Shown: in pieces, positions 1 through 64,000 of the stretch
How the letters are laid out: every line of letters begins with the position of its first letter
Position numbering within the stretch: the first letter of the stretch is position 1
Assembly: GCF_001650905.1 (NCBI RefSeq)
Contig: NZ_LXYG01000020.1
Coordinates: forward strand, 1-64,000
Reading direction: 5' to 3'
DNA length: 64,000 bases
From: Balneola sp. EhC07
GTDB taxonomy: Bacteria; Bacteroidota; Rhodothermia; Balneolales; Balneolaceae
Made by a program: the position numbers and the translations under genes
The notes under the pieces: generated by a model
What the model saw: only the letters and a program-made list of their open reading frames with translations
Database searches by the model: none
What the model was told of the DNA's origin: nothing

Positions 1-568
1 TGATAGCACATATATTTATGAATGGGATTTTAAAGAAAATATTACAAAAAAAATTCATGCGTATTCAGGCTCTTTTTATACCCCAAAAGTATTTTTTGAT
101 AGAGCAAATGATTTATATTTTTTAAACTTGATTAATAATGTAGATATATATCGAAACAATCATACTGAATTATCTTCTTTTGGAGACATGGATGGATTTA
201 TGAAAAAAATTATTCATAAAGAAGATACTGAATACTTTGTTTTAGATACTTACGGTATAAGAATATATTTAATAGACATCCTTTCAAAGAATAGTTCAGA
301 AATATTTCATAACAGGTTTTTAAAAGATATTGTTCTAGTAAATAATCATAATATACTTGTCTCTAATAATTCAAGTGTTAGTAGCCCCTATTCTTCTGAA
401 ATTTTCTTTTTAAATAGAAACACACATTCCGTTTCATTACAAAAGAATATTAATAACAAAATACTTTCTTTGAGCTATAACCCCAATCTTGATCAATTAA
501 TTATGAGAAATCCTTCTGGGTATAGTTTCTATGACTTTAATAATTTGTGGGAATGGGTTGATAATTGA
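1..568 (+). CDS. C-terminal part of a beta-propeller-like protein, cut by window edge
   Basis: The reading frame is open from base 2 to the stop at 566-568, so only the last 188 residues are visible and the true start lies outside the window. A TTG at 128 is a possible start, but the frame upstream also reads like protein. The sequence is a string of short beta-strand-like stretches rich in Asn, Tyr, Phe and Ile, such as VFFDRANDLYFL and EIFFLNRNTHSVSL, which suggests propeller blades. It ends in EWVDN and carries no type IX sorting domain, unlike the secreted proteins at 9.7-15.8 kb. It converges on the LuxC-like gene with a 1-base gap and no terminator between them. The propeller assignment is an inference from strand periodicity; no family was recognised. 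Confidence 0.6.
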   Translation, partial: DSTYIYEWDFKENITKKIHAYSGSFYTPKVFFDRANDLYFLNLINNVDIYRNNHTELSSFGDMDGFMKKIIHKEDTEYFVLDTYGIRIYLIDILSKNSSEIFHNRFLKDIVLVNNHNILVSNNSSVSSPYSSEIFFLNRNTHSVSLQKNINNKILSLSYNPNLDQLIMRNPSGYSFYDFNNLWEWVDN

Positions 569-569
569 C

Positions 570-1625
570 TCAAACAACCCCAATCCCATCCGGTTCCCAC
601 CACAGATCGGGTGTTTGAGCATTACTCAGAAATTCAGTTTTAATTCCGTTAATATTTTCTCTGGTTCGATAAACCGTTTGCACTGAGTTGCCAAATCTAC
701 TCTTCAGCTCTTTAACCTTATTATGATCTCCCACAACCCAGTTTAGCACAAATTCCTGATCGGGGAAGTCATCGGTTTCCTGAACCAGAAAATCATCCAA
801 CCATGCCTGATCCCTTTCAATGGCTTTATTGAATGCAAACTGATACGCCAGATTTTCTTTGGGCTTTTTAAGCTGAGGATTGTTCAGCCAGAATTCCTCT
901 ACATAATCGGTAAAGTGACATTTTACTTTTGAAAGAGTGAACGGACTAACAATGACAGCTACAGAACGACAACCTTTCCCTCCGTATCTGAACACCGCTT
1001 CGATCATATCTCTCAAGGTTTCAGGCTCTTCATTATCCAGATAGGCTATGGAGAATTTAGCTGTCCGAATTACAAACTCTGTGTTGTCATTTACAGCATT
1101 TAGCTTAAAAAGCTCTTCTTGAACAGGGACAACAGATTCTTCCGAGCCCGCAAACAGAACTTTATCAGCTTGCAGATCTTTGAAATCGGCTAACTCTGTC
1201 GAGTATTGAATTTGAATATCAAGATCAACTTCATCCATCATCTTCAAAAAACTTGATAACAAATACGGATCTTTTTTCGAGAGTTTTCCATAATAATCAG
1301 CACCGGATAAAATTGTACCTAGTGCATCTTGAAATCCCACCAAGGGAAGATTCCCCGCATGCAAGCAAAGAACTTTTTGTCCTACTGAATTTTTTATTTC
1401 TGATAATTCAACCCGCTTAGCCCATTCTTCAACCTGTCCGGAATCCACTTTCTGCTTTAATGTTCTAATCTGAAATTTAATGTCTTCAAAACTGAACATA
1501 CCTTCTTCCACCGTTTTATCAATGGCTTTTTTTAGCGATAAATTATCGGGTTGGAGCCATTCCTTTGTAGCTTGGGAGACTTTTTGGATGTGATCTTGGA
1601 AATTATTTTCCATTGTTTCATTCAT
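570..1625 (-). CDS. LuxC-family acyl-CoA/acyl-protein reductase
   Basis: The 351-residue protein matches the acyl-CoA reductase (LuxC) family, which reduces activated fatty acyl groups to aldehydes with NADPH. GGKGC at 215-219 gives the likely nucleophilic cysteine, C219, in the aldehyde-dehydrogenase-like context YGGKGCRSV. The segment LCLHAGNLPLVGFQD (87-100) resembles the family's dinucleotide-binding region. It is shorter than luminescent LuxC (about 480 residues), as is common for Bacteroidota homologues. It lies 98 bases downstream of a LuxE-family gene on the same strand, so both steps of an acyl-to-aldehyde conversion are encoded together. No luciferase (luxAB) or thioesterase (luxD) is nearby. 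The physiological substrate is unknown. The start is ATG; a second ATG four codons in is also possible. Confidence 0.85.
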   Translation of the reverse strand: MNETMENNFQDHIQKVSQATKEWLQPDNLSLKKAIDKTVEEGMFSFEDIKFQIRTLKQKVDSGQVEEWAKRVELSEIKNSVGQKVLCLHAGNLPLVGFQDALGTILSGADYYGKLSKKDPYLLSSFLKMMDEVDLDIQIQYSTELADFKDLQADKVLFAGSEESVVPVQEELFKLNAVNDNTEFVIRTAKFSIAYLDNEEPETLRDMIEAVFRYGGKGCRSVAVIVSPFTLSKVKCHFTDYVEEFWLNNPQLKKPKENLAYQFAFNKAIERDQAWLDDFLVQETDDFPDQEFVLNWVVGDHNKVKELKSRFGNSVQTVYRTRENINGIKTEFLSNAQTPDLWWEPDGIGVV

Positions 1626-1641
1626 GTTGACCCTCCCCTTG

Positions 1642-1661
1642 TTCCCCTCCTTTGAGGGGAA
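1642..1661. repeat. Perfect 8-bp hairpin between luxE-like and luxC-like genes
   Basis: TTCCCCTC and GAGGGGAA pair perfectly around a CTTT loop, just upstream of the luxC-like start. There is no following T-run, so it is not a typical terminator. It resembles widespread C/G-rich intergenic palindromes and could also modulate expression of the downstream gene. Confidence 0.5.
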
Positions 1662-1723
1662 ACTCGTTGTTTGAGTTCAGATAATTACAGCATTCTATGC
1701 TTTTGTGATTCTGGGGCATTTCT

Positions 1724-2719
1724 TCAATCCTGGTCGATGAGAAAATTACAGCCTCGTAAATTCTTTGGATTCCATCTGCCTAAAACCTGAAATTGATTCT
1801 CAGCATTCATAATGCCTTTATCCCCTGTTAAAATAAACGAACAGGAATAGAAATTTGCCAGATCCGTCACTCCTATCAACCCTTCTTCTCCTTGTTCAAC
1901 TTCCTGCATCGGGTTTTCAGGATTTCGAATACTTACATGCATCCAGGAAGGACAATCAAACCATTCGGAACCTCGACTATATGCCTGACTCAATAATTCT
2001 GTCATGCCGTATTCTGAATGGATCTGCTCCAGAGGCAATCCAAAGTCCTTCGCTAACTGTTCATGAAGAGCTTGTTTTGTCATTTCTCTTCTGAATGTTT
2101 TCATACCACCCGTTTCCATCACAATGGTATCTTTTGCAAGATCAACATTACTGCGTTCGGCCAAGTCCAGAAGTCCGAATGCAGCGCCGAACAGCATCAG
2201 ATTTTTGCCTGAGGCTCTGATCTTATCTATTTCACTTTGGAGCAACGATTTATCCAGTTCCAGAAACTTACTGTGACCTGAATCTTCTCTTTCTATCAAT
2301 GCATTCAGCATCCACACCAAAGAAGAATTGGGACTGGAATTATAGCCCGGAGTGTACGCCCAAATCACATAATCATGCAGATCGTAGAATTCCCACATTC
2401 CATCAAAAATCGACTGTTTATACAGATCTGGATCAACAACAATATGCTTACTTCTTTGCATCCCTGAAGTACCACTACTTTGAAAAAACTGATAGCCGTC
2501 AGCTGACATATTTTTCTTAGATGTCACTATTTCTTTCTCTTTGAATGCCTGAATGGGTAAAAGCGGGATTTCTGCAATATTTATAGAACTAGCAATCCCA
2601 AGAGCTTTGCAGAATCGTCCGTAAACAGGATTATTTTCTGATTGGTATTTAAAGATGTTGAGTGCTTTTTCTTCGAAAGAAACAGACTCATCAAATATTT
2701 GGTAGGGCTCGAATTCCAA
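1724..2719 (-). CDS. LuxE-family acyl-protein synthetase
   Basis: The 331-residue protein belongs to the LuxE / acyl-protein synthetase family of adenylating enzymes, which activate a fatty acid with ATP and transfer it to a protein cysteine. The phosphate-binding SSGTSG loop is at 81-86 and a motif like SEYGMTELL follows in the second half (about 236-246), both typical of adenylate-forming enzymes. The only upstream start in frame is TTG at 2719, four bases after the previous gene's stop, so translation is probably coupled. The next gene on the strand is the LuxC-like reductase, making a two-step fatty aldehyde module. It could act in lipid or secondary-metabolite assembly; no bioluminescence genes are present. 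Confidence 0.82.
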   Translation of the reverse strand: MEFEPYQIFDESVSFEEKALNIFKYQSENNPVYGRFCKALGIASSINIAEIPLLPIQAFKEKEIVTSKKNMSADGYQFFQSSGTSGMQRSKHIVVDPDLYKQSIFDGMWEFYDLHDYVIWAYTPGYNSSPNSSLVWMLNALIEREDSGHSKFLELDKSLLQSEIDKIRASGKNLMLFGAAFGLLDLAERSNVDLAKDTIVMETGGMKTFRREMTKQALHEQLAKDFGLPLEQIHSEYGMTELLSQAYSRGSEWFDCPSWMHVSIRNPENPMQEVEQGEEGLIGVTDLANFYSCSFILTGDKGIMNAENQFQVLGRWNPKNLRGCNFLIDQD

Positions 2720-2723
2720 GATT

Positions 2724-3212
2724 TTAGAAAAAGATACTTGCCGTTAAACTTGTTGCTGTATTAAAATTTATGTTTCCGGGATTACCGAATCTAAATGAAC
2801 CTTCATCTGAAATGGTAAAATTACCCTGAAGTTCGATTCCAACACTTAAACTTGAATTAAAAAAGTATTCAGCACCACCTCCAAAACCTGCCAAAAAATC
2901 CACAATAGCATCACCTGAATTAGGAAATCCAATGATAGCTCCTCCTCTAAAACTCACAAACGGAACTGCTTCAACAGGATCTGATAAATAGAACTTAGGA
3001 CTCAGTCCCAAAGACAGATCACTTCCACCGTCTTGTGCAGCAATAAAAGAAACAGAAGGCGAAAGTGTTGCTGTTTCACTCACCCATATTGGCAATAGAA
3101 ATTCAAATTGAGATGATTGAATACTTGCTGTAACTCCCCACGTTTTTTCTTCTTGTGCTTTTACTATAGTTGTGGATAGAAGGATTATTATAAGCGTAAT
3201 TAATTTTTTCAT
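2724..3212 (-). CDS. Small outer-membrane beta-barrel protein
   Basis: The 162-residue protein starts with a Sec signal peptide (hydrophobic stretch 4-17, ending VKAQ). The rest consists of alternating amphipathic strands such as FEFLLPIWVSET and VGIELQGNFTISD, ending in an aromatic C-terminus (SIFF) typical of barrels inserted by the BAM complex. This resembles small OmpW/OmpX-like or PF13505-type barrels, but the exact family is uncertain. It is embedded in the minus-strand run, 20 bases after the lipoprotein gene and 4 bases before the LuxE-like gene. Its link to those enzymes is only positional. Confidence 0.65.
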   Translation of the reverse strand: MKKLITLIIILLSTTIVKAQEEKTWGVTASIQSSQFEFLLPIWVSETATLSPSVSFIAAQDGGSDLSLGLSPKFYLSDPVEAVPFVSFRGGAIIGFPNSGDAIVDFLAGFGGGAEYFFNSSLSVGIELQGNFTISDEGSFRFGNPGNINFNTATSLTASIFF

Positions 3213-3232
3213 AGAAATGATTTTGAAATTTT

Positions 3233-3862
3233 TTAACGGAAGTAAAGATAATTTTTTAACCCAGGAGGAGGATTACTTCCTTCTCCCCCAATATAAATAT
3301 CATGATATGCGATAAATGAACCCGCCTGAAGAAAAACTCTATAAAAACCGGGAGCAATTCGTTCGCCATTCTCATCAAATTCATCATTATTATTTAGAAG
3401 AGTAGCTAGCTGTACACTATGAATTCCAGCTGGCTTATTCTGATCTTTTATCATATACACCTTTCTAAATTTCCTTTCTATTTTACTTTGATTTGGCAAT
3501 GGGACATCAGACTGATCCAAATATGCTGTTTCATACCAAAGATTTATCGAGGTTGCTACAGGTAATTGGAATTGAACTGTAGCGGAACCAGCGAACGGAT
3601 TTGGGTAAGGTATATTTAACTCGAAACTATTTGGTGCGTATGGCAGTTCTTCATCTGATAATTCTACCTCTTTTTTCTTTCTTATACCATTCTTATCAGA
3701 GCTGGGATTCCCCCAAACACCAATGATTTCTAAAGATTCAGACGTAATATAGATTCCGGTTACTTTATTTTTCCCTTGAGTTCCGGGAGTAGTAGCAAAT
3801 GGATTATCACAATTAGAAAAGAAAAGTACTATAGAAAAAAATAAGAGATAGCTATACTTCAC
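3233..3862 (-). CDS. Lipoprotein with a type IX sorting-domain-like module
   Basis: The 209-residue protein has an SPII signal with lipobox FFSNC, cysteine at about 18. From residue 83 on it looks like a sorting-domain fold: the motif PYPNPF is followed by VQFQLP, a long insertion, AGIHSVQL and APGFYRVFLQAG. These are the positions where type A sorting domains have YPNPF, the strand V.F.L, AG.H.V and SGVY.Y.L. The usual terminal strand (K.L.L.K) is replaced by a glycine- and proline-rich tail ending YLYFR. A lipid anchor and a sorting-like domain on one protein are unusual. The start is GTG, 2 bases after the NHL gene's stop. Function is unknown; cell-envelope location is likely. Confidence 0.65.
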   Translation of the reverse strand: MKYSYLLFFSIVLFFSNCDNPFATTPGTQGKNKVTGIYITSESLEIIGVWGNPSSDKNGIRKKKEVELSDEELPYAPNSFELNIPYPNPFAGSATVQFQLPVATSINLWYETAYLDQSDVPLPNQSKIERKFRKVYMIKDQNKPAGIHSVQLATLLNNNDEFDENGERIAPGFYRVFLQAGSFIAYHDIYIGGEGSNPPPGLKNYLYFR

Positions 3863-3864
3863 TT

Positions 3865-4680
3865 TTATAAAGATATTTTTAATAAAGAGTTACTTGTTAA
3901 GATAAAAATATCATCATCAATCACCATTATTTTAGTAACTAGTGTTTCCGATTTAAAATCATATAAGTTTTTTATCTGTCCTTTTCCGTTTGATTTCAAA
4001 GAAGAACCTTGAATTAAATAAACTATTTCGTCTTTGTAATAAAAAGTATTACCTCTCTTAGCAGGATAAAACGTCTCATAAAATCCATTTCCTGAAAGCC
4101 GATGTATAAACCCTGATTTACGATCTAAAATAAAAACCTTATCACCCGAAATTTGAATTCCATCAACTGATATTACCTCTGAAGGAATCGGAATTTCATC
4201 CAGCATTGAGCCGTCTTCATTATACTTTCCAAGTGACCCGGAGCCATCATTATAAAAAATAACTTCCCCAAACTTGTTCACTCCTAAAAACATTGGATTA
4301 ATTTCTGATCCGGTTTGGAATTGCTCTTTAGCTTTAATGGAACTCAGATACTGCCAGCGTTTATCAAAAACCTGAATCCTGTTATTTCCTTTATCAGATA
4401 CAAATAACTTCAACCCGTTTGTGGTTGCAATATCCACAGGATTGTCGAATTGGTAGTTGCCGCTCCCTCTTTTTCCATATCTCTCGATCAGCTTTCCCTC
4501 AAACCCCAATTTAAGCACACGGTGTGCTCCGGCTTCAACGATGTAAATAGCATCGTTTCCAAAAGTAAAAGAAGTCGCTTTATTTAAACCGGTATATAAA
4601 GTATCAACAGAATTTTGTTGGGCGAACGCTGAATTTGCAATTAAAACACTCAAAATCGCTATGAGGTACAAGCGACTCAT
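3865..4680 (-). CDS. Secreted NHL-repeat beta-propeller protein
   Basis: The 271-residue protein has a signal peptide ending at SAFAQ and then NHL/6-bladed propeller repeats. The clearest is at about 75-110, with DNPVDIATTNGLKLFVSDKG followed by NNRIQVFD, the usual NHL core pattern. Other blades are degenerate (AGAHRVLKLGFEGKLIERYG, GKYNEDGSMLDEI). Such proteins usually serve as extracytoplasmic binding or scaffold proteins rather than enzymes. The start ATG overlaps the purD stop by 4 bases (ATGA), and the next gene begins 2 bases after its stop. It is therefore translationally coupled to purD, although a functional link is not obvious. Confidence 0.75.
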   Translation of the reverse strand: MSRLYLIAILSVLIANSAFAQQNSVDTLYTGLNKATSFTFGNDAIYIVEAGAHRVLKLGFEGKLIERYGKRGSGNYQFDNPVDIATTNGLKLFVSDKGNNRIQVFDKRWQYLSSIKAKEQFQTGSEINPMFLGVNKFGEVIFYNDGSGSLGKYNEDGSMLDEIPIPSEVISVDGIQISGDKVFILDRKSGFIHRLSGNGFYETFYPAKRGNTFYYKDEIVYLIQGSSLKSNGKGQIKNLYDFKSETLVTKIMVIDDDIFILTSNSLLKISL

Positions 4681-5957
4681 GCAAGGCGTTTTATTCCTTT
4701 TGCTCCAATATCATTTCTGAAAAATGCTTTTTCGAAGCTGATCTTTTTTACCTGAGTGTAAGAATTATCGATGGCTTCATGCAGGGATTCCCCTTCCCCA
4801 ACGATATTTAAAACCCGACCGCCATTTGTAAGAAGCTTTCCATTTTCGATCTTGGTTCCGGCATGGAATAAAATACCACTGTCAACTTTATCAACTCCGC
4901 GGATCTCTTTGCCTTTGTCGTAGCTTTGTGGATATCCACCGGAAACCATAACAACCGTACACCTGTATTTATCGTCCAACTCAATATCTGTTTCTGATAA
5001 TCTTCCTTCCGTACAAGAAATGATCACCTCCAGCAGATCGGATCTCATCGCGGGCACGATCACCTGACATTCAGGATCCCCGAACCGACAGTTATACTCA
5101 ACAACTTTTGGTCCATCTTTTGTGATCATCAAGCCTACGTAAAGAATTCCCTGATATGGATTTCCCTCGGATTTCATTCCGGATACTGTAGGCTGAATAA
5201 TTTCTGACTCAACTCTTTTAAGAAGTTCTTTTGTTACGATCGGAGCCGGAGAGTACGCTCCCATCCCACCTGTATTTAAACCGGTATCACCTTCTCCAAT
5301 ACGTTTATGATCCTGAGCATTGCCGATCACTTTGTAGCTGTCTCCATCGCAAATAGCAAAGACCGAAGCTTCTTCGCCTTCCATAAACTCTTCGATCACT
5401 AATCGGGAAGCGGCATCACTTAACGATCCGTCCTGAAGTTCTTCCAGTGCTGAAATAGCATCTGATTCATTTTCAGGGATCAGAACTCCTTTTCCTCCGG
5501 CTAAGCCATCAGCTTTTAGAACTACCGGATACTCGCCCTTTTCTATGATATATTCCGCAGCCTTGTCAAATTCATCCTGGCTGAATACTTCATATCCTGC
5601 TGTTGGGATGTCGTGCCTTTTCATGAAGTCCTTAGCAAATTCTTTGCTTCCTTCCAGCATTGCTGCTTGTTGCTTAGGGCCAAACACAGCATGACATTTT
5701 TCTTCCAGAAAGTCAGCGATTCCTTCAACAAGAGGCTGTTCAGGTCCTACAATTGTTAAATGAATAGAATGGGCTTGTATAAATTCCCAAACCTCATCAA
5801 AATCTGAAGCATTAAGTTGCACATTTTTTCCCAACGATTCTGTTCCGGGATTTCCCGGAGCAATAAAAAGCTGTTCAAGTTTTGGAGACTTTGCTATTCC
5901 CCAAGCCAGTGCATGTTCTCTTCCTCCGCTTCCCAACAAGAGTACATTGTATTTCAT
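4677..5957 (-). CDS. purD: Phosphoribosylamine-glycine ligase
   Basis: The 426-residue protein is a full-length GAR synthetase, catalysing the second step of purine synthesis (ATP-dependent joining of glycine to phosphoribosylamine). The N-domain has GSGGREHALAWG at 8-19. The ATP-grasp domain has LKADGLAGGKGV near 147, NTGGMGAYSP near 228 and CRFGDPECQ near 288. It sits between tpiA (3-base gap upstream) and the NHL gene (4-base overlap downstream). Other purine genes, purK and purE, are in the window at 22-26 kb but in separate units. No purine regulatory motif was recognised upstream. Confidence 0.97.
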   Translation of the reverse strand: MKYNVLLLGSGGREHALAWGIAKSPKLEQLFIAPGNPGTESLGKNVQLNASDFDEVWEFIQAHSIHLTIVGPEQPLVEGIADFLEEKCHAVFGPKQQAAMLEGSKEFAKDFMKRHDIPTAGYEVFSQDEFDKAAEYIIEKGEYPVVLKADGLAGGKGVLIPENESDAISALEELQDGSLSDAASRLVIEEFMEGEEASVFAICDGDSYKVIGNAQDHKRIGEGDTGLNTGGMGAYSPAPIVTKELLKRVESEIIQPTVSGMKSEGNPYQGILYVGLMITKDGPKVVEYNCRFGDPECQVIVPAMRSDLLEVIISCTEGRLSETDIELDDKYRCTVVMVSGGYPQSYDKGKEIRGVDKVDSGILFHAGTKIENGKLLTNGGRVLNIVGEGESLHEAIDNSYTQVKKISFEKAFFRNDIGAKGIKRLA

Positions 5958-5960
5958 GAT

Positions 5961-6734
5961 TCAGGAAAGTTTTTCGGCAATAGAAATAATTTCAGAAAAG
6001 CTGTCGGCTTTTAAACTGGCTCCGCCGATCAAGCCTCCGTCAACATCCGTCTGCGATAATAGTTCTTCAGCATTTGCCGGTTTCATACTTCCACCATACA
6101 AGATTCGGATGGCTGATGCTGTTTCTTCATTGTATAAAGCGGCAATTTCAGCTCTAATAAAAGCATGCATTTCCTGAGCTTGTTCAGGTGAGGCGGTTTC
6201 TCCAGTTCCAATTGCCCAGATAGGTTCGTAAGCAATTACAACATCTAAGATCTCACTATCTGAAATATCTTGAAGTGCTTTTTTAACTTGATCAGAAACT
6301 ACATCAAAGTGCGTGTCTTTCTTCCGTTGATCCAAAGATTCTCCCACACAAACAACCGGAGCTATTTTATGTGATAATGCCGTATGAGCTTTTTTGTTTA
6401 CCGTTTCATCGTTCTCACCAAAGTATTGGCGACGTTCAGAATGTCCGATGAGTACAAAATTACAACCACTTTCTGCGAGCATAGTTGCACTTATTTCTCC
6501 GGTGAAAGCTCCGTTATCTTCAAAGTGAAGGTTTTGAGCGCCGACCTGAATGTCCGAGTCGTGAAGATATTTTACGGCCATTCCAAGAGATACAAACGGC
6601 GGACAAACCAATACATCTACTTCCTCTGATATCTCATTTTTTGCAGATCTCAATCCCTCAAGCAATTCCGCGGCCTCAAAAGGACCTCCATTCATCTTCC
6701 AATTTCCGGCTATTAAAAACTGCCTTTCGCTCAT
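5961..6734 (-). CDS. tpiA: Triosephosphate isomerase
   Basis: The 257-residue protein interconverts dihydroxyacetone phosphate and glyceraldehyde 3-phosphate in glycolysis. Conserved features include GNWKMNG at 10-16 with catalytic K13, the IGHSERR motif near 96-102 with the catalytic histidine, AYEPIWAIGTG near 168-178 with the catalytic glutamate and flexible loop 6, and LYGGSMKP near 212. Length is normal for the family. It begins directly next to the stop of the thioredoxin-fold lipoprotein gene and ends 3 bases before purD, so it is clearly part of the co-transcribed run. Confidence 0.97.
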   Translation of the reverse strand: MSERQFLIAGNWKMNGGPFEAAELLEGLRSAKNEISEEVDVLVCPPFVSLGMAVKYLHDSDIQVGAQNLHFEDNGAFTGEISATMLAESGCNFVLIGHSERRQYFGENDETVNKKAHTALSHKIAPVVCVGESLDQRKKDTHFDVVSDQVKKALQDISDSEILDVVIAYEPIWAIGTGETASPEQAQEMHAFIRAEIAALYNEETASAIRILYGGSMKPANAEELLSQTDVDGGLIGGASLKADSFSEIISIAEKLS

Positions 6735-8099
6735 TTAACTTTCTATTTTTGATTGATTGATCACGGTGTTCATTCCTTGAATTACATCTGTAAATTCTGA
6801 AGCAACATACTTCCGGACAATATTTCCATTTTGATCAACTAAAATTCTGGTTGGTACGTCAGTAACATTAAAGGTCTCGATCAGTTTTTGGATATCAAAA
6901 GTACCAAAAGCAGCAACTCCCCAATGCTTTACACGTTCTTCAAAAAATGCATTTACGGTCACTTCACTTCTGTCGAGAGGAATAGTAAATATCTCCAGAT
7001 CATAGTTTTGATAGATCTGGTGGATCACCACAGTACGATCGTATTGATCCTGATAAAGGCGACTTGCAACCGGTGTAATTTCAATTATATAAGGCTTTCC
7101 AATTAACGTTGATGAATTAATGGAATCTCCTTCCTGAGTCGCAAACGAGAAGTCAGGAACTCTGAAACCCGGAGCCAAATAAGCCAGATCATATCCAATG
7201 TTCTTTGCCCATTGCATTGCATTGGTTTTACTGTTGTACTTCTTCTCAAATATTTCAAGAGCCGACTTAGCTTCATCCACCCTTGAGCTATCATATAAAA
7301 CTTCGATCTTCTTTTGATCCAGACCCAAAATAAGATCTTCACGTTCTGTAAGTTCTGAAAGTGAATCCAGATACGATATTCCTTTGTCCAAGCCCTTTTC
7401 TTTAGCTATATATGGAAACCCGAAGCTAACGGCAGCAAAAATAGCATCCTCACTGGTAAGAGCGTCATTGATTCTCTGCATCATCATTGGCTTATCAATT
7501 GTATTAAGCAATCTGGCAGATTCTGAAGCTGCTAAGTTCGCAGCTATTGTTTCAGTATGCTTTTCATGGATTTCCCAATACAGATCACTCCATTTTAAAA
7601 CCTCATCATAAATAAGAGAATCTTCAATTGCGCCTGCAGCAATATATGCGGCTACTCTTTTAAAACCCCGGTCAACCCGATCAAAGGTTTCCATTGCTCG
7701 ATGCTCTCTTGAATCTAATTCAAAATTAACATTTAAGGCCGGTAGCACTCCTGAAAAAGTAAGAGTGTCATTGTCGGCTAGTATAAACTGAGTAGTTGCA
7801 ACCTGATTTCCATTTCTGTTAAAGAAAACCGGATAGATTCCTTTTTGAGGAAACTCCACTTTTCCCTTAACGATTCCATTTGCATTAGTTGCTTTATTGA
7901 AAATTGTATCAACTTTACTTGTAGCACTTTCCTGATAAGTGATTATCAATTGAATGCCCGAATAATCTTTTGAATCATCAACAGAATCTGCAACAGTTAT
8001 TGTTCCATTCAGATAGGCCGTCTCGAATTCCGGATCGTTGCTACAACTAGCAAGAGCATATGCAAGAAAAACTAAATAAAATATATTTCTGATCTTCAT
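6735..8099 (-). CDS. TlpA-like thioredoxin-fold lipoprotein without the CxxC
   Basis: An SPII signal (lipobox LASC) is followed by a DUF4369-like N-terminal region that starts near TAYLNGTITV and runs to about 120. A helical middle follows, then a C-terminal thioredoxin/AhpC fold beginning at APGFRVPDFSF. The cis-Pro segment DVPTRILVD is kept, but where the redox CxxC should follow the first strand (IIEIT) the sequence reads PVASRLY, with no cysteine. It therefore cannot be a classical disulfide reductase. I chose the ATG at 8099 over a GTG at 8114 because the signal peptide then starts MKIRN. The gene abuts tpiA, and gatB ends 21 bases upstream. Binding or scaffold roles are possible. Confidence 0.75.
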   Translation of the reverse strand: MKIRNIFYLVFLAYALASCSNDPEFETAYLNGTITVADSVDDSKDYSGIQLIITYQESATSKVDTIFNKATNANGIVKGKVEFPQKGIYPVFFNRNGNQVATTQFILADNDTLTFSGVLPALNVNFELDSREHRAMETFDRVDRGFKRVAAYIAAGAIEDSLIYDEVLKWSDLYWEIHEKHTETIAANLAASESARLLNTIDKPMMMQRINDALTSEDAIFAAVSFGFPYIAKEKGLDKGISYLDSLSELTEREDLILGLDQKKIEVLYDSSRVDEAKSALEIFEKKYNSKTNAMQWAKNIGYDLAYLAPGFRVPDFSFATQEGDSINSSTLIGKPYIIEITPVASRLYQDQYDRTVVIHQIYQNYDLEIFTIPLDRSEVTVNAFFEERVKHWGVAAFGTFDIQKLIETFNVTDVPTRILVDQNGNIVRKYVASEFTDVIQGMNTVINQSKIES

Positions 8100-8120
8100 A
8101 ATAGTTTGATTCACCTAGAA

Positions 8121-9569
8121 TCAATTTTGTAATTTTTTTGAAACCATTTCTGTAACTAATTTCGGGTTGGCTTTACCTCTAGATGCTTTCATAGCCTGTC
8201 CCACAAAAAAGCCCATCAATTGTTTTTTTCCTTCCTTATATCTTTGTACTTCATCCGGGTTATTCGCAATTATTTCATCAACAATTGGCTCTAAGAAACC
8301 CGAATCTGAAACTTGTATTAAATTCATCTCTTTTGCTAATTCTTCCGGAGATTTTTTATTGCCTAACATCGCATTAAAAATATCCTGCATAGCAGATGAA
8401 TTGATCTTGTCTTCCTCTTTAAGTTTTACCAATTCAGCTAAGCGTTCAGGGGTAACCGAAAACTCTCCGATATCGATACTCTGCTCATTCAAAACTCTCA
8501 AAACTTCACTCAAAACCATATTAGAAGCTGATTTTGGAGATTTTGTGAACGAAACAACTTCTTCAAAGTAATCTGCCAGATACCGACTCTCTGTCAAGGT
8601 AACCGCATCATTTTCGCTCATAGCATATTCTTCCATGAATCGCTTTTGACGTACATCAGCCAATTCCGGAAGCTCTTCTTTTATGTCAGCGAGCAATTCT
8701 TCAGTAACAATTACGGGTGGCAGATCCGGTTCCGGGAAATACCGATAGTCATGAGCTTCTTCTTTTGAGCGCATCACTCTGGTCTGATTTTTTGTAGTAT
8801 CCCATAATCTGGTTTGCTGAACTACTTCACCACCTTCTTCGATCAACTCGATCTGTCTGTAAATTTCAAACTCAATGGCTTTTTCAACATTCCGAAAAGA
8901 GTTCATATTCTTTAACTCAGTTCGGGTACCAAATTTTTCTCTTCCTCTTGGACGAACAGACACGTTTGCATCACAGCGCAAGCTTCCTTCTTCCATATTT
9001 CCATCACAGATCTCCAGATACTGTACGATTTGCTTGATCTTGGTCAAATAAGCGTATGCTTCCTGTGGAGTTCTTAAGTCCGGTTCTGAAACTATTTCTA
9101 TCAGCGGAGTACCTGCACGATTCAGATCCACTAATGTGTTATAAGGATCCTGATCATGTATTGACTTCCCTGCATCTTCTTCCATGTGAATGCGGGTAAT
9201 CCCGATTCTTTTATCATACTCATCCAGTTCAATATCAATAAAACCGTCGAAACAAATGGGAGTGTCGAATTGAGAGATCTGATATCCCTTTGGAAGATCG
9301 GGGTAGAAATAATTTTTTCGGGCAAAAATGGATTTCGGAGCAACGCTACAATCTGTTGCCAGTCCCATTTTAATGATATAGCGAACTAAGTTCTCATTAA
9401 TAACCGGTAACGTTCCGGGGTGTCCCAAGCAAAGTGGTGAAACCTGTGTATTCGGAGCTTCTCCATACTGTGCTGCAACCGGTGCAAAAGCTTTACTTTT
9501 GGTTAATAATTGTGCGTGTACCTCAAGGCCAATTACTGCCTCAAACCGTTCATGGGCAATTGTGCTCAT
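8121..9569 (-). CDS. gatB: Asp-tRNA(Asn)/Glu-tRNA(Gln) amidotransferase subunit B
   Basis: The 482-residue protein is the GatB subunit of the GatCAB complex, which amidates misacylated Glu-tRNA(Gln) or Asp-tRNA(Asn). It opens with FEAVIGLEVHAQL and has the conserved DLPKGYQISQ, HMEEDAGKS, DLNRAGTPLIEIVSEPD and MEEGSLRCDANVS blocks. The C-terminal YqeY-like tail ends GKANPKLVTEMV. Length is typical (about 475-485). It is the first gene of the long minus-strand run, with 163 bases to the divergent FG-GAP protein gene, so the run's promoter probably lies in 9570-9700. gatA and gatC are not in the window. Confidence 0.97.
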   Translation of the reverse strand: MSTIAHERFEAVIGLEVHAQLLTKSKAFAPVAAQYGEAPNTQVSPLCLGHPGTLPVINENLVRYIIKMGLATDCSVAPKSIFARKNYFYPDLPKGYQISQFDTPICFDGFIDIELDEYDKRIGITRIHMEEDAGKSIHDQDPYNTLVDLNRAGTPLIEIVSEPDLRTPQEAYAYLTKIKQIVQYLEICDGNMEEGSLRCDANVSVRPRGREKFGTRTELKNMNSFRNVEKAIEFEIYRQIELIEEGGEVVQQTRLWDTTKNQTRVMRSKEEAHDYRYFPEPDLPPVIVTEELLADIKEELPELADVRQKRFMEEYAMSENDAVTLTESRYLADYFEEVVSFTKSPKSASNMVLSEVLRVLNEQSIDIGEFSVTPERLAELVKLKEEDKINSSAMQDIFNAMLGNKKSPEELAKEMNLIQVSDSGFLEPIVDEIIANNPDEVQRYKEGKKQLMGFFVGQAMKASRGKANPKLVTEMVSKKLQN

Positions 9570-9732
9570 TTAGTCCTGTTTCAGAATCGTGATTTATGAA
9601 GGGTAAAGATATTAAAGTAAATACTTAGATAGTAAACTTAATATGCATTACTTGTGCTGTTTTAGTATGTTCTTTTAGAATAGTGGTTTGGTCATCATCT
9701 TCACTACGAATTTAATTTCAAAAAGGATAAGC

Positions 9733-11538
9733 ATGTCTGAAAAAGTGAAAATTTCAACAAAGAAATACTTCGCTGTATTTGCGGTAATATTCCTTGTAGC
9801 TAATAAAGCTTTTGCTTATCAGGAAGAAAACCCTGTAAGTCTCCAATCTTTTGTCATTGTAGACTCGCTTGCAATTTTAGAAAAAGTAATACCTCATGAT
9901 ATCAATCAAGACGGACATACTGACTTAGTTTTCCAGCAAATATTTAACAAAAATTCCCCGGGCGATAAAAAAATTGATATAAAGTATATAAAGGGAACTG
10001 AGAACGGTCTCGATTTTAATAATGCTTTCACTTTACGATCAGCTTCAGATATTTCTAACTTTTTCTTGTCAGATTGGAACAATGATGGTGATACAGATTT
10101 AATATTTACAAAGACCCGAAAAGAAGAAAATGGAAGTACTTATAATGATGTTATGGAGATACAATTGCTTTCAGGAACCAAAACACTTGAAACCATTTCA
10201 TTTCGGGTTCCTTATCAGATCTATCTTGGGAATGCATCAAAAGCAAAGGAGCTCAAAAACTTAAAAGACATGGATCTGGATGGTTTTCCTGACATGGTTT
10301 TAATTGGGTTTAGCCACGTTACAATTGGGTGGAATAATAAGGGAGGCGAACCGGAATTTGATGAAATAACAAACTTTGGTTTTAATACTTATTCCTCAAA
10401 AATACTCGACTATAATCAGGACGGCTATCCTGATTTCATAAATGATGATCAATATTGGAAAGAACCTGTTGTGCATCAGAATAATAGGAACAGAACGTTC
10501 ACAAGAAAATCAATAAATCTTCCAAAATGGTCTTTTTCTGATGAGTCTTCTCTTTACTGGAATTTTGAACCATTATGGCTGAATGAAGATAAATTTCCTG
10601 ATCTTATGGTTCAAAAAACCAATCAAGGTTTAACGAATGCAACTTATATTATTTATGAATTTGAGGAAAGCAGCAACTCATTTGTAGAAGCAGATTATCA
10701 AATTAAGTCTGAAGATCTGGGCTTACTTAAAGCCTTCCATTTCAATAATGATGGATTAACCGACTTTATCGAGATAAGAGAAGGAGGGCTTAGGTTAAGG
10801 GTCAGTAATCAAAATAGCGAATACAATACGTACCAATTAAATTTTGAAACCAGATACGGAATAAAGAATATTTTCAAGTTTGATGGTGATGGTGATGGTG
10901 ATTTGGAAGTATTCTTTTCGTTCAATAATGGAAATCTTCTTTATCAAGCTTCAAATGAATTGCTTTTAAATAATGAGCGACCCAGTTCAGTTTCATTCAA
11001 TTATATTTATGAACAAGAAAATTCTCTCGCTACCTCATGGGCTCCAAGTAGTGATATAGAGTCATCAGAAGGACATATTGAATATTTGATATCAGTAATT
11101 TCTGAAAAAGATTCTATCTCTATTAATACCAACTCTACTTATTTAAATATTCTAAACTTACCTAAAGGCACTTATCAAGTTAATGTAAAAGCCTTAGATC
11201 CATTGGGGTTATACTCAGAAAGTGCAGTTTCTGAACCACTTGTAATCACTTCAAATCTTCAAGAATCTTTACCTTTCAAGTTTAACCTTTATCAAAACTA
11301 TCCGAATCCCTTTAATCCCACTACAACGATTCAGTTTGAATTAGATAAATCTACTTTTACAAAACTTGTGGTATATGATGTACTTGGAAGAAAAGTTCAG
11401 GAATTAGTGAATGAAATTCGTCCGGCAGGTCCCAACACTATTGAGTTCAATGCCACCAATTTAGCCAGTGGAGTATACTTATACAGATTGGAAGCGAATG
11501 GAGTTGTGCAAACTAAAAGACTCACGCTGATCAAATGA
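9733..11538 (+). CDS. Secreted FG-GAP/VCBS-repeat protein with type IX sorting domain
   Basis: I start at the ATG at 9733, which has an AAAGGA ribosome site 5 bases upstream, rather than the TTG at 9688. A signal peptide ends near AFAYQ. Six calcium-loop-like repeats follow, including INQDGHTDL, WNNDGDTDL, MDLDGFPDM, YNQDGYPDF, FNNDGLTDF and GDGDGDLEV, spread over about 50-410; these suit an integrin-alpha-like propeller. A fibronectin-III-like region (about 430-510) precedes the sorting domain, which starts at NYPNPFNP and ends TLIK. The protein should be exported by Sec and then by type IX secretion to the surface or medium. It overlaps the next gene by 4 bases, and only its last 85 residues resemble the three genes downstream. 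Confidence 0.85.
   Translation: MSEKVKISTKKYFAVFAVIFLVANKAFAYQEENPVSLQSFVIVDSLAILEKVIPHDINQDGHTDLVFQQIFNKNSPGDKKIDIKYIKGTENGLDFNNAFTLRSASDISNFFLSDWNNDGDTDLIFTKTRKEENGSTYNDVMEIQLLSGTKTLETISFRVPYQIYLGNASKAKELKNLKDMDLDGFPDMVLIGFSHVTIGWNNKGGEPEFDEITNFGFNTYSSKILDYNQDGYPDFINDDQYWKEPVVHQNNRNRTFTRKSINLPKWSFSDESSLYWNFEPLWLNEDKFPDLMVQKTNQGLTNATYIIYEFEESSNSFVEADYQIKSEDLGLLKAFHFNNDGLTDFIEIREGGLRLRVSNQNSEYNTYQLNFETRYGIKNIFKFDGDGDGDLEVFFSFNNGNLLYQASNELLLNNERPSSVSFNYIYEQENSLATSWAPSSDIESSEGHIEYLISVISEKDSISINTNSTYLNILNLPKGTYQVNVKALDPLGLYSESAVSEPLVITSNLQESLPFKFNLYQNYPNPFNPTTTIQFELDKSTFTKLVVYDVLGRKVQELVNEIRPAGPNTIEFNATNLASGVYLYRLEANGVVQTKRLTLIK
10882..10902 (+). repeat. GATGGT hexanucleotide tandem repeat inside an FG-GAP blade
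   Basis: Three GATGGT units plus GAT encode an Asp-Gly run that overlaps a calcium-loop-like motif. Because the unit is six bases, slippage would change the number of DG pairs without breaking the frame. Confidence 0.6.
11280..11538 (+). repeat. Sorting-domain module, copy in FG-GAP gene
   Basis: This stretch codes for the type A sorting domain starting near NLYQNYPNPFNP. It resembles the three downstream copies from NYPNPF onward but lacks the preceding ENGQPTSIKQ linker. It is the most diverged of the four, with KLVVYDVLGRKVQ where the others have KLTVFDVLGRKVR. Confidence 0.75.
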
Positions 11539-12914
11539 AGAGGCTTTATTTTATAATACTTTTCTGTTTGTTTGGCTCATCAATTTCAGCTCAGGAACGC
11601 TATTTTCATGAATTAAAAGGGTTTGAAGATTCTACCGATACAACTCAACTGTTCTTTCAGATTCATGAAACTCCCGAAGAAGGAGAGCAGTTCAATTACC
11701 GATATGATCATATCTATCACTTTGATGTTGTAACTAACACTTATTACAAGCTCTTCAATAATTATTATGAAGAATGGACTATTCCGGGAATGTACACGGC
11801 AAGTTATACCACCGACTACCATTTTTTTGATAGTGATCCTTCTAAGTGGATAAGGATGACTACAAATGGAGAAGGCTCTGCCCCTTCGTTTCATGATCAT
11901 AGAAATGCCGGCTTTGGGTTTCCTTTTCCAATTATTATTAAAGCTCAGATGAATAATGAATTTTATTACGCTGCTAATAAATTTTTACTGAGTATCGCAA
12001 ATGATTCGCTTTACTATATCACAGACGACTTTACTGTACCATTCTCACCCGATAGTTCAAAGTGGCCTTATTTTGATGACGATGATTCAGGTTATGATGA
12101 GATGATTAGCTACTTCGACAGTACTCATTTCGATTATAGTCTTTTGGATATTCATCCGAATAATGATTCTCTTTATTTCGGAATTGATGGGAATGGACAT
12201 CTATTCAGAAGCGAAAAATATTCTTCTGATTTTGAACTAGCTGACTCTTCTATGTTTTTTTCAGCCTTATTTTTTGATCAAAATCCGAGCTATATATATG
12301 GCAGGAATGCAAATATGCTAAGAATTTCGAATAATGGTGGCATTCAAGGCTCATGGGATAAAATTACATTACCTGAAAACCTAAACAAATTACTTTTTGT
12401 CTCTACAGATACTTCAATCTCTGGTAGTTTGTTCATTTCCGATTCCGCTTCTGTCTACCACTCTTCTGATTATGGGAACAGTTTCGAAATGCTTCTGGAA
12501 TTCGATTCTCAAATTACCGGACTCTACAAAAAGCCAGATTCGGATATTTTATATGTATTGACACGAACGGATCTTTACAAGGTAGAAAACGGTCAACCAA
12601 CTTCCATCAAACAAGTTCCGGTTAGTAATGAAGAATCTCCTGAAATCCCGAATGCGGTTTCTCTAAAACAAAACTATCCGAATCCTTTTAATCCAACCAC
12701 TACAATAGAATACGAACTAGATAAAACTACATTTACCAAACTGACCGTGTTCGATGTACTTGGAAGAAAAGTTCGGGAATTGGTAAATGAAATTCGTCCG
12801 GCAGGAACCAACACCGTTGAATTTAAAGCCACCAATTTAGCTAGCGGCGTATATCTGTACAGATTGGAAGCAAACGGCGTTGTTCAAACTAAAAGACTCA
12901 CGCTGATCAAATGA
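11535..12914 (+). CDS. Secreted propeller protein with type IX sorting domain (tandem copy 1)
   Basis: The 459-residue protein has a signal peptide ending SISAQ, then the family-specific opening HELKGFEDSTDTTQLF. The middle is rich in Asp, Tyr and Phe and ends with a BNR/Asp-box-like SSDYGNSF blade near 312-319. From residue 327 (ITGLY) to the end it shares a 133-residue module with the next two genes. That module contains ENGQPTSIKQVPVS, then the sorting domain from NYPNPFNP to LTLIK. The start ATG overlaps the previous stop (ATGA), as it does with the next gene. The family was not recognised beyond the sorting domain. The likely fate is extracellular, via type IX secretion. Confidence 0.75.
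   Translation: MKRLYFIILFCLFGSSISAQERYFHELKGFEDSTDTTQLFFQIHETPEEGEQFNYRYDHIYHFDVVTNTYYKLFNNYYEEWTIPGMYTASYTTDYHFFDSDPSKWIRMTTNGEGSAPSFHDHRNAGFGFPFPIIIKAQMNNEFYYAANKFLLSIANDSLYYITDDFTVPFSPDSSKWPYFDDDDSGYDEMISYFDSTHFDYSLLDIHPNNDSLYFGIDGNGHLFRSEKYSSDFELADSSMFFSALFFDQNPSYIYGRNANMLRISNNGGIQGSWDKITLPENLNKLLFVSTDTSISGSLFISDSASVYHSSDYGNSFEMLLEFDSQITGLYKKPDSDILYVLTRTDLYKVENGQPTSIKQVPVSNEESPEIPNAVSLKQNYPNPFNPTTTIEYELDKTTFTKLTVFDVLGRKVRELVNEIRPAGTNTVEFKATNLASGVYLYRLEANGVVQTKRLTLIK
12513..12914 (+). repeat. Shared 402-bp 3' module, copy 1
   Basis: This is one of three in-frame modules of identical length (402 bp including the stop) ending the tandem secreted-protein genes. It codes for the last propeller strand, the GQPTSIKQVPVS linker and the sorting domain. 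Confidence 0.85.
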
Positions 12915-14377
12915 AAAGGCTTCTTTTCACCATATCGTTTGTGTTTTTCAGCTTTCCATTGATTGCACAAGAATCAAACCCCAATTTCTTCCATGATCTA
13001 AGTGGTTTTGAGGATTCCACGGGAACAACACAATTATTTTATCGACTGTATGAACCTAAAAATAGAATATGTTCTTATCAGGAAGACGGCCAAACTTATA
13101 CAACTAACATAAACCCATACAAAAATCACATTTATCATTTAAACACCGAACTTAATTCAGATTCAGTTATTCTAAGAGATTACGTTCAACTGTCTGCCTT
13201 TTGTCAGGAAGTACCATATAAAATCGAGTCTTATATTTTCGTCGATAATAAGGTCACTAAACCGGTAGCTATCTATGAATCTATTTATGGTTTGAGTGGC
13301 AATGCTACTTTAGAAACTTATGACGAAAACATTTTCCAAATCGGAATTGCCAACCCGCTTGGTTTAAGTTATCAAAAAAGTACAAACAGTCTGATTGTTA
13401 CATCTCCTATTTACGAAATATTAATAAAGGCTGTTTCTGGATATGACGCTACTCTCAAAAAAACCTACCGATTTCCTCTAAACCAAGACAGTTTATGGAA
13501 TGAAAAAAGTTACTATGATGATTATCCGGATTCACTCTTAATTGACTTCTCTGTTCTTGGAATTGTTGATTATGATGATGAAATCTTTATCGGATTTAAA
13601 GATTCAAGTCTAGTATTGTCTTATGATTCAGGAGATACTTCCGAGGTAATCATTGATAATTTTTTTGAAAAATATTCCATGCTTGATGTTTCATTTGAGC
13701 CACTAATTATACCACCCTCAAAGGTTTTTTACCTTAGGAATAAGGCAAATTATATTGGAAATGGTATTACTTCCGACATCATTAGAGTTAAAAGATTTGT
13801 AATTTTTGATGGTTATGTCTGGGAAGATGATGAGTTATTGGAAAATTCTGAAAACAAAAGAATATCTATAGACTACTCAAACCCTGATCATCTATATTTA
13901 TCTGATACTACAAAAGTTTTCTTCTCTGAAGATTACGGCGAAAACAGGCAGGAAATTCTGGAATTTGAGGCAGAAGTAACCGGTCTCTACAAAAAACCAG
14001 ATTCGGATATTTTGTATGTGCTTACTAAAACTGATCTGTACAAAGTTGAAAACGGTCAACCTACCTCCATCAAACAAGTTCCGGTGAGTAATGAAGATAC
14101 TCCTGAAATCCCGAATGCGGTTTCTCTAAAACAAAATTACCCGAACCCATTTAATCCAACGACAACTATTCAATTTGAATTGGATAAATCCACCTTCGCC
14201 AAGCTAACTGTATTTGATGTGCTTGGCAGGAAAGTACGGGAATTGGTGAATGAAATTCGACCGGCCGGAACCAACACCATTGAATTCAACGCCACCAATT
14301 TAGCCAGTGGGGTTTATCTGTACAGATTGGAAGCAAACGGCGTAGTTCAAACTAAAAGACTCACGCTTATTAAGTAA
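12911..14377 (+). CDS. Secreted propeller protein with type IX sorting domain (tandem copy 2)
   Basis: The 488-residue paralogue has a signal peptide (FPLIAQ), then HDLSGFEDSTGTTQLF, matching its neighbours' opening. The middle is strongly diverged and holds several Asp-Ser-Leu strands such as GFKDSSLVLSYDSGD. An Asp-box-like SEDYGENRQ lies near 345, followed by the shared module from residue 356 (VTGLYKKPDSD) to LTLIK. About ten residues differ from copy 1 in this module, whereas the middle regions align poorly by eye. A 4-base overlap with copy 1 suggests coupled translation. Function is unknown; extracellular localisation is inferred from the sorting domain. Confidence 0.75.
   Translation: MKRLLFTISFVFFSFPLIAQESNPNFFHDLSGFEDSTGTTQLFYRLYEPKNRICSYQEDGQTYTTNINPYKNHIYHLNTELNSDSVILRDYVQLSAFCQEVPYKIESYIFVDNKVTKPVAIYESIYGLSGNATLETYDENIFQIGIANPLGLSYQKSTNSLIVTSPIYEILIKAVSGYDATLKKTYRFPLNQDSLWNEKSYYDDYPDSLLIDFSVLGIVDYDDEIFIGFKDSSLVLSYDSGDTSEVIIDNFFEKYSMLDVSFEPLIIPPSKVFYLRNKANYIGNGITSDIIRVKRFVIFDGYVWEDDELLENSENKRISIDYSNPDHLYLSDTTKVFFSEDYGENRQEILEFEAEVTGLYKKPDSDILYVLTKTDLYKVENGQPTSIKQVPVSNEDTPEIPNAVSLKQNYPNPFNPTTTIQFELDKSTFAKLTVFDVLGRKVRELVNEIRPAGTNTIEFNATNLASGVYLYRLEANGVVQTKRLTLIK
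13976..14377 (+). repeat. Shared 402-bp 3' module, copy 2
   Basis: The same length and frame as copies 1 and 3. The part coding for the VPVSNE..PEIPNAVSLKQ linker is nearly identical in DNA to the other copies, while flanking parts differ at many silent positions. Confidence 0.85.
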
Positions 14378-14379
14378 CT

Positions 14380-15816
14380 ATGAAAACTTTCAAGCTAGTT
14401 ATTTCTTTGATATTTATGCTTCACCTGACAACCTTGGATAGCTATACTCAGGAAGTAACTTATAATAACCTGAAAGGTTTTGAAGATTATTCCTCAAACT
14501 CACAGCTGTATTATGTGAAAAGACATACTACTCCTTGTGATAATGGAATAGAACTAGTTAGAGAATCAAATATTTACCATTTCGATACTTCAAATTCTTC
14601 AGATTCATTACGATTTAGAGGAACAAGCAGACAAAATAATTATGAAAACTGCTATAATATTGGATATAAGGATTTGACAGATTTTCATATTGGAAAAGCT
14701 GATTCAAATTTTGTAATCAATTTTAAATTCGGAACACATAAATATTCAAGTAATGAAATATACGGATCACTAAGGATGTTTGACCCGGGTCTATTAATTA
14801 ACTTTATCAGACATCCATATTTACGCGATAAACTCTTAATAGAATATTTAAGCTATTCAGCAGGGGAAGGAAATAAAACCAATGAGCTTTTTTTCAATTA
14901 TGAAGATGATGAGAATCCAGCTGATACCTTATATTTTTCTTCCAGTTTAGGATATAGATTTTTAGAACCATCCATCCAACGCTCTGATAGTACTATTTTT
15001 ATACTTGAGTCCGATTCCTTGTTTTTAACTAAAGACCTTAACAAAGCTACATCGCTTAGTTTACCAAATGTCATTAATTTTATAGATTCTTCAAATGATT
15101 CATTGAGCATTTACGGTGACTCTCATTTAAATATCTATCATACTAAAAATTCTGACCTCTTTTATTGGTTTGTTGATCTTAAAGATTCCCAAAATGATTC
15201 GGTTCAAACTTACTTACTGAAAAATTCTGCTAAAGGGGAAATTGATAACTGGGAAGTTTCTTCACTCTTTACAGATATTGAAGACGCCTCCTTGAATACC
15301 AGTTATTATGCTGTTTCTTCAGATTCAGTACTTTTTGCATCTGTGGGAACCAAATTATTTCAGTCGGTAAATGCCGGAAACAGTTTTAATTCTTTCATTA
15401 CTTTCGATCATACTATTACCGGTTTATATGCTAAACCTGATTCTGATATCCTTTATGTATTAACCAAAAAAGCACTTTTTAAAATTGAAAACGGACAACC
15501 TACTTCCATCAAACAAGTTCCTGTTAGTAATGAAGAATCTCCTGAAATCCCGAATGCGGTTTCTCTAAAACAAAATTATCCGAATCCCTTTAATCCAACC
15601 ACTACTATTGAATTCGAACTGGACAAATCCACTTTCACCAAATTAACAGTGTTTGATGTGCTAGGCAGAAAAGTCCGGGAATTGGTGAATGAAATTCGTC
15701 CGGCCGGAACCAACACCATTGAATTTAACGCCACCAATTTAGCCAGTGGCGTGTATCTATACCGATTGGAAGCAAATGGAGTTGTGCAAACAAAGCGATT
15801 AACATTGATCAAGTAA
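14380..15816 (+). CDS. Secreted propeller protein with type IX sorting domain (tandem copy 3)
   Basis: The 478-residue paralogue starts 2 bases after copy 2 and has a signal peptide ending near SYTQE. The family opening appears as NNLKGFEDYSSNSQLY. The middle region is again unlike its neighbours. The last Asp-box position is degenerate (SVNAGNSFNSF), followed by the shared 133-residue module from ITGLYAKPDSD to LTLIK. In this copy the pre-sorting segment has diverged a little more (KKALFKIENG). It ends the plus-strand operon; an AT-only hairpin at 15820-15853 separates it from aguA on the other strand. Confidence 0.75.
   Translation: MKTFKLVISLIFMLHLTTLDSYTQEVTYNNLKGFEDYSSNSQLYYVKRHTTPCDNGIELVRESNIYHFDTSNSSDSLRFRGTSRQNNYENCYNIGYKDLTDFHIGKADSNFVINFKFGTHKYSSNEIYGSLRMFDPGLLINFIRHPYLRDKLLIEYLSYSAGEGNKTNELFFNYEDDENPADTLYFSSSLGYRFLEPSIQRSDSTIFILESDSLFLTKDLNKATSLSLPNVINFIDSSNDSLSIYGDSHLNIYHTKNSDLFYWFVDLKDSQNDSVQTYLLKNSAKGEIDNWEVSSLFTDIEDASLNTSYYAVSSDSVLFASVGTKLFQSVNAGNSFNSFITFDHTITGLYAKPDSDILYVLTKKALFKIENGQPTSIKQVPVSNEESPEIPNAVSLKQNYPNPFNPTTTIEFELDKSTFTKLTVFDVLGRKVRELVNEIRPAGTNTIEFNATNLASGVYLYRLEANGVVQTKRLTLIK
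15415..15816 (+). repeat. Shared 402-bp 3' module, copy 3
   Basis: The same length and frame as copies 1 and 2, with a linker stretch almost identical in DNA to copy 1 and a slightly more diverged beginning (AKPDSD, KKALFKIENG). Confidence 0.85.
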
Positions 15817-15819
15817 TTC

Positions 15820-15853
15820 AATATTGAATATTCATTGTTGGATATTCAATATT
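15820..15853. terminator. AT-only 12-bp hairpin between convergent genes
   Basis: AATATTGAATAT pairs perfectly with ATATTCAATATT around a 10-base loop and overlaps the aguA stop codon. With no G/C clamp it is a weak terminator at best. It shares the TATTCAATATTCA core with the repeat family at 59.3-59.6 kb, so it may be a relic of that element. Confidence 0.45.
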
Positions 15854-16907
15854 CATCTGTTCCATAAAGCTGCTGAGTGATACAATGAATACTCCCCTGT
15901 CCCCAAACCAGATCAGCACATTCAATTCCGATGATTTCTCTATCAGCAAAATACTTTTTAAATAGATCCAGCGCTTGCTGGTCATACCGTTCATCATACA
16001 GAGGAACTAACACACATCCGTTTCCCACATAAAAATTAGCGTAGCTTGCCGGTACAAATTCTGAGCCGTCTACCGTGGTTCCTTCAATTTTGGTTTTGGG
16101 AAGAGGCAGTGTCTCTATATTCAATTTACCACCGCTCTTTAATGTAGCAGTTTGAAGGATCTCCAGATTTTTATGAAGAGCTTTGTAATTGACATCATCT
16201 TCATCTTCACAAACCATTGTTAGCACAGTTTCCTCATTCAGGAATCTAGTCAGATCATCAATATGACCATCGGTATCGTCACCAGCTAATCCTGATTTGA
16301 GCCAAATAATATTTTCTGCACCTAAATAGCTCTTAAGATTTTGTTCGATTTCATCCTTAGTCAATTTGGGATTTCTATTCGAATTCAGAAGTACCGACTC
16401 TGTAGTCAGTAAATCCCCAACTCCGTTCACATCAATGGAACCGCCTTCTAAAACCATCTTTGTGGATAATCTTTTAATCCCAAAAAGCTCAGAAATGAAT
16501 TCAGGAATATTATTGTCGGAATCCCAGGGCGGATATTTTTCTCCCCAAGCATTGTATTCCCAGTCTGTAATTACAAAGCTGTTTCCATCTTTCACAAAGA
16601 TCGGTCCGCAATCCCTTGCCCAAACATCGTTTACCGGATACACTTTGATGAGAACTTGTTTAGCATCAACTCCTTCAACTTTAAAAAGCTTTAAAACCCT
16701 ACTTAGTACTTCGTTATTTTCTACTAAAAGTAAAATTTGTTCGAACTCAGAAAGGCTTTTTATGATATCAAGATATACTCTTTCAACTCTTTGAAGTCTC
16801 TCGTCAGGCCAGGTCTCTTTATTTGATGGCCAATGAAGCAAAGTTGCAGAATGCTTTTCCCATTCAGCAGGCATTAAAAGGTTATTCAAATTCTGTTCGA
16901 TATTCAT
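15846..16907 (-). CDS. aguA: Agmatine deiminase
   Basis: The 353-residue protein belongs to the agmatine/peptidyl-arginine deiminase family (guanidino-group-modifying fold) and converts agmatine to N-carbamoylputrescine. Visible family motifs are MPAEWEKHSATLLHWP near the N-terminus, VWARDCGPIFV near 92-102, LEGGSIDVNG near 153-162, DDTDGHIDD near 214 and the catalytic cysteine C342 in WGQGSIHCITQQ. It lies 30 bases downstream of the N-carbamoylputrescine amidase gene on the same strand, which makes the agmatine rather than peptidyl-arginine assignment firm. The pair supplies putrescine. Confidence 0.93.
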   Translation of the reverse strand: MNIEQNLNNLLMPAEWEKHSATLLHWPSNKETWPDERLQRVERVYLDIIKSLSEFEQILLLVENNEVLSRVLKLFKVEGVDAKQVLIKVYPVNDVWARDCGPIFVKDGNSFVITDWEYNAWGEKYPPWDSDNNIPEFISELFGIKRLSTKMVLEGGSIDVNGVGDLLTTESVLLNSNRNPKLTKDEIEQNLKSYLGAENIIWLKSGLAGDDTDGHIDDLTRFLNEETVLTMVCEDEDDVNYKALHKNLEILQTATLKSGGKLNIETLPLPKTKIEGTTVDGSEFVPASYANFYVGNGCVLVPLYDERYDQQALDLFKKYFADREIIGIECADLVWGQGSIHCITQQLYGTDEY

Positions 16908-16934
16908 GATTCCTTGTTCACTATTCGATATTTA
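16901..16934. repeat. Copy of dispersed ATTCCTTGTTCA intergenic repeat
   Basis: The 34-bp stretch from TATTCATGATTCC through TATTCGATATTTA matches the start of the two repeats at 59274 and 59531 at about 31 of 34 positions. It overlaps the aguA start codon and fills the aguB-aguA gap, so it may contribute to the aguA ribosome-binding region. Confidence 0.6.
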
Positions 16935-16937
16935 AAA

Positions 16938-17816
16938 TCAGTCAATCAACCTTTTCATGATTCCATCATAAACATCAATTCTACGGTCTCTGAAGAATGG
17001 CCATTCTCTTCGCTGACTTTCTATGGAGTTAAGATCGACCTCTGCAATAACGATTTCTTCTTTTTGTCCACCCTGTTTGAGAATTTCTCCAAATGGACCT
17101 GCGACAAAAGAGTTGCCCCAGAACTTGTTTCCTTTTTCTTTTCCTACTCTGTTTGTAACTGCTACAAAACATCCATTAGCAATAGCATGACTTCTCTGAA
17201 TAGTTATCCAGGCATCCATAAATATTTTTTTCTGCTTTCTGGTTTCTTTCTTCAGCATTCCAATCGCAGTTGGATAAAAAATGATCTCAGCGCCTTTCAG
17301 AGCTGTTATTCGGGCGGCTTCAGGATACCATTGATCCCAACAAATGAGCGCTCCGATCTTACCAAAAGCCGTATCAAAAACCTGAAATCCCGTTTCTTTA
17401 TCACCCGGAGTAAAATAATATTTCTCGTGAAAACCGGGATCGTCCGGAATATGCATCTTCCGATAGTTCCCTAAAACACTTCCATCTGCATCTATTACTA
17501 CCAGTGAGTTATGATAAACCCCCTGAGTTCTTTTCTCAAAGAATGGAGCTATTAGCACAACACCTAATTCTACAGATAAATCACTAAGCTCCTGAACCAG
17601 CTTTCCGTCAATTGGTTCTGCCCAATCAAAGTTTTTTTCATCATGCTGATTGCAGAAATAGATAGTATTAAAAAGCTCCTGTAGACAAATAATATTGGCC
17701 CCTTCTTCAGCAGCAGATCTTATCAATACTTTAGCTCTTTCTACATTTTGTGATGGGTCTATTTCACAATAAGTTTGTATCAAACCCAGCTTTATTACTC
17801 GTTTTTCATTTTCCAT
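16938..17816 (-). CDS. aguB: N-carbamoylputrescine amidase
   Basis: The 292-residue nitrilase-superfamily enzyme hydrolyses N-carbamoylputrescine to putrescine, CO2 and ammonia. The Glu-Lys-Cys triad is visible: E47 in CLQELF, K120 in YRKMHIPDD and C159 in ALICWDQWYPE. The CxxE-type context IPDDPGFHEKYYFTPGD is characteristic of AguB within the superfamily. It is the first gene of the aguB-aguA unit and begins 224 bases from the divergent pckA. Confidence 0.95.
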   Translation of the reverse strand: MENEKRVIKLGLIQTYCEIDPSQNVERAKVLIRSAAEEGANIICLQELFNTIYFCNQHDEKNFDWAEPIDGKLVQELSDLSVELGVVLIAPFFEKRTQGVYHNSLVVIDADGSVLGNYRKMHIPDDPGFHEKYYFTPGDKETGFQVFDTAFGKIGALICWDQWYPEAARITALKGAEIIFYPTAIGMLKKETRKQKKIFMDAWITIQRSHAIANGCFVAVTNRVGKEKGNKFWGNSFVAGPFGEILKQGGQKEEIVIAEVDLNSIESQRREWPFFRDRRIDVYDGIMKRLID

Positions 17817-17918
17817 ATCTAAAGTTACAAATTATCCGCTTTTTAAGGATTTTATTTTTCATTCAATCTTTAAAACCACTATGAATATTTAGGTATTTAA
17901 TCATCCTTCCCTTAATTA

Positions 17919-17932
17919 AAAAAGCGCTTCCA
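17919..17932. promoter_or_regulatory. LacI-family-like half-matching operator upstream of pckA
   Basis: The 14-mer AAAAAGCGCTTCCA agrees with the general LacI/GalR pattern TGNAANCGNTTNCA except for the first TG. It lies about 110 bases upstream of pckA and the same distance from aguB. A much better match lies before the TonB receptor at 34511. No LacI-type regulator gene is in the window, so this is only a candidate. Confidence 0.3.
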
Positions 17933-18040
17933 CAAACTTTCTTTAATGCCTAAGAAATTAAGGTTTAAATGGTTTTTTACTTAAAATTAGACAAGTAAAT
18001 CCTTAACTTTAAGGCTTCACTTAAAACTTCATTATTAAAA

Positions 18041-19648
18041 ATGACACCTAACTACGACAAGCACCCTAAAAGCAAGATCGGATTAGACTATTTAGGACTG
18101 GAGAGTAATAAAAATGTACACTGGAATTTATCGCCGGCAGAATTGTATGAAAGAGCTATTGCACGAGGAGAAGCTTTTCTTACTAAAGACCATGCACTGG
18201 TAGTACACACCGGGAAATTTACCGGTCGCTCCCCTAAAGACAAATTTATTGTTGACCAACCTTCCATTCATGATGACATAGATTGGGGTGATATCAATCA
18301 ACCAATTTCTGAAGAAGTATTTGATAAATTATTCAAGAAGGCTCAGAATTATCTTTCTGATAAAGAACTCTTTGTAAAAGATCTGCATTGCGGAGCTGAC
18401 AAAGCTACGCAACTTCAGGTGAGAGTAGTTAGTGAAGTTGCTTATCACGGGTTATTTGCTCATAACATGTTTCGTCGCCCAACTAACGATGAGCTTGTGA
18501 ATCATGAGCCTGAGTTTACAGTAATGGCAGCACCATTTCTGGAAGCAGACCCGACTGAAGACGGTACAAAATCCAGTACATTCATAATTTGTAATTTTGA
18601 GAAGAAGATCATCCTAATCGGAGGAACATTATACTCCGGAGAAGTTAAAAAGGGAATTTTTGGGGTAATGAATTACCTGCTTCCTAAAAAAGGAATTATG
18701 GCAATGCATTGTTCCGCTAACCATGATGAAAATGGTAAAACGGCTGTTTTCTTTGGTTTATCCGGAACGGGAAAAACAACACTTTCTGCCGATCCTGAAA
18801 AAACACTGATTGGTGATGATGAGCATGGCTGGAGTGATGATGGTGTTTTCAATTTCGAGGGTGGTTGTTATGCAAAAACGATCAATCTTTCTGAAGAAGG
18901 CGAGCCAATGATCTACGCAACCACCAAAATGCCGGGTACTATTTTAGAGAACGTTATTCTGGATGATAATCGCGAACCGGATTTCGATGATGTAAGTCTT
19001 ACTCAAAATACCAGATGTTCTTACCCGATCGATTTTATTCCTAATGCCAGCAAAACCGGAACGGGCGGACATCCGGAGAATATTATTTTCTTAACTGCAG
19101 ATGCTTTTGGTGTGCTCCCTCCTATTTCTAAACTGACACCTGAACAAGCTATGTATCACTTCATCAGTGGATACACAGCAAAAGTAGCAGGAACTGAACG
19201 TGGTGTTACTGAGCCTCAAGCTACTTTTTCAGCTTGCTTTGGTTCTCCTTTTATGCCTTTACATCCTACTGAATATGCTGAGTTGCTTGCTGAAAAGATC
19301 AGAAAGCATGGATCTCAAGTTTGGTTGGTAAATACAGGATGGACCGGCGGTGCTTATGGTGAGGGTTCCAGAATGAAGCTTTCTCATACACGCAGAATGC
19401 TTAGTGAAGCAATAGCAGGCAATCTTGAAAATGCAGTTTATACCAAGGATTCGATTTTTGGGGTTGAAGTTCCAACTGCTGTAGATGGTGTACCTTCTGA
19501 AGTACTAATTCCAAGAAACACCTGGAAAAGTGCTGACGAATATGACATCAAAGCGAAAAAGCTTGCCAAAATGTTCGTAGACAACTTTAAGAGGTTTGAA
19601 TCTGAAGCTAGTGATGCATTATTGGCAGCAGCTCCAAAAGGAGACTGA
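18041..19648 (+). CDS. pckA: ATP-dependent phosphoenolpyruvate carboxykinase
   Basis: The 535-residue enzyme converts oxaloacetate and ATP to phosphoenolpyruvate, CO2 and ADP, the entry step of gluconeogenesis. The P-loop GLSGTGKTT is at 239-247 (K245), preceded by the substrate and metal-binding region around HTGKFTGRSP (56-65) and YSGEVKKGIFG (198-208), and followed by the kinase-2 motif LIGDDEHGW (256-264). Length and motif order match the ATP-type family. It is a single-gene unit with its own terminator at 19679-19709 and a long AT-rich leader that may hold a LacI-type operator. Confidence 0.97.
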   Translation: MTPNYDKHPKSKIGLDYLGLESNKNVHWNLSPAELYERAIARGEAFLTKDHALVVHTGKFTGRSPKDKFIVDQPSIHDDIDWGDINQPISEEVFDKLFKKAQNYLSDKELFVKDLHCGADKATQLQVRVVSEVAYHGLFAHNMFRRPTNDELVNHEPEFTVMAAPFLEADPTEDGTKSSTFIICNFEKKIILIGGTLYSGEVKKGIFGVMNYLLPKKGIMAMHCSANHDENGKTAVFFGLSGTGKTTLSADPEKTLIGDDEHGWSDDGVFNFEGGCYAKTINLSEEGEPMIYATTKMPGTILENVILDDNREPDFDDVSLTQNTRCSYPIDFIPNASKTGTGGHPENIIFLTADAFGVLPPISKLTPEQAMYHFISGYTAKVAGTERGVTEPQATFSACFGSPFMPLHPTEYAELLAEKIRKHGSQVWLVNTGWTGGAYGEGSRMKLSHTRRMLSEAIAGNLENAVYTKDSIFGVEVPTAVDGVPSEVLIPRNTWKSADEYDIKAKKLAKMFVDNFKRFESEASDALLAAAPKGD

Positions 19649-19678
19649 GTTTATTTAATTTCAGTCTGAAGTCTTTCA

Positions 19679-19709
19679 AAGCCCATTCTGTTCAGGATGG
19701 GCTTTTTTT
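19679..19709 (+). terminator. Intrinsic terminator of pckA
   Basis: AAGCCCATTCTG pairs with CAGGATGGGCTT (one G-T wobble) around a two-base loop, followed by a seven-T run. It lies 31 bases after the pckA stop. Confidence 0.85.
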
Positions 19710-19723
19710 ATTTAAATGAATTA

Positions 19724-19754
19724 ATACGTATTTTATGATAAAATTCATACGTAT
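19724..19754 (+). promoter_or_regulatory. Two-site palindromic operator candidate for the toxin-antitoxin pair
   Basis: Two copies of the self-complementary octamer ATACGTAT are centred 23 bases apart, about two helical turns. The second overlaps the antitoxin start codon. This spacing is typical of operators bound cooperatively by ribbon-helix-helix antitoxins, so autoregulation is likely. No Shine-Dalgarno is seen upstream. Confidence 0.5.
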
Positions 19755-20034
19755 GAAAACGAAACTTACATTAAGCCTCGAAGAAGATGTTATAAAGCAG
19801 GCGAAAGCTTACGCAAAGGATCAGGAAACTTCGATTTCTAGCCTCGTTGAGAACTACCTGAAAGTCATTACTTCTGCTAAAAGAAAAGAAGGAGAGCAAT
19901 TAAAAATTGAAGAAGAATCTGTGAATTACAAATCTGAAAATACTCCTATCGTTCAAAGGTTGAGAGGAATTCTTGATCCAGATAAAGTTACAGGTCACGA
20001 ACGCTATGATTATTTAATGGAAAAACATAAATGA
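19753..20034 (+). CDS. Antitoxin, ribbon-helix-helix-like (DUF6364 type)
   Basis: From the ATG at 19753 the protein is 93 residues; an ATG at 19735 would add six. The N-terminus KTKLTLSLEEDVIKQAKAYA gives the beta-strand and first helix of a ribbon-helix-helix or DUF6364 fold, and SISSLVENYLKVI gives the second helix. A charged, flexible tail follows, which normally wraps the toxin. It overlaps the PIN-toxin gene by 4 bases (ATGA), the classic coupled arrangement. The ATACGTAT pair over its start suggests self-repression. Confidence 0.8.
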   Translation: MKTKLTLSLEEDVIKQAKAYAKDQETSISSLVENYLKVITSAKRKEGEQLKIEEESVNYKSENTPIVQRLRGILDPDKVTGHERYDYLMEKHK

Positions 20035-20444
20035 CTAAGACATTTATAGATTCTGATATTTTCCTGGATGTAATTCTAGATCGAAAACCTTATGCAAAGA
20101 ATTCCTCTAAAATATTTGATCAAGCCATTTATAAAAATATATCTTTGTACACTTCTGCCGTTTGTTTTGCTAACATTTATTACATAGCTAGCAAAAACAT
20201 AGGAAAGGTAAAAGCAAAAAAGCTAATTACTGAATTCAAAACATTATTTGAAGTAATTCCTACTTCTGATCGGGCTATCCATTTAGCAATACAATCTTCT
20301 TTTACTGATATTGAAGATGCAATTCAATATTTCACGGCTCTAGAAAACAGATTAGATTTGATTATAACCAGAAATAAAAAACACTTTAAATTATCTGAAA
20401 TACCCGTACTTAGTCCGACTCAGTATTTAGCAACTTTGATCTAA
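20031..20444 (+). CDS. PIN-domain RNase toxin (PIN_3 type)
   Basis: The 137-residue protein has the acidic residues of a PIN nuclease: D7 in [10 protein letters not shown], the E95/D96 pair in [12 protein letters not shown] and TRN at 113-115 following LIITRN. PIN toxins of VapC-like systems cleave tRNA or rRNA with Mg2+. It is paired with the upstream antitoxin, overlapping by 4 bases, and ends overlapping prfA tail-to-tail by 4 bases, so there is no space for a terminator. The RNA target cannot be told from sequence. Confidence 0.85.
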
Positions 20445-21520
20445 TCTTCTACCAACTCGTTCAGTTTATCCAGATTATCCTGAACACGGAGTGCATCAAT
20501 GGCTTCGTGAAGATCACCTTTCATGATGTTATCTAAATTATACAGCGTAAGATTAATTCTGTGATCGGTAAATCGTCCTTGTGGGAAATTATAAGTCCGG
20601 ATCTTAGCGGAACGATCCCCTGTAGAAACCTGACTTTTTCTTTCGGCCGCTCTCGCCTTTTCTTTCTTTTCCAGTTCAATATCATACATCTTTGAACGAA
20701 GCATGGTCATTGCTTTCTCTTTATTCTGATGCTGTGAACGCTCTTCCTGACATTCTACTACAATTCCGGTTGGCTCATGCGTAATTCTGATTGCGGAATC
20801 CGTTTTGTTTACATGCTGACCACCAGCTCCACTTGCCCGAAAAGTATCAATTCTCAGATCTGCTGTGTTGATATCAACATCTACTTCTTCTACTTCAGGA
20901 AGTACTGCTACCGTTGCAGCTGATGTATGCACCCTGCCCTGACTTTCAGTTGCAGGAACTCTTTGTACCCGGTGAACTCCTGATTCATACTTCATCTTCC
21001 CGAAAACTTCATTTCCTTCCAACGAAAACACAATTTCTTTGTAGCCGCCTTTATCTGATTCAGTGATGCTCATTAAACTCATTTTCCAATTTTGAGAATC
21101 AGCATAACGTCTGTACATATCAAACAGATCTCCCGCAAAAATAGCAGCCTCGTCTCCTCCCGTACCGGCTCTGACTTCAATAATAGCATTTTTTGAGTCT
21201 TCAGGATCTTTCGGAACCAACTTCATTTTGATGTCATCTTCAAGCTTCGCTAATTGCTCCTTGATCTCTTTGTTTTCATCTTTAGCCATTTCGGTGATCT
21301 CTGCATCCTCATCCATCTCGATGAGTTCTTTGTTGCCCTCTTGCCTGTCATGCAGATCTTTCCAACTATCGTAATCTTGTACTAATTCTTCGAGATCGCT
21401 TCTCTCTTTAGTTAGCTCAGTATATTTATCAGGATCATCAAAAACCGAAGGATCGCTCATTGCTGCGTTCACTTCTTCAAATCTTGATTTTATCTGCTTT
21501 AATTTTTCTTCTATATCCAT
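20441..21520 (-). CDS. prfA: Peptide chain release factor 1
   Basis: The 359-residue protein recognises UAA and UAG and hydrolyses peptidyl-tRNA. The stop-codon recognition tripeptide PAT is at 189-191 ([14 protein letters not shown]), distinguishing RF1 from RF2, and the catalytic GGQ is at 233-235. The long N-terminal helical domain is complete. It stands alone, converging with the PIN-toxin gene. Confidence 0.97.
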
Positions 21521-21566
21521 TTACTATCTGTCGAGTACTTTTATTTATAAGGTAAGAATATAGAAG

Positions 21567-21929
21567 TTAGGAGTTAAGAATCTTTTTTCGATAAGCTCTG
21601 AGCATTTTACTTACTTCCATTAGATTTGAGATTAATACTCCTGTCTCAGCATAGTTAAGATCCTGACATAAAATCAAATAGTAATGACACTCTTCCAGCG
21701 ATCCCTGAGATATATTATAGAATCTGGCTTTATCTTTATCAGTTCTTTTCCTAAATCCTTCAGCGATATTTGCCGCAATTGAAACTGCCGCTCTTCTTAG
21801 TTGCGAAGTTAAACCATAAATCTCTGTCTTTGGAAAATTTTCTGACATTCTATAAACATCCAAAACAAATTGGTGAGACTTTTGCCAAACAATCAGATCT
21901 TTAAAACTTTGTGCTGGCGTATTATTCAT
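21567..21929 (-). CDS. Four-helix-bundle protein (S23/IVP family)
   Basis: The 120-residue protein belongs to the TIGR02436 four-helix-bundle family, first known from sequences inserted in 23S rRNA genes. The signature is FKDLIVWQKSHQFVLDVY at the start and LRRAAVSIAANIAEGF near 44-59, followed by SLEECHYYLIL. Here it stands outside any rRNA gene, upstream of prfA and on its strand, with a 46-base gap. The conserved Arg/Asn/Glu residues suggest nucleic-acid or protein binding, but the function is unknown. Free-standing copies are scattered among many Bacteroidota genomes. Confidence 0.85.
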   Translation of the reverse strand: MNNTPAQSFKDLIVWQKSHQFVLDVYRMSENFPKTEIYGLTSQLRRAAVSIAANIAEGFRKRTDKDKARFYNISQGSLEECHYYLILCQDLNYAETGVLISNLMEVSKMLRAYRKKILNS

Positions 21930-21997
21930 AATATCCTCCTACATTCTAAATTTTACTTTCTGTATCTTAAGTTTAAAACAACCAAAATCTATTAAAG

Positions 21998-23155
21998 TTG
22001 ATAAATTCATTAAAAGCAACAACAAAACTCGGTTTTTTAGGGGCCGGACAACTAGCACGAATGAGTGCTCTCGAAGCTTTCAAATTAGGAATTCAGGTTG
22101 CTGTTTTTTCTGATCGGACTGAGAACGAACCCGTTCAGTTTATGACTCCATTCTCTACTTCAGGCTCTTTTGATTCTGTTGATGATATGGTTGAATTTGC
22201 TAAAGGATGTGATGTTATCACTTTAGAAAATGAGTTCATCAGTTCCGAAATTCTTCAGGAAGTTCAGGATAAAAGCGGTACTCCGATCTTTCCATCCCCA
22301 AAAAGTTTTTCACTGATCGAGAATAAGCTGATCGAAAAACAAACCTTTGAAAATGCCGGGATACCGGTTACTCCTTATAAACTGGTTAGATCAGGATCAG
22401 ATCTGAAAGAATTCGGGAACACACACGGCTGGCCTTATTTGCTGAAATCTTCCAAAGGCGGTTACGATGGTTATGGAAATGATACCGTTCGGGATCTCGA
22501 ATCAGCAAGAGAAGGATTTGAAAAACTTGGCGGTAACAAAGACCGAGATATATTAGCGGAAGCATTTGTGCCGTTTACTAAAGAAATAGCCGTTCAGGTT
22601 GCTCGAAATGAAATAGGAACTGTAGTTTATCCTTGTTGTGAAACGGTGCAGGAGAATCATATTTGTGTAGCTGTTCTGTCTCCCGCTCCGATTGAAGAAA
22701 AGTATCAGAAAAAAGCTCAGGAACTTGCTGTAAAAGCAGTTGAAGCTATTGACGGAAAAGGAATCTATGCTTTCGAATTTTTTCTGACAGAAGATGGTAA
22801 TATTCTTTTAAATGAATCTGCTCCAAGACCACACAACTCCGGGCATTATACTATTGAGGGATGCATTGCTTCCCAGTTTGAAAATCATGTACGGGCTGTA
22901 CTTGGACTTCCGCTTGGTTCAACTAAAATGAACGCTCCGGCTGTTGCGATGATCAATTTACTGGGAACACATAATCGTCCGACAGAAGCTGATAACATTC
23001 AAAAGGGATTAGAAATTGAAAACGGACATCTTCATGTTTATGGAAAAGTACAGAGTAAAGTAGGTAGAAAAATGGCTCACTACACTTTGCTTGGGGATGA
23101 TTTAGAGAAAATTTTTCATCTAGCTAAAGAATCAACCAAAAATATTGAGATCTAA
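21998..23155 (+). CDS. purK: N5-carboxyaminoimidazole ribonucleotide synthase
   Basis: The 385-residue ATP-grasp enzyme carboxylates aminoimidazole ribonucleotide with bicarbonate and ATP; PurE then rearranges the product. The N-terminus KLGFLGAGQLARM and the stretches PSPKSFSLIENKLIEK, YLLKSSKGGYDGYGN, FEFFLTEDGNILLNE and PRPHNSGHYTIEGC are typical of PurK. The only start that includes GAGQLARM without truncation is TTG at 21998. It ends overlapping the barrel gene on the other strand by 4 bases. Its partner purE is 2.7 kb downstream, on the far side of a two-gene cassette. Confidence 0.95.
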   Translation: MINSLKATTKLGFLGAGQLARMSALEAFKLGIQVAVFSDRTENEPVQFMTPFSTSGSFDSVDDMVEFAKGCDVITLENEFISSEILQEVQDKSGTPIFPSPKSFSLIENKLIEKQTFENAGIPVTPYKLVRSGSDLKEFGNTHGWPYLLKSSKGGYDGYGNDTVRDLESAREGFEKLGGNKDRDILAEAFVPFTKEIAVQVARNEIGTVVYPCCETVQENHICVAVLSPAPIEEKYQKKAQELAVKAVEAIDGKGIYAFEFFLTEDGNILLNESAPRPHNSGHYTIEGCIASQFENHVRAVLGLPLGSTKMNAPAVAMINLLGTHNRPTEADNIQKGLEIENGHLHVYGKVQSKVGRKMAHYTLLGDDLEKIFHLAKESTKNIEI

Positions 23156-25101
23156 AACAGAAAACTTGTCTTTAGAAAAAAAGTAAATCTGTGTTCTCGA
23201 CTAAGTGGGTTTTTCCTGTAAAACTGATCTGTAATATTTCTAAGATCAATACTAAAAGCGAGCTTTTCTTCCCATAAATATTTCTTAAAACCCAAATCCA
23301 AAAGAGCTCTGGTATTGAAGTTCGTATCATAACTGTACGTAGATACAGTACCAAATCTCTGCAATCTAATTTCTTTACCATCTAAAGATTCTAAATTAGC
23401 CCAACTTGTACGTGACTGTATCTGAAGCCTTGCCCAAATTTTTAAAGAACTTTCAGGCTTCCAATTGATTGAGTATATAAATTTATGCTTTGGTAACATC
23501 GAAAAAAACTTCCTATTACCAGAAACTTGTCGGCTCCATGTAAACCTAAGTTCTTGAAAAGTTTTATTATGGTTCAGGTTAATCCTTATTGGAATTCTAA
23601 AAAAGTCTGCGCTGTAATTATTAATGAAATCTAACGATTCTGGAAAAATTTCCCCTTTTTCATTTAAGTTCAGATCTATATCAGCAAAGTACTCGTTAAC
23701 ATGCTTTGAAAACACTGCTGAGACTGATAGTAACAAATTCTCTTTTTTTGTTTTCCAACCAAATCTTATATCCTTATAAATAGGGTTGTATGTAAGCTGA
23801 ACATCATCAAAAGCAGATAGTGTATCGCTACCAAACCCTTTTTTTGCTATCCAATACCATATACTATTGTCTTCAGCTGGTGAACGTTGTGAATAAGAGC
23901 CCTCCGTATAAAAAGTATTAGTATTAGATACTTTATAATTCAACCCAGTATGATTCTTTAAGTCATAATCTTCATTTCGACTTAACTTACCGGAATAAAA
24001 CACGCTAATTTTTTTTGAAAGTTGATAATCTATAAAATAAACAGAGCTAATATTATTCATATTTAATCTGTTTCCTGACAAATCATCCTTCAAAGAAAAA
24101 AACTTATACTCTAAACCAATCTGTGCAATTCCTCTTTGAAATTTCTGGTTTATTGATGTTTTCAGGCTAGTAATATCTTGGTTCCAACTAACCCATAGAT
24201 CATCCTTATTCGGGTAATTTTCTAGTCTCTGCTGATTGTAACCTGCTTGATAAGAAAATGATAAATCCTTAAGTATCTCCCCGTTGCCTTGAATTGAGGC
24301 ATAACTAAAATTTCTACTTACAGGTACTTCGGAAGTGTAAACCTCTGTATAAATAAAATCTTCCGCTTCAGAAGTACCAGCCAAAATTTCATGGTTAAAA
24401 ACCTCACCACTATAATCCAGCTTTAGAAATCCTGAGTTCTTAATAATCTTAACTTGACTTGTTGGGGTAACTGTGTGTTTAAAGGGTTTTAGTCGAGCAT
24501 AGGCTAACAGATTATCTGTTAATGGATGGGTTGTATGTGAGCCTCCAACTTTTATCCCAAATTTGTTATCTCTATAAGATATTTGTCCGTTAATAAATGG
24601 ACCAATTCGTTCACTATTAGGAGAAATATGTTCTGTATAAGCGTATGGGCCGGGATCTCCTGAATTACTTCCAAAACTAATACTTCCTTCTGATCTTAGC
24701 CCCTCTTCATTATCTTTCATATACAGAAAAACCCCTCCTTTTTCTGTAAATACTCCTTCATAAACCATAGGTTTTTCAATTATAACCACAGAATCTAATT
24801 GAGAAATATCAAAAGGAATTATATGTAAGCTATTCGTCCCCCATGCTTCTGTTTCTACTTGAACACCGTTTATATAAACCGGCCACCAAGCACCTCCAAT
24901 TCCTGCAAGACCATTTCTTGAAAATTGAATATTTGCATCATCATTTGTTGAATTGACCCAATTGGAAGAAATAGAAAAAAGATCGAACCATGTTTCTAAT
25001 TCAATCCTAAGTAAATCCTCTGATTTCCATGTTGTTTTTTGTCCAAAACCAATGTTTTGAAATACTACTACAAAAAAAAATAAAATAATTGATTCCTTCA
25101 C
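23152..25101 (-). CDS. TonB-dependent-receptor-like outer-membrane protein
   Basis: The 649-residue protein has a signal peptide ending near IGFGQ and then a short plug-like region to about 140, with PVYINGVQVETE and the strands VVIIEKPMVYEG and GGVFLYM, which resemble a TonB receptor plug. The rest is a long series of amphipathic strands ending with KTSFLF, as in 22-stranded barrels. No CarboxypepD_reg domain is present, and I cannot place a TonB box with confidence. It overlaps its upstream partner by 4 bases (GTGA start), so the two are probably co-translated. Base composition looks more AT-rich than the flanking pur genes. The ligand is unknown. Confidence 0.6.
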   Translation of the reverse strand: MKESIILFFFVVVFQNIGFGQKTTWKSEDLLRIELETWFDLFSISSNWVNSTNDDANIQFSRNGLAGIGGAWWPVYINGVQVETEAWGTNSLHIIPFDISQLDSVVIIEKPMVYEGVFTEKGGVFLYMKDNEEGLRSEGSISFGSNSGDPGPYAYTEHISPNSERIGPFINGQISYRDNKFGIKVGGSHTTHPLTDNLLAYARLKPFKHTVTPTSQVKIIKNSGFLKLDYSGEVFNHEILAGTSEAEDFIYTEVYTSEVPVSRNFSYASIQGNGEILKDLSFSYQAGYNQQRLENYPNKDDLWVSWNQDITSLKTSINQKFQRGIAQIGLEYKFFSLKDDLSGNRLNMNNISSVYFIDYQLSKKISVFYSGKLSRNEDYDLKNHTGLNYKVSNTNTFYTEGSYSQRSPAEDNSIWYWIAKKGFGSDTLSAFDDVQLTYNPIYKDIRFGWKTKKENLLLSVSAVFSKHVNEYFADIDLNLNEKGEIFPESLDFINNYSADFFRIPIRINLNHNKTFQELRFTWSRQVSGNRKFFSMLPKHKFIYSINWKPESSLKIWARLQIQSRTSWANLESLDGKEIRLQRFGTVSTYSYDTNFNTRALLDLGFKKYLWEEKLAFSIDLRNITDQFYRKNPLSREHRFTFFLKTSFLF

Positions 25102-25718
25102 TTCAATATTTTTTCTATGAAACTTGGAGTTTTAAACACGTGGTAAACCCCAAAGCCAACGTAATTCAATTGTATTTTTTTATTGGTGTAAATAATACTC
25201 CGACTAACCTCAATTTGTACACCCCAAAGTTCCGTAAATGAGTACTTTAAGTCGGAACTAAATAAGAATCCTACTTCATTTTCTAAACCATCACTAGCAA
25301 ATCCTTCTTGAGCAAATCTTTTTTGTTCTTCTGTTAATTCTTCAAAACTAAATATTGAAAAAAGAAGACCAATAGAACCTCCAATACTTACATTTTCTAA
25401 TATATCTTTACTCAACCCAAAACCGACAGAAAGCTCATAATTTTTAAAGGAAGGAAGCTTCTCTTCTAAATTTGAAAAAGAATTGTATCTACCACTTAAA
25501 AACAAGCCTCCCATGTAGAATGGTGTTTCCAAATCTACTTGAAGTGCATTATTACCCTCCCAGAACTCATGAAAATCGGTTCTGTTAAAATTATTCAAGT
25601 ATGAAAAACCTAAACTGATTTGCTCAAAAGATTCGGTATTTTTTTGGGCAATAATATCATCGTACGATAAAAAAACTATTAATAGCCCTATATATAAGTA
25701 AAAATGTTTGAAACGCAA
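25098..25718 (-). CDS. Outer-membrane beta-barrel protein, partner of the receptor-like gene
   Basis: The 206-residue protein has a hydrophobic signal peptide (YIGLLIVFLSYDDIIAQ) and then alternating barrel-like strands such as EQISLGFSYLNNFNR and GVQIEVSRSIIYTNK. The start is TTG. It is translationally coupled to the receptor-like gene with a GTGA overlap, and both face away from purE. I recognise no family. A small barrel next to a TonB-like barrel suggests a shared surface role, but this is inference only. Confidence 0.5.
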   Translation of the reverse strand: MRFKHFYLYIGLLIVFLSYDDIIAQKNTESFEQISLGFSYLNNFNRTDFHEFWEGNNALQVDLETPFYMGGLFLSGRYNSFSNLEEKLPSFKNYELSVGFGLSKDILENVSIGGSIGLLFSIFSFEELTEEQKRFAQEGFASDGLENEVGFLFSSDLKYSFTELWGVQIEVSRSIIYTNKKIQLNYVGFGVYHVFKTPSFIEKILK

Positions 25719-25821
25719 TTTTCTAGTTTTTTATCTGAATTTCCGGTTTTATTATTGTGATCATCTCGTTATTTCCGCATCTTTTACAAGCCAAATATCC
25801 TAATAATAAAAACTAAAAGAT

Positions 25822-26313
25822 ATGAGCAATTCTAATCCAATCATCGGGGTAGTAATGGGCAGCGACAGCGACTGGCCAACCATGAAACAAGCAACAGACA
25901 TTCTGGATCAATTTGGTGTCAGCTACGAAAAGAAAGTGGTTTCTGCTCATCGTACCCCAAATGACATGGCTGATTATGGCGAAACAGCCCGTGACCGTGG
26001 ATTGAAAATAATTATAGCAGGAGCCGGTGGAGCCGCACATCTTCCGGGAATGCTGGCAAGTCATACTACTCTTCCTGTTATCGGTGTACCTATTCAAACT
26101 TCTGCCCTAGGTGGTTTGGACAGTCTGTATTCTATCGTTCAAATGCCCAATGGGATACCGGTTGCTACAGTAGCTATCGGTAAAGCACAAAATGCCGGGT
26201 TACTGGCGATAAGAATGTTAAGTATGAACGATTCCGGTATTTCAGATAAACTGGCTGATTACCATGCAAATCTAGCTGATGAGAGTAGAGAGAAAACTAA
26301 AAACCTTAGCTAA
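25822..26313 (+). CDS. purE: N5-carboxyaminoimidazole ribonucleotide mutase
   Basis: The 163-residue class I PurE rearranges N5-CAIR to [17 protein letters not shown] at 8-20 and the catalytic-region SAHRTPND at about 41-48 are intact, as are [11 protein letters not shown] and [18 protein letters not shown]. It is separated from purK by the AT-rich two-gene cassette on the opposite strand. The next gene starts 56 bases downstream. Confidence 0.96.
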
Positions 26314-26369
26314 ACTTATTCTTTTTTCGCACGTATTTTCATCAGGTTTCAACGAATCTGATTAACTAC

Positions 26370-27125
26370 ATGGCTTCATCAAAAAAAAGAAAATTTATCC
26401 GTTACTTTTTATTGCTGTTCTGGAGTTCAGTAATTCTGTGGCAATTTTTTCAAATGAATGCACGAGGATTTGATAAAGACAGCGTGCTTGCATCAGATCA
26501 AGATATTCTATTTGCAGAAACCGATGAATACTTGTCTTTTATTCCGCAAACAGATTCAATGAATACTTCCGTATTATTCTTTCCGGGAGCTTTGGTGCAA
26601 CCTGAAGCCTATACCCCACTGGCAAAAAAATTAGCTCAAAAAGGTTATTCTTCTTATATACAAAAGATTCCATTCCGCATTGCCATCACAGATAATATGG
26701 AACAAGAAGCATTGAAAAAGGCATCTGAATTTATAACTAATTCAAAAGAAGGAAACTGGATTGTTGCAGGACATTCACGAGGCGGAAGAATAGCTGCAAA
26801 TTATGCAGCGCAGTATCCACAAACGATTTCAGGATTAATATTGATTGGGACATCACATCCCAAAGAAAAAGATCTTATAAATCTTACTATTCCGGTTTTG
26901 AAAATTTCAGCCAGTGAAGACGGTTTAGCAAGCCCTTCAGAAATAAAACAATTTGCTCATAATTTGCCTTCTAGTACTAAATTTGTAATGATTGAAGGAG
27001 GAAATCACTCACAATTTGGATATTACGGATTTCAATTCGGTGCGGGTTCAGCAATTATAACAAGAGCAGAACAACAAATAATACTACAAGCAGAAATTTT
27101 AGATTACTTAAAACACATCAACTAG
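26370..27125 (+). CDS. Membrane-anchored alpha/beta hydrolase
   Basis: The 251-residue protein has an N-terminal transmembrane anchor or uncleaved signal at about 9-27, then an alpha/beta-hydrolase fold. The nucleophile elbow is GHSRGG near 134-139, with serine as nucleophile, and GNHSQFGYYGFQFG near 213 carries the catalytic histidine. It resembles the PF12695 family. The substrate is unknown; carboxylic esters or lipids are plausible. It follows purE by 56 bases and may be co-transcribed. Confidence 0.75.
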   Translation: MASSKKRKFIRYFLLLFWSSVILWQFFQMNARGFDKDSVLASDQDILFAETDEYLSFIPQTDSMNTSVLFFPGALVQPEAYTPLAKKLAQKGYSSYIQKIPFRIAITDNMEQEALKKASEFITNSKEGNWIVAGHSRGGRIAANYAAQYPQTISGLILIGTSHPKEKDLINLTIPVLKISASEDGLASPSEIKQFAHNLPSSTKFVMIEGGNHSQFGYYGFQFGAGSAIITRAEQQIILQAEILDYLKHIN

Positions 27126-27293
27126 ATTCTAGTTTAGAAAATATCCCACTTACAAAAATAATTGGCGATACGATAATTTAAGCGTACTTTATGCACGGAT
27201 TGGTTCTGATATCTCGACTACGGTATTGAACTACTTGGGTTTAGGGTTGATCTGATCATTCCGAAATTTAGTTTTAACAAGATATATATACAC

Positions 27294-27548
27294 ATGAACA
27301 TTTATGTAGGGAACCTTAGTTACGGAGTTTCTGAAGACAATTTACGGGAAGTATTTGAAGCTTATGGAGAAGTAAGCTCTTGCAAAGTAATCACTGACAA
27401 ATATTCCGGCCGTTCAAAAGGCTTTGGGTTTGTTGAGATGGATAATGATTCAGAAGCACAAGCAGCTATTGATCAATTAGACGGAGCGGAAATCGACGGA
27501 CGTGCAGTTCGTGTAAACGAAGCACGCCCCAGAGAAGACAAAAAGTAA
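27294..27548 (+). CDS. Small RRM RNA-binding protein
   Basis: The 84-residue protein is a single RNA recognition motif: RNP2 IYVGNL at 3-8 and RNP1 KGFGFVEM at 42-49, with aromatic residues in the usual RNA-stacking positions. Small glycine-poor RRM proteins like this are found in Bacteroidota and cyanobacteria, where they are often cold- or stress-linked. A 168-base leader, locally richer in G and C than its flanks, precedes it, and an intrinsic terminator follows 28 bases after the stop. RNA targets are unknown. Confidence 0.95.
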   Translation: MNIYVGNLSYGVSEDNLREVFEAYGEVSSCKVITDKYSGRSKGFGFVEMDNDSEAQAAIDQLDGAEIDGRAVRVNEARPREDKK

Positions 27549-27576
27549 TTAGCTTTTTCTCTTTTTAATGAATTTA

Positions 27577-27607
27577 ACCCGATCTGAAAACAGGTCGGGT
27601 TTTTTTG
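27577..27607 (+). terminator. Intrinsic terminator of the RRM gene
   Basis: ACCCGATCTG pairs with CAGGTCGGGT (one wobble) around an AAAA loop, followed by a T-run. Confidence 0.85.
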
Positions 27608-27688
27608 TGCCTGAATTTTCAGTAACATTTTTTCTTTGATTCAGTATCACTCAAACATAATAAAAACTTAAATCAACGGAGCACAATC

Positions 27689-28009
27689 ATGATCATGTCA
27701 ACAACTAACAATTTGGACGGAAGAGAAGTAAAGAAATATCTGGGAGTGGTAACCGGAGAAGCGATCTTAGGAGCTAATATCTTTAAAGACTTTTTTGCAG
27801 GCATCAGAGACATTGTTGGTGGTAGATCTGCTGCTTATGAGCGTGAACTTCAGGAAGCCAGAAGATTAGCTTTCGGAGAAATGGAAGACAAAGCCTCCAG
27901 AGTTGGCGCTACTGCAATTATCGGTATCGACATTGATTACGAAACTATTGGTGCCAACGGAAGCATGCTGATGGTGTCAGTAAGCGGAACTGCGGTACTT
28001 GCTGAATAA
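27689..28009 (+). CDS. YbjQ-family (UPF0145) protein
   Basis: The 106-residue protein matches the YbjQ/UPF0145 heavy-metal-binding-domain family, with [26 protein letters not shown] and [16 protein letters not shown] as the diagnostic parts. The ATG at 27689 has an ACGGAG ribosome site 7 bases upstream, so I prefer it to the ATG at 27695. The family forms pentameric barrels; its role is unclear despite the name. It is a single-gene unit ending in a hairpin shared with dnaJ on the other strand. Confidence 0.85.
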
Positions 28010-28014
28010 GATCT

Positions 28015-28061
28015 AACCACAGAGAACACTGAGTTTAACATTCTCTGTGACCTCTGTGGTT
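28015..28061. terminator. Long hairpin between convergent YbjQ-family gene and dnaJ
   Basis: AACCACAGAG pairs with CTCTGTGGTT, enclosing imperfect CACTGAG/TTCTCTGTGA repeats. The arms resemble the ACCACAGAG-type repeats found in many bacterial genomes. It lies between the two stop codons, so it may terminate both strands, although neither side has a long T-run. Confidence 0.5.
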
Positions 28062-28067
28062 TATCGA

Positions 28068-29246
28068 TTACCCGAAAACGTCTTTCATTTTTGAAAAGAA
28101 TCCTTTTTCCTGCTGTTTCATATTTACAGCATCAAAGTTTTCTGATTCTCTAAAGCTTTCCATTGCTTTACGTTGTTTATCAGTTAGTTCGCTTGGCATA
28201 TAAACATTTACTCTAAGTAATTGATCTCCTGTTCCTGAATTATTCAAACCAACTATTCCTTTGCCACGCATACGAAGAAGTTTACCAGGCTGAGTTCCTT
28301 CTTCGATCTTGAGTTTTGCTTTTCCTTTAAGTGTCGGCACCTGAACTTCTGTTCCTAAGACTGCATCAGGTATACTTAAATTTAAGTTGTAATAGATATT
28401 ATTTCCTTCTCTTTCAAAGTGCTCATGCTCTTTTTCTTCTATAAGAACAATAAGATCCCCGGCAGGTCCACCTCTTCTTCCGGCATTTCCTTGACTGCGA
28501 AGAGTAATGTAGTTTCCGTTTGAAACGCCTGAAGGAATATTGATCTTAACGGTTTCTTCACCCTTGATCCTTCCTTCTCCTACACATTTAGAACACTTGG
28601 TTTTAATGATCCTTCCATCACCGCTACAAGTAGGGCATGGTTGTACATTTACCATTTGTCCAAGCATAGTTCGGGTAACCTGACGAACTTCTCCCATTCC
28701 ATTACAAGTTCCGCAAGTTTCAAAGTCTGAATCTGTCTCAGCACCGGTACCGGTACATTTATCACATATCAGCTGCTTCTTTATCTTTAATTTCTTTTCT
28801 GTACCAAAAGCGATTTCATTTAGCTCGAGCGGCATTCTGATCTTCATGTCAGAGCCCGGTGTTCCCGGCTGACGTCTTCCACCTCTTCCTCTGGATTGAC
28901 CACCAAAGCTTTGCTCTCCGAAAAATCCGCTCCCGAAAATATCCCCGAAGCGACTGAAAATGTCTTCGAAGCCCATTCCGTCAAAATCGACTCCACCGCC
29001 TCCGAAACCACCTTGATTACCGTTTACTCCGGCATGGCCGTATTGGTCGTAGCGAGCTCTCTTTTGCGGGTCTCTGAGCACATCATATGCTTCTGATGCT
29101 TCTTTAAATTTCTTTTCAGCTTCGGCATCCCCTTTATTTCTATCCGGGTGATATTTCATCGCCTTTTTGCGATAGGCTTTCTTAAGCTCAGCTTCAGAAG
29201 CTCCTTTGTCTACTTCAAGTATTTCGTAATAATCTCTGTTTGTCAT
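28068..29246 (-). CDS. dnaJ: Chaperone DnaJ
   Basis: The 392-residue co-chaperone stimulates DnaK's ATPase. The J domain has HPD at 33-35. A Gly/Phe-rich linker follows (about 72-125), then four zinc-binding CxxCxGxG repeats: [24 protein letters not shown] and CSKCVGEG. C-terminal substrate domains complete it. It starts 2 bases after grpE, so the two are co-translated. No CIRCE or other heat-shock operator was visible upstream of grpE. Confidence 0.97.
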
Positions 29247-29248
29247 CT

Positions 29249-29830
29249 TTACTGGCTCACTATCACTTTTGCATGCTTAATTACTTTTTCTCCCATTCTG
29301 TAGCCCCGCTCAAGAACCTGAAGAACGGTATCACTTGGAGTTTTTTCATCTGGTGCAGGTTGACGTAACAAAGCATCATGAAGATTCACATCAAAAGGAA
29401 CGTTGATCTCATCGATTTTTTCGATTCCATGCTTGGCAAGAATATCTTCAAATTTACTAGAAACCATTTCAACACCTGCAAGAAAATTCTCATCTACAGC
29501 TGAATCTTTACTTGCATCCAGAGTTCTGAGCAGATCGTCATTAAGTGGTAAAAAGTCTTGAAGCGCTTCAGCTTTTACCTGCTCTCTAAGTTGAAAACGC
29601 TCTTTCTGAACTCTCTTTCTAACATTTTCAAGTTCAGCAGCTTTCCGAAGTACGGAATCTTTGGCTACAGCTAATTCACTTTCTAATTCTTCAATCCGAA
29701 GTTCTTTCTCATCTTTAACGTCCTCATCAGAAACCTCTGAAGACTCCGTTTCACTTATTTCTGTTTGATCTTCTTCCAGTACTTCGTTCTCGGAATTTTC
29801 TAAAATTTCTTCTTGCTCTTTATTACTCAT
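29249..29830 (-). CDS. grpE: Nucleotide exchange factor GrpE
   Basis: I use the ATG at 29830 (193 residues; MSNKEQEE) rather than the GTG at 29896. The N-terminus is a long acidic coil rich in Glu, followed by the GrpE core: [30 protein letters not shown] and the C-terminal beta domain [11 protein letters not shown] and [21 protein letters not shown]. It releases ADP from DnaK. It heads the grpE-dnaJ unit; dnaK is not in the window. Confidence 0.94.
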
Positions 29831-29934
29831 TGATGTCTTTAAAATGGGGTTCTGTTTTCTAGAATATTTAGCAAATATAATGCCAGCACCAGTCACTTTT
29901 TCTTTAATGACAATCTTTCGGGAATAAAACCCAT

Positions 29935-29966
29935 AAAAAAACCCATCAGTTTACCTGATGGGTTTT
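29935..29966 (-). terminator. Intrinsic terminator of the TonB receptor-SGNH unit
   Basis: On the minus strand AAAACCCATCAG pairs with CTGATGGGTTTT around a five-base loop, followed by a seven-T run. It lies 22 bases beyond the SGNH-hydrolase stop. Confidence 0.85.
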
Positions 29967-29987
29967 AAACTTCTGTTAAAAGAGGTT

Positions 29988-31490
29988 CTATTGCTGACTC
30001 AAGCAATCTCCGGCACAAACTGAAACACTTGATTTATTCAGCACATTTATTGCGGGAAGATTTGATCCAAATTTTGCTTCAATAGTTGCGATGATTTCAT
30101 TCACAATTAAAGCATTTCCTCTTGGGTTTGGATGAATTCCATCCGTTGAAAGAACTCCTGTTGGAGCAAAGTCAGGTGATAGATCTACACCGTCAACAGT
30201 AATTCCTGGAACTCCATCACTTAAACCAAATAAGTCAGCGAAAACTCCGGTCGCAGAATTTGTATCATACAAAGTTAACCTACTTGAATTTGCAGCGACA
30301 ACCTGTGCCATTATTGCGTTAAAAGTCTGGCGGCTAGTTTCGATTTCTTGTAACTCGGATGGAATCAAAACGAAACGATCTTCAACCGCATCCTGCAACC
30401 CATAAGCTCCTTCACCAAACGCATCTACCCCTAGCAGAGAGCCTAGTGAAAGAATAGTCAGATCCGTTGGTTCAGATTGTCTCAATGGTGGTAATCCAAA
30501 AGCACTTAAATCAGTTAATGTTTCATCTTCCATTACAAAAGCATTAGCTCCTGCTGCAAAAGAAATCATTCTTCTATCTGCTTCTGCTTGGGTAATAGCA
30601 CCTGCAGTAGCTGCTTGCTGAACACCATTATTATAATCTGAATAACCTTGAGTAACCGCATTTGCAGTAGCCGCATCTAAGGGGACTGGGTTATAGGGTA
30701 CTGCTCTAAAGAAAGCTAGACCTAAGAATGAAGGTATATTAATAACTACCCCATCAGCCGTTGTTTCAGTCATAAGATCCGTAACTACGTCCGTAAATCT
30801 AGTCTGAAAATCTGCATTTGAAGTTAATGCTGCTGAATTTGAAGCTCCTCCTCTTGCATAATCTAGCACATCATTGCTTCCAATCCACAGTGAAAAGAAC
30901 GTTGGATCTGCATTAATAGCATCTCCAAGAACAGTAGATGCTCCCGGATTACTTGCAAACCTTCCGTAAAAAGGATTATTTGCAGTTGCAGGATCTCTTA
31001 GTTGCCCCACAGTTACACCCGGAACTCCGAAATTGTTCAAAGCGGGACCAGTATAAGCCGTTGGAGCTTCTCCATTAATCACCGGGGATGGAATCCTTGC
31101 ATCAGTATCCAATTTAAATCTACCAAAAGTAATTCCGTTACTTGGATTAGGACTGATTCCTATATTATATCCGTTTTCAGAATTAATTACAGGTTGATTA
31201 AATGTATAATCTCCGTCAACAGTAGCTGCAAAACTAGTGGCTAAAATTGCACCTATGGAATTAGTTTGACCAATATTATATAACGCTCCATCCATTAAAC
31301 CCGCTGTTAGCGAGTTACCAATAGCTACATAGTTAGAAAAGTCAGCGCTTCCGGATGTATAAGTTGGAGGCGTCGGAAGAGGGTTATCTTCCAGCTGATC
31401 ATTTACGAGTGAGTCTTCTATACCATCACAAGAATATGAAATCAATCCTGTGACGATCAGTAATAAAAATAATTTATTTAATTTCTTCAT
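29988..31490 (-). CDS. SGNH/GDSL-family lipoprotein
   Basis: The 500-residue lipoprotein has lipobox LISYSC and an SGNH-hydrolase fold. Block I reads GNSLTAG instead of GDSL, block III gives WIGSNDVLDYA near 200-210, and block V is STDGIHPNPRGNALI near 447-460, which carries the catalytic His. The Asp-to-Asn change in block I is common in this outer-membrane subfamily. It is directly downstream of the large TonB receptor with a 15-base gap; the pair probably handles an esterified or lipid substrate at the outer membrane. It ends with a clear terminator. Confidence 0.82.
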   Translation of the reverse strand: MKKLNKLFLLLIVTGLISYSCDGIEDSLVNDQLEDNPLPTPPTYTSGSADFSNYVAIGNSLTAGLMDGALYNIGQTNSIGAILATSFAATVDGDYTFNQPVINSENGYNIGISPNPSNGITFGRFKLDTDARIPSPVINGEAPTAYTGPALNNFGVPGVTVGQLRDPATANNPFYGRFASNPGASTVLGDAINADPTFFSLWIGSNDVLDYARGGASNSAALTSNADFQTRFTDVVTDLMTETTADGVVINIPSFLGLAFFRAVPYNPVPLDAATANAVTQGYSDYNNGVQQAATAGAITQAEADRRMISFAAGANAFVMEDETLTDLSAFGLPPLRQSEPTDLTILSLGSLLGVDAFGEGAYGLQDAVEDRFVLIPSELQEIETSRQTFNAIMAQVVAANSSRLTLYDTNSATGVFADLFGLSDGVPGITVDGVDLSPDFAPTGVLSTDGIHPNPRGNALIVNEIIATIEAKFGSNLPAINVLNKSSVSVCAGDCLSQQ

Positions 31491-31505
31491 TGTTATATCC
31501 TTTTC

Positions 31506-34403
31506 TTAATTCAAGAATTGATCAAATGTTAGAGAGAAGTAGTAAATAGCTCCTAAAGTCGGATTACCAAACGACGTTTCGTATCGTTCATTTAGAATAT
31601 TGCTTCCTCCGAATTTCAAGATCGTATTTGCTGATGGAAGCTTGTAACTGATTTGAGCATCCAGCGTTCCGTAAGCCGGTACAACTCCATCACCAAAGGA
31701 AGAATCCCAGTAATAAGCATCCTGCCATCTGTATACCATATTGAAACCAATATTTTCGATGAAGTTTCTATTCTCTAATCTTACGTTATATCTCCACTTC
31801 GGAGTATTGTAGCTAGATCGGAATCCTTGATCACGTAGATCCTGCTCACTTATTAGCTCATTATAAGCTACGTTACCACCTAACTTATAGCCTCCGTCAA
31901 AAGAATAGTCCATACTTACTCCAAATCCTTGTGACTTAACTTCTCCATCAGCGTTTACATCAAATCCGAATTCCTGAGTATCCACCCCACCTTGTATGAT
32001 ATCATCTTTTCCGGCATCACTATCTGCATCGAAAGCACCAGGATCTTCGGTTAAACCATTTGGAATACCTTGTACAAACTGTATTTCAGCTATGAAATCT
32101 GTGTACTGGCTGTAGTAATAGTACGCGTCAACTAATAAACGGTCTGTTACAAAACCCTTGTATCCAACTTCGTAAGTACTGATTTTTTCGGTTTTGAAAT
32201 CATCGAATTCCACCGCTTCTAGCATGGCTCTAGCTGCAGCGTCGTCTCCATTTTGATTAAATTCGGCTTGAGCAGCGCCTACACTTTGTGCAGTATAAAC
32301 TGTATTGGTTTCAAATCTGTAACGGTCAACCAGATCCTGATTACTACCTATAAGCAATCTGGTTACTACATCAAGTTTAATAAACTGATCCTGAGTAGTC
32401 GGCATTCTAAATCCGTTTTGATAAGAAGCTCTGAAGTTATGACGATCTGCGGCTGTATAAATTGCAGAAACTCTTGGTGAGAACTGTCCGTCAAAATATT
32501 CGTTCTTGTCGTAACGAACAGATGCAGAAAGATTTAAATCATCTTCCATAAAGTTTTTTGAACCTTGAAGATAACCTCCGAATTCATTGATCCCATATTC
32601 ATCTCCGTTGTTATCTAACGCAAATAATGTACCTTCAGAATCCAAAGCGTAAATACGATAATTTACACCACCAATAAGCTCAAGAGTAGCAGGATCAATT
32701 ATATTAGAGAAATTATAAAGTCCCTCTACATGATACATATCTGACTTATCAAGAAATTTTGCTCCGCCAGCAGAAATTGGTGTAGATCTGAGACTCGCTT
32801 CCAGATCAGCAAAGTTCTGGGTTCCCGGTAAGTAATCCTGCTGATTTGCAGTGGCTTGTTGTTGAGCAGACGCATGAGCTTGCTCTACTGAAGCACCTTG
32901 AGATCTTGCTCCTAAAAATGTTTGGAAATAAGGAGTCAGGTATGCAGTTTGATTAATTCTTGTAGCAACCGTATTTGCTGCATAAGAATCTCCCGCATCT
33001 TCCTGAGTAGTATAAGCTCTTAAAAAGAAATTAGGGTTTCTGAGTTCTACTTTAGCGGTCCAGATATTGAAATCATCTAATACAAAACGATCGTTTGCAG
33101 TGTATACCGTACTACCAAAACCTGTGTTATATTGTCCCAGAATTTCGTAGTTATCATTGAGACGATAATGTAAAGCTGCTCCAAGTTTTAAACTTTCAGT
33201 TGTATTGTCTACAAAAGAATTTTCAGCAAAACCCGGTGCAGAAAAAGCTCCGTCTCTTCCATCCGGCACTAATGATCTTAATGCCTCAACCTGAGCACCT
33301 GTTGCCATATCTTCCGGGGAAGCATTTGGATCTTTTCCTGCCCTTATCAAACCATCAGCTATGGCTCCAAGAGTAAACACATCATCGCCATAAATATTTA
33401 CTCCGTTGAATACACGAGCTCCGTTTCTTTCTGTAGCCCCACGCTCTACAACTCCACCTGTTACAAAACTCTGATCTCTTCTATCCTGAGCAACAAAATC
33501 CTGAGCTTTTAAATAAGAAGCAGTGAATTTAAATGCGAATTTATCATTAAAAGCATCCGCATATCTCAAATCATAAGACTGGTATACCTGAGGTCCGTCC
33601 TCAACATTGCTGTCAAAATGATTTAAGCCTAATTTAGTATTGAATGAAAGTCCTTTATACTCAAATGGGCTTTTACTATTCATAAGTAAAATACCGTTTA
33701 AAGCATTTGGCCCATATAGCGCTGAAGCAGCACCGGGAATCATTTCTGCACTTTCAAGATCCAGCTCAGAAATACCAACAATGTTACCAACTGCGAAGTT
33801 TAAGCCTGGTGCCTGATTATCGATCCCGTCAATTAACTGTACAAAACGGGTATTACCATTTGATCCAAATCCACGAGTGTTTATAGATTTGAATGTTAAA
33901 CTTTGAGTACTGAAATCAACCCCTTTTAAATTTGCAATTCCATCATAAAAATTTGGGGAAGCTGAAGTTTGGATTTCAATAACATCCATTTTCTCAATTG
34001 AGACCGGAGATTTTAAAATACTTTGTTCAACCCTCGAAGCAGAGACTACAACTTCTTCTCCTAAAAACGTCTGCTCCTGCATTCTGATCTCTAAACCGGT
34101 GGTATTGGCATTAGTAATGTCAACTTCTTCAGTCTGGAATCCAACTATCGAAAAAACCAGAATAAGTGGTGGGTCTTGTTTAATGGAAAGCGAGAACATT
34201 CCATTTCCGTCTGTAGTCGTTCCTATCAATTTATCTTTTACGCGAATATTTACACCCGCAAGTGGCTCTCCGTCAACATCAAGTACCTGACCTGATACTT
34301 CTGTAATTGCTTCTTTTGGCGATAGAGTATTTTTAGCCATAGAAACAAACGAAAATACGAGAACCATGCTTAACCCAAGCATATATCGTATCAATTTATT
34401 CAT
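31506..34403 (-). CDS. TonB-dependent receptor with CarboxypepD_reg-like domain
   Basis: The 965-residue outer-membrane receptor has a signal peptide to about residue 23. A carboxypeptidase-regulatory-like domain follows (VSGQVLDVDGEPLAGVNI at about 37-54 through 115), then the plug (EVVVSASRVEQSILKSPVSI near 119-138 to about 240). A 22-strand-type barrel completes it, ending with an aromatic C-terminus (TFDQFLN). Such receptors import large substrates using TonB-ExbBD energy. It is followed by the SGNH lipoprotein gene, in the manner of receptor-lipoprotein pairs, but no SusD homologue is present. Upstream lies a strong LacI-type operator candidate. Confidence 0.9.
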   Translation of the reverse strand: MNKLIRYMLGLSMVLVFSFVSMAKNTLSPKEAITEVSGQVLDVDGEPLAGVNIRVKDKLIGTTTDGNGMFSLSIKQDPPLILVFSIVGFQTEEVDITNANTTGLEIRMQEQTFLGEEVVVSASRVEQSILKSPVSIEKMDVIEIQTSASPNFYDGIANLKGVDFSTQSLTFKSINTRGFGSNGNTRFVQLIDGIDNQAPGLNFAVGNIVGISELDLESAEMIPGAASALYGPNALNGILLMNSKSPFEYKGLSFNTKLGLNHFDSNVEDGPQVYQSYDLRYADAFNDKFAFKFTASYLKAQDFVAQDRRDQSFVTGGVVERGATERNGARVFNGVNIYGDDVFTLGAIADGLIRAGKDPNASPEDMATGAQVEALRSLVPDGRDGAFSAPGFAENSFVDNTTESLKLGAALHYRLNDNYEILGQYNTGFGSTVYTANDRFVLDDFNIWTAKVELRNPNFFLRAYTTQEDAGDSYAANTVATRINQTAYLTPYFQTFLGARSQGASVEQAHASAQQQATANQQDYLPGTQNFADLEASLRSTPISAGGAKFLDKSDMYHVEGLYNFSNIIDPATLELIGGVNYRIYALDSEGTLFALDNNGDEYGINEFGGYLQGSKNFMEDDLNLSASVRYDKNEYFDGQFSPRVSAIYTAADRHNFRASYQNGFRMPTTQDQFIKLDVVTRLLIGSNQDLVDRYRFETNTVYTAQSVGAAQAEFNQNGDDAAARAMLEAVEFDDFKTEKISTYEVGYKGFVTDRLLVDAYYYYSQYTDFIAEIQFVQGIPNGLTEDPGAFDADSDAGKDDIIQGGVDTQEFGFDVNADGEVKSQGFGVSMDYSFDGGYKLGGNVAYNELISEQDLRDQGFRSSYNTPKWRYNVRLENRNFIENIGFNMVYRWQDAYYWDSSFGDGVVPAYGTLDAQISYKLPSANTILKFGGSNILNERYETSFGNPTLGAIYYFSLTFDQFLN

Positions 34404-34510
34404 AGTTCTAATCCTGATTTATTAATGTTGTAGTCTTTTAAACTTTTTGCGTCACCGATGAATTTATTAAATGACACACTTTAGCAAAGAAACGTCGGTT
34501 TGTCGGATAA

Positions 34511-34524
34511 TGCAAGCGCTTTCA
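34511..34524. promoter_or_regulatory. LacI/GalR-family-like operator upstream of the TonB receptor
   Basis: TGCAAGCGCTTTCA fits every fixed position of the pattern TGNAANCGNTTNCA. It lies 108 bases upstream of the receptor start and 92 bases before the divergent SGNH hydrolase. Sites of this type control sugar-utilisation genes in many bacteria, which would suit a receptor-hydrolase pair, but the regulator gene is not in the window. Confidence 0.45.
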
Positions 34525-34615
34525 TAAATAAAAAATCAAAAAACAGTCATACGCTTATGCATGATTTAATTCATTTTAAATCATTATTATCTATCCGAAT
34601 AATTAAAATAATCTC

Positions 34616-35308
34616 ATGTTTAAAAAAACTCATCTCTCAATCTTATTTCTTTTTTGCTGTCTGACAATTTCATGTGCTCAGAAAAACAGCATTTCATATT
34701 TGGCATTAGGTGACTCATACACTATTGGAGAAGCTGTTTCGGAAGATCAACGCTGGCCTGTTCAATTAACTGAAAAACTTAATGAAGCAGGGATTAAGGT
34801 TAACGATCCGTTAATTATTGCCAAGACCGGCTGGACAACCAATGAGTTGCAAGAAGCAATTGCAGAAAAAAATCCGAAAACTGATTATGATTTAGTTTCG
34901 CTTTTGATTGGCGTAAATAATCAATACCGAGGCTATCCTATTGATCAATACAAAAAGGAATTTAAAGAGTTATTGCTTCAAGCTGTTGCATTCGCTGATG
35001 GAGATAGCACCAAAGTATTTGTAGTTTCAATACCTAATTATGGCGTTACTCCTTTCGGTATAGAAAAGGGAGAAGAGAAAATAAGGCAAGAATTATTGGT
35101 TTATGATGCAATTGCTGATTCTATTTCATCAGAAATGAATATTCCGTTTGTAAATATCACTCCGGTTTCTGAGAAAGCGAAAGAAGACTCAACATATATA
35201 GCTTCGGATCAATTGCACCCTTCAGGTAAACAATACAAAGAATGGGTTGATCTGATTCTTCCGGAGGTAAAAATGGTTTTAAAAAAAACTTCTCAGAATA
35301 GTAACTAA
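34616..35308 (+). CDS. SGNH hydrolase lipoprotein
   Basis: The 230-residue protein has lipobox LTISC, so it is probably lipid-anchored, and an SGNH fold: block I LGDSYTIG near 32-39 with the nucleophilic serine, block III LIGVNNQYRG near 98-107, and block V SDQLHPSGKQY near 198-208 with the catalytic Asp-x-x-His. It is divergent from the TonB receptor, and a second SGNH gene sits in that receptor's operon. The substrate is unknown. The putative operator between the two may serve both. Confidence 0.85.
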   Translation: MFKKTHLSILFLFCCLTISCAQKNSISYLALGDSYTIGEAVSEDQRWPVQLTEKLNEAGIKVNDPLIIAKTGWTTNELQEAIAEKNPKTDYDLVSLLIGVNNQYRGYPIDQYKKEFKELLLQAVAFADGDSTKVFVVSIPNYGVTPFGIEKGEEKIRQELLVYDAIADSISSEMNIPFVNITPVSEKAKEDSTYIASDQLHPSGKQYKEWVDLILPEVKMVLKKTSQNSN

Positions 35309-35391
35309 CATGAAGATGTAATTTCTGAGTTATTACAATCCGTTATCTTTTGGATAATTCAGACTATTAATAAATTTTCAAATATATAACT

Positions 35392-36129
35392 ATGGACAGA
35401 TTCAATAATATTTATTCAAAAAATATCCGCCTTATCCCTGCAGTCCTATTTCTACTCTTTAGTATTAATTGTTCAACAATGGCTCAACCTGTTGCTGAAA
35501 ACTCTCAAAGAACTATTTCCATTAATATGTCGGCAACTGAATTGATTCCCGCCGATCTGATCATTTTTTCAATTAATATTAACGCCGAAGAAAAAACACC
35601 TGAAGCTGCTTTTGATACTCATAAAAAAAGAGAGGCTGTTTTGGCTTCCCTTCTAAAGGAATTTGATATCAAAGAAGAGGATATCAATTTTGAGCCGATC
35701 AGAATGAATAAGAGAACCAACTACAATAATCGCCAGGAAGAGGTTACTGTTAATACTAATCAGCAAGTTTCAGTTAGTTTCTCCGACTTTGAGATCTATG
35801 AAAAAATTCAGGTAAGCTTGATCAAGAATGGCTTTGATTCTTTTAACGGGAGCTTTTCGTCCTCAAAACTCGATGAAGGAAAAGATAAAGCATTGATCTC
35901 AGCAATTCAGAAAGCTAAAGAAAGAGCTGCATTCATCGCTGAACAATCCGGCGTGAAGTTAGGTGAGATAACTACCATCAACTATTCCGAGCATCAAGTA
36001 AATTACCCATCGATGTTTATGGAAGCAGATATGGGGCTATTTAAATCTGAAGCTCCTTCAATGATGGATTTTGCTCAGACTGTTTCTGTTACCGCAAATA
36101 TAACTATAGTATTCCAGATTGAAGATTAA
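35392..36129 (+). CDS. SIMPL-domain (DUF541) periplasmic protein
   Basis: The 245-residue protein has a signal peptide ending around MAQP and then a SIMPL/DUF541 domain with ISINMSATELIPADLIIFSININ and the KAKERAAFIAEQSGVKLGEI helix. The family forms periplasmic beta-rich oligomers, possibly with chaperone or stress functions; its biochemical role is not established. It follows the SGNH gene by 83 bases and ends with a terminator that overlaps the end of the convergent kinase gene. Confidence 0.85.
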   Translation: MDRFNNIYSKNIRLIPAVLFLLFSINCSTMAQPVAENSQRTISINMSATELIPADLIIFSININAEEKTPEAAFDTHKKREAVLASLLKEFDIKEEDINFEPIRMNKRTNYNNRQEEVTVNTNQQVSVSFSDFEIYEKIQVSLIKNGFDSFNGSFSSSKLDEGKDKALISAIQKAKERAAFIAEQSGVKLGEITTINYSEHQVNYPSMFMEADMGLFKSEAPSMMDFAQTVSVTANITIVFQIED

Positions 36130-36137
36130 CCGTTAAG

Positions 36138-36169
36138 TATCTAGGCTTTAATCGCCTAGATATTTTTTT
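36138..36169 (+). terminator. Terminator of the SIMPL gene, overlapping the kinase's last codons
   Basis: TATCTAGGC pairs perfectly with GCCTAGATA around a seven-base loop and is followed by seven Ts. The right half of the hairpin lies in the coding 3' end of the hybrid kinase gene on the other strand. Confidence 0.8.
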
Positions 36170-38499
36170 ATTGTGTTCTCAAGCACCTCTAAGGTTACCG
36201 GTTTTGAGATAAAATCTGACATTCCGGCTTCTAAGCACCGTGCTTTGTCTTCCTTAGAAACATTGGCTGTCATAGAAACTATAACGGGCTTCTGTTTAAT
36301 TTCATCTTCACTTAAAATCTTTTTCGAAGCTTCAATTCCATCCAATCCAGGCATTTCCATATCCATAAGAATTAGATCGTACTTATTTTTTGAGACCTCC
36401 TCTACAGCTTCAAACCCATCAGATACAATCTTAACTGCGTATCCCAATCGTTCCAACATTTTTTCTGCTACTTTTTGATTAAAAACATTGTCCTCTGCCA
36501 ATAATATTCTGGAAAGATTCTTTTTATTTTCGACTTCAATTGAATCTAAATTTGACTCTACAGAATCACTCTCTTTGAGCTTTTCGGATTCTATTGTAAA
36601 ACTAAACGTTGCACCTTTGGTAACATTATTCTCAACCCAAATATCTCCTCCCATATTATTCACCAATCTCTTGCTTATAGCTAACCCCAATCCTGAACCG
36701 CTATAACGACGATTTCTTGCAGAATCAATTTGCGAGAATTCTTTAAATAAAAGACTCATTTTGTCTTCGGGAATACCAACTCCGGTGTCTTTTATTGAAA
36801 ACAATAAATTACCATTCTTCAATAAAGACGTACCTTCTTTAACTTCTACGATTATCTTTCCCTCTTCGGTAAACTTAAGCGCATTACCAATTAGATTGAT
36901 CAAAACCTGCCTAAGCCTTACCGGATCGATCATAAAGCGCCTTTGATCACCAACACTATATTTACTAACCAATTTAACTTTATTAGATTCATTAAGAGCG
37001 GATAAAATTTGAATGGTATCCTCTAAGAAGACATCCAACTGCACCTTTTCGTAATTCAATTGAATATTTCCGGTATCAATCTTTGAGAAATCTAAAATAT
37101 TGTTGATCACACCTAACAAGCTTTCCCCACTCTTCTTAATGATGTTGGAAAATTCGATTCTATCCTCATTAGATTTCGTATCAGCTAATAACTCAGAAAA
37201 ACCTATGATCGCGTTTAATGGAGTTCTCAATTCATGCCCCATTGTTGAAAGAAACTGACTCTTAGCAATGGAAGCTTGTTCTGCTTTCTCTTTTGCTTTT
37301 CTTAACGAACTTCCAAATCGATTGGATAGAATAAGTGACTGCAAGAAAAAGAACAGCAGATACCCGAAAAGATTAAGTAATAAGTTTTCTTGAATAATGA
37401 CAAAATACTCCAGAAGATTATGGAAGAACACCATAAAAATTACTATCCCACTTGCGATAGCATATTTAGCACTTTCATTTTTATTTAATACCGCTTTTAA
37501 AAATACCCAACTTGAATAAAATATATATATTGGTATAGCTGAAAAAAAGATATTTATCAGTTGCGTGAAATAGAACGCCGGTGTAAGTAATGCTATAGCA
37601 GCCAGCACCAAGAAAAAACTATTAAAGCCATGGATGATTTTCTTTGAGGCTTCTTGAGTGTAGAGGTGTAGTATAAATAGCCCGAAAAGAACCGGTGATA
37701 AATAGAGGGAAATATATTCTAGCTTAAGAGTCACAATCCATGGAATATTCTCTAAATAAAGATGTAATGGGTATAATTCTGTCCCAAAAACTCTGTAACT
37801 ATAACAGAGGCAGAATAACGAAAAATACAAAATTGGTTTTTCATCCCTCCCAAATAGATACAGACCAAAGAAGAAAAGCCCACCCATGACCAAGCTTCCG
37901 GTTAAAATGAAAGCGTATCCTAACTTCTTTTCTCTTTTCTCTATTAACTGGCTTTCAGAACCGAAATAAATAGGAAGCCGTGCTCCTCCCTTTTTATGCT
38001 GAAAATTGGATATCTGTAATACTATCTCAAGGCTATCTTTATCAAATTGATCTAAAGCAACAGTTTTTGGAATCCATTTTGGAATATGAGTCTCTTTAGT
38101 TGTTCCTACAACCCCATTTGATGCGATCAAAACTGTATCCGCATAAAGATTATAAGCAGTATATAGATCAGGAATGCTGAATGCCAGCGCCGGATAATCT
38201 TTTGGAAGTAATATTTTCAACCTATAACTCGCAAACCCGAATGAGCTGAGTCCCTCTTCACTCTGCCACATATGTGGAAACTCACGATATTCGATATCTT
38301 TTGAGACATTCTCAAAATCCACAAGCTGTTTCCAAAAAAATTCCCACTCTCCATTTAACGGAATAGGCTCTGACTCAGTGAAATCAGTTCCCCTAAGATC
38401 TATAACCCCCGACTCTGCAACTTCTTGAGCATTTAAACTGCTTATCGAAAAAAAAAGAATTAGTAATGTTTTCCCTATAACACCAGTTTTTCTCTGCAC
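36148..38499 (-). CDS. Hybrid histidine kinase with 7TM-DISM sensor and receiver domain
   Basis: The 783-residue protein starts with a signal peptide and a 7TMR-DISMED2-like extracytoplasmic domain (about 30-180, with [12 protein letters not shown] and SYRLKILLP). Seven transmembrane segments follow at about 200-395. The kinase part has [14 protein letters not shown] with phospho-accepting H422, the N box [12 protein letters not shown] boxes and a HATPase domain. A receiver domain follows with acceptor D713 in [10 protein letters not shown]. It is an orphan gene with no adjacent response regulator, so phosphotransfer may go to the attached receiver and an external Hpt protein. The DISM ligand is probably a carbohydrate or other small molecule. 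The start is GTG. Confidence 0.9.
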
Positions 38500-38626
38500 A
38501 ATTCGAGGGGTAATTGATACTTCAGTTTTTGTGGAAACTTCTTCACTGAAAATAGATAATTAAAGAGGTATCAAAAAGGAAATAAACATAAATTTACCTA
38601 CTCATAAATAGCTTTATAAACTCGCT

Positions 38627-39244
38627 CTATAAGATTTTATACAGATAATCCCACACAGTTTCAGCAACAACCTTATGTCCTTGCACATTTGGGTGAATTT
38701 GATCGGGCTGCATGAACTCATCTCTCCCTCCTACTTTATCCAGAATTAAAGGGATCAGGGTGAGATTATTTTTCTCAGCCAATTCCGGATACAGGTCCTG
38801 AAACTCTTTAGTATAGTCCGTTCCCAGATTAGGAGGAACCTGCATACCTGCAATTATGATCTCGATCTCCGGATTTTTTGCCTTAGCTCGATCTATAATC
38901 TGTTGAAGATTGTCTTTTGTTGATGAAAGATCTATGCCACGAAGGCCATCGTTTCCACCCAATTCAAGGATCATTATGTCGATATCTCTTTGTAAAACCC
39001 AATTGATCCGTCTTAAACCTCCTGCCGAAGTCTCTCCACTCAATCCGCCGTTGATCACTTCGTAGTTCAAACCCAATGAATCTATCTTATCCTGAATAAC
39101 AGCCGGAAATGCTTGTTGAGGCTGAATACCATATCCCGCTGAGATACTATCTCCAAAAAACAAGATCGATTTTTTCTCTTGTGAATATATATTCATACTC
39201 ATCAAAAGTGAGAAGAGAATAATAATTGAGTGTCTTTTTTTCAT
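38627..39244 (-). CDS. SGNH arylesterase/thioesterase, TesA-like
   Basis: I start at ATG 39244 (205 residues; MKKRHSII) rather than the TTG at 39259, because a signal peptide then begins cleanly. The SGNH blocks are FGDSISAGYGI near 29-39, NGGLSGETSAGGLRRI, LELGGNDGLRG near 92-102 and PDQIHPNVQGH near 182-192. This matches the TesA/ArylE group. It is divergent from a YbbA/YbbP-type ABC system, repeating the tesA-ybbA-ybbP neighbourhood known in other bacteria. Periplasmic esterase or lysophospholipase activity is likely. Confidence 0.85.
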   Translation of the reverse strand: MKKRHSIIILFSLLMSMNIYSQEKKSILFFGDSISAGYGIQPQQAFPAVIQDKIDSLGLNYEVINGGLSGETSAGGLRRINWVLQRDIDIMILELGGNDGLRGIDLSSTKDNLQQIIDRAKAKNPEIEIIIAGMQVPPNLGTDYTKEFQDLYPELAEKNNLTLIPLILDKVGGRDEFMQPDQIHPNVQGHKVVAETVWDYLYKIL

Positions 39245-39371
39245 AAACAGTATTTTCAAAGCTAAATATTTATAACAAATTTAAACTAATCAACGTAACT
39301 AATTTTGCCATATTACGGAATGGTAATACACACATTTTAGGTTAAGAGTTCATTAATAATAAAAGAACATC

Positions 39372-40079
39372 GTGAATCATATTTTAAAACTGGAAAGCCT
39401 TACCCGCCAATTTAAAAGCGGAGATAAAACACTTACCGTTGTAGACAATGTAACTTTCGAAATTGAAGAAGGTATCTCTTGCGCAATTGTTGGACCATCA
39501 GGAAGTGGGAAAACAACTTTATTGGGATTATCTGCGGGATTAGATCAACCTACATCCGGAGATGTTACACTGAACGGAATCAATTTGAAACCTCTTAATG
39601 AAGACCAAAGAGCAGAAGTTCGTAATCGACATGTCGGATTCGTTTTTCAAACATTTCAGTTAGTTCCCACACTTACAGCCGTCGAAAATGTTATGGTTCC
39701 TTTGGAGCTACGTGGCGAAGCGACAAATCAGGTTCGAGAACGGGCGATCGAGCTTCTCGAAGAAGTAGGATTAGGGGAACGCTCCCATCACTATCCTACT
39801 CAACTCTCAGGTGGTGAACAACAACGGGTTGCAGTAGCAAGAGCTTTTATTAATAATCCGAAAATACTTTTCGCTGATGAACCCACCGGTAATCTTGATT
39901 CTGAAACAGGTGAACATATCGAAAACCTGATTTTTGATCTGAACAGAAAACAGGGAACAACTCTGGTTCTGGTTACACACGATCTTGACCTTGCTGATAA
40001 ATGTGATCGGGTAATAAAATTGAAAAACGGAGAGGTCGATTCTGATGTCTTTAAATCATCAGGGGAAGCCGTAGCGTGA
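39372..40079 (+). CDS. YbbA/LolD-type ABC transporter ATPase
   Basis: The 235-residue ATPase has Walker A GPSGSGKTT near 39-47, LSGGEQQRVAVARAF (signature) near 143-157, Walker B ILFADEPTGNLDSET and the H-loop LVTHDLDLADKCD. The GTG start at 39372 gives a full N-terminal domain. It overlaps the permease gene by 4 bases (GTGA). It belongs to the MacB/LolD group that energises FtsX-like permeases. The divergent TesA-like esterase gene is its neighbour. Confidence 0.93.
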   Translation: MNHILKLESLTRQFKSGDKTLTVVDNVTFEIEEGISCAIVGPSGSGKTTLLGLSAGLDQPTSGDVTLNGINLKPLNEDQRAEVRNRHVGFVFQTFQLVPTLTAVENVMVPLELRGEATNQVRERAIELLEEVGLGERSHHYPTQLSGGEQQRVAVARAFINNPKILFADEPTGNLDSETGEHIENLIFDLNRKQGTTLVLVTHDLDLADKCDRVIKLKNGEVDSDVFKSSGEAVA

Positions 40080-42613
40080 ATAAATTATTCTGGATCTTTA
40101 AAATGGCGTGGCGAGATTCCCGTTCCAACAGAAAGAAATTATTTCTTTATCTGGCAGCTATAATCGTTGGTGTAGCTGCTCAGGTGGCGATCAGCTCCTT
40201 CAGAGAAAATCTTAATGACAGTATAAATGAGCAATCAAAAGAATTGCTTGGCGCCGATCTGGAAGTTGAAAAAAACTCCCCGTTCCACGACGAATTGGAG
40301 ATATATCTCGATTCCTTAGGTGGAGAACGATCTGATGCTTTAAGTTTTACTTCAATGGCTTACTTCCCTAAATCAGGGACTACAAGACTTTCTCAAATAA
40401 CTGCCTTGGAAGGCGATTTTCCTTATTACGGCGAGCTTAAAACCGATCCTCAATCTGCTTCTGATACCTTTCAAAAAACTGCAGGGGCTTTGGTTGATGA
40501 ACCAATTTTACTTCAGTTCGGATTACAACCCGGTGATTCTGTTAAGATCGGATTAATAACATATGAAATTGCAGGCGCTTTGCAGGAAATTCCCGGTCAA
40601 CCGGTTGCGGCTTCCTTTTTTGGTCCAAGAATTTATATTCCCAAAGAGAATATCGAAGCAACAGGACTTCTTCAGCGCGGAAGTCAGCTTGAGTATATTT
40701 CCTACATAAAATATCCGGAGGGTACAGATCCTATTCTTGTAGAGTCAACTCTGGATGCAATGAATGATTCAGTTCGTTTTGGGTACGATGATGTAGCCGA
40801 AAGAAAGGAAGAAGTTGGTGAAGCTATTTTGTATTTGTCGAATTTTCTGAATCTGATTGGTTTTATAGCATTGCTACTGGGAGGGATCGGAGTTGCCAGC
40901 TCTATATTTGTTTATATCCGGCAAAAGATAAGCACTGTAGCCGTCCTTCGCTGTGTTGGAGCGTCATCCAATCAGGCTATGAGTATTTATTTGATCCAGG
41001 CTGTATTCATGGGTTTTATAGGAGCTTCAATTGGTGCTTTTATTGGTTCGTTGATTCAACTGTATCTACCTGTTTTGGTTCAGGATTTTGTTCCCGTTGA
41101 TATTGAGTTAGCGCTTTCATGGAGTTCAATTTTTATTGGAATAATTACAGGGGTCTCCATTTCTCTGATTTTTGCTCTTTTCCCGTTGCTCGCCGTTCGT
41201 AAAATATCTCCGCTTTTTACTCTGCGCTCAGTTGATATAAACCTTTCCAAACTCCTTAACTGGATAACAAGGTTCTCTTTATTTGGTTTGATCGGTGTTT
41301 CTGTAGTTGGTTATGCATGGTTAATGCTTAATGATATTCTGGCAGCTATTTTCTTTACTCTCGGGCTCGTTTTCTGTCTTTTGTTATTATCAGGAATTGC
41401 TTTTTTAATTATGAAAGGAGCACAGAAGTTTAATCCTAAAGCTTTTGGTTATGAATTCAGACAGGGATTGGCAAACCTGTATCGCCCAAATAACCAAACC
41501 TCTACCTTGCTTCTCACTTTTGGACTGGGAGTAACATTAATAAGTTCTCTTTATCTAACTCAGGATATGCTTTTAGGAACCATTAATTTCGATGATGGTC
41601 AGGATCTTCCAAACCTTGCACTTTATGATATTCAGTACGATCAGAATGAAGGCGTAAACAAGATCATTCTTGATAATGACATGGAACTGCTTCAAAATGT
41701 GCCCATTGTTACTATGCGTCTGCAATCTATAAATGATACTACCGTAGCTGAGTTCATGGCTGATTCCAACCGTAAACCAAGGAGTTGGGCATTGAATCGC
41801 GAATACCGATCTACTTACAGAGATTCTCTGGTTTCTACTGAGACCGTTAATTCCGGAGTTTTTGTAGGAACCGTTACAGATTCGGAAGACCTTGTTCCTA
41901 TTTCTGTCTCCACTGATCTAATGAGTGATCTAAATGCTCAGGTCGGCGATACTATAGTTTGGGATGTTCAGGGAATTCCAATTTCAAGCTTTATCGCCGG
42001 AACAAGAACTGTTGAGTGGCAGACGCCACAACCCAATTTCTTCGTGGTTTTCCCAACTGGAGTACTGGAGCCTGCACCTCAATTTTTTGCAACTACATTA
42101 AATACACCAAGCAGAGAAGCTTCTTTAGAATTACAGCAAAAAATCGTTCAGGCTTACCCGAATGTATCTGCAATTGATATAGGTCAAGTACTTGAAACCG
42201 TTCGTGATTTCATCGATAAAATTACATTTGTGATACAGTTCATTGGTTTGTTCAGCATTATTACTGGACTGATCGTATTGGCCGGTTCGGCTGCTACGAG
42301 TAGATATCAAAGAATACGAGAAGCTGTTTTATTAAGGACATTGGGGGCCAAACAAAAACAGGTTATCAAGATACAAGTCATTGAATATGTATTCTTGGGA
42401 ATCATGGCAGCTCTAACCGGTCTCACTCTTTCTGTAGGAGCCAGCGCCCTGTTAGGGTACTTCTATTTTGATATAGACTTTGTACCTAACTTTGCCATTC
42501 TGGGAATTGAAACTCTGATTCTTATTGGTTTGGTTCTCACTATCGGGTTATTGAATACCAGAGGAATTCACACACGCCCACCTTTGGAAATATTACGGGA
42601 TCAGGCTGCTTAG
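40076..42613 (+). CDS. FtsX-family ABC permease (YbbP-like)
   Basis: The 845-residue permease has an N-terminal transmembrane segment at about 25-42, a large periplasmic region, then two groups of transmembrane segments at about 255-375 and 395-455. A second periplasmic region follows, and a last set of three segments lies near 718-830, as in duplicated FtsX-type permeases of the YbbP group. It overlaps the ATPase gene by 4 bases. In this family the ATPase drives conformational change for lipid or envelope-protein handling; the exact substrate is unknown. The neighbouring SGNH esterase suggests fatty-acid or lipoprotein-linked chemistry. Confidence 0.87.
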   Translation: MNKLFWIFKMAWRDSRSNRKKLFLYLAAIIVGVAAQVAISSFRENLNDSINEQSKELLGADLEVEKNSPFHDELEIYLDSLGGERSDALSFTSMAYFPKSGTTRLSQITALEGDFPYYGELKTDPQSASDTFQKTAGALVDEPILLQFGLQPGDSVKIGLITYEIAGALQEIPGQPVAASFFGPRIYIPKENIEATGLLQRGSQLEYISYIKYPEGTDPILVESTLDAMNDSVRFGYDDVAERKEEVGEAILYLSNFLNLIGFIALLLGGIGVASSIFVYIRQKISTVAVLRCVGASSNQAMSIYLIQAVFMGFIGASIGAFIGSLIQLYLPVLVQDFVPVDIELALSWSSIFIGIITGVSISLIFALFPLLAVRKISPLFTLRSVDINLSKLLNWITRFSLFGLIGVSVVGYAWLMLNDILAAIFFTLGLVFCLLLLSGIAFLIMKGAQKFNPKAFGYEFRQGLANLYRPNNQTSTLLLTFGLGVTLISSLYLTQDMLLGTINFDDGQDLPNLALYDIQYDQNEGVNKIILDNDMELLQNVPIVTMRLQSINDTTVAEFMADSNRKPRSWALNREYRSTYRDSLVSTETVNSGVFVGTVTDSEDLVPISVSTDLMSDLNAQVGDTIVWDVQGIPISSFIAGTRTVEWQTPQPNFFVVFPTGVLEPAPQFFATTLNTPSREASLELQQKIVQAYPNVSAIDIGQVLETVRDFIDKITFVIQFIGLFSIITGLIVLAGSAATSRYQRIREAVLLRTLGAKQKQVIKIQVIEYVFLGIMAALTGLTLSVGASALLGYFYFDIDFVPNFAILGIETLILIGLVLTIGLLNTRGIHTRPPLEILRDQAA

Positions 42614-42706
42614 CTTTTGATGATATCTTGATCAGATGTTAATAAATGGAACTCATGGGTTTAGAATGAGTTCCACTATGTAAATAATACTAACAAAACA
42701 TTTGAA

Positions 42707-43378
42707 ATGAAGACATTATCCAGATTAAGTATTTTTGCACTCATATTAACTTTGCCTTTTATAGGCTGTGACAGCATAAGCAAGACCGCTAAAGGAACTG
42801 CTATTGGTGCAGCAGCAGGAGCTCTTGCAGGAGCGGTTATTGGTAAAGCAGCAGGTAATACCACAAATGGAGCAATCATTGGTGCTGCGGTAGGTGGTGC
42901 ATCAGGTGCGGCCATTGGCAACTATATGGACAGACAATCCAGAGAACTTGAAAATGATCTTGAAGGTGCAAAAGTTGAAAGAGTCGGGGAAGGAATAAAA
43001 ATTACTTTTGACTCAGGAATACTTTTTGATGTTAATTCCTATCAGCTTAAAGATGCTTCCAGAGAAAACATCTCCGAGCTATCTGAAATCCTTCAAAAGT
43101 ATGAAGACACCAATATCATGTTTTCCGGATATACGGATAACACAGGTAGCGAAGAATACAACCAGAAGCTTTCAGAAGATAGAGCAAAGGCAGTAGCAGA
43201 ATATGCGGCCTTTACAGGTGTGGATGCTGAAAGAATGACTATTATAGGTTACGGAGAATCAGATCCTGTAGCTGATAACAGTACAGCAAGCGGTCGTCAA
43301 CAAAACCGAAGAGTTGAAATCGGAATTTGGGCGAACGAGAAGCTCAAAGAAGCTGCTGAGAAAGGTGAAATAGAATAA
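42707..43378 (+). CDS. OmpA-family lipoprotein with glycine zipper
   Basis: The 223-residue protein has lipobox LPFIGC at about 17-22, a glycine-zipper stretch with repeated GAAxGALAGA-like units at about 32-65, and an OmpA-like peptidoglycan-binding domain with ILFDVNSYQLKD, FSGYTDNTGSEEYNQKLSEDRA and GRQQNRRVEI. It should tether the outer membrane to peptidoglycan. It is a single-gene unit with a strong terminator, downstream of the ABC system. Confidence 0.93.
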   Translation: MKTLSRLSIFALILTLPFIGCDSISKTAKGTAIGAAAGALAGAVIGKAAGNTTNGAIIGAAVGGASGAAIGNYMDRQSRELENDLEGAKVERVGEGIKITFDSGILFDVNSYQLKDASRENISELSEILQKYEDTNIMFSGYTDNTGSEEYNQKLSEDRAKAVAEYAAFTGVDAERMTIIGYGESDPVADNSTASGRQQNRRVEIGIWANEKLKEAAEKGEIE

Positions 43379-43400
43379 CAGATTTAATTTTTCTTTATCC

Positions 43401-43435
43401 ATCCCTGCACATTTTTATGTGTGGGGATTTTTTTT
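43401..43435 (+). terminator. Intrinsic terminator of the OmpA-lipoprotein gene
   Basis: ATCCCTGCACAT pairs with ATGTGTGGGGAT (two wobbles) around a TTTT loop, followed by an eight-T run. Confidence 0.85.
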
Positions 43436-43466
43436 GCTTACTTTCTGCAGAATTAAACGGATATCT

Positions 43467-44552
43467 ATGAGTATTAGAAAAAAATTATCTCCTGTAAGAA
43501 TAAAGAATAAATTTTTCAGAAAAGAGATCGGTAGCGCTCCGGGGACCCTAACTCACATTGGGGAGAAAAAACTGGAAGATATAATCATTGAAATACATGA
43601 TTACAGCAATACTCATCTGGATATAAAAAAAATTACAACCATTGATGAGTGTAAACCCTACGTTGATACAGCAAACCCAACCTGGGTGCAGGTTAAAGGC
43701 TTACATGATATTGGATACCTGAAGCAGCTTTGGGATGAATTTGACTTCCATCCTCTTATTCAGGAAGATATTCTAAACACTACTCAACGTTCAAAAATTG
43801 AAGACTACGGAGAGCAAATTTTCATCGTACTAAAAATGCTCTATATGGAAGATGGAGTTCTTCAACAGGAACAGGTTAGTATAGTGTTTACTGAGAAATT
43901 CATTTTTTCATTTCAGGAATCCGAACGTAAAATATTTCTACCTATCAAAGAACGCCTTGCAGTAGAAAATACCCGCATGCGTAAAGGCGGTCCTGATTAT
44001 ATGTCTTATGCTTTGATGGATATCATTATCGATTATTACTTCGCTGTTCTCGAAGAACTAAATGAGAATATCGAAATAATTGAAGAGGAACTCTGGTCGG
44101 GTGAAGACAGAAATGCTTTATCTTCCATTCACAAAATAAGAAGACAGCTTCTTCAATTCAGGAAAAGTATCTGGCCATTAAGAGACAGTATAAACTCACT
44201 TACCCGGGATGATTCACCTCTTGTTAAAGACGAAACGAAATTGTTTCTCAGAGACGTTTCTGATCACACTTTACAGATTGTAGACAGTCTTGATAATAAT
44301 CGTGAAATGGTTTCCAGTTTACATGATATGTATCAAACCAACATCAGCAACAGAATGAACGAGGTAATGAAAGTGCTAACTATAATTGCCACTATTTTTA
44401 TACCTCTTACTTTTATTGCCGGAATTTATGGAATGAATTTTGAGTACATGCCGGAACTGGGTTGGCAGTATAGCTATCCTATCGCGTGGGGTGTAATGAT
44501 CTTGGTTACCATTGGAATGGTTATATACTTCAAGAGAAAAGACTGGATGTAA
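43467..44552 (+). CDS. corA: CorA-family magnesium/cobalt channel
   Basis: From the ATG at 43467 the protein is 361 residues; an earlier in-frame start at 43419 would add an unlikely hydrophobic stretch that overlaps the preceding gene's terminator. A mainly soluble N-terminal domain includes HPLIQEDILNTTQRSKIEDYG, then a long coiled helix. The C-terminus has two membrane segments with the selectivity motif GMN (IAGIYGMNFEYMPE) between them, ending in FKRKDWM. These are the hallmarks of the CorA family. It converges with the FadL-like gene across a terminator. Confidence 0.95.
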   Translation: MSIRKKLSPVRIKNKFFRKEIGSAPGTLTHIGEKKLEDIIIEIHDYSNTHLDIKKITTIDECKPYVDTANPTWVQVKGLHDIGYLKQLWDEFDFHPLIQEDILNTTQRSKIEDYGEQIFIVLKMLYMEDGVLQQEQVSIVFTEKFIFSFQESERKIFLPIKERLAVENTRMRKGGPDYMSYALMDIIIDYYFAVLEELNENIEIIEEELWSGEDRNALSSIHKIRRQLLQFRKSIWPLRDSINSLTRDDSPLVKDETKLFLRDVSDHTLQIVDSLDNNREMVSSLHDMYQTNISNRMNEVMKVLTIIATIFIPLTFIAGIYGMNFEYMPELGWQYSYPIAWGVMILVTIGMVIYFKRKDWM

Positions 44553-44578
44553 AGAGAACTGGATCTTATTTGTTTCAC

Positions 44579-44616
44579 AAAAAAGAGACCGTAAGTCGTT
44601 CAAAACTAACGGTCTC
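44579..44616 (-). terminator. Intrinsic terminator of the FadL-like gene
   Basis: On the minus strand GAGACCGT and ACGGTCTC form the core of a stem of about 12 bp with one mismatch, followed by six Ts. It lies between the stops of corA and the FadL-like gene. Confidence 0.75.
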
Positions 44617-44656
44617 AACTAACTACGGAGGTATTTGGGTAAATTCTTTTCAATCT

Positions 44657-46177
44657 CTAAAACCTGAATTTAACTCCAGCTAAAATGTTCAACCTTTCTT
44701 TTTCCTTTGATACAGCTTGAATATTATCTTCAAACTCATATATTACAGAACGGTCACCTCTGCTGGAATATTGTGCTGACAAATCCAAAAATATATTTTC
44801 AGCAATAGGGAAAGTTAGCCCACCGGAATACACAACTTCCTCAAACTGATAGAAATCCTCTTTCCCTGGTAGCAATGCATAGCCGGCTATAATTTTCGTA
44901 TCATTATTAAATGAGTATGCAGCACTTGCCTTAAAATTTATCACAGCATTATAAGTACTGCTGATCGATTGATTTGTAGCATCTTCATCTTCCTTTAAAA
45001 TTGCTACATCACTGGGGTCCAGATCTCCGGTATTAATGGTAAAATCAACTTTTGTAGAGCTGTAATCTATATACTCAGCAGAAGCAGAAATGGTCAGATT
45101 TCCTATATCCTGTAGCGTAGCTCCTACCTTGAATTCTGCAGGTCTGGTTACTGCATATTCAAATTCTCCAAAAAAAGTAGTTTCGTCTCCATCAGTAAAA
45201 GTATCATCATCAAATTCAGTTCTGATGTTCGAATAAAAACTTTCAGTTACAAAAAACTTAGACGGAGATACTATACTAGCTCCTAAATTTAAGAAAGGAA
45301 GGGGTTTATATATCATTCCGCCGCGAGCAGTAAAACCAAAAAATTCAGTATCAATTTCATCAGTTAATGTAATGGAAAATATATCTGTTGCAGGATCAGA
45401 ACCGCTGGGTGGTATTACATCGTCGTTGTAAAAATTGTTTTCGTCAACCTCCTGAAAGCTTCTGTCATAGTTAATTGATCCATTTATTATACCTAGCGAA
45501 ATTCCTGCAAAAAGGTTCTTCTGAAACTCTGTGGAAGCAAATACGGAAAATTCTCCAATATCTCTTCTGTTTTTAATTTCAGCAAATTGATCTATTCCTA
45601 AGAATCCTGCAGGCCGATCATCCACTCTAAAAATGGATTCTATTTCATTGTTCGTGTCATTTCTATAATCAACTGCAAAAGCTTCAAAAGCTATCCCATT
45701 GTAGTCGCTGCCTGATTGCTTAAAAAGATCCGTAATAGAATTGTCTTGATTTGTCGCATCTATGAATGTGTCGTCAACATCTTTTGAGATCACATTGTAG
45801 CCTCCCCCAATTACAAAACTGCCTCGATCCGTAGGAACTTTGTAAACCAATCCCAAATTACCGAATGTAGTATTTGAGAATTCTGTATCATTTAAAGACC
45901 CGATATACCCATTAGATTGAGTATTATTTTGATTTAACCAGCCTAAGCTATAAAAACTTCCTTTCGCCAGAGCCATTGCAGCAGGGTTATCTATAAAACT
46001 ACCATAACCATTGAAAGAAGAAACCGAAGTTGATACCGATGATAAGGCATCTCCATTTGCATTAAGCGTACTCATTTGTAACGCTAAGCTTTTATAGCTA
46101 ATGGGCGACTCTCCATCTTGTGCAGCTACTGAAACGGACAGAAAAATTCCACTGAGTAAGAGTATTAATCTCTTCAT
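44657..46177 (-). CDS. FadL/TodX-like outer-membrane channel
   Basis: The 506-residue protein has a signal peptide ending VAAQ and an N-terminal NPAAMALAKGSFYSLGW segment, the hatch-like region typical of the FadL/OmpP1 hydrophobic-compound channels. Long amphipathic strands follow (SFVIGGGYNVIS, EFFGFTARGGMIY, EFKVGATLQDIGNLTISASAEYIDY), and it ends AGVKFRF. The family takes up long-chain fatty acids or aromatic compounds. It is followed by its own terminator and preceded closely (34 bases) by the Ser/Arg/Lys-rich lipoprotein gene. Confidence 0.8.
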   Translation of the reverse strand: MKRLILLLSGIFLSVSVAAQDGESPISYKSLALQMSTLNANGDALSSVSTSVSSFNGYGSFIDNPAAMALAKGSFYSLGWLNQNNTQSNGYIGSLNDTEFSNTTFGNLGLVYKVPTDRGSFVIGGGYNVISKDVDDTFIDATNQDNSITDLFKQSGSDYNGIAFEAFAVDYRNDTNNEIESIFRVDDRPAGFLGIDQFAEIKNRRDIGEFSVFASTEFQKNLFAGISLGIINGSINYDRSFQEVDENNFYNDDVIPPSGSDPATDIFSITLTDEIDTEFFGFTARGGMIYKPLPFLNLGASIVSPSKFFVTESFYSNIRTEFDDDTFTDGDETTFFGEFEYAVTRPAEFKVGATLQDIGNLTISASAEYIDYSSTKVDFTINTGDLDPSDVAILKEDEDATNQSISSTYNAVINFKASAAYSFNNDTKIIAGYALLPGKEDFYQFEEVVYSGGLTFPIAENIFLDLSAQYSSRGDRSVIYEFEDNIQAVSKEKERLNILAGVKFRF

Positions 46178-46211
46178 GAATAGTAGATTATAAAAGATTT
46201 AGGTTAAGTTT

Positions 46212-47468
46212 TTAGTTCCCTCTTTTCTTCTTGGAACTACTTTTTGATCGTTTACTTGATGATGAAGATCTCGATTTACTAGAACTCCCTGAAGATCTTT
46301 TTACGCTCGATGAACTTTTGCGTGAAGTGCTTGAAGATTTAACTCTTGAAGAAGAACTTGATCTGGAAACACTACCACTTCTTTTGGACGTTGAGCTTGA
46401 TCTTTTCACTCCGGAAGAACTTCGTTTAGTAGAACCCGAAGATCTTTTAACATTAGAAGAACTGCTTCTTTTTGATCCGGAACTTCTTTTCACGTTACCG
46501 GAAGATCGTTTGCTGGAGTTACTTGATCCTACATTTCCAGAGCTTCCTCTCTTGCTTGAAGACCCACTAGAACGAACTCTTGAGTTATTATTTGATCTAC
46601 TTCTCTTCGTAACATTTGTAGAACTGTTACTCCTAACTCTGGATGAACTTCTGGTACGACTTACATTTCCTGAATTTCTCTTAGTCAGAGATGAACTGGA
46701 ATTCCTGTTTGTAAGTCTGACTCTGGAATTTCTGTTGTCATACTTTTGAGTTAAGCCATTACTTCTTGCTCCGTATGAATAGTTTCGGCTATTTCTTCTG
46801 CTGTTATTATAATAATAGTTATTGGTATAGCCGTAGTAATAATGATTACTGTAATAGCCTCCATAACCATAGTTGTTATAAACCCAACCATAATATGGAT
46901 CAAACCTTGCTCCGTACCCAAATTGCAAGTAGAAATCATTCCAACCTCCGTAACCATAAAAATGAGAACTATATCGGTAAGGAACATCGTAATACCATCC
47001 ATGTGATACATATGATCTAAATGGAGGGTACCAATTATATCCTAAATGTGCATAATATCTACCTCTGAACCAGAAATCATCGTTATAGCCATCATCATAC
47101 CCTTCCTGATAGCCATCTTCGAATCCTTCATCATAACCGTTCCAATATACACCTTCAAAGTTGTTGTCTTTATACCATTGCTCAACTTCGTAATCCTTAT
47201 AGTAAAGTCCGGTTTCTTCGGCTGTTGCATAATCATCATCCTCAATTTCTGAAGAATAACTATAAGGTTTAGCAGTTTGTTCTTCATCATCCCAATAATA
47301 GCCTGCCTCTGAAAGTTCATCGTCATTCCAGGAATAATATTTAGAATTTCTGTCCGAATCAGAAGAATATCTGTCAAAGCTGCTAAACTGAGTGTAGCAT
47401 CCTGATAGGAATATTGAAATAGTTACTAAGAGTGAGAGTGATAAAATATTTGAGCGTTTCATAATCAT
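46212..47468 (-). CDS. Low-complexity lipoprotein with Tyr/Asp-rich middle and Ser/Arg/Lys-rich tail
   Basis: The 418-residue protein has an SPII signal with lipobox LSGC at about residue 23. Four zones follow: an acidic Asp/Ser/Tyr zone to about 105; a repetitive stretch of G-(Y/F)-x-(D/E) units (GYDEGFEDGYQEGYDDGY, about 112-130); a Tyr/Gly/Asn zone to about 240; and a tail of about 175 residues made of RSS, KRSS and SKRS units ending KKKRGN. The tail is strongly basic while the front is acidic. I recognise no family. Surface attachment, aggregation or nucleic-acid/polyanion binding are possible. A 172-residue opposite-strand frame over the tail is only its mirror image. Confidence 0.75.
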   Translation of the reverse strand: MIMKRSNILSLSLLVTISIFLSGCYTQFSSFDRYSSDSDRNSKYYSWNDDELSEAGYYWDDEEQTAKPYSYSSEIEDDDYATAEETGLYYKDYEVEQWYKDNNFEGVYWNGYDEGFEDGYQEGYDDGYNDDFWFRGRYYAHLGYNWYPPFRSYVSHGWYYDVPYRYSSHFYGYGGWNDFYLQFGYGARFDPYYGWVYNNYGYGGYYSNHYYYGYTNNYYYNNSRRNSRNYSYGARSNGLTQKYDNRNSRVRLTNRNSSSSLTKRNSGNVSRTRSSSRVRSNSSTNVTKRSRSNNNSRVRSSGSSSKRGSSGNVGSSNSSKRSSGNVKRSSGSKRSSSSNVKRSSGSTKRSSSGVKRSSSTSKRSGSVSRSSSSSRVKSSSTSRKSSSSVKRSSGSSSKSRSSSSSKRSKSSSKKKRGN

Positions 47469-47548
47469 CCTTGTTGGAATGTTCAGATTTCAATATGAAA
47501 ATGCAGATAACAATCGGCACATTAAATCACATGATAATGTTAGCTGAT

Positions 47549-48181
47549 TTATATTTCTCCGCGTAACGATTTTGCTATAACTTCAGCTTTGGAGTTAACA
47601 TGCAGTTTCTTATAAATATTTCTGATATGAGCCCTTACAGTATCTATCGATATATCAAATCTATCTGCAATCAGTTTATAACTTAATCCATCAACTAACC
47701 CATTTACAATGTCTTGCTCTCTGTCTGTTAACATGCTATCAGGATTTTTTTGGGGAGCCTGGTCATTGAAGTGTGTAATTACCTTTCTGGCAATTTGTGG
47801 TGACATCGGCGCTCCACCTTTCAGCAAGTTATCAATAGATTCTTTGATTTCAGGCAGTGAAGTATGCTTCAATAAATATCCGGAAGCTCCTGCTTTTAAA
47901 GAATCAAATATTTTATGAGAGTCATGATATATCGTTAACATAATAATGTCTATATCAGGATATTTTGACTTGATGATCTCCATCCCTTTAATTCCGGTCA
48001 TTCCCGGTAGCTGTATATCCATTAGTAAAACATCTGGAGCTTGATGCTTTTCCAAATATTCCAACATTTCTTCTACGCTGTCTTTTGCAACCGGGCAGCT
48101 CATATCTTCCTGCATGTCTAAGTAACGTTGAATTAAATCCCTGATCTTAATATTGTCTTCTACAATTCCGACGATAGCCAT
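47549..48181 (-). CDS. NarL/FixJ-type response regulator
   Basis: The 210-residue protein has a receiver domain with acceptor D55 (LLMDIQLPG), T/S and K positions (MLTIY, LLKHTS near 105), then a LuxR/NarL-type helix-turn-helix: LTDREQDIVNGLVDGLSYKLIADRFDISIDTVRAHIRNIYKKL at about 146-188. It lies 10 bases downstream of the propeller sensor kinase on the same strand, so it is the natural partner. Target genes are unknown; the SR-rich lipoprotein and FadL genes directly downstream could be among them. Confidence 0.93.
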   Translation of the reverse strand: MAIVGIVEDNIKIRDLIQRYLDMQEDMSCPVAKDSVEEMLEYLEKHQAPDVLLMDIQLPGMTGIKGMEIIKSKYPDIDIIMLTIYHDSHKIFDSLKAGASGYLLKHTSLPEIKESIDNLLKGGAPMSPQIARKVITHFNDQAPQKNPDSMLTDREQDIVNGLVDGLSYKLIADRFDISIDTVRAHIRNIYKKLHVNSKAEVIAKSLRGEI

Positions 48182-48191
48182 AATTACACTT

Positions 48192-51068
48192 TTAGTTAGT
48201 ATTTAGTTTTCCTGACACTAGAACAGTAAAGCCATTTTCAGTTGAAACTTCAATATCTGAGTCAATTCTTTTTGCCCGCATATCCATGTTACGTAGGCCA
48301 TGTCCTGTTTTTTTAGCTCCATTGCTTGAAGTACCATTATCGTGAACTTTAAACCGGAATTCTCCATTCACTGCCTTCATTGAAATATCAACTTTATCCC
48401 CGTTCGAGTACTTTGATATATTATTAACAGCCTCTTTAAATATGAGATATAAATTTTCTTTTACAGGAACTTCAAGTTTATTCTCCATTTTAAGATCATC
48501 AAAATCGTAATTAACCTGAAAGTTCTTGGGTTCCAGCACATTTAATATATAGTCTTGCATACGATCGGTAAGATCTCCTACTGTATCATTTCTTGCATCT
48601 ATTGACCATACGATATCGTCGAGGCTTGTTACGATTTTTCTACACTGCTTTCCAATTTGTTCCAGTGATTGTTTAAACTCGGGATCAATTTTACTAGCTT
48701 GCAAAAAATCAGATTGAAGAGCTACTTCTGTCAAACTAGCTCCAACATCGTCGTGAAGATCACTGGCAATTCTTACCCTGATCCTTTCAATATCTACAAG
48801 CTTTCTCGCTTTATAATAGTTATAGAATAGCCATATAATTCCTACTAAGATCAACACAACAAGCGTGATAAACCACCATTGCATCCAAAAAGGTGCTTTC
48901 ACAGAAAAGCTGATTTCTGATTTTTCGTCACTCCAAGTCCCGTTTGTATTACGGGCGTGAATAGAAAATGTATATTCTCCATTAGGCAAAGAAGGATATT
49001 TTACTACCCTGCTCATAGTTCGTTGCCAAACAGGATCAACACCTTCCATTTTATATTCATATACCACTTGATTTGGAGCTGTAAAGTTAATGCCGGAGTA
49101 TTCTACTTCAACAAAGTTTTGATCAAAATCTAAGTTAAAATGCTTTACTCCTCTTTGCACCCTACCTGATGTGATGACCTGATCAATTTTCACTTTCGGT
49201 GGAAGTGGGTTCCCCTTATAGTTCTCCGGGAAAAAATGACTAACACCTTCTACTGTTCCGAACCAAAGATGACCATTACTATCTTCATACACAGCACCAA
49301 CATTCATCTCATCTGCGACCAAGCCCTGTTCAACCGTAATTAATTGAAAAGATTGCTCTCGCTCACCGGGGTTGTCACTGAAATATTTTTTAGAGTCAAA
49401 CTTGACTACCCCATTATTAGTACCAATCCAAAATGAACTATCGTTGCTTTGCTGGATAAAGTAGCACACTCTGTTAGGCAGCCCGTCTTCTGTTGTGATA
49501 CTTTGGAACTTCAGCCCGTCAAACCATGCAATTCCACCAAATGTAGAAGCCCATATTCTTCCAATATCATCTTTAATTACCATCATAACGGCATTATTTG
49601 GCAAGCCTTCTTGTATGGTAAAATTTTCAACTTCTCCTTCAAAGTATCGGCTTACTCCTCCGTAAGTTGCGATCCACATGCTTCCATCATCTCCTTCAAC
49701 AGCACCCAGAATAGTATTATCCGCCAAGCCATCATCTCTAGTAATTAAATTAAATTCATTGTCATCATACCTAACTATTCCATCTTCGTAAGTACTGATC
49801 CATATTATGCCTTTAGAGTCTTCGTAAACCTGACGTACTTTTCTGTATGGGAATTCATCTTCACTAAATACTGTAAGTTCGCCCTCTTTAATATAGGCCA
49901 GGCCATTTCGCATTCCGATCCAAATTCTACCACTGGAATCTTTATCTAATGAAAATACTTTGTCATCTAACAAACCTTCTGTTAGGCTCATGGTTGTAAA
50001 TTGCCCGTCCTTTAGTAGACTTAAACCTCCTCCGTAAGTCGACAGCCATATTTCTCCATCTTCTCCTTCAGTTATTGATGTAACGACATCGTTAGCAAGC
50101 CCATCCACTGTGGTATGATTTTCAAAGTAATCCCCAAGAAACATATTAGCCCCACCTCCAAAAGTTCCAAACCACAAATTACCTTCTCTATCTAAAATTG
50201 AAGAATAAATAATGTTGTTGGAAAGTCCATTCTCAATTGTAAAATTTTTGAATCTTCCGTCCTGAAAAACACTTACCCCACCTTCAGTTCCCAACCAAAG
50301 TCTTTGATTATTATCAAAAACCAATGTTTGAACTCTAACATTATTTAAACCTTGATTATCATCATAAACAATGAATTTATCATTTTTATAGTGAACCAAA
50401 CCTTCTCTGGTTGCTATCCAAAGTTCATCATTTTCATCAAAAACTATGTCCCGGATACGATTTTCAGGAAGCCCATCAGAAGTAGTAAACGTCCTTATAT
50501 TTCCATTACTTAATACTGAAAGTCCTCCCCTCGTTGCAAACCAAATGGATCCATCTTCTGATTCCTTTATTTTCCGAACTCTATTATTTAAAAATCCCTG
50601 AGAAGTCGAGTATTGAATAAGTTGCTCATCTTGCTCAAAAAGCCAGGCACCGGCTCCGTCAGTACCGAACCATATTTCTTCATTGGAATCCTCGAAAATA
50701 CTGATGACTCTTTGGTTATCAAGTGCTGATAATCTTGCTAATGTATACAGGCTATCATCTTGCCAGTAATTCACTCCAAATTCAGTGCCTATCCATATCC
50801 TGCCTTTACTATCTTCAAATAGTGAGTGTATTTTGCTGCTTTTTAGACCCTGATCTTCAAAGAAATTTTGGATCGTGATTCCATCAAAGCGGTTTAACCC
50901 ATACCCGGTCGCCATCCAAAGAAATCCCTCGCTGTCCTGAATCATATCATTTACTACCGATTCACTTAAACCGTCTTCAATAGAATAGGTTCTGAACGGA
51001 TATAGCTGGCCGAAAGCCGAAATGGTACAAAATGTTAAGATTAATATGAGGGAAAGTGTATTTTTCAT
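48192..51068 (-). CDS. Sensor kinase with two-component-regulator propeller (Reg_prop/Y_Y_Y)
   Basis: The 958-residue protein has a signal peptide, then about 14 Reg_prop blades of the type (D/E)S.G.IW(I/F)GT..G (about 30-600), forming two seven-bladed propellers. A Y_Y_Y domain follows (VEYSGINFTAPNQVVYEYKMEG, about 640-725), then a membrane segment (WWFITLVVLILVGIIWLFY, about 729-747). The HisKA_3 histidine is H772 in LHDDVGASL, and HATPase motifs EAVNNISKYS and GHGLRNM follow. Such kinases sense extracellular ligands, often polysaccharides in Bacteroidota. The paired NarL regulator follows 10 bases after the stop. Confidence 0.92.
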   Translation of the reverse strand: MKNTLSLILILTFCTISAFGQLYPFRTYSIEDGLSESVVNDMIQDSEGFLWMATGYGLNRFDGITIQNFFEDQGLKSSKIHSLFEDSKGRIWIGTEFGVNYWQDDSLYTLARLSALDNQRVISIFEDSNEEIWFGTDGAGAWLFEQDEQLIQYSTSQGFLNNRVRKIKESEDGSIWFATRGGLSVLSNGNIRTFTTSDGLPENRIRDIVFDENDELWIATREGLVHYKNDKFIVYDDNQGLNNVRVQTLVFDNNQRLWLGTEGGVSVFQDGRFKNFTIENGLSNNIIYSSILDREGNLWFGTFGGGANMFLGDYFENHTTVDGLANDVVTSITEGEDGEIWLSTYGGGLSLLKDGQFTTMSLTEGLLDDKVFSLDKDSSGRIWIGMRNGLAYIKEGELTVFSEDEFPYRKVRQVYEDSKGIIWISTYEDGIVRYDDNEFNLITRDDGLADNTILGAVEGDDGSMWIATYGGVSRYFEGEVENFTIQEGLPNNAVMMVIKDDIGRIWASTFGGIAWFDGLKFQSITTEDGLPNRVCYFIQQSNDSSFWIGTNNGVVKFDSKKYFSDNPGEREQSFQLITVEQGLVADEMNVGAVYEDSNGHLWFGTVEGVSHFFPENYKGNPLPPKVKIDQVITSGRVQRGVKHFNLDFDQNFVEVEYSGINFTAPNQVVYEYKMEGVDPVWQRTMSRVVKYPSLPNGEYTFSIHARNTNGTWSDEKSEISFSVKAPFWMQWWFITLVVLILVGIIWLFYNYYKARKLVDIERIRVRIASDLHDDVGASLTEVALQSDFLQASKIDPEFKQSLEQIGKQCRKIVTSLDDIVWSIDARNDTVGDLTDRMQDYILNVLEPKNFQVNYDFDDLKMENKLEVPVKENLYLIFKEAVNNISKYSNGDKVDISMKAVNGEFRFKVHDNGTSSNGAKKTGHGLRNMDMRAKRIDSDIEVSTENGFTVLVSGKLNTN

Positions 51069-51132
51069 GTATCAAATGTAACGTAAATCAAAGCAGAATA
51101 GTAACTGCGAATTTTATTTCTTTATTTCAGTA

Positions 51133-52242
51133 ATGAGTAAAAAACAAAAAAAAGCTGATTCGAACCTAACGGTTACTACTCAAAAAGGGATTTCAAAAAG
51201 CATTCTTTCTCTATTGGAAAAGACAGTACTTGGAACTCCCGGTAAGCTAAGGTACAAACACACTGAAACAGAAAATACTGTAAAAAAACTATCCGGATTA
51301 CGCTTCATCCAAATAAAAAAAAGAATCCGGGTGTTAGGTACAGCTGGTTTTATTGAAAGAAACATCACTTATGATTCTGCTCCATTAAAAGCTACTTATG
51401 TACGATATCTTTCTGTTTACAATCCTTTCAAGAAGAAAAAGAAATCAAGACGGAAGAAGGTTGCTAATAAAACACAAAGCACATTAAGAAATGATATTGA
51501 AAATATTTTTAAGGAGGAACTTGAACGACCATTTAAAATTTCTGACCAAAAAGGACTTTTTTATGCATATGTTGAGTCTGATAATTCACTCTCCAGAGAT
51601 CTTTGCTGCTCTTTCGGATTCAAAAAGATAAGAAAGATCAATACTTTTCTATTCAGTCGTTTTTTCCCAAAAAAACAAACTGGCATCTCGAGTATAGACA
51701 GCAATAAATATGAGATGTTCAGAGAATCTTTGCGTCATTTTTATGAAGAACACAATTTTGTATTCACTGATTCTTTAGAAGATTTTGGAACCTGCTTTGT
51801 ATTAAATCATGGTGGAAAGGGGGTCGCAGGAATCAGAGCTATTCCGATACAATGGAAAATTGTTGAAATACCGGGATTTAAAGGATTTCTGATGCTCAAG
51901 GTGCTGCCCAAAATTCCTTTCTTCAACAGGCTTTTTAAACCTGACAAACTTAAATTTTTGGCTTTTGATAGCCTTTGGTTTCAAGAAAAACATTCTGATA
52001 AAGCACAAAAACTGATGGAGCATGCTTGTTCAGAATTAGGGTTTTATATGGGGATGGTCTGGCAGGATGAAGGTTCCATCACAACTAAGTCACTGTTAAC
52101 AAAAAACAATCTTGGTCTTTTGCATAAAATAAACGGTACCGTTAAAGCTGACCTGATGGTCCGGTACATCAATATGAATCCGGAAGATCTCTCGACGATA
52201 AAAAACAAACCTGCTTTTGTTTCTGCTGTTGATATGACTTAA
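51133..52242 (+). CDS. GNAT-like acyltransferase-fold protein
   Basis: The 369-residue cytoplasmic protein has no signal peptide. The first half resembles a GNAT fold: a strand run LGTAGFIERNI, then YVRYLSVYN, a very basic loop (KKKKKSRRKK near 99-108), and FYAYVESDNSLSRDLCCSFGFKK, which matches the family's YV..N..S..L...GF signature. The second half is less clear but also strand-rich. It lies 8 bases upstream of a fatty-acid-hydroxylase-family gene, suggesting a lipid or amine acylation linked to that enzyme. The family call is an inference from the signature, not firm. Confidence 0.5.
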   Translation: MSKKQKKADSNLTVTTQKGISKSILSLLEKTVLGTPGKLRYKHTETENTVKKLSGLRFIQIKKRIRVLGTAGFIERNITYDSAPLKATYVRYLSVYNPFKKKKKSRRKKVANKTQSTLRNDIENIFKEELERPFKISDQKGLFYAYVESDNSLSRDLCCSFGFKKIRKINTFLFSRFFPKKQTGISSIDSNKYEMFRESLRHFYEEHNFVFTDSLEDFGTCFVLNHGGKGVAGIRAIPIQWKIVEIPGFKGFLMLKVLPKIPFFNRLFKPDKLKFLAFDSLWFQEKHSDKAQKLMEHACSELGFYMGMVWQDEGSITTKSLLTKNNLGLLHKINGTVKADLMVRYINMNPEDLSTIKNKPAFVSAVDMT

Positions 52243-52250
52243 TATCCAAA

Positions 52251-53027
52251 ATGGAATCTCTGTTAGTAATATTCTTTTTCATATATATAATTGCTATTTC
52301 AGTTGAAGCCTATATTGACTTCAAGGCGGAATCTAATATTTACTACTGGAAAGATAGCCTTGTTAGCATTTCGCTTGGTTTTTTAGGAATAATGGTTCGG
52401 GTTTTAGGAAAAGGTTTGTGGCTTGCAATATGGTATTTTGTTTACGAATTATCTCCATTTAAAATTCCTGCAACTCCTTTGACGTGGGTTCTACTGTTCT
52501 TTTTAAATGAGTTCGTTTACTATTGGTTTCACAGAATCAGCCATGAGAACAGATTTTTTTGGGCAGTCCATGTTAATCATCACTCATCTGAAAAATTTAA
52601 CTTTTCAGTTTCGGCAAGAATCCCTTTTCTAAACTCGATCTATCATAATGCATTTTGGATCATTTTGCCTTTCATTGGCTTTGAACCAACCATGGTTTTT
52701 GCTGTAGAAACAGTGAGTTTTCTTTTCGCTTTTTTTCAGCATACTCAATTGGTCAAGAAACTACCCAAACCTATTGAATACTTGTTCAACACCCCTTCAC
52801 ATCACCGGGTACATCATGCAATAAACCCGGTATACCTGAACAGGAATTATGGTAATGTTCTGATTATTTATGACCGGCTCTTTGGTTCATTTCAAGAAGA
52901 ATTAACCGATGTTCCTCCAAAGTTTGGAATCACTAATAATATCAACACCTATAATATCATTACCGTTATCTTTCATGAATGGAAGGATATGTGGAAAGAT
53001 CTTAAAAATAAAAGAACCTCTTCATAG
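52251..53027 (+). CDS. Sterol desaturase/fatty-acid hydroxylase superfamily protein
   Basis: The 258-residue membrane protein has several hydrophobic segments and the histidine clusters of the di-iron hydroxylase superfamily: WFHRISHENRFFWAVHVNHHSSE (about 96-118) and SHHRVHHAINP (about 183-193). These ligate two irons and hydroxylate or desaturate aliphatic chains. It starts 8 bases after the GNAT-like gene and is probably co-transcribed with it. A lipid or carotenoid substrate is likely; which one is not clear. Confidence 0.85.
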   Translation: MESLLVIFFFIYIIAISVEAYIDFKAESNIYYWKDSLVSISLGFLGIMVRVLGKGLWLAIWYFVYELSPFKIPATPLTWVLLFFLNEFVYYWFHRISHENRFFWAVHVNHHSSEKFNFSVSARIPFLNSIYHNAFWIILPFIGFEPTMVFAVETVSFLFAFFQHTQLVKKLPKPIEYLFNTPSHHRVHHAINPVYLNRNYGNVLIIYDRLFGSFQEELTDVPPKFGITNNINTYNIITVIFHEWKDMWKDLKNKRTSS

Positions 53028-53361
53028 CACCTGTTATATCAAGTATTATAACCCAGATATTCCAATCTAAATTTATAATGCGGGAATTATCTCATTAACC
53101 CTACAACAGACTGCAGATCCAGAAGCCTCAGAGCTGACCTTATTCTTACCTTAAGTGATCAAGAACAAACAGCCTTAACCCAAAGTGATGCTGCGCTTTC
53201 TAACTCCCGGATGAGCCCACACGAAAAAGATTAACAATTGTGTTATTTAATGGACTAAAGAGTATTTAAAAAACGAATTTTGTGATTGTTAAATACTTTT
53301 CCCCATAAAAAAGCCCCACTCAAAACTAATTGGTGAGGCTTAAATTTCTTTTTAGGATCAA
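53028..53361. other. 334-bp spacer with a possible decayed coding fragment
   Basis: Between the hydroxylase gene and the sigma factor there is no intact gene. Bases about 53090-53235 are richer in G/C than the surroundings and read as protein-like in two overlapping plus frames, for example LQQTADPEASEL, then SDQEQTALTQSDAALSNS ending at a TAA near 53234. This suggests a frameshifted remnant, but no family was recognised. The last part holds the sigma-factor terminator. Confidence 0.35.
53307..53340 (-). terminator. Intrinsic terminator of the sigma-factor gene
   Basis: On the minus strand AGCCTCAC pairs with GTGGGGCT (one wobble), followed by six Ts, 21 bases after the stop. Confidence 0.75.
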
Positions 53362-54216
53362 TTATCCTAAATACGCTCTAAGAGCAGCACTTCTGTTATG
53401 ATGACGAAGTTTTCTTAGTGCTTTTTCTTTGATCTGACGAACACGCTCACGAGTTAGATCGAAACGTTCTCCAATCTCTTCAAGTGTTAATGAATGCTCG
53501 CGACCAATTCCAAAGTACAATCTGATAACTTCAGCTTCTCTTTTTGTAAGCTTAGACAGTGCTCTTTCAATCTCTACTTTCAGAGATTCGCCCATCAACT
53601 CGAAATCCGGGTTAGGAATCTCTTCATTTTCAAGAACATCAAGAAGTCTGTTATCTTCACCTTGTGCAAAAGGTGCATCCATAGATAAATGACGACCTGA
53701 GATCTTCAGTGTATCAGCTACTTCGCCAACGGTCATTTCCAGACTTTCCGCAAGCTCATGAGCAGAAGGAATACGTTCGTATTCTTGCTCAAGCTTTGAA
53801 AGCTCTTTACCAATTTTGTTTAATGCACCTACACGGTTTAGTGGTAGACGTACAATTCTTGATTGTTCGGCAAGTGCCTGAAGAATAGACTGACGGATCC
53901 ACCATACTGCATAAGAAATAAACTTAAATCCACGTGTTTCATCAAAACGCTTAGCTGCTTTAATAAGACCTAAGTTTCCTTCGTTTATCAAATCACCTAA
54001 AGATAAACCCTGATTCTGATATTGTTTTGCAACAGAAACTACAAAACGAAGGTTCGCTTTTGTAAGATCTTCGAGTGCACGCTGGCTTCCTTTTTGAATT
54101 TCTTTCGCCAGACGTACTTCATCATCTGGAGTAATAAGTTTCTCTTTTCCAATCTCGTGAAGATAACGATCTAAGGATTCTGACTCACGAGTTGAGATTC
54201 CGGAACTTTTTGCCAC
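53362..54216 (-). CDS. rpoD: Primary RNA polymerase sigma factor (RpoD/SigA)
   Basis: The 284-residue sigma-70 protein closely matches the short primary sigma of Bacteroidota-type bacteria, which lacks region 1.1. Region 1.2 is [22 protein letters not shown], region 2 includes [34 protein letters not shown] and [22 protein letters not shown], and region 4 holds [14 protein letters not shown] and [19 protein letters not shown]. The start is GTG. It recognises the TAnnTTTG type of promoter in this group. A 264-base spacer with the inverted pair AGTACTAAAG/CTTTAGTACT precedes it. Confidence 0.95.
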
Positions 54217-54480
54217 GGTAAATATATTTTGTGAAAATTAGTACTAAAGCTACAAAGGGCGAGACGTATAAAATTAAGCTGAATGGTTGCAACCTTTTTT
54301 CTAAGCTTCAAATGTCAACGCTCCTGATGAAAGCAATACCCAATATACGAATTTTTAAGTTCTTTAGTACTTAAAATTTAAGATCCATGAGTATTCTGAA
54401 TACTAAAAACATTAGAATTTTTATACCGCTATTTCTTTTCTAGTTTAGCTCTTTTATTAATTAACTGAATTAATATCGAT

Positions 54481-55194
54481 CTAAAAATTAAACTTGAGTC
54501 GTGCAGTAATTCCTCTTTCGCCAAACTCATTCAAGTAACTTACACTTGCTTCCGGCATTTTAGATGATGCCTCTCTTGCTTGTGTAAAGGCATTTATCCC
54601 ACTAAAGATACGATTGGCAACCATCAAAGTAAGTAAAGTTGGTAGTTGATTTTCAGAATTGGCAATTCTATCACGTGTATTCTGAAACTCAAATCTGGCA
54701 TTATCAGATTCCCAGTTCCATCTGTTTTCAGGGGTATTTGGGAGAATATTCTGCCATCTTCGGGTTCTTAACTGATAGTCATTGTATTCCTCAAGATTAT
54801 CATAATTTGCAATTGCTAACTCAAACCCTCGATCTTTACCGGATAAAGAAACGCCTGCTTTGGATGTAGCTAAAGTATTAAGATTATTTTCCAGTCGATT
54901 TGCCCGAGCACTTAATCCAAAGTATCCTGCAAGCAAAGCAATTTCAGAACCCAGATGTATCTTTCCTCTGGTCCAGTTTTCATTATCAACATAATGATGG
55001 CCCAACCCCGGAACTACAAAAGAAAGTAATAAAGCTTTTCGGGGACTTGGAAGATCCTTAAAATTGTCAGATTGTTCTTCTGGGATAAAATCGATCTCCT
55101 GAGCGTTACTATTTTCAATAAACAGTACCATACAAGGAATAATCAATATCCATTTTAGATATTTTTTAAATCTGAATTTATTCTGGTTGATCAA
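54481..55194 (-). CDS. DUF5683-like envelope protein
   Basis: The 237-residue protein has a signal or membrane segment (ILIIPCMVLFIENSNAQ) and the DUF5683-like stretch SPRKALLLSFVVPGLGHHYVDN, with GKIHLGSEIALLAGYFG after it, at about 49-95. A variable middle and a second hydrophobic helix (LPTLLTLMVANRIFSGINAF) follow, and the end is strand-like. The only start that fits is TTG at 55194. It is on the same strand as, and 39 bases downstream of, ccmF, but no functional link to cytochrome maturation is known. Confidence 0.65.
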   Translation of the reverse strand: MINQNKFRFKKYLKWILIIPCMVLFIENSNAQEIDFIPEEQSDNFKDLPSPRKALLLSFVVPGLGHHYVDNENWTRGKIHLGSEIALLAGYFGLSARANRLENNLNTLATSKAGVSLSGKDRGFELAIANYDNLEEYNDYQLRTRRWQNILPNTPENRWNWESDNARFEFQNTRDRIANSENQLPTLLTLMVANRIFSGINAFTQAREASSKMPEASVSYLNEFGERGITARLKFNF

Positions 55195-55233
55195 AATCGG
55201 TTATTGAATGTTGGAAATTCGGTACTGAATATT

Positions 55234-57720
55234 CTATTTCTTCCTTTCTCTTCCCCAATGTCGGAAAATTGAAACGCTAAATCCAATCATCAGCAAAAAA
55301 GTACCCAGCCACACAACGGAAATAAAGGGCTTTTGTTCTGCTACAACTAAGATCCATTCACTTTCATATTCTTCATCTAACCCTTCAATACTTAGATCAA
55401 TTTCACCACTTTCGGGATATACTTTTGAAAAGCTGAATGTGAGATCATGTCCGGGTAACTCAACAGGTGGCGAAAACACGAATGTCTTGCCTTCTTCATC
55501 ATTGTATAGTGCAAATAATGGCTCGATCAAATACTGCTGACTACTAGCCATGTGAGTAATTTGGATTTGCGCTCTTACTCCTATGTTTGTATTTGGTGGT
55601 AATTTCGAAGTGTCTTCCATTGCATATTCCAAAAATGACATTTCGAATCCACCAACAGTAATAGTCTCCCCTTTTTCGAATTGGATGGTCTGTGTCTCTG
55701 GAACTTCGCCTTCTTCTTTTGTAACCGGATCAACATTAGCTCGTCGAGCTATCATATCATTTCTCTGTTTGATAAATGAACTTCCCGCTACATAAAGATA
55801 AATATCACTCAATAAACCTGATCGAACATCCGGATCAACAGACCATTGAACGTTTTCCTGAGTAGACGTTGCCAGCATAGGGTACACTTCCGGATTCATA
55901 TAAAATGGTTCCCCACTTCCCAAAGGCAAGGGCTCAAAAAGAAGTTTATAAGTTTGTTGGCCGGGACGATTCTGATCCTGTAAATCAAATCCGGTATAGG
56001 TTACTATATACTTATCATTTACAATTTTCGGCTCTTCGAGTTTTAACTCCAGAAATAGAACAGGTTCAGTAACCGTAAAACCCATTTCATCTTTGATCAC
56101 GCCTTGCTCAACCTGTTTATTGTAATTGCTGATCCTTTCATCCAACATAGGCTTGTTGTAAACAGATGAAGCCAGAATCCCGATCAATAAAACCCCGAAA
56201 CCTACGTGTGTTACTGAGCCTCCGATCAGCTTTGGTTTCTTTACACACAGCTGAATAATTACGAAAGTATTTCCAACTACAGCAAAGAAAGCTGTAAACA
56301 TATAGAATATGTAGTATAAGTCTCTGACCTCACCAAAAAATACAGCCGCAATCGTTAAAGCAGACGTAATTAAAAGCGGATTTATAAGAGCTGATGATAA
56401 GGTTTCAAACGAATATTTTTTCCAAAACAGATATTGCCCGATCACAGTAAATACTGCCATCAACATAGCGATAGGCATGCTCCATTGATTGTAAAAACTG
56501 ATTTCCGGTGGAGTTGGGTTTTCATTGAATAGCAATCCTATAATCGGAGAACTTGTTCCTAAAATGATCACAAGTCCAAGTATGAACAGCAGGATTGCTC
56601 CCGTAAAAGTCATGAACTCACGCGATAAGATCTGCGACTCTTTTTCCTGAGATGGAAGTTCTTTGTATCTCCACAGAAACATTCCCAAGCCCAGTCCGGT
56701 TATCACTAACATGAAGATCAAAAGCTGATTATATAAACCAAGATCCACAAAACTGTGAACTGAAGAATCTGCCAAAATTCCGGATCTTGTTAAGAAAGTT
56801 TCATATACAATGGCTACATAAGCCAGCAATGCAAAAATGATGGACGACTTTTGTGCCACCGAACTTTTTCGCTGAATAATCATAGTGTGAATGCCGGCTG
56901 TACCAATCAACCATGGTACGAGTGAAGCATTTTCAACCGGATCCCAAGCCCAAAATCCACCAAAAGAAAGAGTTACATATGCCCAATATCCTCCCAGAAA
57001 AATAGCTGTAAGTAGAGCCACATTTGAACTTAATGTCCATGGTAATGCAGGACCAACCCATTCATTGTACTTTCTTTTCCACAGTGCAGCCATAGCAAAA
57101 CAGTATGGGATGGTCATCATAGAAAAACCAACAAATAAAAGAGGAGGATGAATCATCATCCATGGGCTTTTGAGCAGATCATTCAACCCGCTCCCATCCG
57201 GTGGAGCAAAATCAGGGTTATTTTGTACTACGGGAATATCCGGAAAGTTCTCTGCAAATGTTCTGAATGGAGAAGCTCCAATTGTCAGGTCTCCAAATTG
57301 CCATCCAACGATCATAGATATAAGGAATAGCTGGGTAAGTGTCAGAAAAAACATCACCGGAGCGCGATAAGGAGCACGTGTCCATCGAATCAAACCCAAT
57401 CCAAATAACCAGGAAAAGAAGATCCACAGCATAAAACTACCTTCCTGACCACCATAAAATGCAGACCAGATGTATTTCGCAGAAAGATCTAAACTGGTGT
57501 AGTTATAAACGTAATAGAATTTGAACTGATGGGTAAAAAGAAGATATACCAGTAAGGCTGAAGCAGCGATCATGAACAAGCCTTGAAAGCCAAAAAACCA
57601 ATTCCCGATCTTCAGCCTTTGCTCATTTTCATCAGAAGCACTTTTAAAATAGTAGAAAAGAGAGCCTAGTCCAGAAACAAACGCCAGAGTAATTAAAAGT
57701 TTACCAACAATTCCGATCAT
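55234..57720 (-). CDS. ccmF: Cytochrome c haem lyase subunit CcmF
   Basis: The 828-residue membrane protein has the WWD-type haem-handling domain GGYWAYVTLSFGGFWAWDPVE near 240-262 and repeated transmembrane helices, plus the family stretches YGGQEGSFMLW, MMIHPPLLFVG and LTRSGILADSSVHSF. It joins haem from CcmE to apocytochrome. Its length exceeds the usual 630-680 residues because of a long periplasmic C-terminal part (about 550-810) before a last helix. It starts 3 bases from ccmE. Confidence 0.93.
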   Translation of the reverse strand: MIGIVGKLLITLAFVSGLGSLFYYFKSASDENEQRLKIGNWFFGFQGLFMIAASALLVYLLFTHQFKFYYVYNYTSLDLSAKYIWSAFYGGQEGSFMLWIFFSWLFGLGLIRWTRAPYRAPVMFFLTLTQLFLISMIVGWQFGDLTIGASPFRTFAENFPDIPVVQNNPDFAPPDGSGLNDLLKSPWMMIHPPLLFVGFSMMTIPYCFAMAALWKRKYNEWVGPALPWTLSSNVALLTAIFLGGYWAYVTLSFGGFWAWDPVENASLVPWLIGTAGIHTMIIQRKSSVAQKSSIIFALLAYVAIVYETFLTRSGILADSSVHSFVDLGLYNQLLIFMLVITGLGLGMFLWRYKELPSQEKESQILSREFMTFTGAILLFILGLVIILGTSSPIIGLLFNENPTPPEISFYNQWSMPIAMLMAVFTVIGQYLFWKKYSFETLSSALINPLLITSALTIAAVFFGEVRDLYYIFYMFTAFFAVVGNTFVIIQLCVKKPKLIGGSVTHVGFGVLLIGILASSVYNKPMLDERISNYNKQVEQGVIKDEMGFTVTEPVLFLELKLEEPKIVNDKYIVTYTGFDLQDQNRPGQQTYKLLFEPLPLGSGEPFYMNPEVYPMLATSTQENVQWSVDPDVRSGLLSDIYLYVAGSSFIKQRNDMIARRANVDPVTKEEGEVPETQTIQFEKGETITVGGFEMSFLEYAMEDTSKLPPNTNIGVRAQIQITHMASSQQYLIEPLFALYNDEEGKTFVFSPPVELPGHDLTFSFSKVYPESGEIDLSIEGLDEEYESEWILVVAEQKPFISVVWLGTFLLMIGFSVSIFRHWGRERKK

Positions 57721-57722
57721 AA

Positions 57723-58112
57723 TCAGCTTTGTGATGCTTTTTCAAATTCAGGAGCATCGTTGTACTTAGAAGGACATTTCATCAACATTTCGTTAGCATA
57801 GAATGTGTCTCCTCTCATTTCTCCAATAACAACTAATCGGTCGGCCTGTTCAAAATTGTTAGGCTTAGGTTTTGAATAAACCACTCTTTTACTTGCGCCG
57901 TCTTCATCCTTCATATAAAAAGAGAAGATCTTGGTTTCCATTGAAAACCCATAATCTTTTGATTCATCAAGTACTCCGGCAACATGAGCGGTCTTCATTT
58001 CTGATGCTTTTTCGAAGTTGGTGTACGTACTGATACTCTCTCCAAAGTTATACATCAACAGAGAGGTAAAACCGATTATGGCAATGATTCCAAAAATTAA
58101 CTTAGGCTTCAT
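57723..58112 (-). CDS. ccmE: Haem chaperone CcmE, CxxxY variant
   Basis: The 129-residue protein has a membrane anchor at about 5-23 and an OB-fold with AHVAGVLDESKDYGF and RLVVIGEMRGDTFYANEML. Where classical CcmE has the haem-binding His in the HDxxY motif, this protein has C113 in KCPSKYND, giving CxxxY with Y117. A CxxxY form is known from other bacteria and archaea and is associated with the System I variant lacking CcmH. It receives haem from CcmC and passes it to CcmF. It overlaps ccmD by 11 bases. Confidence 0.9.
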   Translation of the reverse strand: MKPKLIFGIIAIIGFTSLLMYNFGESISTYTNFEKASEMKTAHVAGVLDESKDYGFSMETKIFSFYMKDEDGASKRVVYSKPKPNNFEQADRLVVIGEMRGDTFYANEMLMKCPSKYNDAPEFEKASQS

Positions 58113-58362
58113 GTTCTTCAGGGGTGTTTATTGTTGATTCGAGCTTGCTCACATTTCTATCCACTTTGATCAGAAAGAACAGTAGCACCAACCAAATGAT
58201 CAGTGTAACTCCAAGTACTACAAAAATGAGATCGTTAGAATACATAAATTGAATGAATGCGTTTGATTGATCTAGTTGTTCAGCTCCGCTCCACTTGTTT
58301 CCATATGTAGAAGTCAGAGTATCAACGGTAGCTTGAGGTGCATCTTGTATGCGAATATTCAT
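58102..58362 (-). CDS. ccmD: CcmD-like small membrane protein
   Basis: The 86-residue protein has one membrane segment (LIFVVLGVTLIIWLVLLFFLI, about 45-65) and a charged cytosolic tail, fitting the CcmD role of helping CcmE release haem from CcmC. Sequence conservation in this family is weak, so the call rests on position: 9 bases after ccmC and overlapping ccmE by 11 bases. The N-terminal 40 residues are longer than in Proteobacteria. Confidence 0.75.
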   Translation of the reverse strand: MNIRIQDAPQATVDTLTSTYGNKWSGAEQLDQSNAFIQFMYSNDLIFVVLGVTLIIWLVLLFFLIKVDRNVSKLESTINTPEEHEA

Positions 58363-58371
58363 TTCTTAAAA

Positions 58372-59067
58372 CTACGAATTTTCTGCGTGATATTGTACCG
58401 TTTTATATCGATGGACTACATCGTATATCCAAAACGCCAATGCAATAAATCCTATAAACGCCGGATATAAAACAAAGCGTAATTCAGGAGCTGTAATTTC
58501 ACTAAAGGCCGGATTTCCTTCTGCTCCGGGGTGCAGGCTTTCCAGTTGGCGCGGAACCACATACAGCAAAAATGGAATCGTTGTAACTGCGAAAATATTA
58601 TACACTGCTGAAAGCTTAGCTCGCTTTTGTTCGTCATCGAATGCAGAACGGAGTACAAAGTACGCGTAATAGATCATCACTGCCAAGGCTGCCAAATTCA
58701 TTTTTGGTTCTGCGAATGTCCACCAAGTTCCCCAGGTAAAACGAGCCCACAGTGAACCGGTGAGCAGACCGCAGATTCCGAAGACCACTCCTACTTTAGC
58801 TGCAGACTCCGCTTTAATATCAAAACTTATATTCGGGGTATTCAGATATCGGATGCTGTAGTAAAAACTAATTGCAAACATCGAAAACATTGCCATCCAC
58901 ATAGGAACATGGAAAAACAAATTCCGGGCAGTTTGTTCAAGAATGGGAATTTGAGGGATACTGATAAGGATTCCTGCAGCGATCACTCCGGTCATTCCCA
59001 GTGCAACAATATATTTCCAGATCTTCAAGGTGAGTGCTCTTTTCTGATTTAATTTTTTGAAGCCCAA
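58372..59067 (-). CDS. ccmC: Haem exporter/handling protein CcmC
   Basis: The 231-residue protein has six or so membrane helices and the WWD-type signature WARFTWGTWWTFAEPKMN near 119-136, flanked by the histidines FFHVPMW near 52-58 and SLHPGAEG near 187. It loads haem on CcmE. The first available start is TTG at 59067, with another TTG at 59028 (before KIWKYIVAL) equally plausible. It heads the ccmC-D-E-F unit. ccmA, ccmB, ccmG and ccmH are not in the window. Confidence 0.9.
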   Translation of the reverse strand: MGFKKLNQKRALTLKIWKYIVALGMTGVIAAGILISIPQIPILEQTARNLFFHVPMWMAMFSMFAISFYYSIRYLNTPNISFDIKAESAAKVGVVFGICGLLTGSLWARFTWGTWWTFAEPKMNLAALAVMIYYAYFVLRSAFDDEQKRAKLSAVYNIFAVTTIPFLLYVVPRQLESLHPGAEGNPAFSEITAPELRFVLYPAFIGFIALAFWIYDVVHRYKTVQYHAENS

Positions 59068-59202
59068 ATATACGAAGATGAGAACTTTGATGAGGATTTT
59101 TTACTAATGTTTTCGAATGAATAAAGAAAAAGCTATTAGTAGTTAGCTGATAGCTATTAGTCCTTTTCTTTATTCTTCTATTCGATGTTCTTCAATTCCC
59201 CT

Positions 59203-59230
59203 TAGCAGGGCTTCAGCCCATGCTAGCTTA
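59203..59230. repeat. REP-like hairpin 1
   Basis: TAGCA-GGGC-TTCA-GCCC-A-TGCTA forms a stem with one bulged A, followed by GCTTA. Confidence 0.65.
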
Positions 59231-59273
59231 TGATCTGAATTAACCAAAAATTATCATCATAAAAGACAATCGA

Positions 59274-59328
59274 TATTCATCATTCCTTGTTCATTATTCA
59301 ATATTCACTTGTTCTTCTTCTCGATGTT
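59274..59328 (+). repeat. 55-bp direct repeat, copy A
   Basis: This runs from TATTCATCATTCC through CTTGTTCTTCTTCTCGATG and is nearly identical to copy B; it differs mainly in the middle (CAATATT for CGATATT). The first 34 bp resemble the aguB-aguA spacer at 16901-16934. Confidence 0.75.
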
Positions 59329-59335
59329 TTAACCC

Positions 59336-59360
59336 GGACGTAAACGTCCTGCTGGTTTAA
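59336..59360. repeat. REP-like hairpin 2
   Basis: GGACG-TAAA-CGTCC is a perfect 5-bp stem with a 4-base loop, followed by TGCTGGTTTAA. Outer bases TTAACC (59329-59334) can pair further with GGTTTAA. Confidence 0.65.
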
Positions 59361-59471
59361 TTTCTCCTATTTCAATTATTGTTTTAAACAGATCCTTCAG
59401 GTTCTGCGGGATGTGGATAATGAATATCTTAAGATTCGAAATAAGTTATTTTAAATCCGAACATATTCGTT

Positions 59472-59496
59472 GGGCGTGAACGCCCTTCTAGCTTAA
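59472..59496. repeat. REP-like hairpin 3
   Basis: GGGCG-TGAA-CGCCC is a perfect 5-bp stem with a 4-base loop, followed by TTCTAGCTTAA. It differs from hairpin 2 by a paired A-T to G-C change. Confidence 0.65.
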
Positions 59497-59530
59497 ATTC
59501 AAACAAAGGAAATGAATTTTTAAAACTAAT

Positions 59531-59585
59531 TATTCATCATTCCTTGTTCATTATTCGATATTCAATTGTTCTTCTTCTCGATGTT
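59531..59585 (+). repeat. 55-bp direct repeat, copy B
   Basis: The second copy lies 50 bases before the PH/SHOCT gene's ATG. Its end continues as TTCTTCAATTCC, which also occurs at 59188-59199, so a partial third copy is present upstream. Confidence 0.75.
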
Positions 59586-59635
59586 CTTCAATTCCTTTGT
59601 TATTTTAGTTTTCAAAAATATATTTGAATAATCTG

Positions 59636-60154
59636 ATGACCAATCCTGAAAAATCCATCATCCTCAACCCTTCCCGTAAAAATTATTTTTGGGGATATCT
59701 GATCGGTGTGTTATTGATTCCTCTTTTGATAGGAATTGTTGTGATCTGGTTTATCAACAGGAAAATAAGTAGCATTCAATATCGAATCACAGATACGTCT
59801 GTTTCAAAGGTTACAAAAGAAGATAAAACTCAATTAGAACTGGTCAACATACTCAAAACTTCTGTTTCCCAAACCGGTCTTCAAAAGCTTCTGGGAATAG
59901 GTAATGTCAAACTTAAGGCGAATGTAAGCGCATTGATCCTTGAAGGAATTGAAAACCCCGAAAGCTTTCTTGAAAAAATTGATACAGCTATCGCCTATCA
60001 AAAAGAAAAGCTCAAGGCTTCTGAAAAGATAAAACCACGGAAACCCACTCATGATCCGGGTACACTTGAAAAACTGGATTATCTGACCGGACTTTGGCAG
60101 CAGGGATTGATCAGTGATGAAGACTATGATCAGGAACGAAAGAAGTTTTCTTAG
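59636..60154 (+). CDS. Membrane-anchored PH-like/SHOCT protein
   Basis: Using the ATG at 59636 gives 172 residues. One or two hydrophobic stretches at about 19-40 (YLIGVLLIPLLIGIVVIWF) are followed by a bacterial PH-like domain with YRITDTSVSKVTKEDKTQLEL and NVKLKANVSALILEGIENPESFLEKI. It ends with a SHOCT motif (LEKLDYLTGLWQQGLISDEDYDQERKKF). Such proteins are small membrane-associated adaptors of unknown function. It follows the repeat-rich spacer and is 65 bases upstream of the S9 peptidase gene. Confidence 0.75.
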   Translation: MTNPEKSIILNPSRKNYFWGYLIGVLLIPLLIGIVVIWFINRKISSIQYRITDTSVSKVTKEDKTQLELVNILKTSVSQTGLQKLLGIGNVKLKANVSALILEGIENPESFLEKIDTAIAYQKEKLKASEKIKPRKPTHDPGTLEKLDYLTGLWQQGLISDEDYDQERKKFS

Positions 60155-60219
60155 TTCTTTTAAATCCCTTTTACAAAAAGAAACCGTTTCTTATCTCCGT
60201 ACAATAATAACGGAGCATA

Positions 60220-62580
60220 ATGAACAAACTAACATCTTTCTTTTTCCTTTTACTGCTGATTAGCTTTTCCCTGAACAGCTTGTCTTCTGCACAAAATCAA
60301 AAGGCTAACTTTGAGCTGGCAGAGCGCTTTACTACCCAGAAAATGCAAAAAATGGTGGGGAGTACTTCAGTATTTCCACGCTGGATCGACGACACCAATA
60401 ACTTTTGGTACACTTACGAAAATTCCGAAGGTAAAAACTGGTATTTCGTTAATGGTGAACGAGGAAATAAGCGTCTGCTTTTCGACCAGGAAGAAATGGC
60501 GGCTCAACTATCTGAGAGTTTCAGCAGAACTTTTAATGCCAAAGATCTGGACCTGAAAGGCTTTGATTATGACACCGATCGTGAGCTATTCACTTTCCAT
60601 GTAGACAGTGTTGAGTTTACTTATAACTTGAACGGCAATCGTTTGATCCGTGGAGATTCTCTGGAAAAAGATGAGCGTGAAAACTGGAGATCATATTCTC
60701 CCGATAGTTCCTATGTGGTTTTTGCAAAACACCACAACCTTTTCATTATGGGTAAAGACGATCATGACAGCACTGCAACTCAGATCACCGAAGACGGAGA
60801 GCGTTGGTTCAGTTACCAATTTAGTGATGGTGACACTTCCAAAACTGAAAAACACAGAGCAAGAGTAAACTGGTTTGAAGACAGCAAGAAGTTCTGGGTT
60901 AAACGGCAGGATAAGCGCAAAGTAGATGAACTTTGGGTGATCAACTCGTTAAAAAAACGTCCTGAATTAGAAACCTATAAATACTCAATGCCAGGAGAAG
61001 AAGATGTTTATGTGGATGAGATCAAAGTCTTTGATCCTGCTACTACCGAATCAGTGACTTTAGATACAGATAAATGGGAAGATCAATCTTTGGGTGGAGC
61101 ATACTTCAATCAAGGTGGTATTTTTGAAACTGACAGATCTGATTTTCTTTACATCCTTCGTCGTGACAGAACATGGAGTAAAATTGATGTATTAAAAGCG
61201 AATACATCAACAGGAGAAGTTGAAGTACTATTTTCAGAAGAAAGTAAGCCGTATTTCAACACAAGGTATGCCCGACTTGCGATCATTAATGAAGGAGAAG
61301 AATATATATGGTGGAGTGAACGCACCGGATGGGGACAACTCTACAGATACGACAGCAATGGAAATCTGAAAAACAAGATCACTTCAGGACCATGGGTAGT
61401 TGGCAATGTTGTTAAAATAGATACAACAGCTTCCAGAATTTTCTTTGAAGGATACGGGCGTGAAGAAGGACAAAATCCTTATTACTCCAATCTCTATAGT
61501 GTAAAGTTTGACGGCTCCGGATTTTCTCATCTCACACCTGAAGATGCTACCCATTCCATCAATGCTTCCGATGAAGGAAATTTCTTTGTAGATAATTATT
61601 CCAGAGTAGATCTGCCTACTAAGTCTGTACTAAGAGACGGTTCCGGTAAAGTAATTACAACTCTTGAAGAAGCAGATATTTCTCAGATGGTAGAGCAAGG
61701 CTGGAAAGCTCCGGAGTCATTCAAAGTAAAAGCCGCAGACGGAGCCACAGATATTTATGGCGTAATGTGGAAACCTTTCGATTTCGATTCTACAAAAAAA
61801 TATCCGGTTATTTCTTATGTGTATCCGGGACCACAAACTGAACCTTTCCCGGCTAACTTTACGATCGGAGGCTCCAGAGCACGAACCACAACATTAGCTC
61901 AGGTTGGATTTATCGTTGTTGCGATGGGAAATCGTGGAGGAAGTCCGATTCGCTCTAAATATTATCACAATTACGGTTATGGCGACATGCGTGATTATCC
62001 GTTAGCTGATAACAAATACGGTATCGAGCAACTGGCCGGCAAACATTCTTTCATTGATGCAGGTAAAGTTGGAACCTACGGTCATTCCGGTGGTGGATTT
62101 ATGAGTACAGCTCTTCTGCTTACTTATCCCGATTTTTATGATGTAGCTGTTTCTTCGGCAGGAAATCACGATAACAATATTTATAACATCTGGTGGGGCG
62201 AAGTTCATAATGGTGTAAAAGAGAAGAAGAAAACTGTTACCAAAATGAATGATGACAGCACGAAAACCAAAGAAGAAGTCATTACTTTTGAAGCTCCTGT
62301 GGAAACCAACATTGAGCTGGCTAAGAACCTCAAAGGAAAGTTATTGCTTGTTCATGGAGATATGGATAACAATGTTCATCCTGCCAATACAACCAGATTA
62401 GCAAATGCGCTCATCAAAGAAGGAAAGCGTTTTGATATGATGATGTTACCGGGACGCAGACATGGTTTCGGACCAATGCAACCATATTTCGATCGCATGA
62501 CCTGGTATTATTTTGCAGAGCACTTGTTAGGAGATTACCGAACAAATGTGGAGTTTAATTTACCTCAGGATGAGGACTGA
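60220..62580 (+). CDS. S9 family (DPP IV-like) serine peptidase
   Basis: The 786-residue secreted peptidase has a signal peptide ending around SSAQN, then a DPP IV N-terminal propeller (about 60-490) and a C-terminal alpha/beta hydrolase. The catalytic triad is S623 in YGHSGGGF, D716 in HGDMDNNVH and H748 in PGRRHGFG. These enzymes clip X-Pro dipeptides or short peptides in the periplasm or outside the cell. An ACGGAG ribosome site lies just before the ATG at 60220. It ends before a strong palindrome. Confidence 0.93.
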   Translation: MNKLTSFFFLLLLISFSLNSLSSAQNQKANFELAERFTTQKMQKMVGSTSVFPRWIDDTNNFWYTYENSEGKNWYFVNGERGNKRLLFDQEEMAAQLSESFSRTFNAKDLDLKGFDYDTDRELFTFHVDSVEFTYNLNGNRLIRGDSLEKDERENWRSYSPDSSYVVFAKHHNLFIMGKDDHDSTATQITEDGERWFSYQFSDGDTSKTEKHRARVNWFEDSKKFWVKRQDKRKVDELWVINSLKKRPELETYKYSMPGEEDVYVDEIKVFDPATTESVTLDTDKWEDQSLGGAYFNQGGIFETDRSDFLYILRRDRTWSKIDVLKANTSTGEVEVLFSEESKPYFNTRYARLAIINEGEEYIWWSERTGWGQLYRYDSNGNLKNKITSGPWVVGNVVKIDTTASRIFFEGYGREEGQNPYYSNLYSVKFDGSGFSHLTPEDATHSINASDEGNFFVDNYSRVDLPTKSVLRDGSGKVITTLEEADISQMVEQGWKAPESFKVKAADGATDIYGVMWKPFDFDSTKKYPVISYVYPGPQTEPFPANFTIGGSRARTTTLAQVGFIVVAMGNRGGSPIRSKYYHNYGYGDMRDYPLADNKYGIEQLAGKHSFIDAGKVGTYGHSGGGFMSTALLLTYPDFYDVAVSSAGNHDNNIYNIWWGEVHNGVKEKKKTVTKMNDDSTKTKEEVITFEAPVETNIELAKNLKGKLLLVHGDMDNNVHPANTTRLANALIKEGKRFDMMMLPGRRHGFGPMQPYFDRMTWYYFAEHLLGDYRTNVEFNLPQDED

Positions 62581-62600
62581 TTTAAAATAAAACCAATCAA

Positions 62601-62632
62601 TAGGGACGTATGGCGATACGTCCCTACTTTTT
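62601..62632 (+). terminator. Perfect 11-bp palindrome after the S9 peptidase gene
   Basis: TAGGGACGTAT pairs perfectly with ATACGTCCCTA around GGCG, followed by CTTTTTG. It probably terminates the peptidase mRNA, and the GTAGGGACG-like form also resembles palindromes repeated in many other bacterial genomes. Confidence 0.7.
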
Positions 62633-62727
62633 GTGATTTGAATTAACCTCCATCAGAACAGCTACTTCTCATACAGAAGAAACTCTTTCTTCTTTGCATT
62701 TCTTGCTGAGCGTAAGATCTTACGTCT

Positions 62728-64000
62728 TTACTTTTTAACCACTATCTGAGATGACATATTCTGATATGCTTTTTCCTGCTTTGTAACTGAGATAGTCCAA
62801 ACAGCTCCTGCAATCAGCATCACTCCACCATAGATCATGATCAGTGGTTTTACAGAGATCAGATCCAGTTCCAGACATGCTGCAGCCACCATCACAGAAA
62901 ATGAATTTGCTATAGTAAACAGCAACCATTCTGTACTGAATATCCTGCCTCGAAATGTATCGGTTGTTCTTTTTTGAAGCAGAATAGTACTCATCACCCA
63001 ATTGGCTCCCGACGCTGAATGAGCCAGAAAAACAAAAAAGATCATTAACAGAATATTTGTACTCCATCCTACTACCATATACATCAGCCCGGCTATTAGA
63101 ATACTGAAGCCCATCACCATTACCCAGTCTTTCTGGTCTTTAAATAGTCTTCTTCCAATAACAGGTCCAACTCCCGTTCCAATTCCACGGGCGGCATACA
63201 GCAATCCTAATCCGATACTACCCATCTTGAGTACATCTTCGCTGACGATAATGAGTAGATATACAAGACCACCCAGAAACATCGTTGAAGTTCCCTTTGC
63301 AATACTCGGTCTTAAAATGTGTTTGTTAGAAAACAAATACTGAGCACCTTCTTTTATTCCAACAAAAGGATTTCTGGTTCTGAGTTTTTCCTCTGGCGTT
63401 TGTTCAGTTTGAGGAATAACCGCCCTGTACAAAAACCACGCTGAAATTATATAACTGAACGCGTCCAGAATAAACACCAAATCGGTACCTAACCATTCTG
63501 TAGCAAATCCTCCAATAGCCATTCCTGTGGTAAATATAATGCTCCATGTGGCAGTCGAGATCACATTGGCATCAACCAGTTGTTCCGGGGTTGTAACATT
63601 AGGGATTGAAGAAGTTTTGGCTGGTTCGAAAAGAGCAGAAAGCATCATCTGAACTGAAGTAAGTGCAAAAGCAATCCAAAGTGTTTCAGGAGATCGAACA
63701 AGTAAAATTCCCAACAAAGATGCTGCTCTGGCAAAATCACAAAGGATCATCAACTTTCTGCGATTAAATCGATCTGCTAAATATCCTGCAAAAGGAGAAA
63801 AGAACGCCAGGCTCAACATCTTTACAACAATGATCAATCCGAGAAGTAATTCTGAGTCAGAATATTTGGCAATCAGCGCGTAAAGGGCAAGAAGTCCAAA
63901 CCAATCTCCAAAGTTAGAAATCGCTTGACTGATCCACAATAACCGATAATTTCGGTTATCTTTTATAAGTTGGAAATATGGTTGTAGGCTTCTCAAAAAA
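62728..64000 (-). CDS. MFS transporter (MFS_3, enterobactin-exporter-like), start near the window edge
   Basis: At least 422 residues are visible, with 10-12 membrane helices, the N-terminal NYRLLWISQAISNFGDWFGLLALY and the loop 2-3 motif GYLADRFNRRKLMILCD. This fits the MFS_3 group that exports siderophores or drugs. A TTG at 63996 is the first start within the window, but the frame stays open to the edge, so the true start may lie a few residues outside. It stands alone on this strand, convergent with the S9 peptidase gene. Confidence 0.85.
   Translation of the reverse strand, partial: FLRSLQPYFQLIKDNRNYRLLWISQAISNFGDWFGLLALYALIAKYSDSELLLGLIIVVKMLSLAFFSPFAGYLADRFNRRKLMILCDFARAASLLGILLVRSPETLWIAFALTSVQMMLSALFEPAKTSSIPNVTTPEQLVDANVISTATWSIIFTTGMAIGGFATEWLGTDLVFILDAFSYIISAWFLYRAVIPQTEQTPEEKLRTRNPFVGIKEGAQYLFSNKHILRPSIAKGTSTMFLGGLVYLLIIVSEDVLKMGSIGLGLLYAARGIGTGVGPVIGRRLFKDQKDWVMVMGFSILIAGLMYMVVGWSTNILLMIFFVFLAHSASGANWVMSTILLQKRTTDTFRGRIFSTEWLLFTIANSFSVMVAAACLELDLISVKPLIMIYGGVMLIAGAVWTISVTKQEKAYQNMSSQIVVKK

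What the first reader, a model, noticed from the sequence alone, without database searches (positions are those of the whole stretch)
11280..15816. Mosaic conservation of the sorting modules in tandem genes
Three paralogous genes end in modules of exactly 402 bp. Protein identity is about 92% by eye, yet silent sites differ widely except in one near-identical stretch coding the VPVSNE..PEIPNAVSLKQ linker. The middles are strongly diverged. This fits gene conversion of the linker plus strong selection on the secretion signal.
Basis: partly seen in the sequence, partly recalled or inferred. Interest (0 to 1): 0.6.

Follow-up and report, generated by a model that had tools for sequence, protein, structure and literature searches.

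The report
Secretion-tail DNA swapped between neighbouring genes
In a Balneola-like marine bacterium, neighbouring genes for different secreted proteins keep trading the DNA of their shared export tag by ordinary recombination, so the tags stay alike while the proteins they carry differ, and genes are gained, lost and fused at this spot from species to species.

Summary
The last 402 nt of genes B, C and D (11535-15816) align without indels at 92.5% protein identity per pair. Silent divergence is high (pS about 0.5) except for a dip over the linker (pS 0.06-0.12; scan permutation p=3.5e-4). A fourth gene, A (about 9733-11538), with an unrelated FG-GAP body, carries the same sorting domain.

Across 11 modules from five related species, the PHI test is significant (p=5e-4, also on silent sites). 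Bodies of orthologous genes keep 80-94% silent-codon identity, whereas their tails drop to 52-72% (significant in 7 of 8 pairs). Body types are older than the genus, yet the tails group by genus or genome (AU tests p=1.8e-3 or less). The last 25 codons follow array position (exact p=1/792). One species has a B/C fusion, and copy number runs from 0 to 4.

The linker is one of several moving tracts; in G003 the pattern is reversed. A second, sharp-edged tail family lies on other contigs.

Most likely this is an array of type IX secretion cargo genes evolving by homologous recombination through its shared tail: a new variant of a known kind.

The parts
9570..9688 (+). conserved 5' flank between gatB and the first gene of the array (probable promoter region)
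   Evidence: nearly identical in G001, G002, G004, G007 upstream of their first gene, and upstream of A here
9733..11538 (+). gene A: FG-GAP repeat protein (601 aa from the ATG at 9733; mechanical ORF starts TTG 9688) with a T9SS type A sorting domain
   Evidence: PF13517 and PF18962/TIGR04183; body 41% identical to the first array gene of G012
11296..11538 (+). sorting domain of A, homogenised with B-D
   Evidence: 80-84% protein identity over the matched stretch to B-D; others in the genome 57% or less to the array query
11535..12914 (+). gene B, secreted protein (distant beta-propeller/BNR-like similarity) with sorting domain; ATGA overlap with A
12513..12914 (+). 402-nt 3' module of B (last propeller blade, linker, sorting domain)
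12600..12671 (+). linker of B, silent-divergence minimum
   Evidence: pS 0.06; scan p=3.5e-4
12911..14377 (+). gene C, beta-propeller-like secreted protein with sorting domain; ATGA overlap with B
13976..14377 (+). 402-nt 3' module of C
14063..14134 (+). linker of C
14380..15816 (+). gene D, secreted protein with sorting domain, terminal gene of the array
15415..15816 (+). 402-nt 3' module of D; last 25 codons of the terminal type
15502..15573 (+). linker of D
15817..15845 (+). conserved 29-nt 3' flank between the last array gene and the convergent agmatine deiminase gene
   Evidence: nearly identical in five species

Best explanation
This is a variable tandem array of type IX secretion (T9SS) cargo genes, probably read as one operon, between gatB and the agmatine deiminase gene. 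Each gene has a signal peptide, its own body, and a shared 3' module encoding the last body strands, a disordered linker and the type A sorting domain (A shares only the sorting domain). General homologous recombination (unequal crossing over and gene conversion) acts between array copies and, by transfer, between species. It runs mainly through the 3' modules and sometimes through the short homologous 5' leader. This keeps export tags alike, separates tags from bodies, and adds, deletes or fuses genes while the array's outer ends stay in place. Purifying selection keeps the tag protein constant. The linker identity of B, C and D is one recent tract in this genome. SHOWN: mosaic ancestry, conflict between body and tag trees, position-specific ends, a fusion gene, copy number 0-4. 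INFERRED: RecA-type recombination as the agent, single transcript, export through the T9SS, and any benefit from swapping bodies.
For: Machinery: T9SS sortase PorU (1017 bits) and SprA (1489 bits) are in this genome. Recombination inside the module: PHI p=5e-4 over 11 modules, silent-only p=5e-4 to 1e-3. Body against tail in the same orthologous gene: silent-codon identity 0.80-0.94 against 0.52-0.72; Fisher p from 5e-9 to 5e-3 in 7 of 8 pairs, n.s. in the eighth (G000-G001 B, p=0.15); the closest relative switches along the module. Trees: body types B, C and D each reach outside the genus or are ancient, but all module tails of five species form one clade, and the tail pairs of G003, G012 and G032 each group by genome. 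AU tests reject tails grouped by body type (p=2e-4 to 1.8e-3) and bodies grouped by genus (p=4e-4). Position: the last 25 codons split into internal and terminal genes, exact p=1/792; outer flanks are conserved. Fusion: the single gene of G007 has a B-type 5' end joined to a C body. Copy number: 0 in G005 and G006, then 1, 2, 3 and 4. Generality: G003's two genes share 96% nt identity over the tail, dropping to about 13-47% upstream. Genes on C14 and C16 have tails mostly 87-100% identical per 30-nt block with a sharp edge and 29-39% identical bodies. Adjacent sorting domains are more alike genome-wide, p=2e-4, also without A-D.
Against: Only one genome per species was available, so no event was seen between strains. 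Linker codons remain somewhat more conserved than expected even against G003 and G012 (0.52-0.64 against 0.40-0.42 expected, few independent codons), so mild silent constraint there is not excluded. Averaged over the genus, linkers within a genome are no more alike than between genomes (0.79, 0.79, 0.78); only G000 is clearly homogenised. Two other tandem pairs in the genome (C15, C20) have related tails with saturated silent sites, so proximity alone does not force conversion. The GENECONV-like p-values are not corrected for the number of pairs.
Confidence: 0.82

Rival explanations
1. No recombination: old tandem duplicates whose modules are held at protein level by purifying selection, with the linker DNA additionally constrained at silent sites (RNA structure, overlapping gene, codon choice).
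For: pN/pS in the tail is very low. Linker silent identity is above expectation genus-wide and slightly so in deeper comparisons.
Against: Linker paralogs in G003 and G012 are at chance for silent sites (6/16 and 3/7) while their tails are alike. No unusual RNA fold (z 0.04, -0.87, 0.24) and no open overlapping frame running through the module in the copies. It cannot explain the PHI result, body/tail tree conflict, excess tail divergence between orthologs, position-specific ends or the fusion gene.
Confidence: 0.07
2. Array turnover by unequal crossing over and horizontal import of whole genes alone, without true short-tract gene conversion; mosaic modules are old crossover junctions.
For: Position-specific ends, the fusion gene and variable copy number are crossover signatures.
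Against: The homogenised linker of G000 is an internal tract with diverged sequence on both sides in all three copies, which needs double exchanges. The C14/C16 family shares tails across distant loci.
Confidence: 0.3
3. A dedicated site-specific recombinase shuffles bodies or tails (shufflon or phase-variation cassette).
For: Near-identical short blocks shared by co-oriented genes.
Against: No tyrosine recombinase match nearer than C20:125.8 kb (serine recombinases were not searched). All copies are complete genes on one strand with no silent cassettes; tract edges differ between genomes.
Confidence: 0.03
4. Assembly artefact: collapsed or chimeric repeats created the mosaic.
For: G000 is a draft of 20 contigs and at least one relative (G007) appears to be a metagenome assembly.
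Against: Longest exact run shared within G000 is 53 nt, so most read or k-mer lengths resolve the copies. The single-contig genome G003 shows the same kind of pattern, and syntenic arrays appear in many independent assemblies.
Confidence: 0.02

Closest known systems
Porphyromonas gingivalis T9SS surface proteins (Kgp, RgpA, HagA): domain rearrangement and allelic exchange (PMC5266723)
   Same: T9SS cargo genes diversified by recombination between and within genes; mosaic not following the strain phylogeny
   Different: There adhesin and catalytic domains in the body are rearranged among gingipain genes; here the C-terminal sorting module is exchanged across a variable tandem array with unrelated bodies
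Terminal reassortment of type III secretion effectors (recalled; original paper not held)
   Same: A secretion signal is separated from the body by recombination, yielding new secreted chimeras
   Different: N-terminal signal and dispersed genes there; C-terminal sorting domain, tandem array and repeated homogenisation here
Concerted evolution of tandem paralogs by gene conversion and unequal crossing over (general)
   Same: Homogenised segments, copy-number change, fusion genes
   Different: Only the tag module is homogenised while bodies stay ancient and divergent
Campylobacter fetus sap S-layer genes (recalled)
   Same: Tandem surface-protein genes sharing one conserved end used for recombination
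   Different: That system uses DNA inversion, a single promoter and silent cassettes; none of these were seen here

Membership tests
T9SS type A cargo protein | C-terminal sorting domain matching PF18962/TIGR04183 above the curated cut-off | tested here: met
   All four proteins, 39.7-52.3 bits against 27 and 41.9-49.4 against 23
T9SS type A cargo protein | N-terminal signal peptide | tested here: inconclusive
   Hydrophobic starts such as MKRLLFTISFVFFSFPLIAQ read by eye; no signal-peptide predictor available
T9SS type A cargo protein | T9SS machinery in the same genome | tested here: met
   PorU-like sortase and SprA over their cut-offs
T9SS type A cargo protein | actual export and cleavage in the linker | not testable with these tools
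   needs proteomics
Array under gene conversion / concerted evolution | recombination within the aligned segment | tested here: met
   PHI p=5e-4, silent-only p=5e-4 to 1e-3
Array under gene conversion / concerted evolution | segment history differs from flanking gene history | tested here: met
   AU tests p=1.8e-3 or less; body against tail Fisher tests
Array under gene conversion / concerted evolution | paralogs in one genome more alike than orthologs | tested here: inconclusive
   Met for whole tails at genus level, for G003 and G012 pairs and for the G000 linker; not met as an average among the five close species
Site-specific shufflon / phase-variation cassette | adjacent recombinase and fixed crossover sites | tested here: not met
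   No tyrosine recombinase within about 100 kb; breakpoints vary

The most novel reading that the evidence does not exclude
The locus is a cross-species exchange station for T9SS cargo. Position-specific outer ends are kept while interchangeable bodies are slotted in by recombination in the shared sorting module and 5' leader, and sorting modules elsewhere in these genomes serve as general handles for moving new bodies onto a working export tag.
Probability: 0.35. Interest if true: 0.62.

Novelty: new variant of a known kind. Interest (0 to 1): 0.45.

Why it matters
Genomes of this group carry dozens of proteins with the same export tag (about 58 found here). If the tag's DNA is a shared recombination handle, it explains how very different proteins acquire and keep a working export tag, and how secreted repertoires change quickly without mobile elements. 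It also warns that trees or dates from whole T9SS cargo genes mix two histories, and that testing paralogs of one genome alone can miss conversion that has made a stretch uniform in every copy.

Tried and rejected
GENECONV-like permutation on B, C and D alone: flags only a B-C 3' end run (p=0.006), not the linker, because the linker is nearly monomorphic in all three. Codon usage as the cause of the dip: rejected. RNA structure in the linker: z 0.04, -0.87, 0.24. Overlapping genes: no open frame through the whole linker in another frame shared by the copies. Site-specific (tyrosine) recombinase: none near. Donor sorting domains elsewhere in the genome for the array: none above 57% identity, and the linker DNA occurs only three times. 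Structure model of C: mean pLDDT 72, pTM 0.49, so the fold search (PorZ first, E=1.2e-7, TM under 0.3) supports only 'beta-propeller-like'. Literature: one paper held T9SS, C-terminal domain and gene conversion together; none joined T9SS, sorting domain, recombination and paralog.

Full report
WHAT IS THERE. The window lies in a 3.62-Mb genome in 20 contigs. Between gatB and a convergent agmatine deiminase gene lie four co-oriented genes, A (about 9733-11538), B (11535-12914), C (12911-14377) and D (14380-15816). A/B and B/C overlap by ATGA, and C and D are 2 nt apart, which suggests one transcript. All four end in a T9SS type A sorting domain. The genome has the PorU-type sortase and SprA. 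A has FG-GAP repeats; C is modelled as a beta-propeller-like body, a disordered linker (391-402, pLDDT under 50) and a beta-strand C-terminal domain (overall confidence modest). The 402-nt module therefore covers about the last blade of the body, the linker and the sorting domain.

B, C and D have no indels over the last 402 nt and 92.5% protein identity per pair. pS is 0.50-0.53 overall, 0.06-0.12 over the linker and 0.55-0.58 in the tail. Codon bias predicts about 9 identical codons of 22-24; 19-23 are seen. The scan statistic gives p=3.5e-4. A weaker dip lies at codons 85-108.

THE TAILS ARE THE REAL ANOMALY. Syntenic loci were taken from relatives. Between the close species, neighbouring genes mostly have pS about 0.2-0.5 (the TlpA-like gene is an exception). 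Bodies of orthologous B and C genes keep 80-94% silent-codon identity, but the tails of the very same genes keep only 52-72%; the difference is significant in 7 of 8 pairs (Fisher p 5e-9 to 5e-3). The closest relative of each module changes along its length, for example G004_B with G000_C at 98% over the linker and G002_B with G007 at 100% over 60 nt further on. PHI over 11 modules gives p=5e-4, with similar values on silent sites only.

TREES CONFLICT. The body tree has deep types: the B clade and the C clade each include genes from other genera. The sorting-domain tree joins all tails of G000, G001, G002, G004, G007 and (as a starred sub-pair) G003, including A, and joins the two tails of G003, of G012 and of G032. 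AU tests reject tails grouped by body type (p=5.4e-4 for C, 2.4e-4 for B, 1.8e-3 for A with G012_X) and reject bodies grouped by genus (p=3.6e-4). A is matched in body by G012's first array gene (41%), yet its tail is that of its neighbours.

POSITION AND COPY NUMBER. The last 25 codons fall into an internal type and a terminal type according to place in the array, not body type (exact p=1/792; other segments show no such split). The 5' flank after gatB and the 29-nt 3' flank are conserved between species. Copy number is 0 (G005, G006), 1 (G007, G017, G028, G030), 2 (G002, G003, G004, G012, G020, G032), 3 (G001) and 4 (here). The single gene of G007 is a B-type 5' end joined to a C body, with the switch inside the shared stretch coding GFEDSTGTTQLFYRLYE. 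These are signs of unequal crossing over.

THE LINKER IS ONE MOVING TRACT. In G003 two genes with different bodies share 68 of 72 codons in the tail but only 8 of 19 in the linker, the reverse of the window. In G012 the linkers are also at chance and the tails alike. No RNA fold or overlapping frame explains the linker. Mild silent constraint there remains possible.

GENERALITY. Over 56 sorting domains of this genome, same-strand neighbours within 5 kb average 0.72 identity against 0.47 for other pairs; permutation p=2e-4 for all, and 2e-4 without A-D (0.60). Duplication contributes to this. A second family, two genes on C14 and one on C16, has bodies 29-39% identical but tails mostly 87-100% identical in DNA, falling to about 25% at one sharp edge. 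On C2 two neighbours without detectable body similarity share 83% of the tail protein. Controls: tandem pairs on C15 and C20 with 42-51% bodies have saturated silent sites in the tail (codon identity 0.42 and 0.39), so strong selection alone does not produce the array's pattern.

MECHANISM. General homologous recombination is the simplest agent: no tyrosine recombinase match within about 100 kb, no silent cassettes, variable breakpoints. Whether exchange between species is direct transfer or old shared variation is not settled. In P. gingivalis the CTD's cleavage is described as sequence-independent (PMC4804311), so keeping this linker sequence by protein selection alone is not required there; transfer of that finding to Balneola is inference.

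VERDICT. This is a T9SS cargo array in which the tag module recombines among genes and species: a new variant of known recombination-driven diversification of secreted proteins.

Noticed in passing
G000 C14:122681-125479, C14:126751-128259, C16:53031-55262 (L176, L177): Second family of sharply bounded, homogenised sorting domains on two contigs, with bodies 29-39% identical and tails 93-95% identical.
   Followed up: partly
G000 C2, L178:3696-6155 and L178:6184-8232: Neighbouring genes without detectable body similarity share 83% of the sorting-domain protein.
   Followed up: partly
window 6735-8114: TlpA/thioredoxin-like lipoprotein gene next to gatB has pS about 0.7 between most close species but 0.19 between G000 and G007, while its neighbours show about 0.2-0.35: looks like allelic replacement of this single gene.
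   Followed up: no
window 19735-20444: Antitoxin-like and PIN-domain-like (VapC-type) gene pair between pckA and prfA; a similar PIN-like gene is present in G001, G002, G004 and G017 but not listed at this site in G007 or G003.
   Followed up: no
window 11535-12914 compared with L058/L059: Gene B exists as two deeply different alleles at the same place: G000/G001 against G002/G004, bodies about 30% identical.
   Followed up: partly
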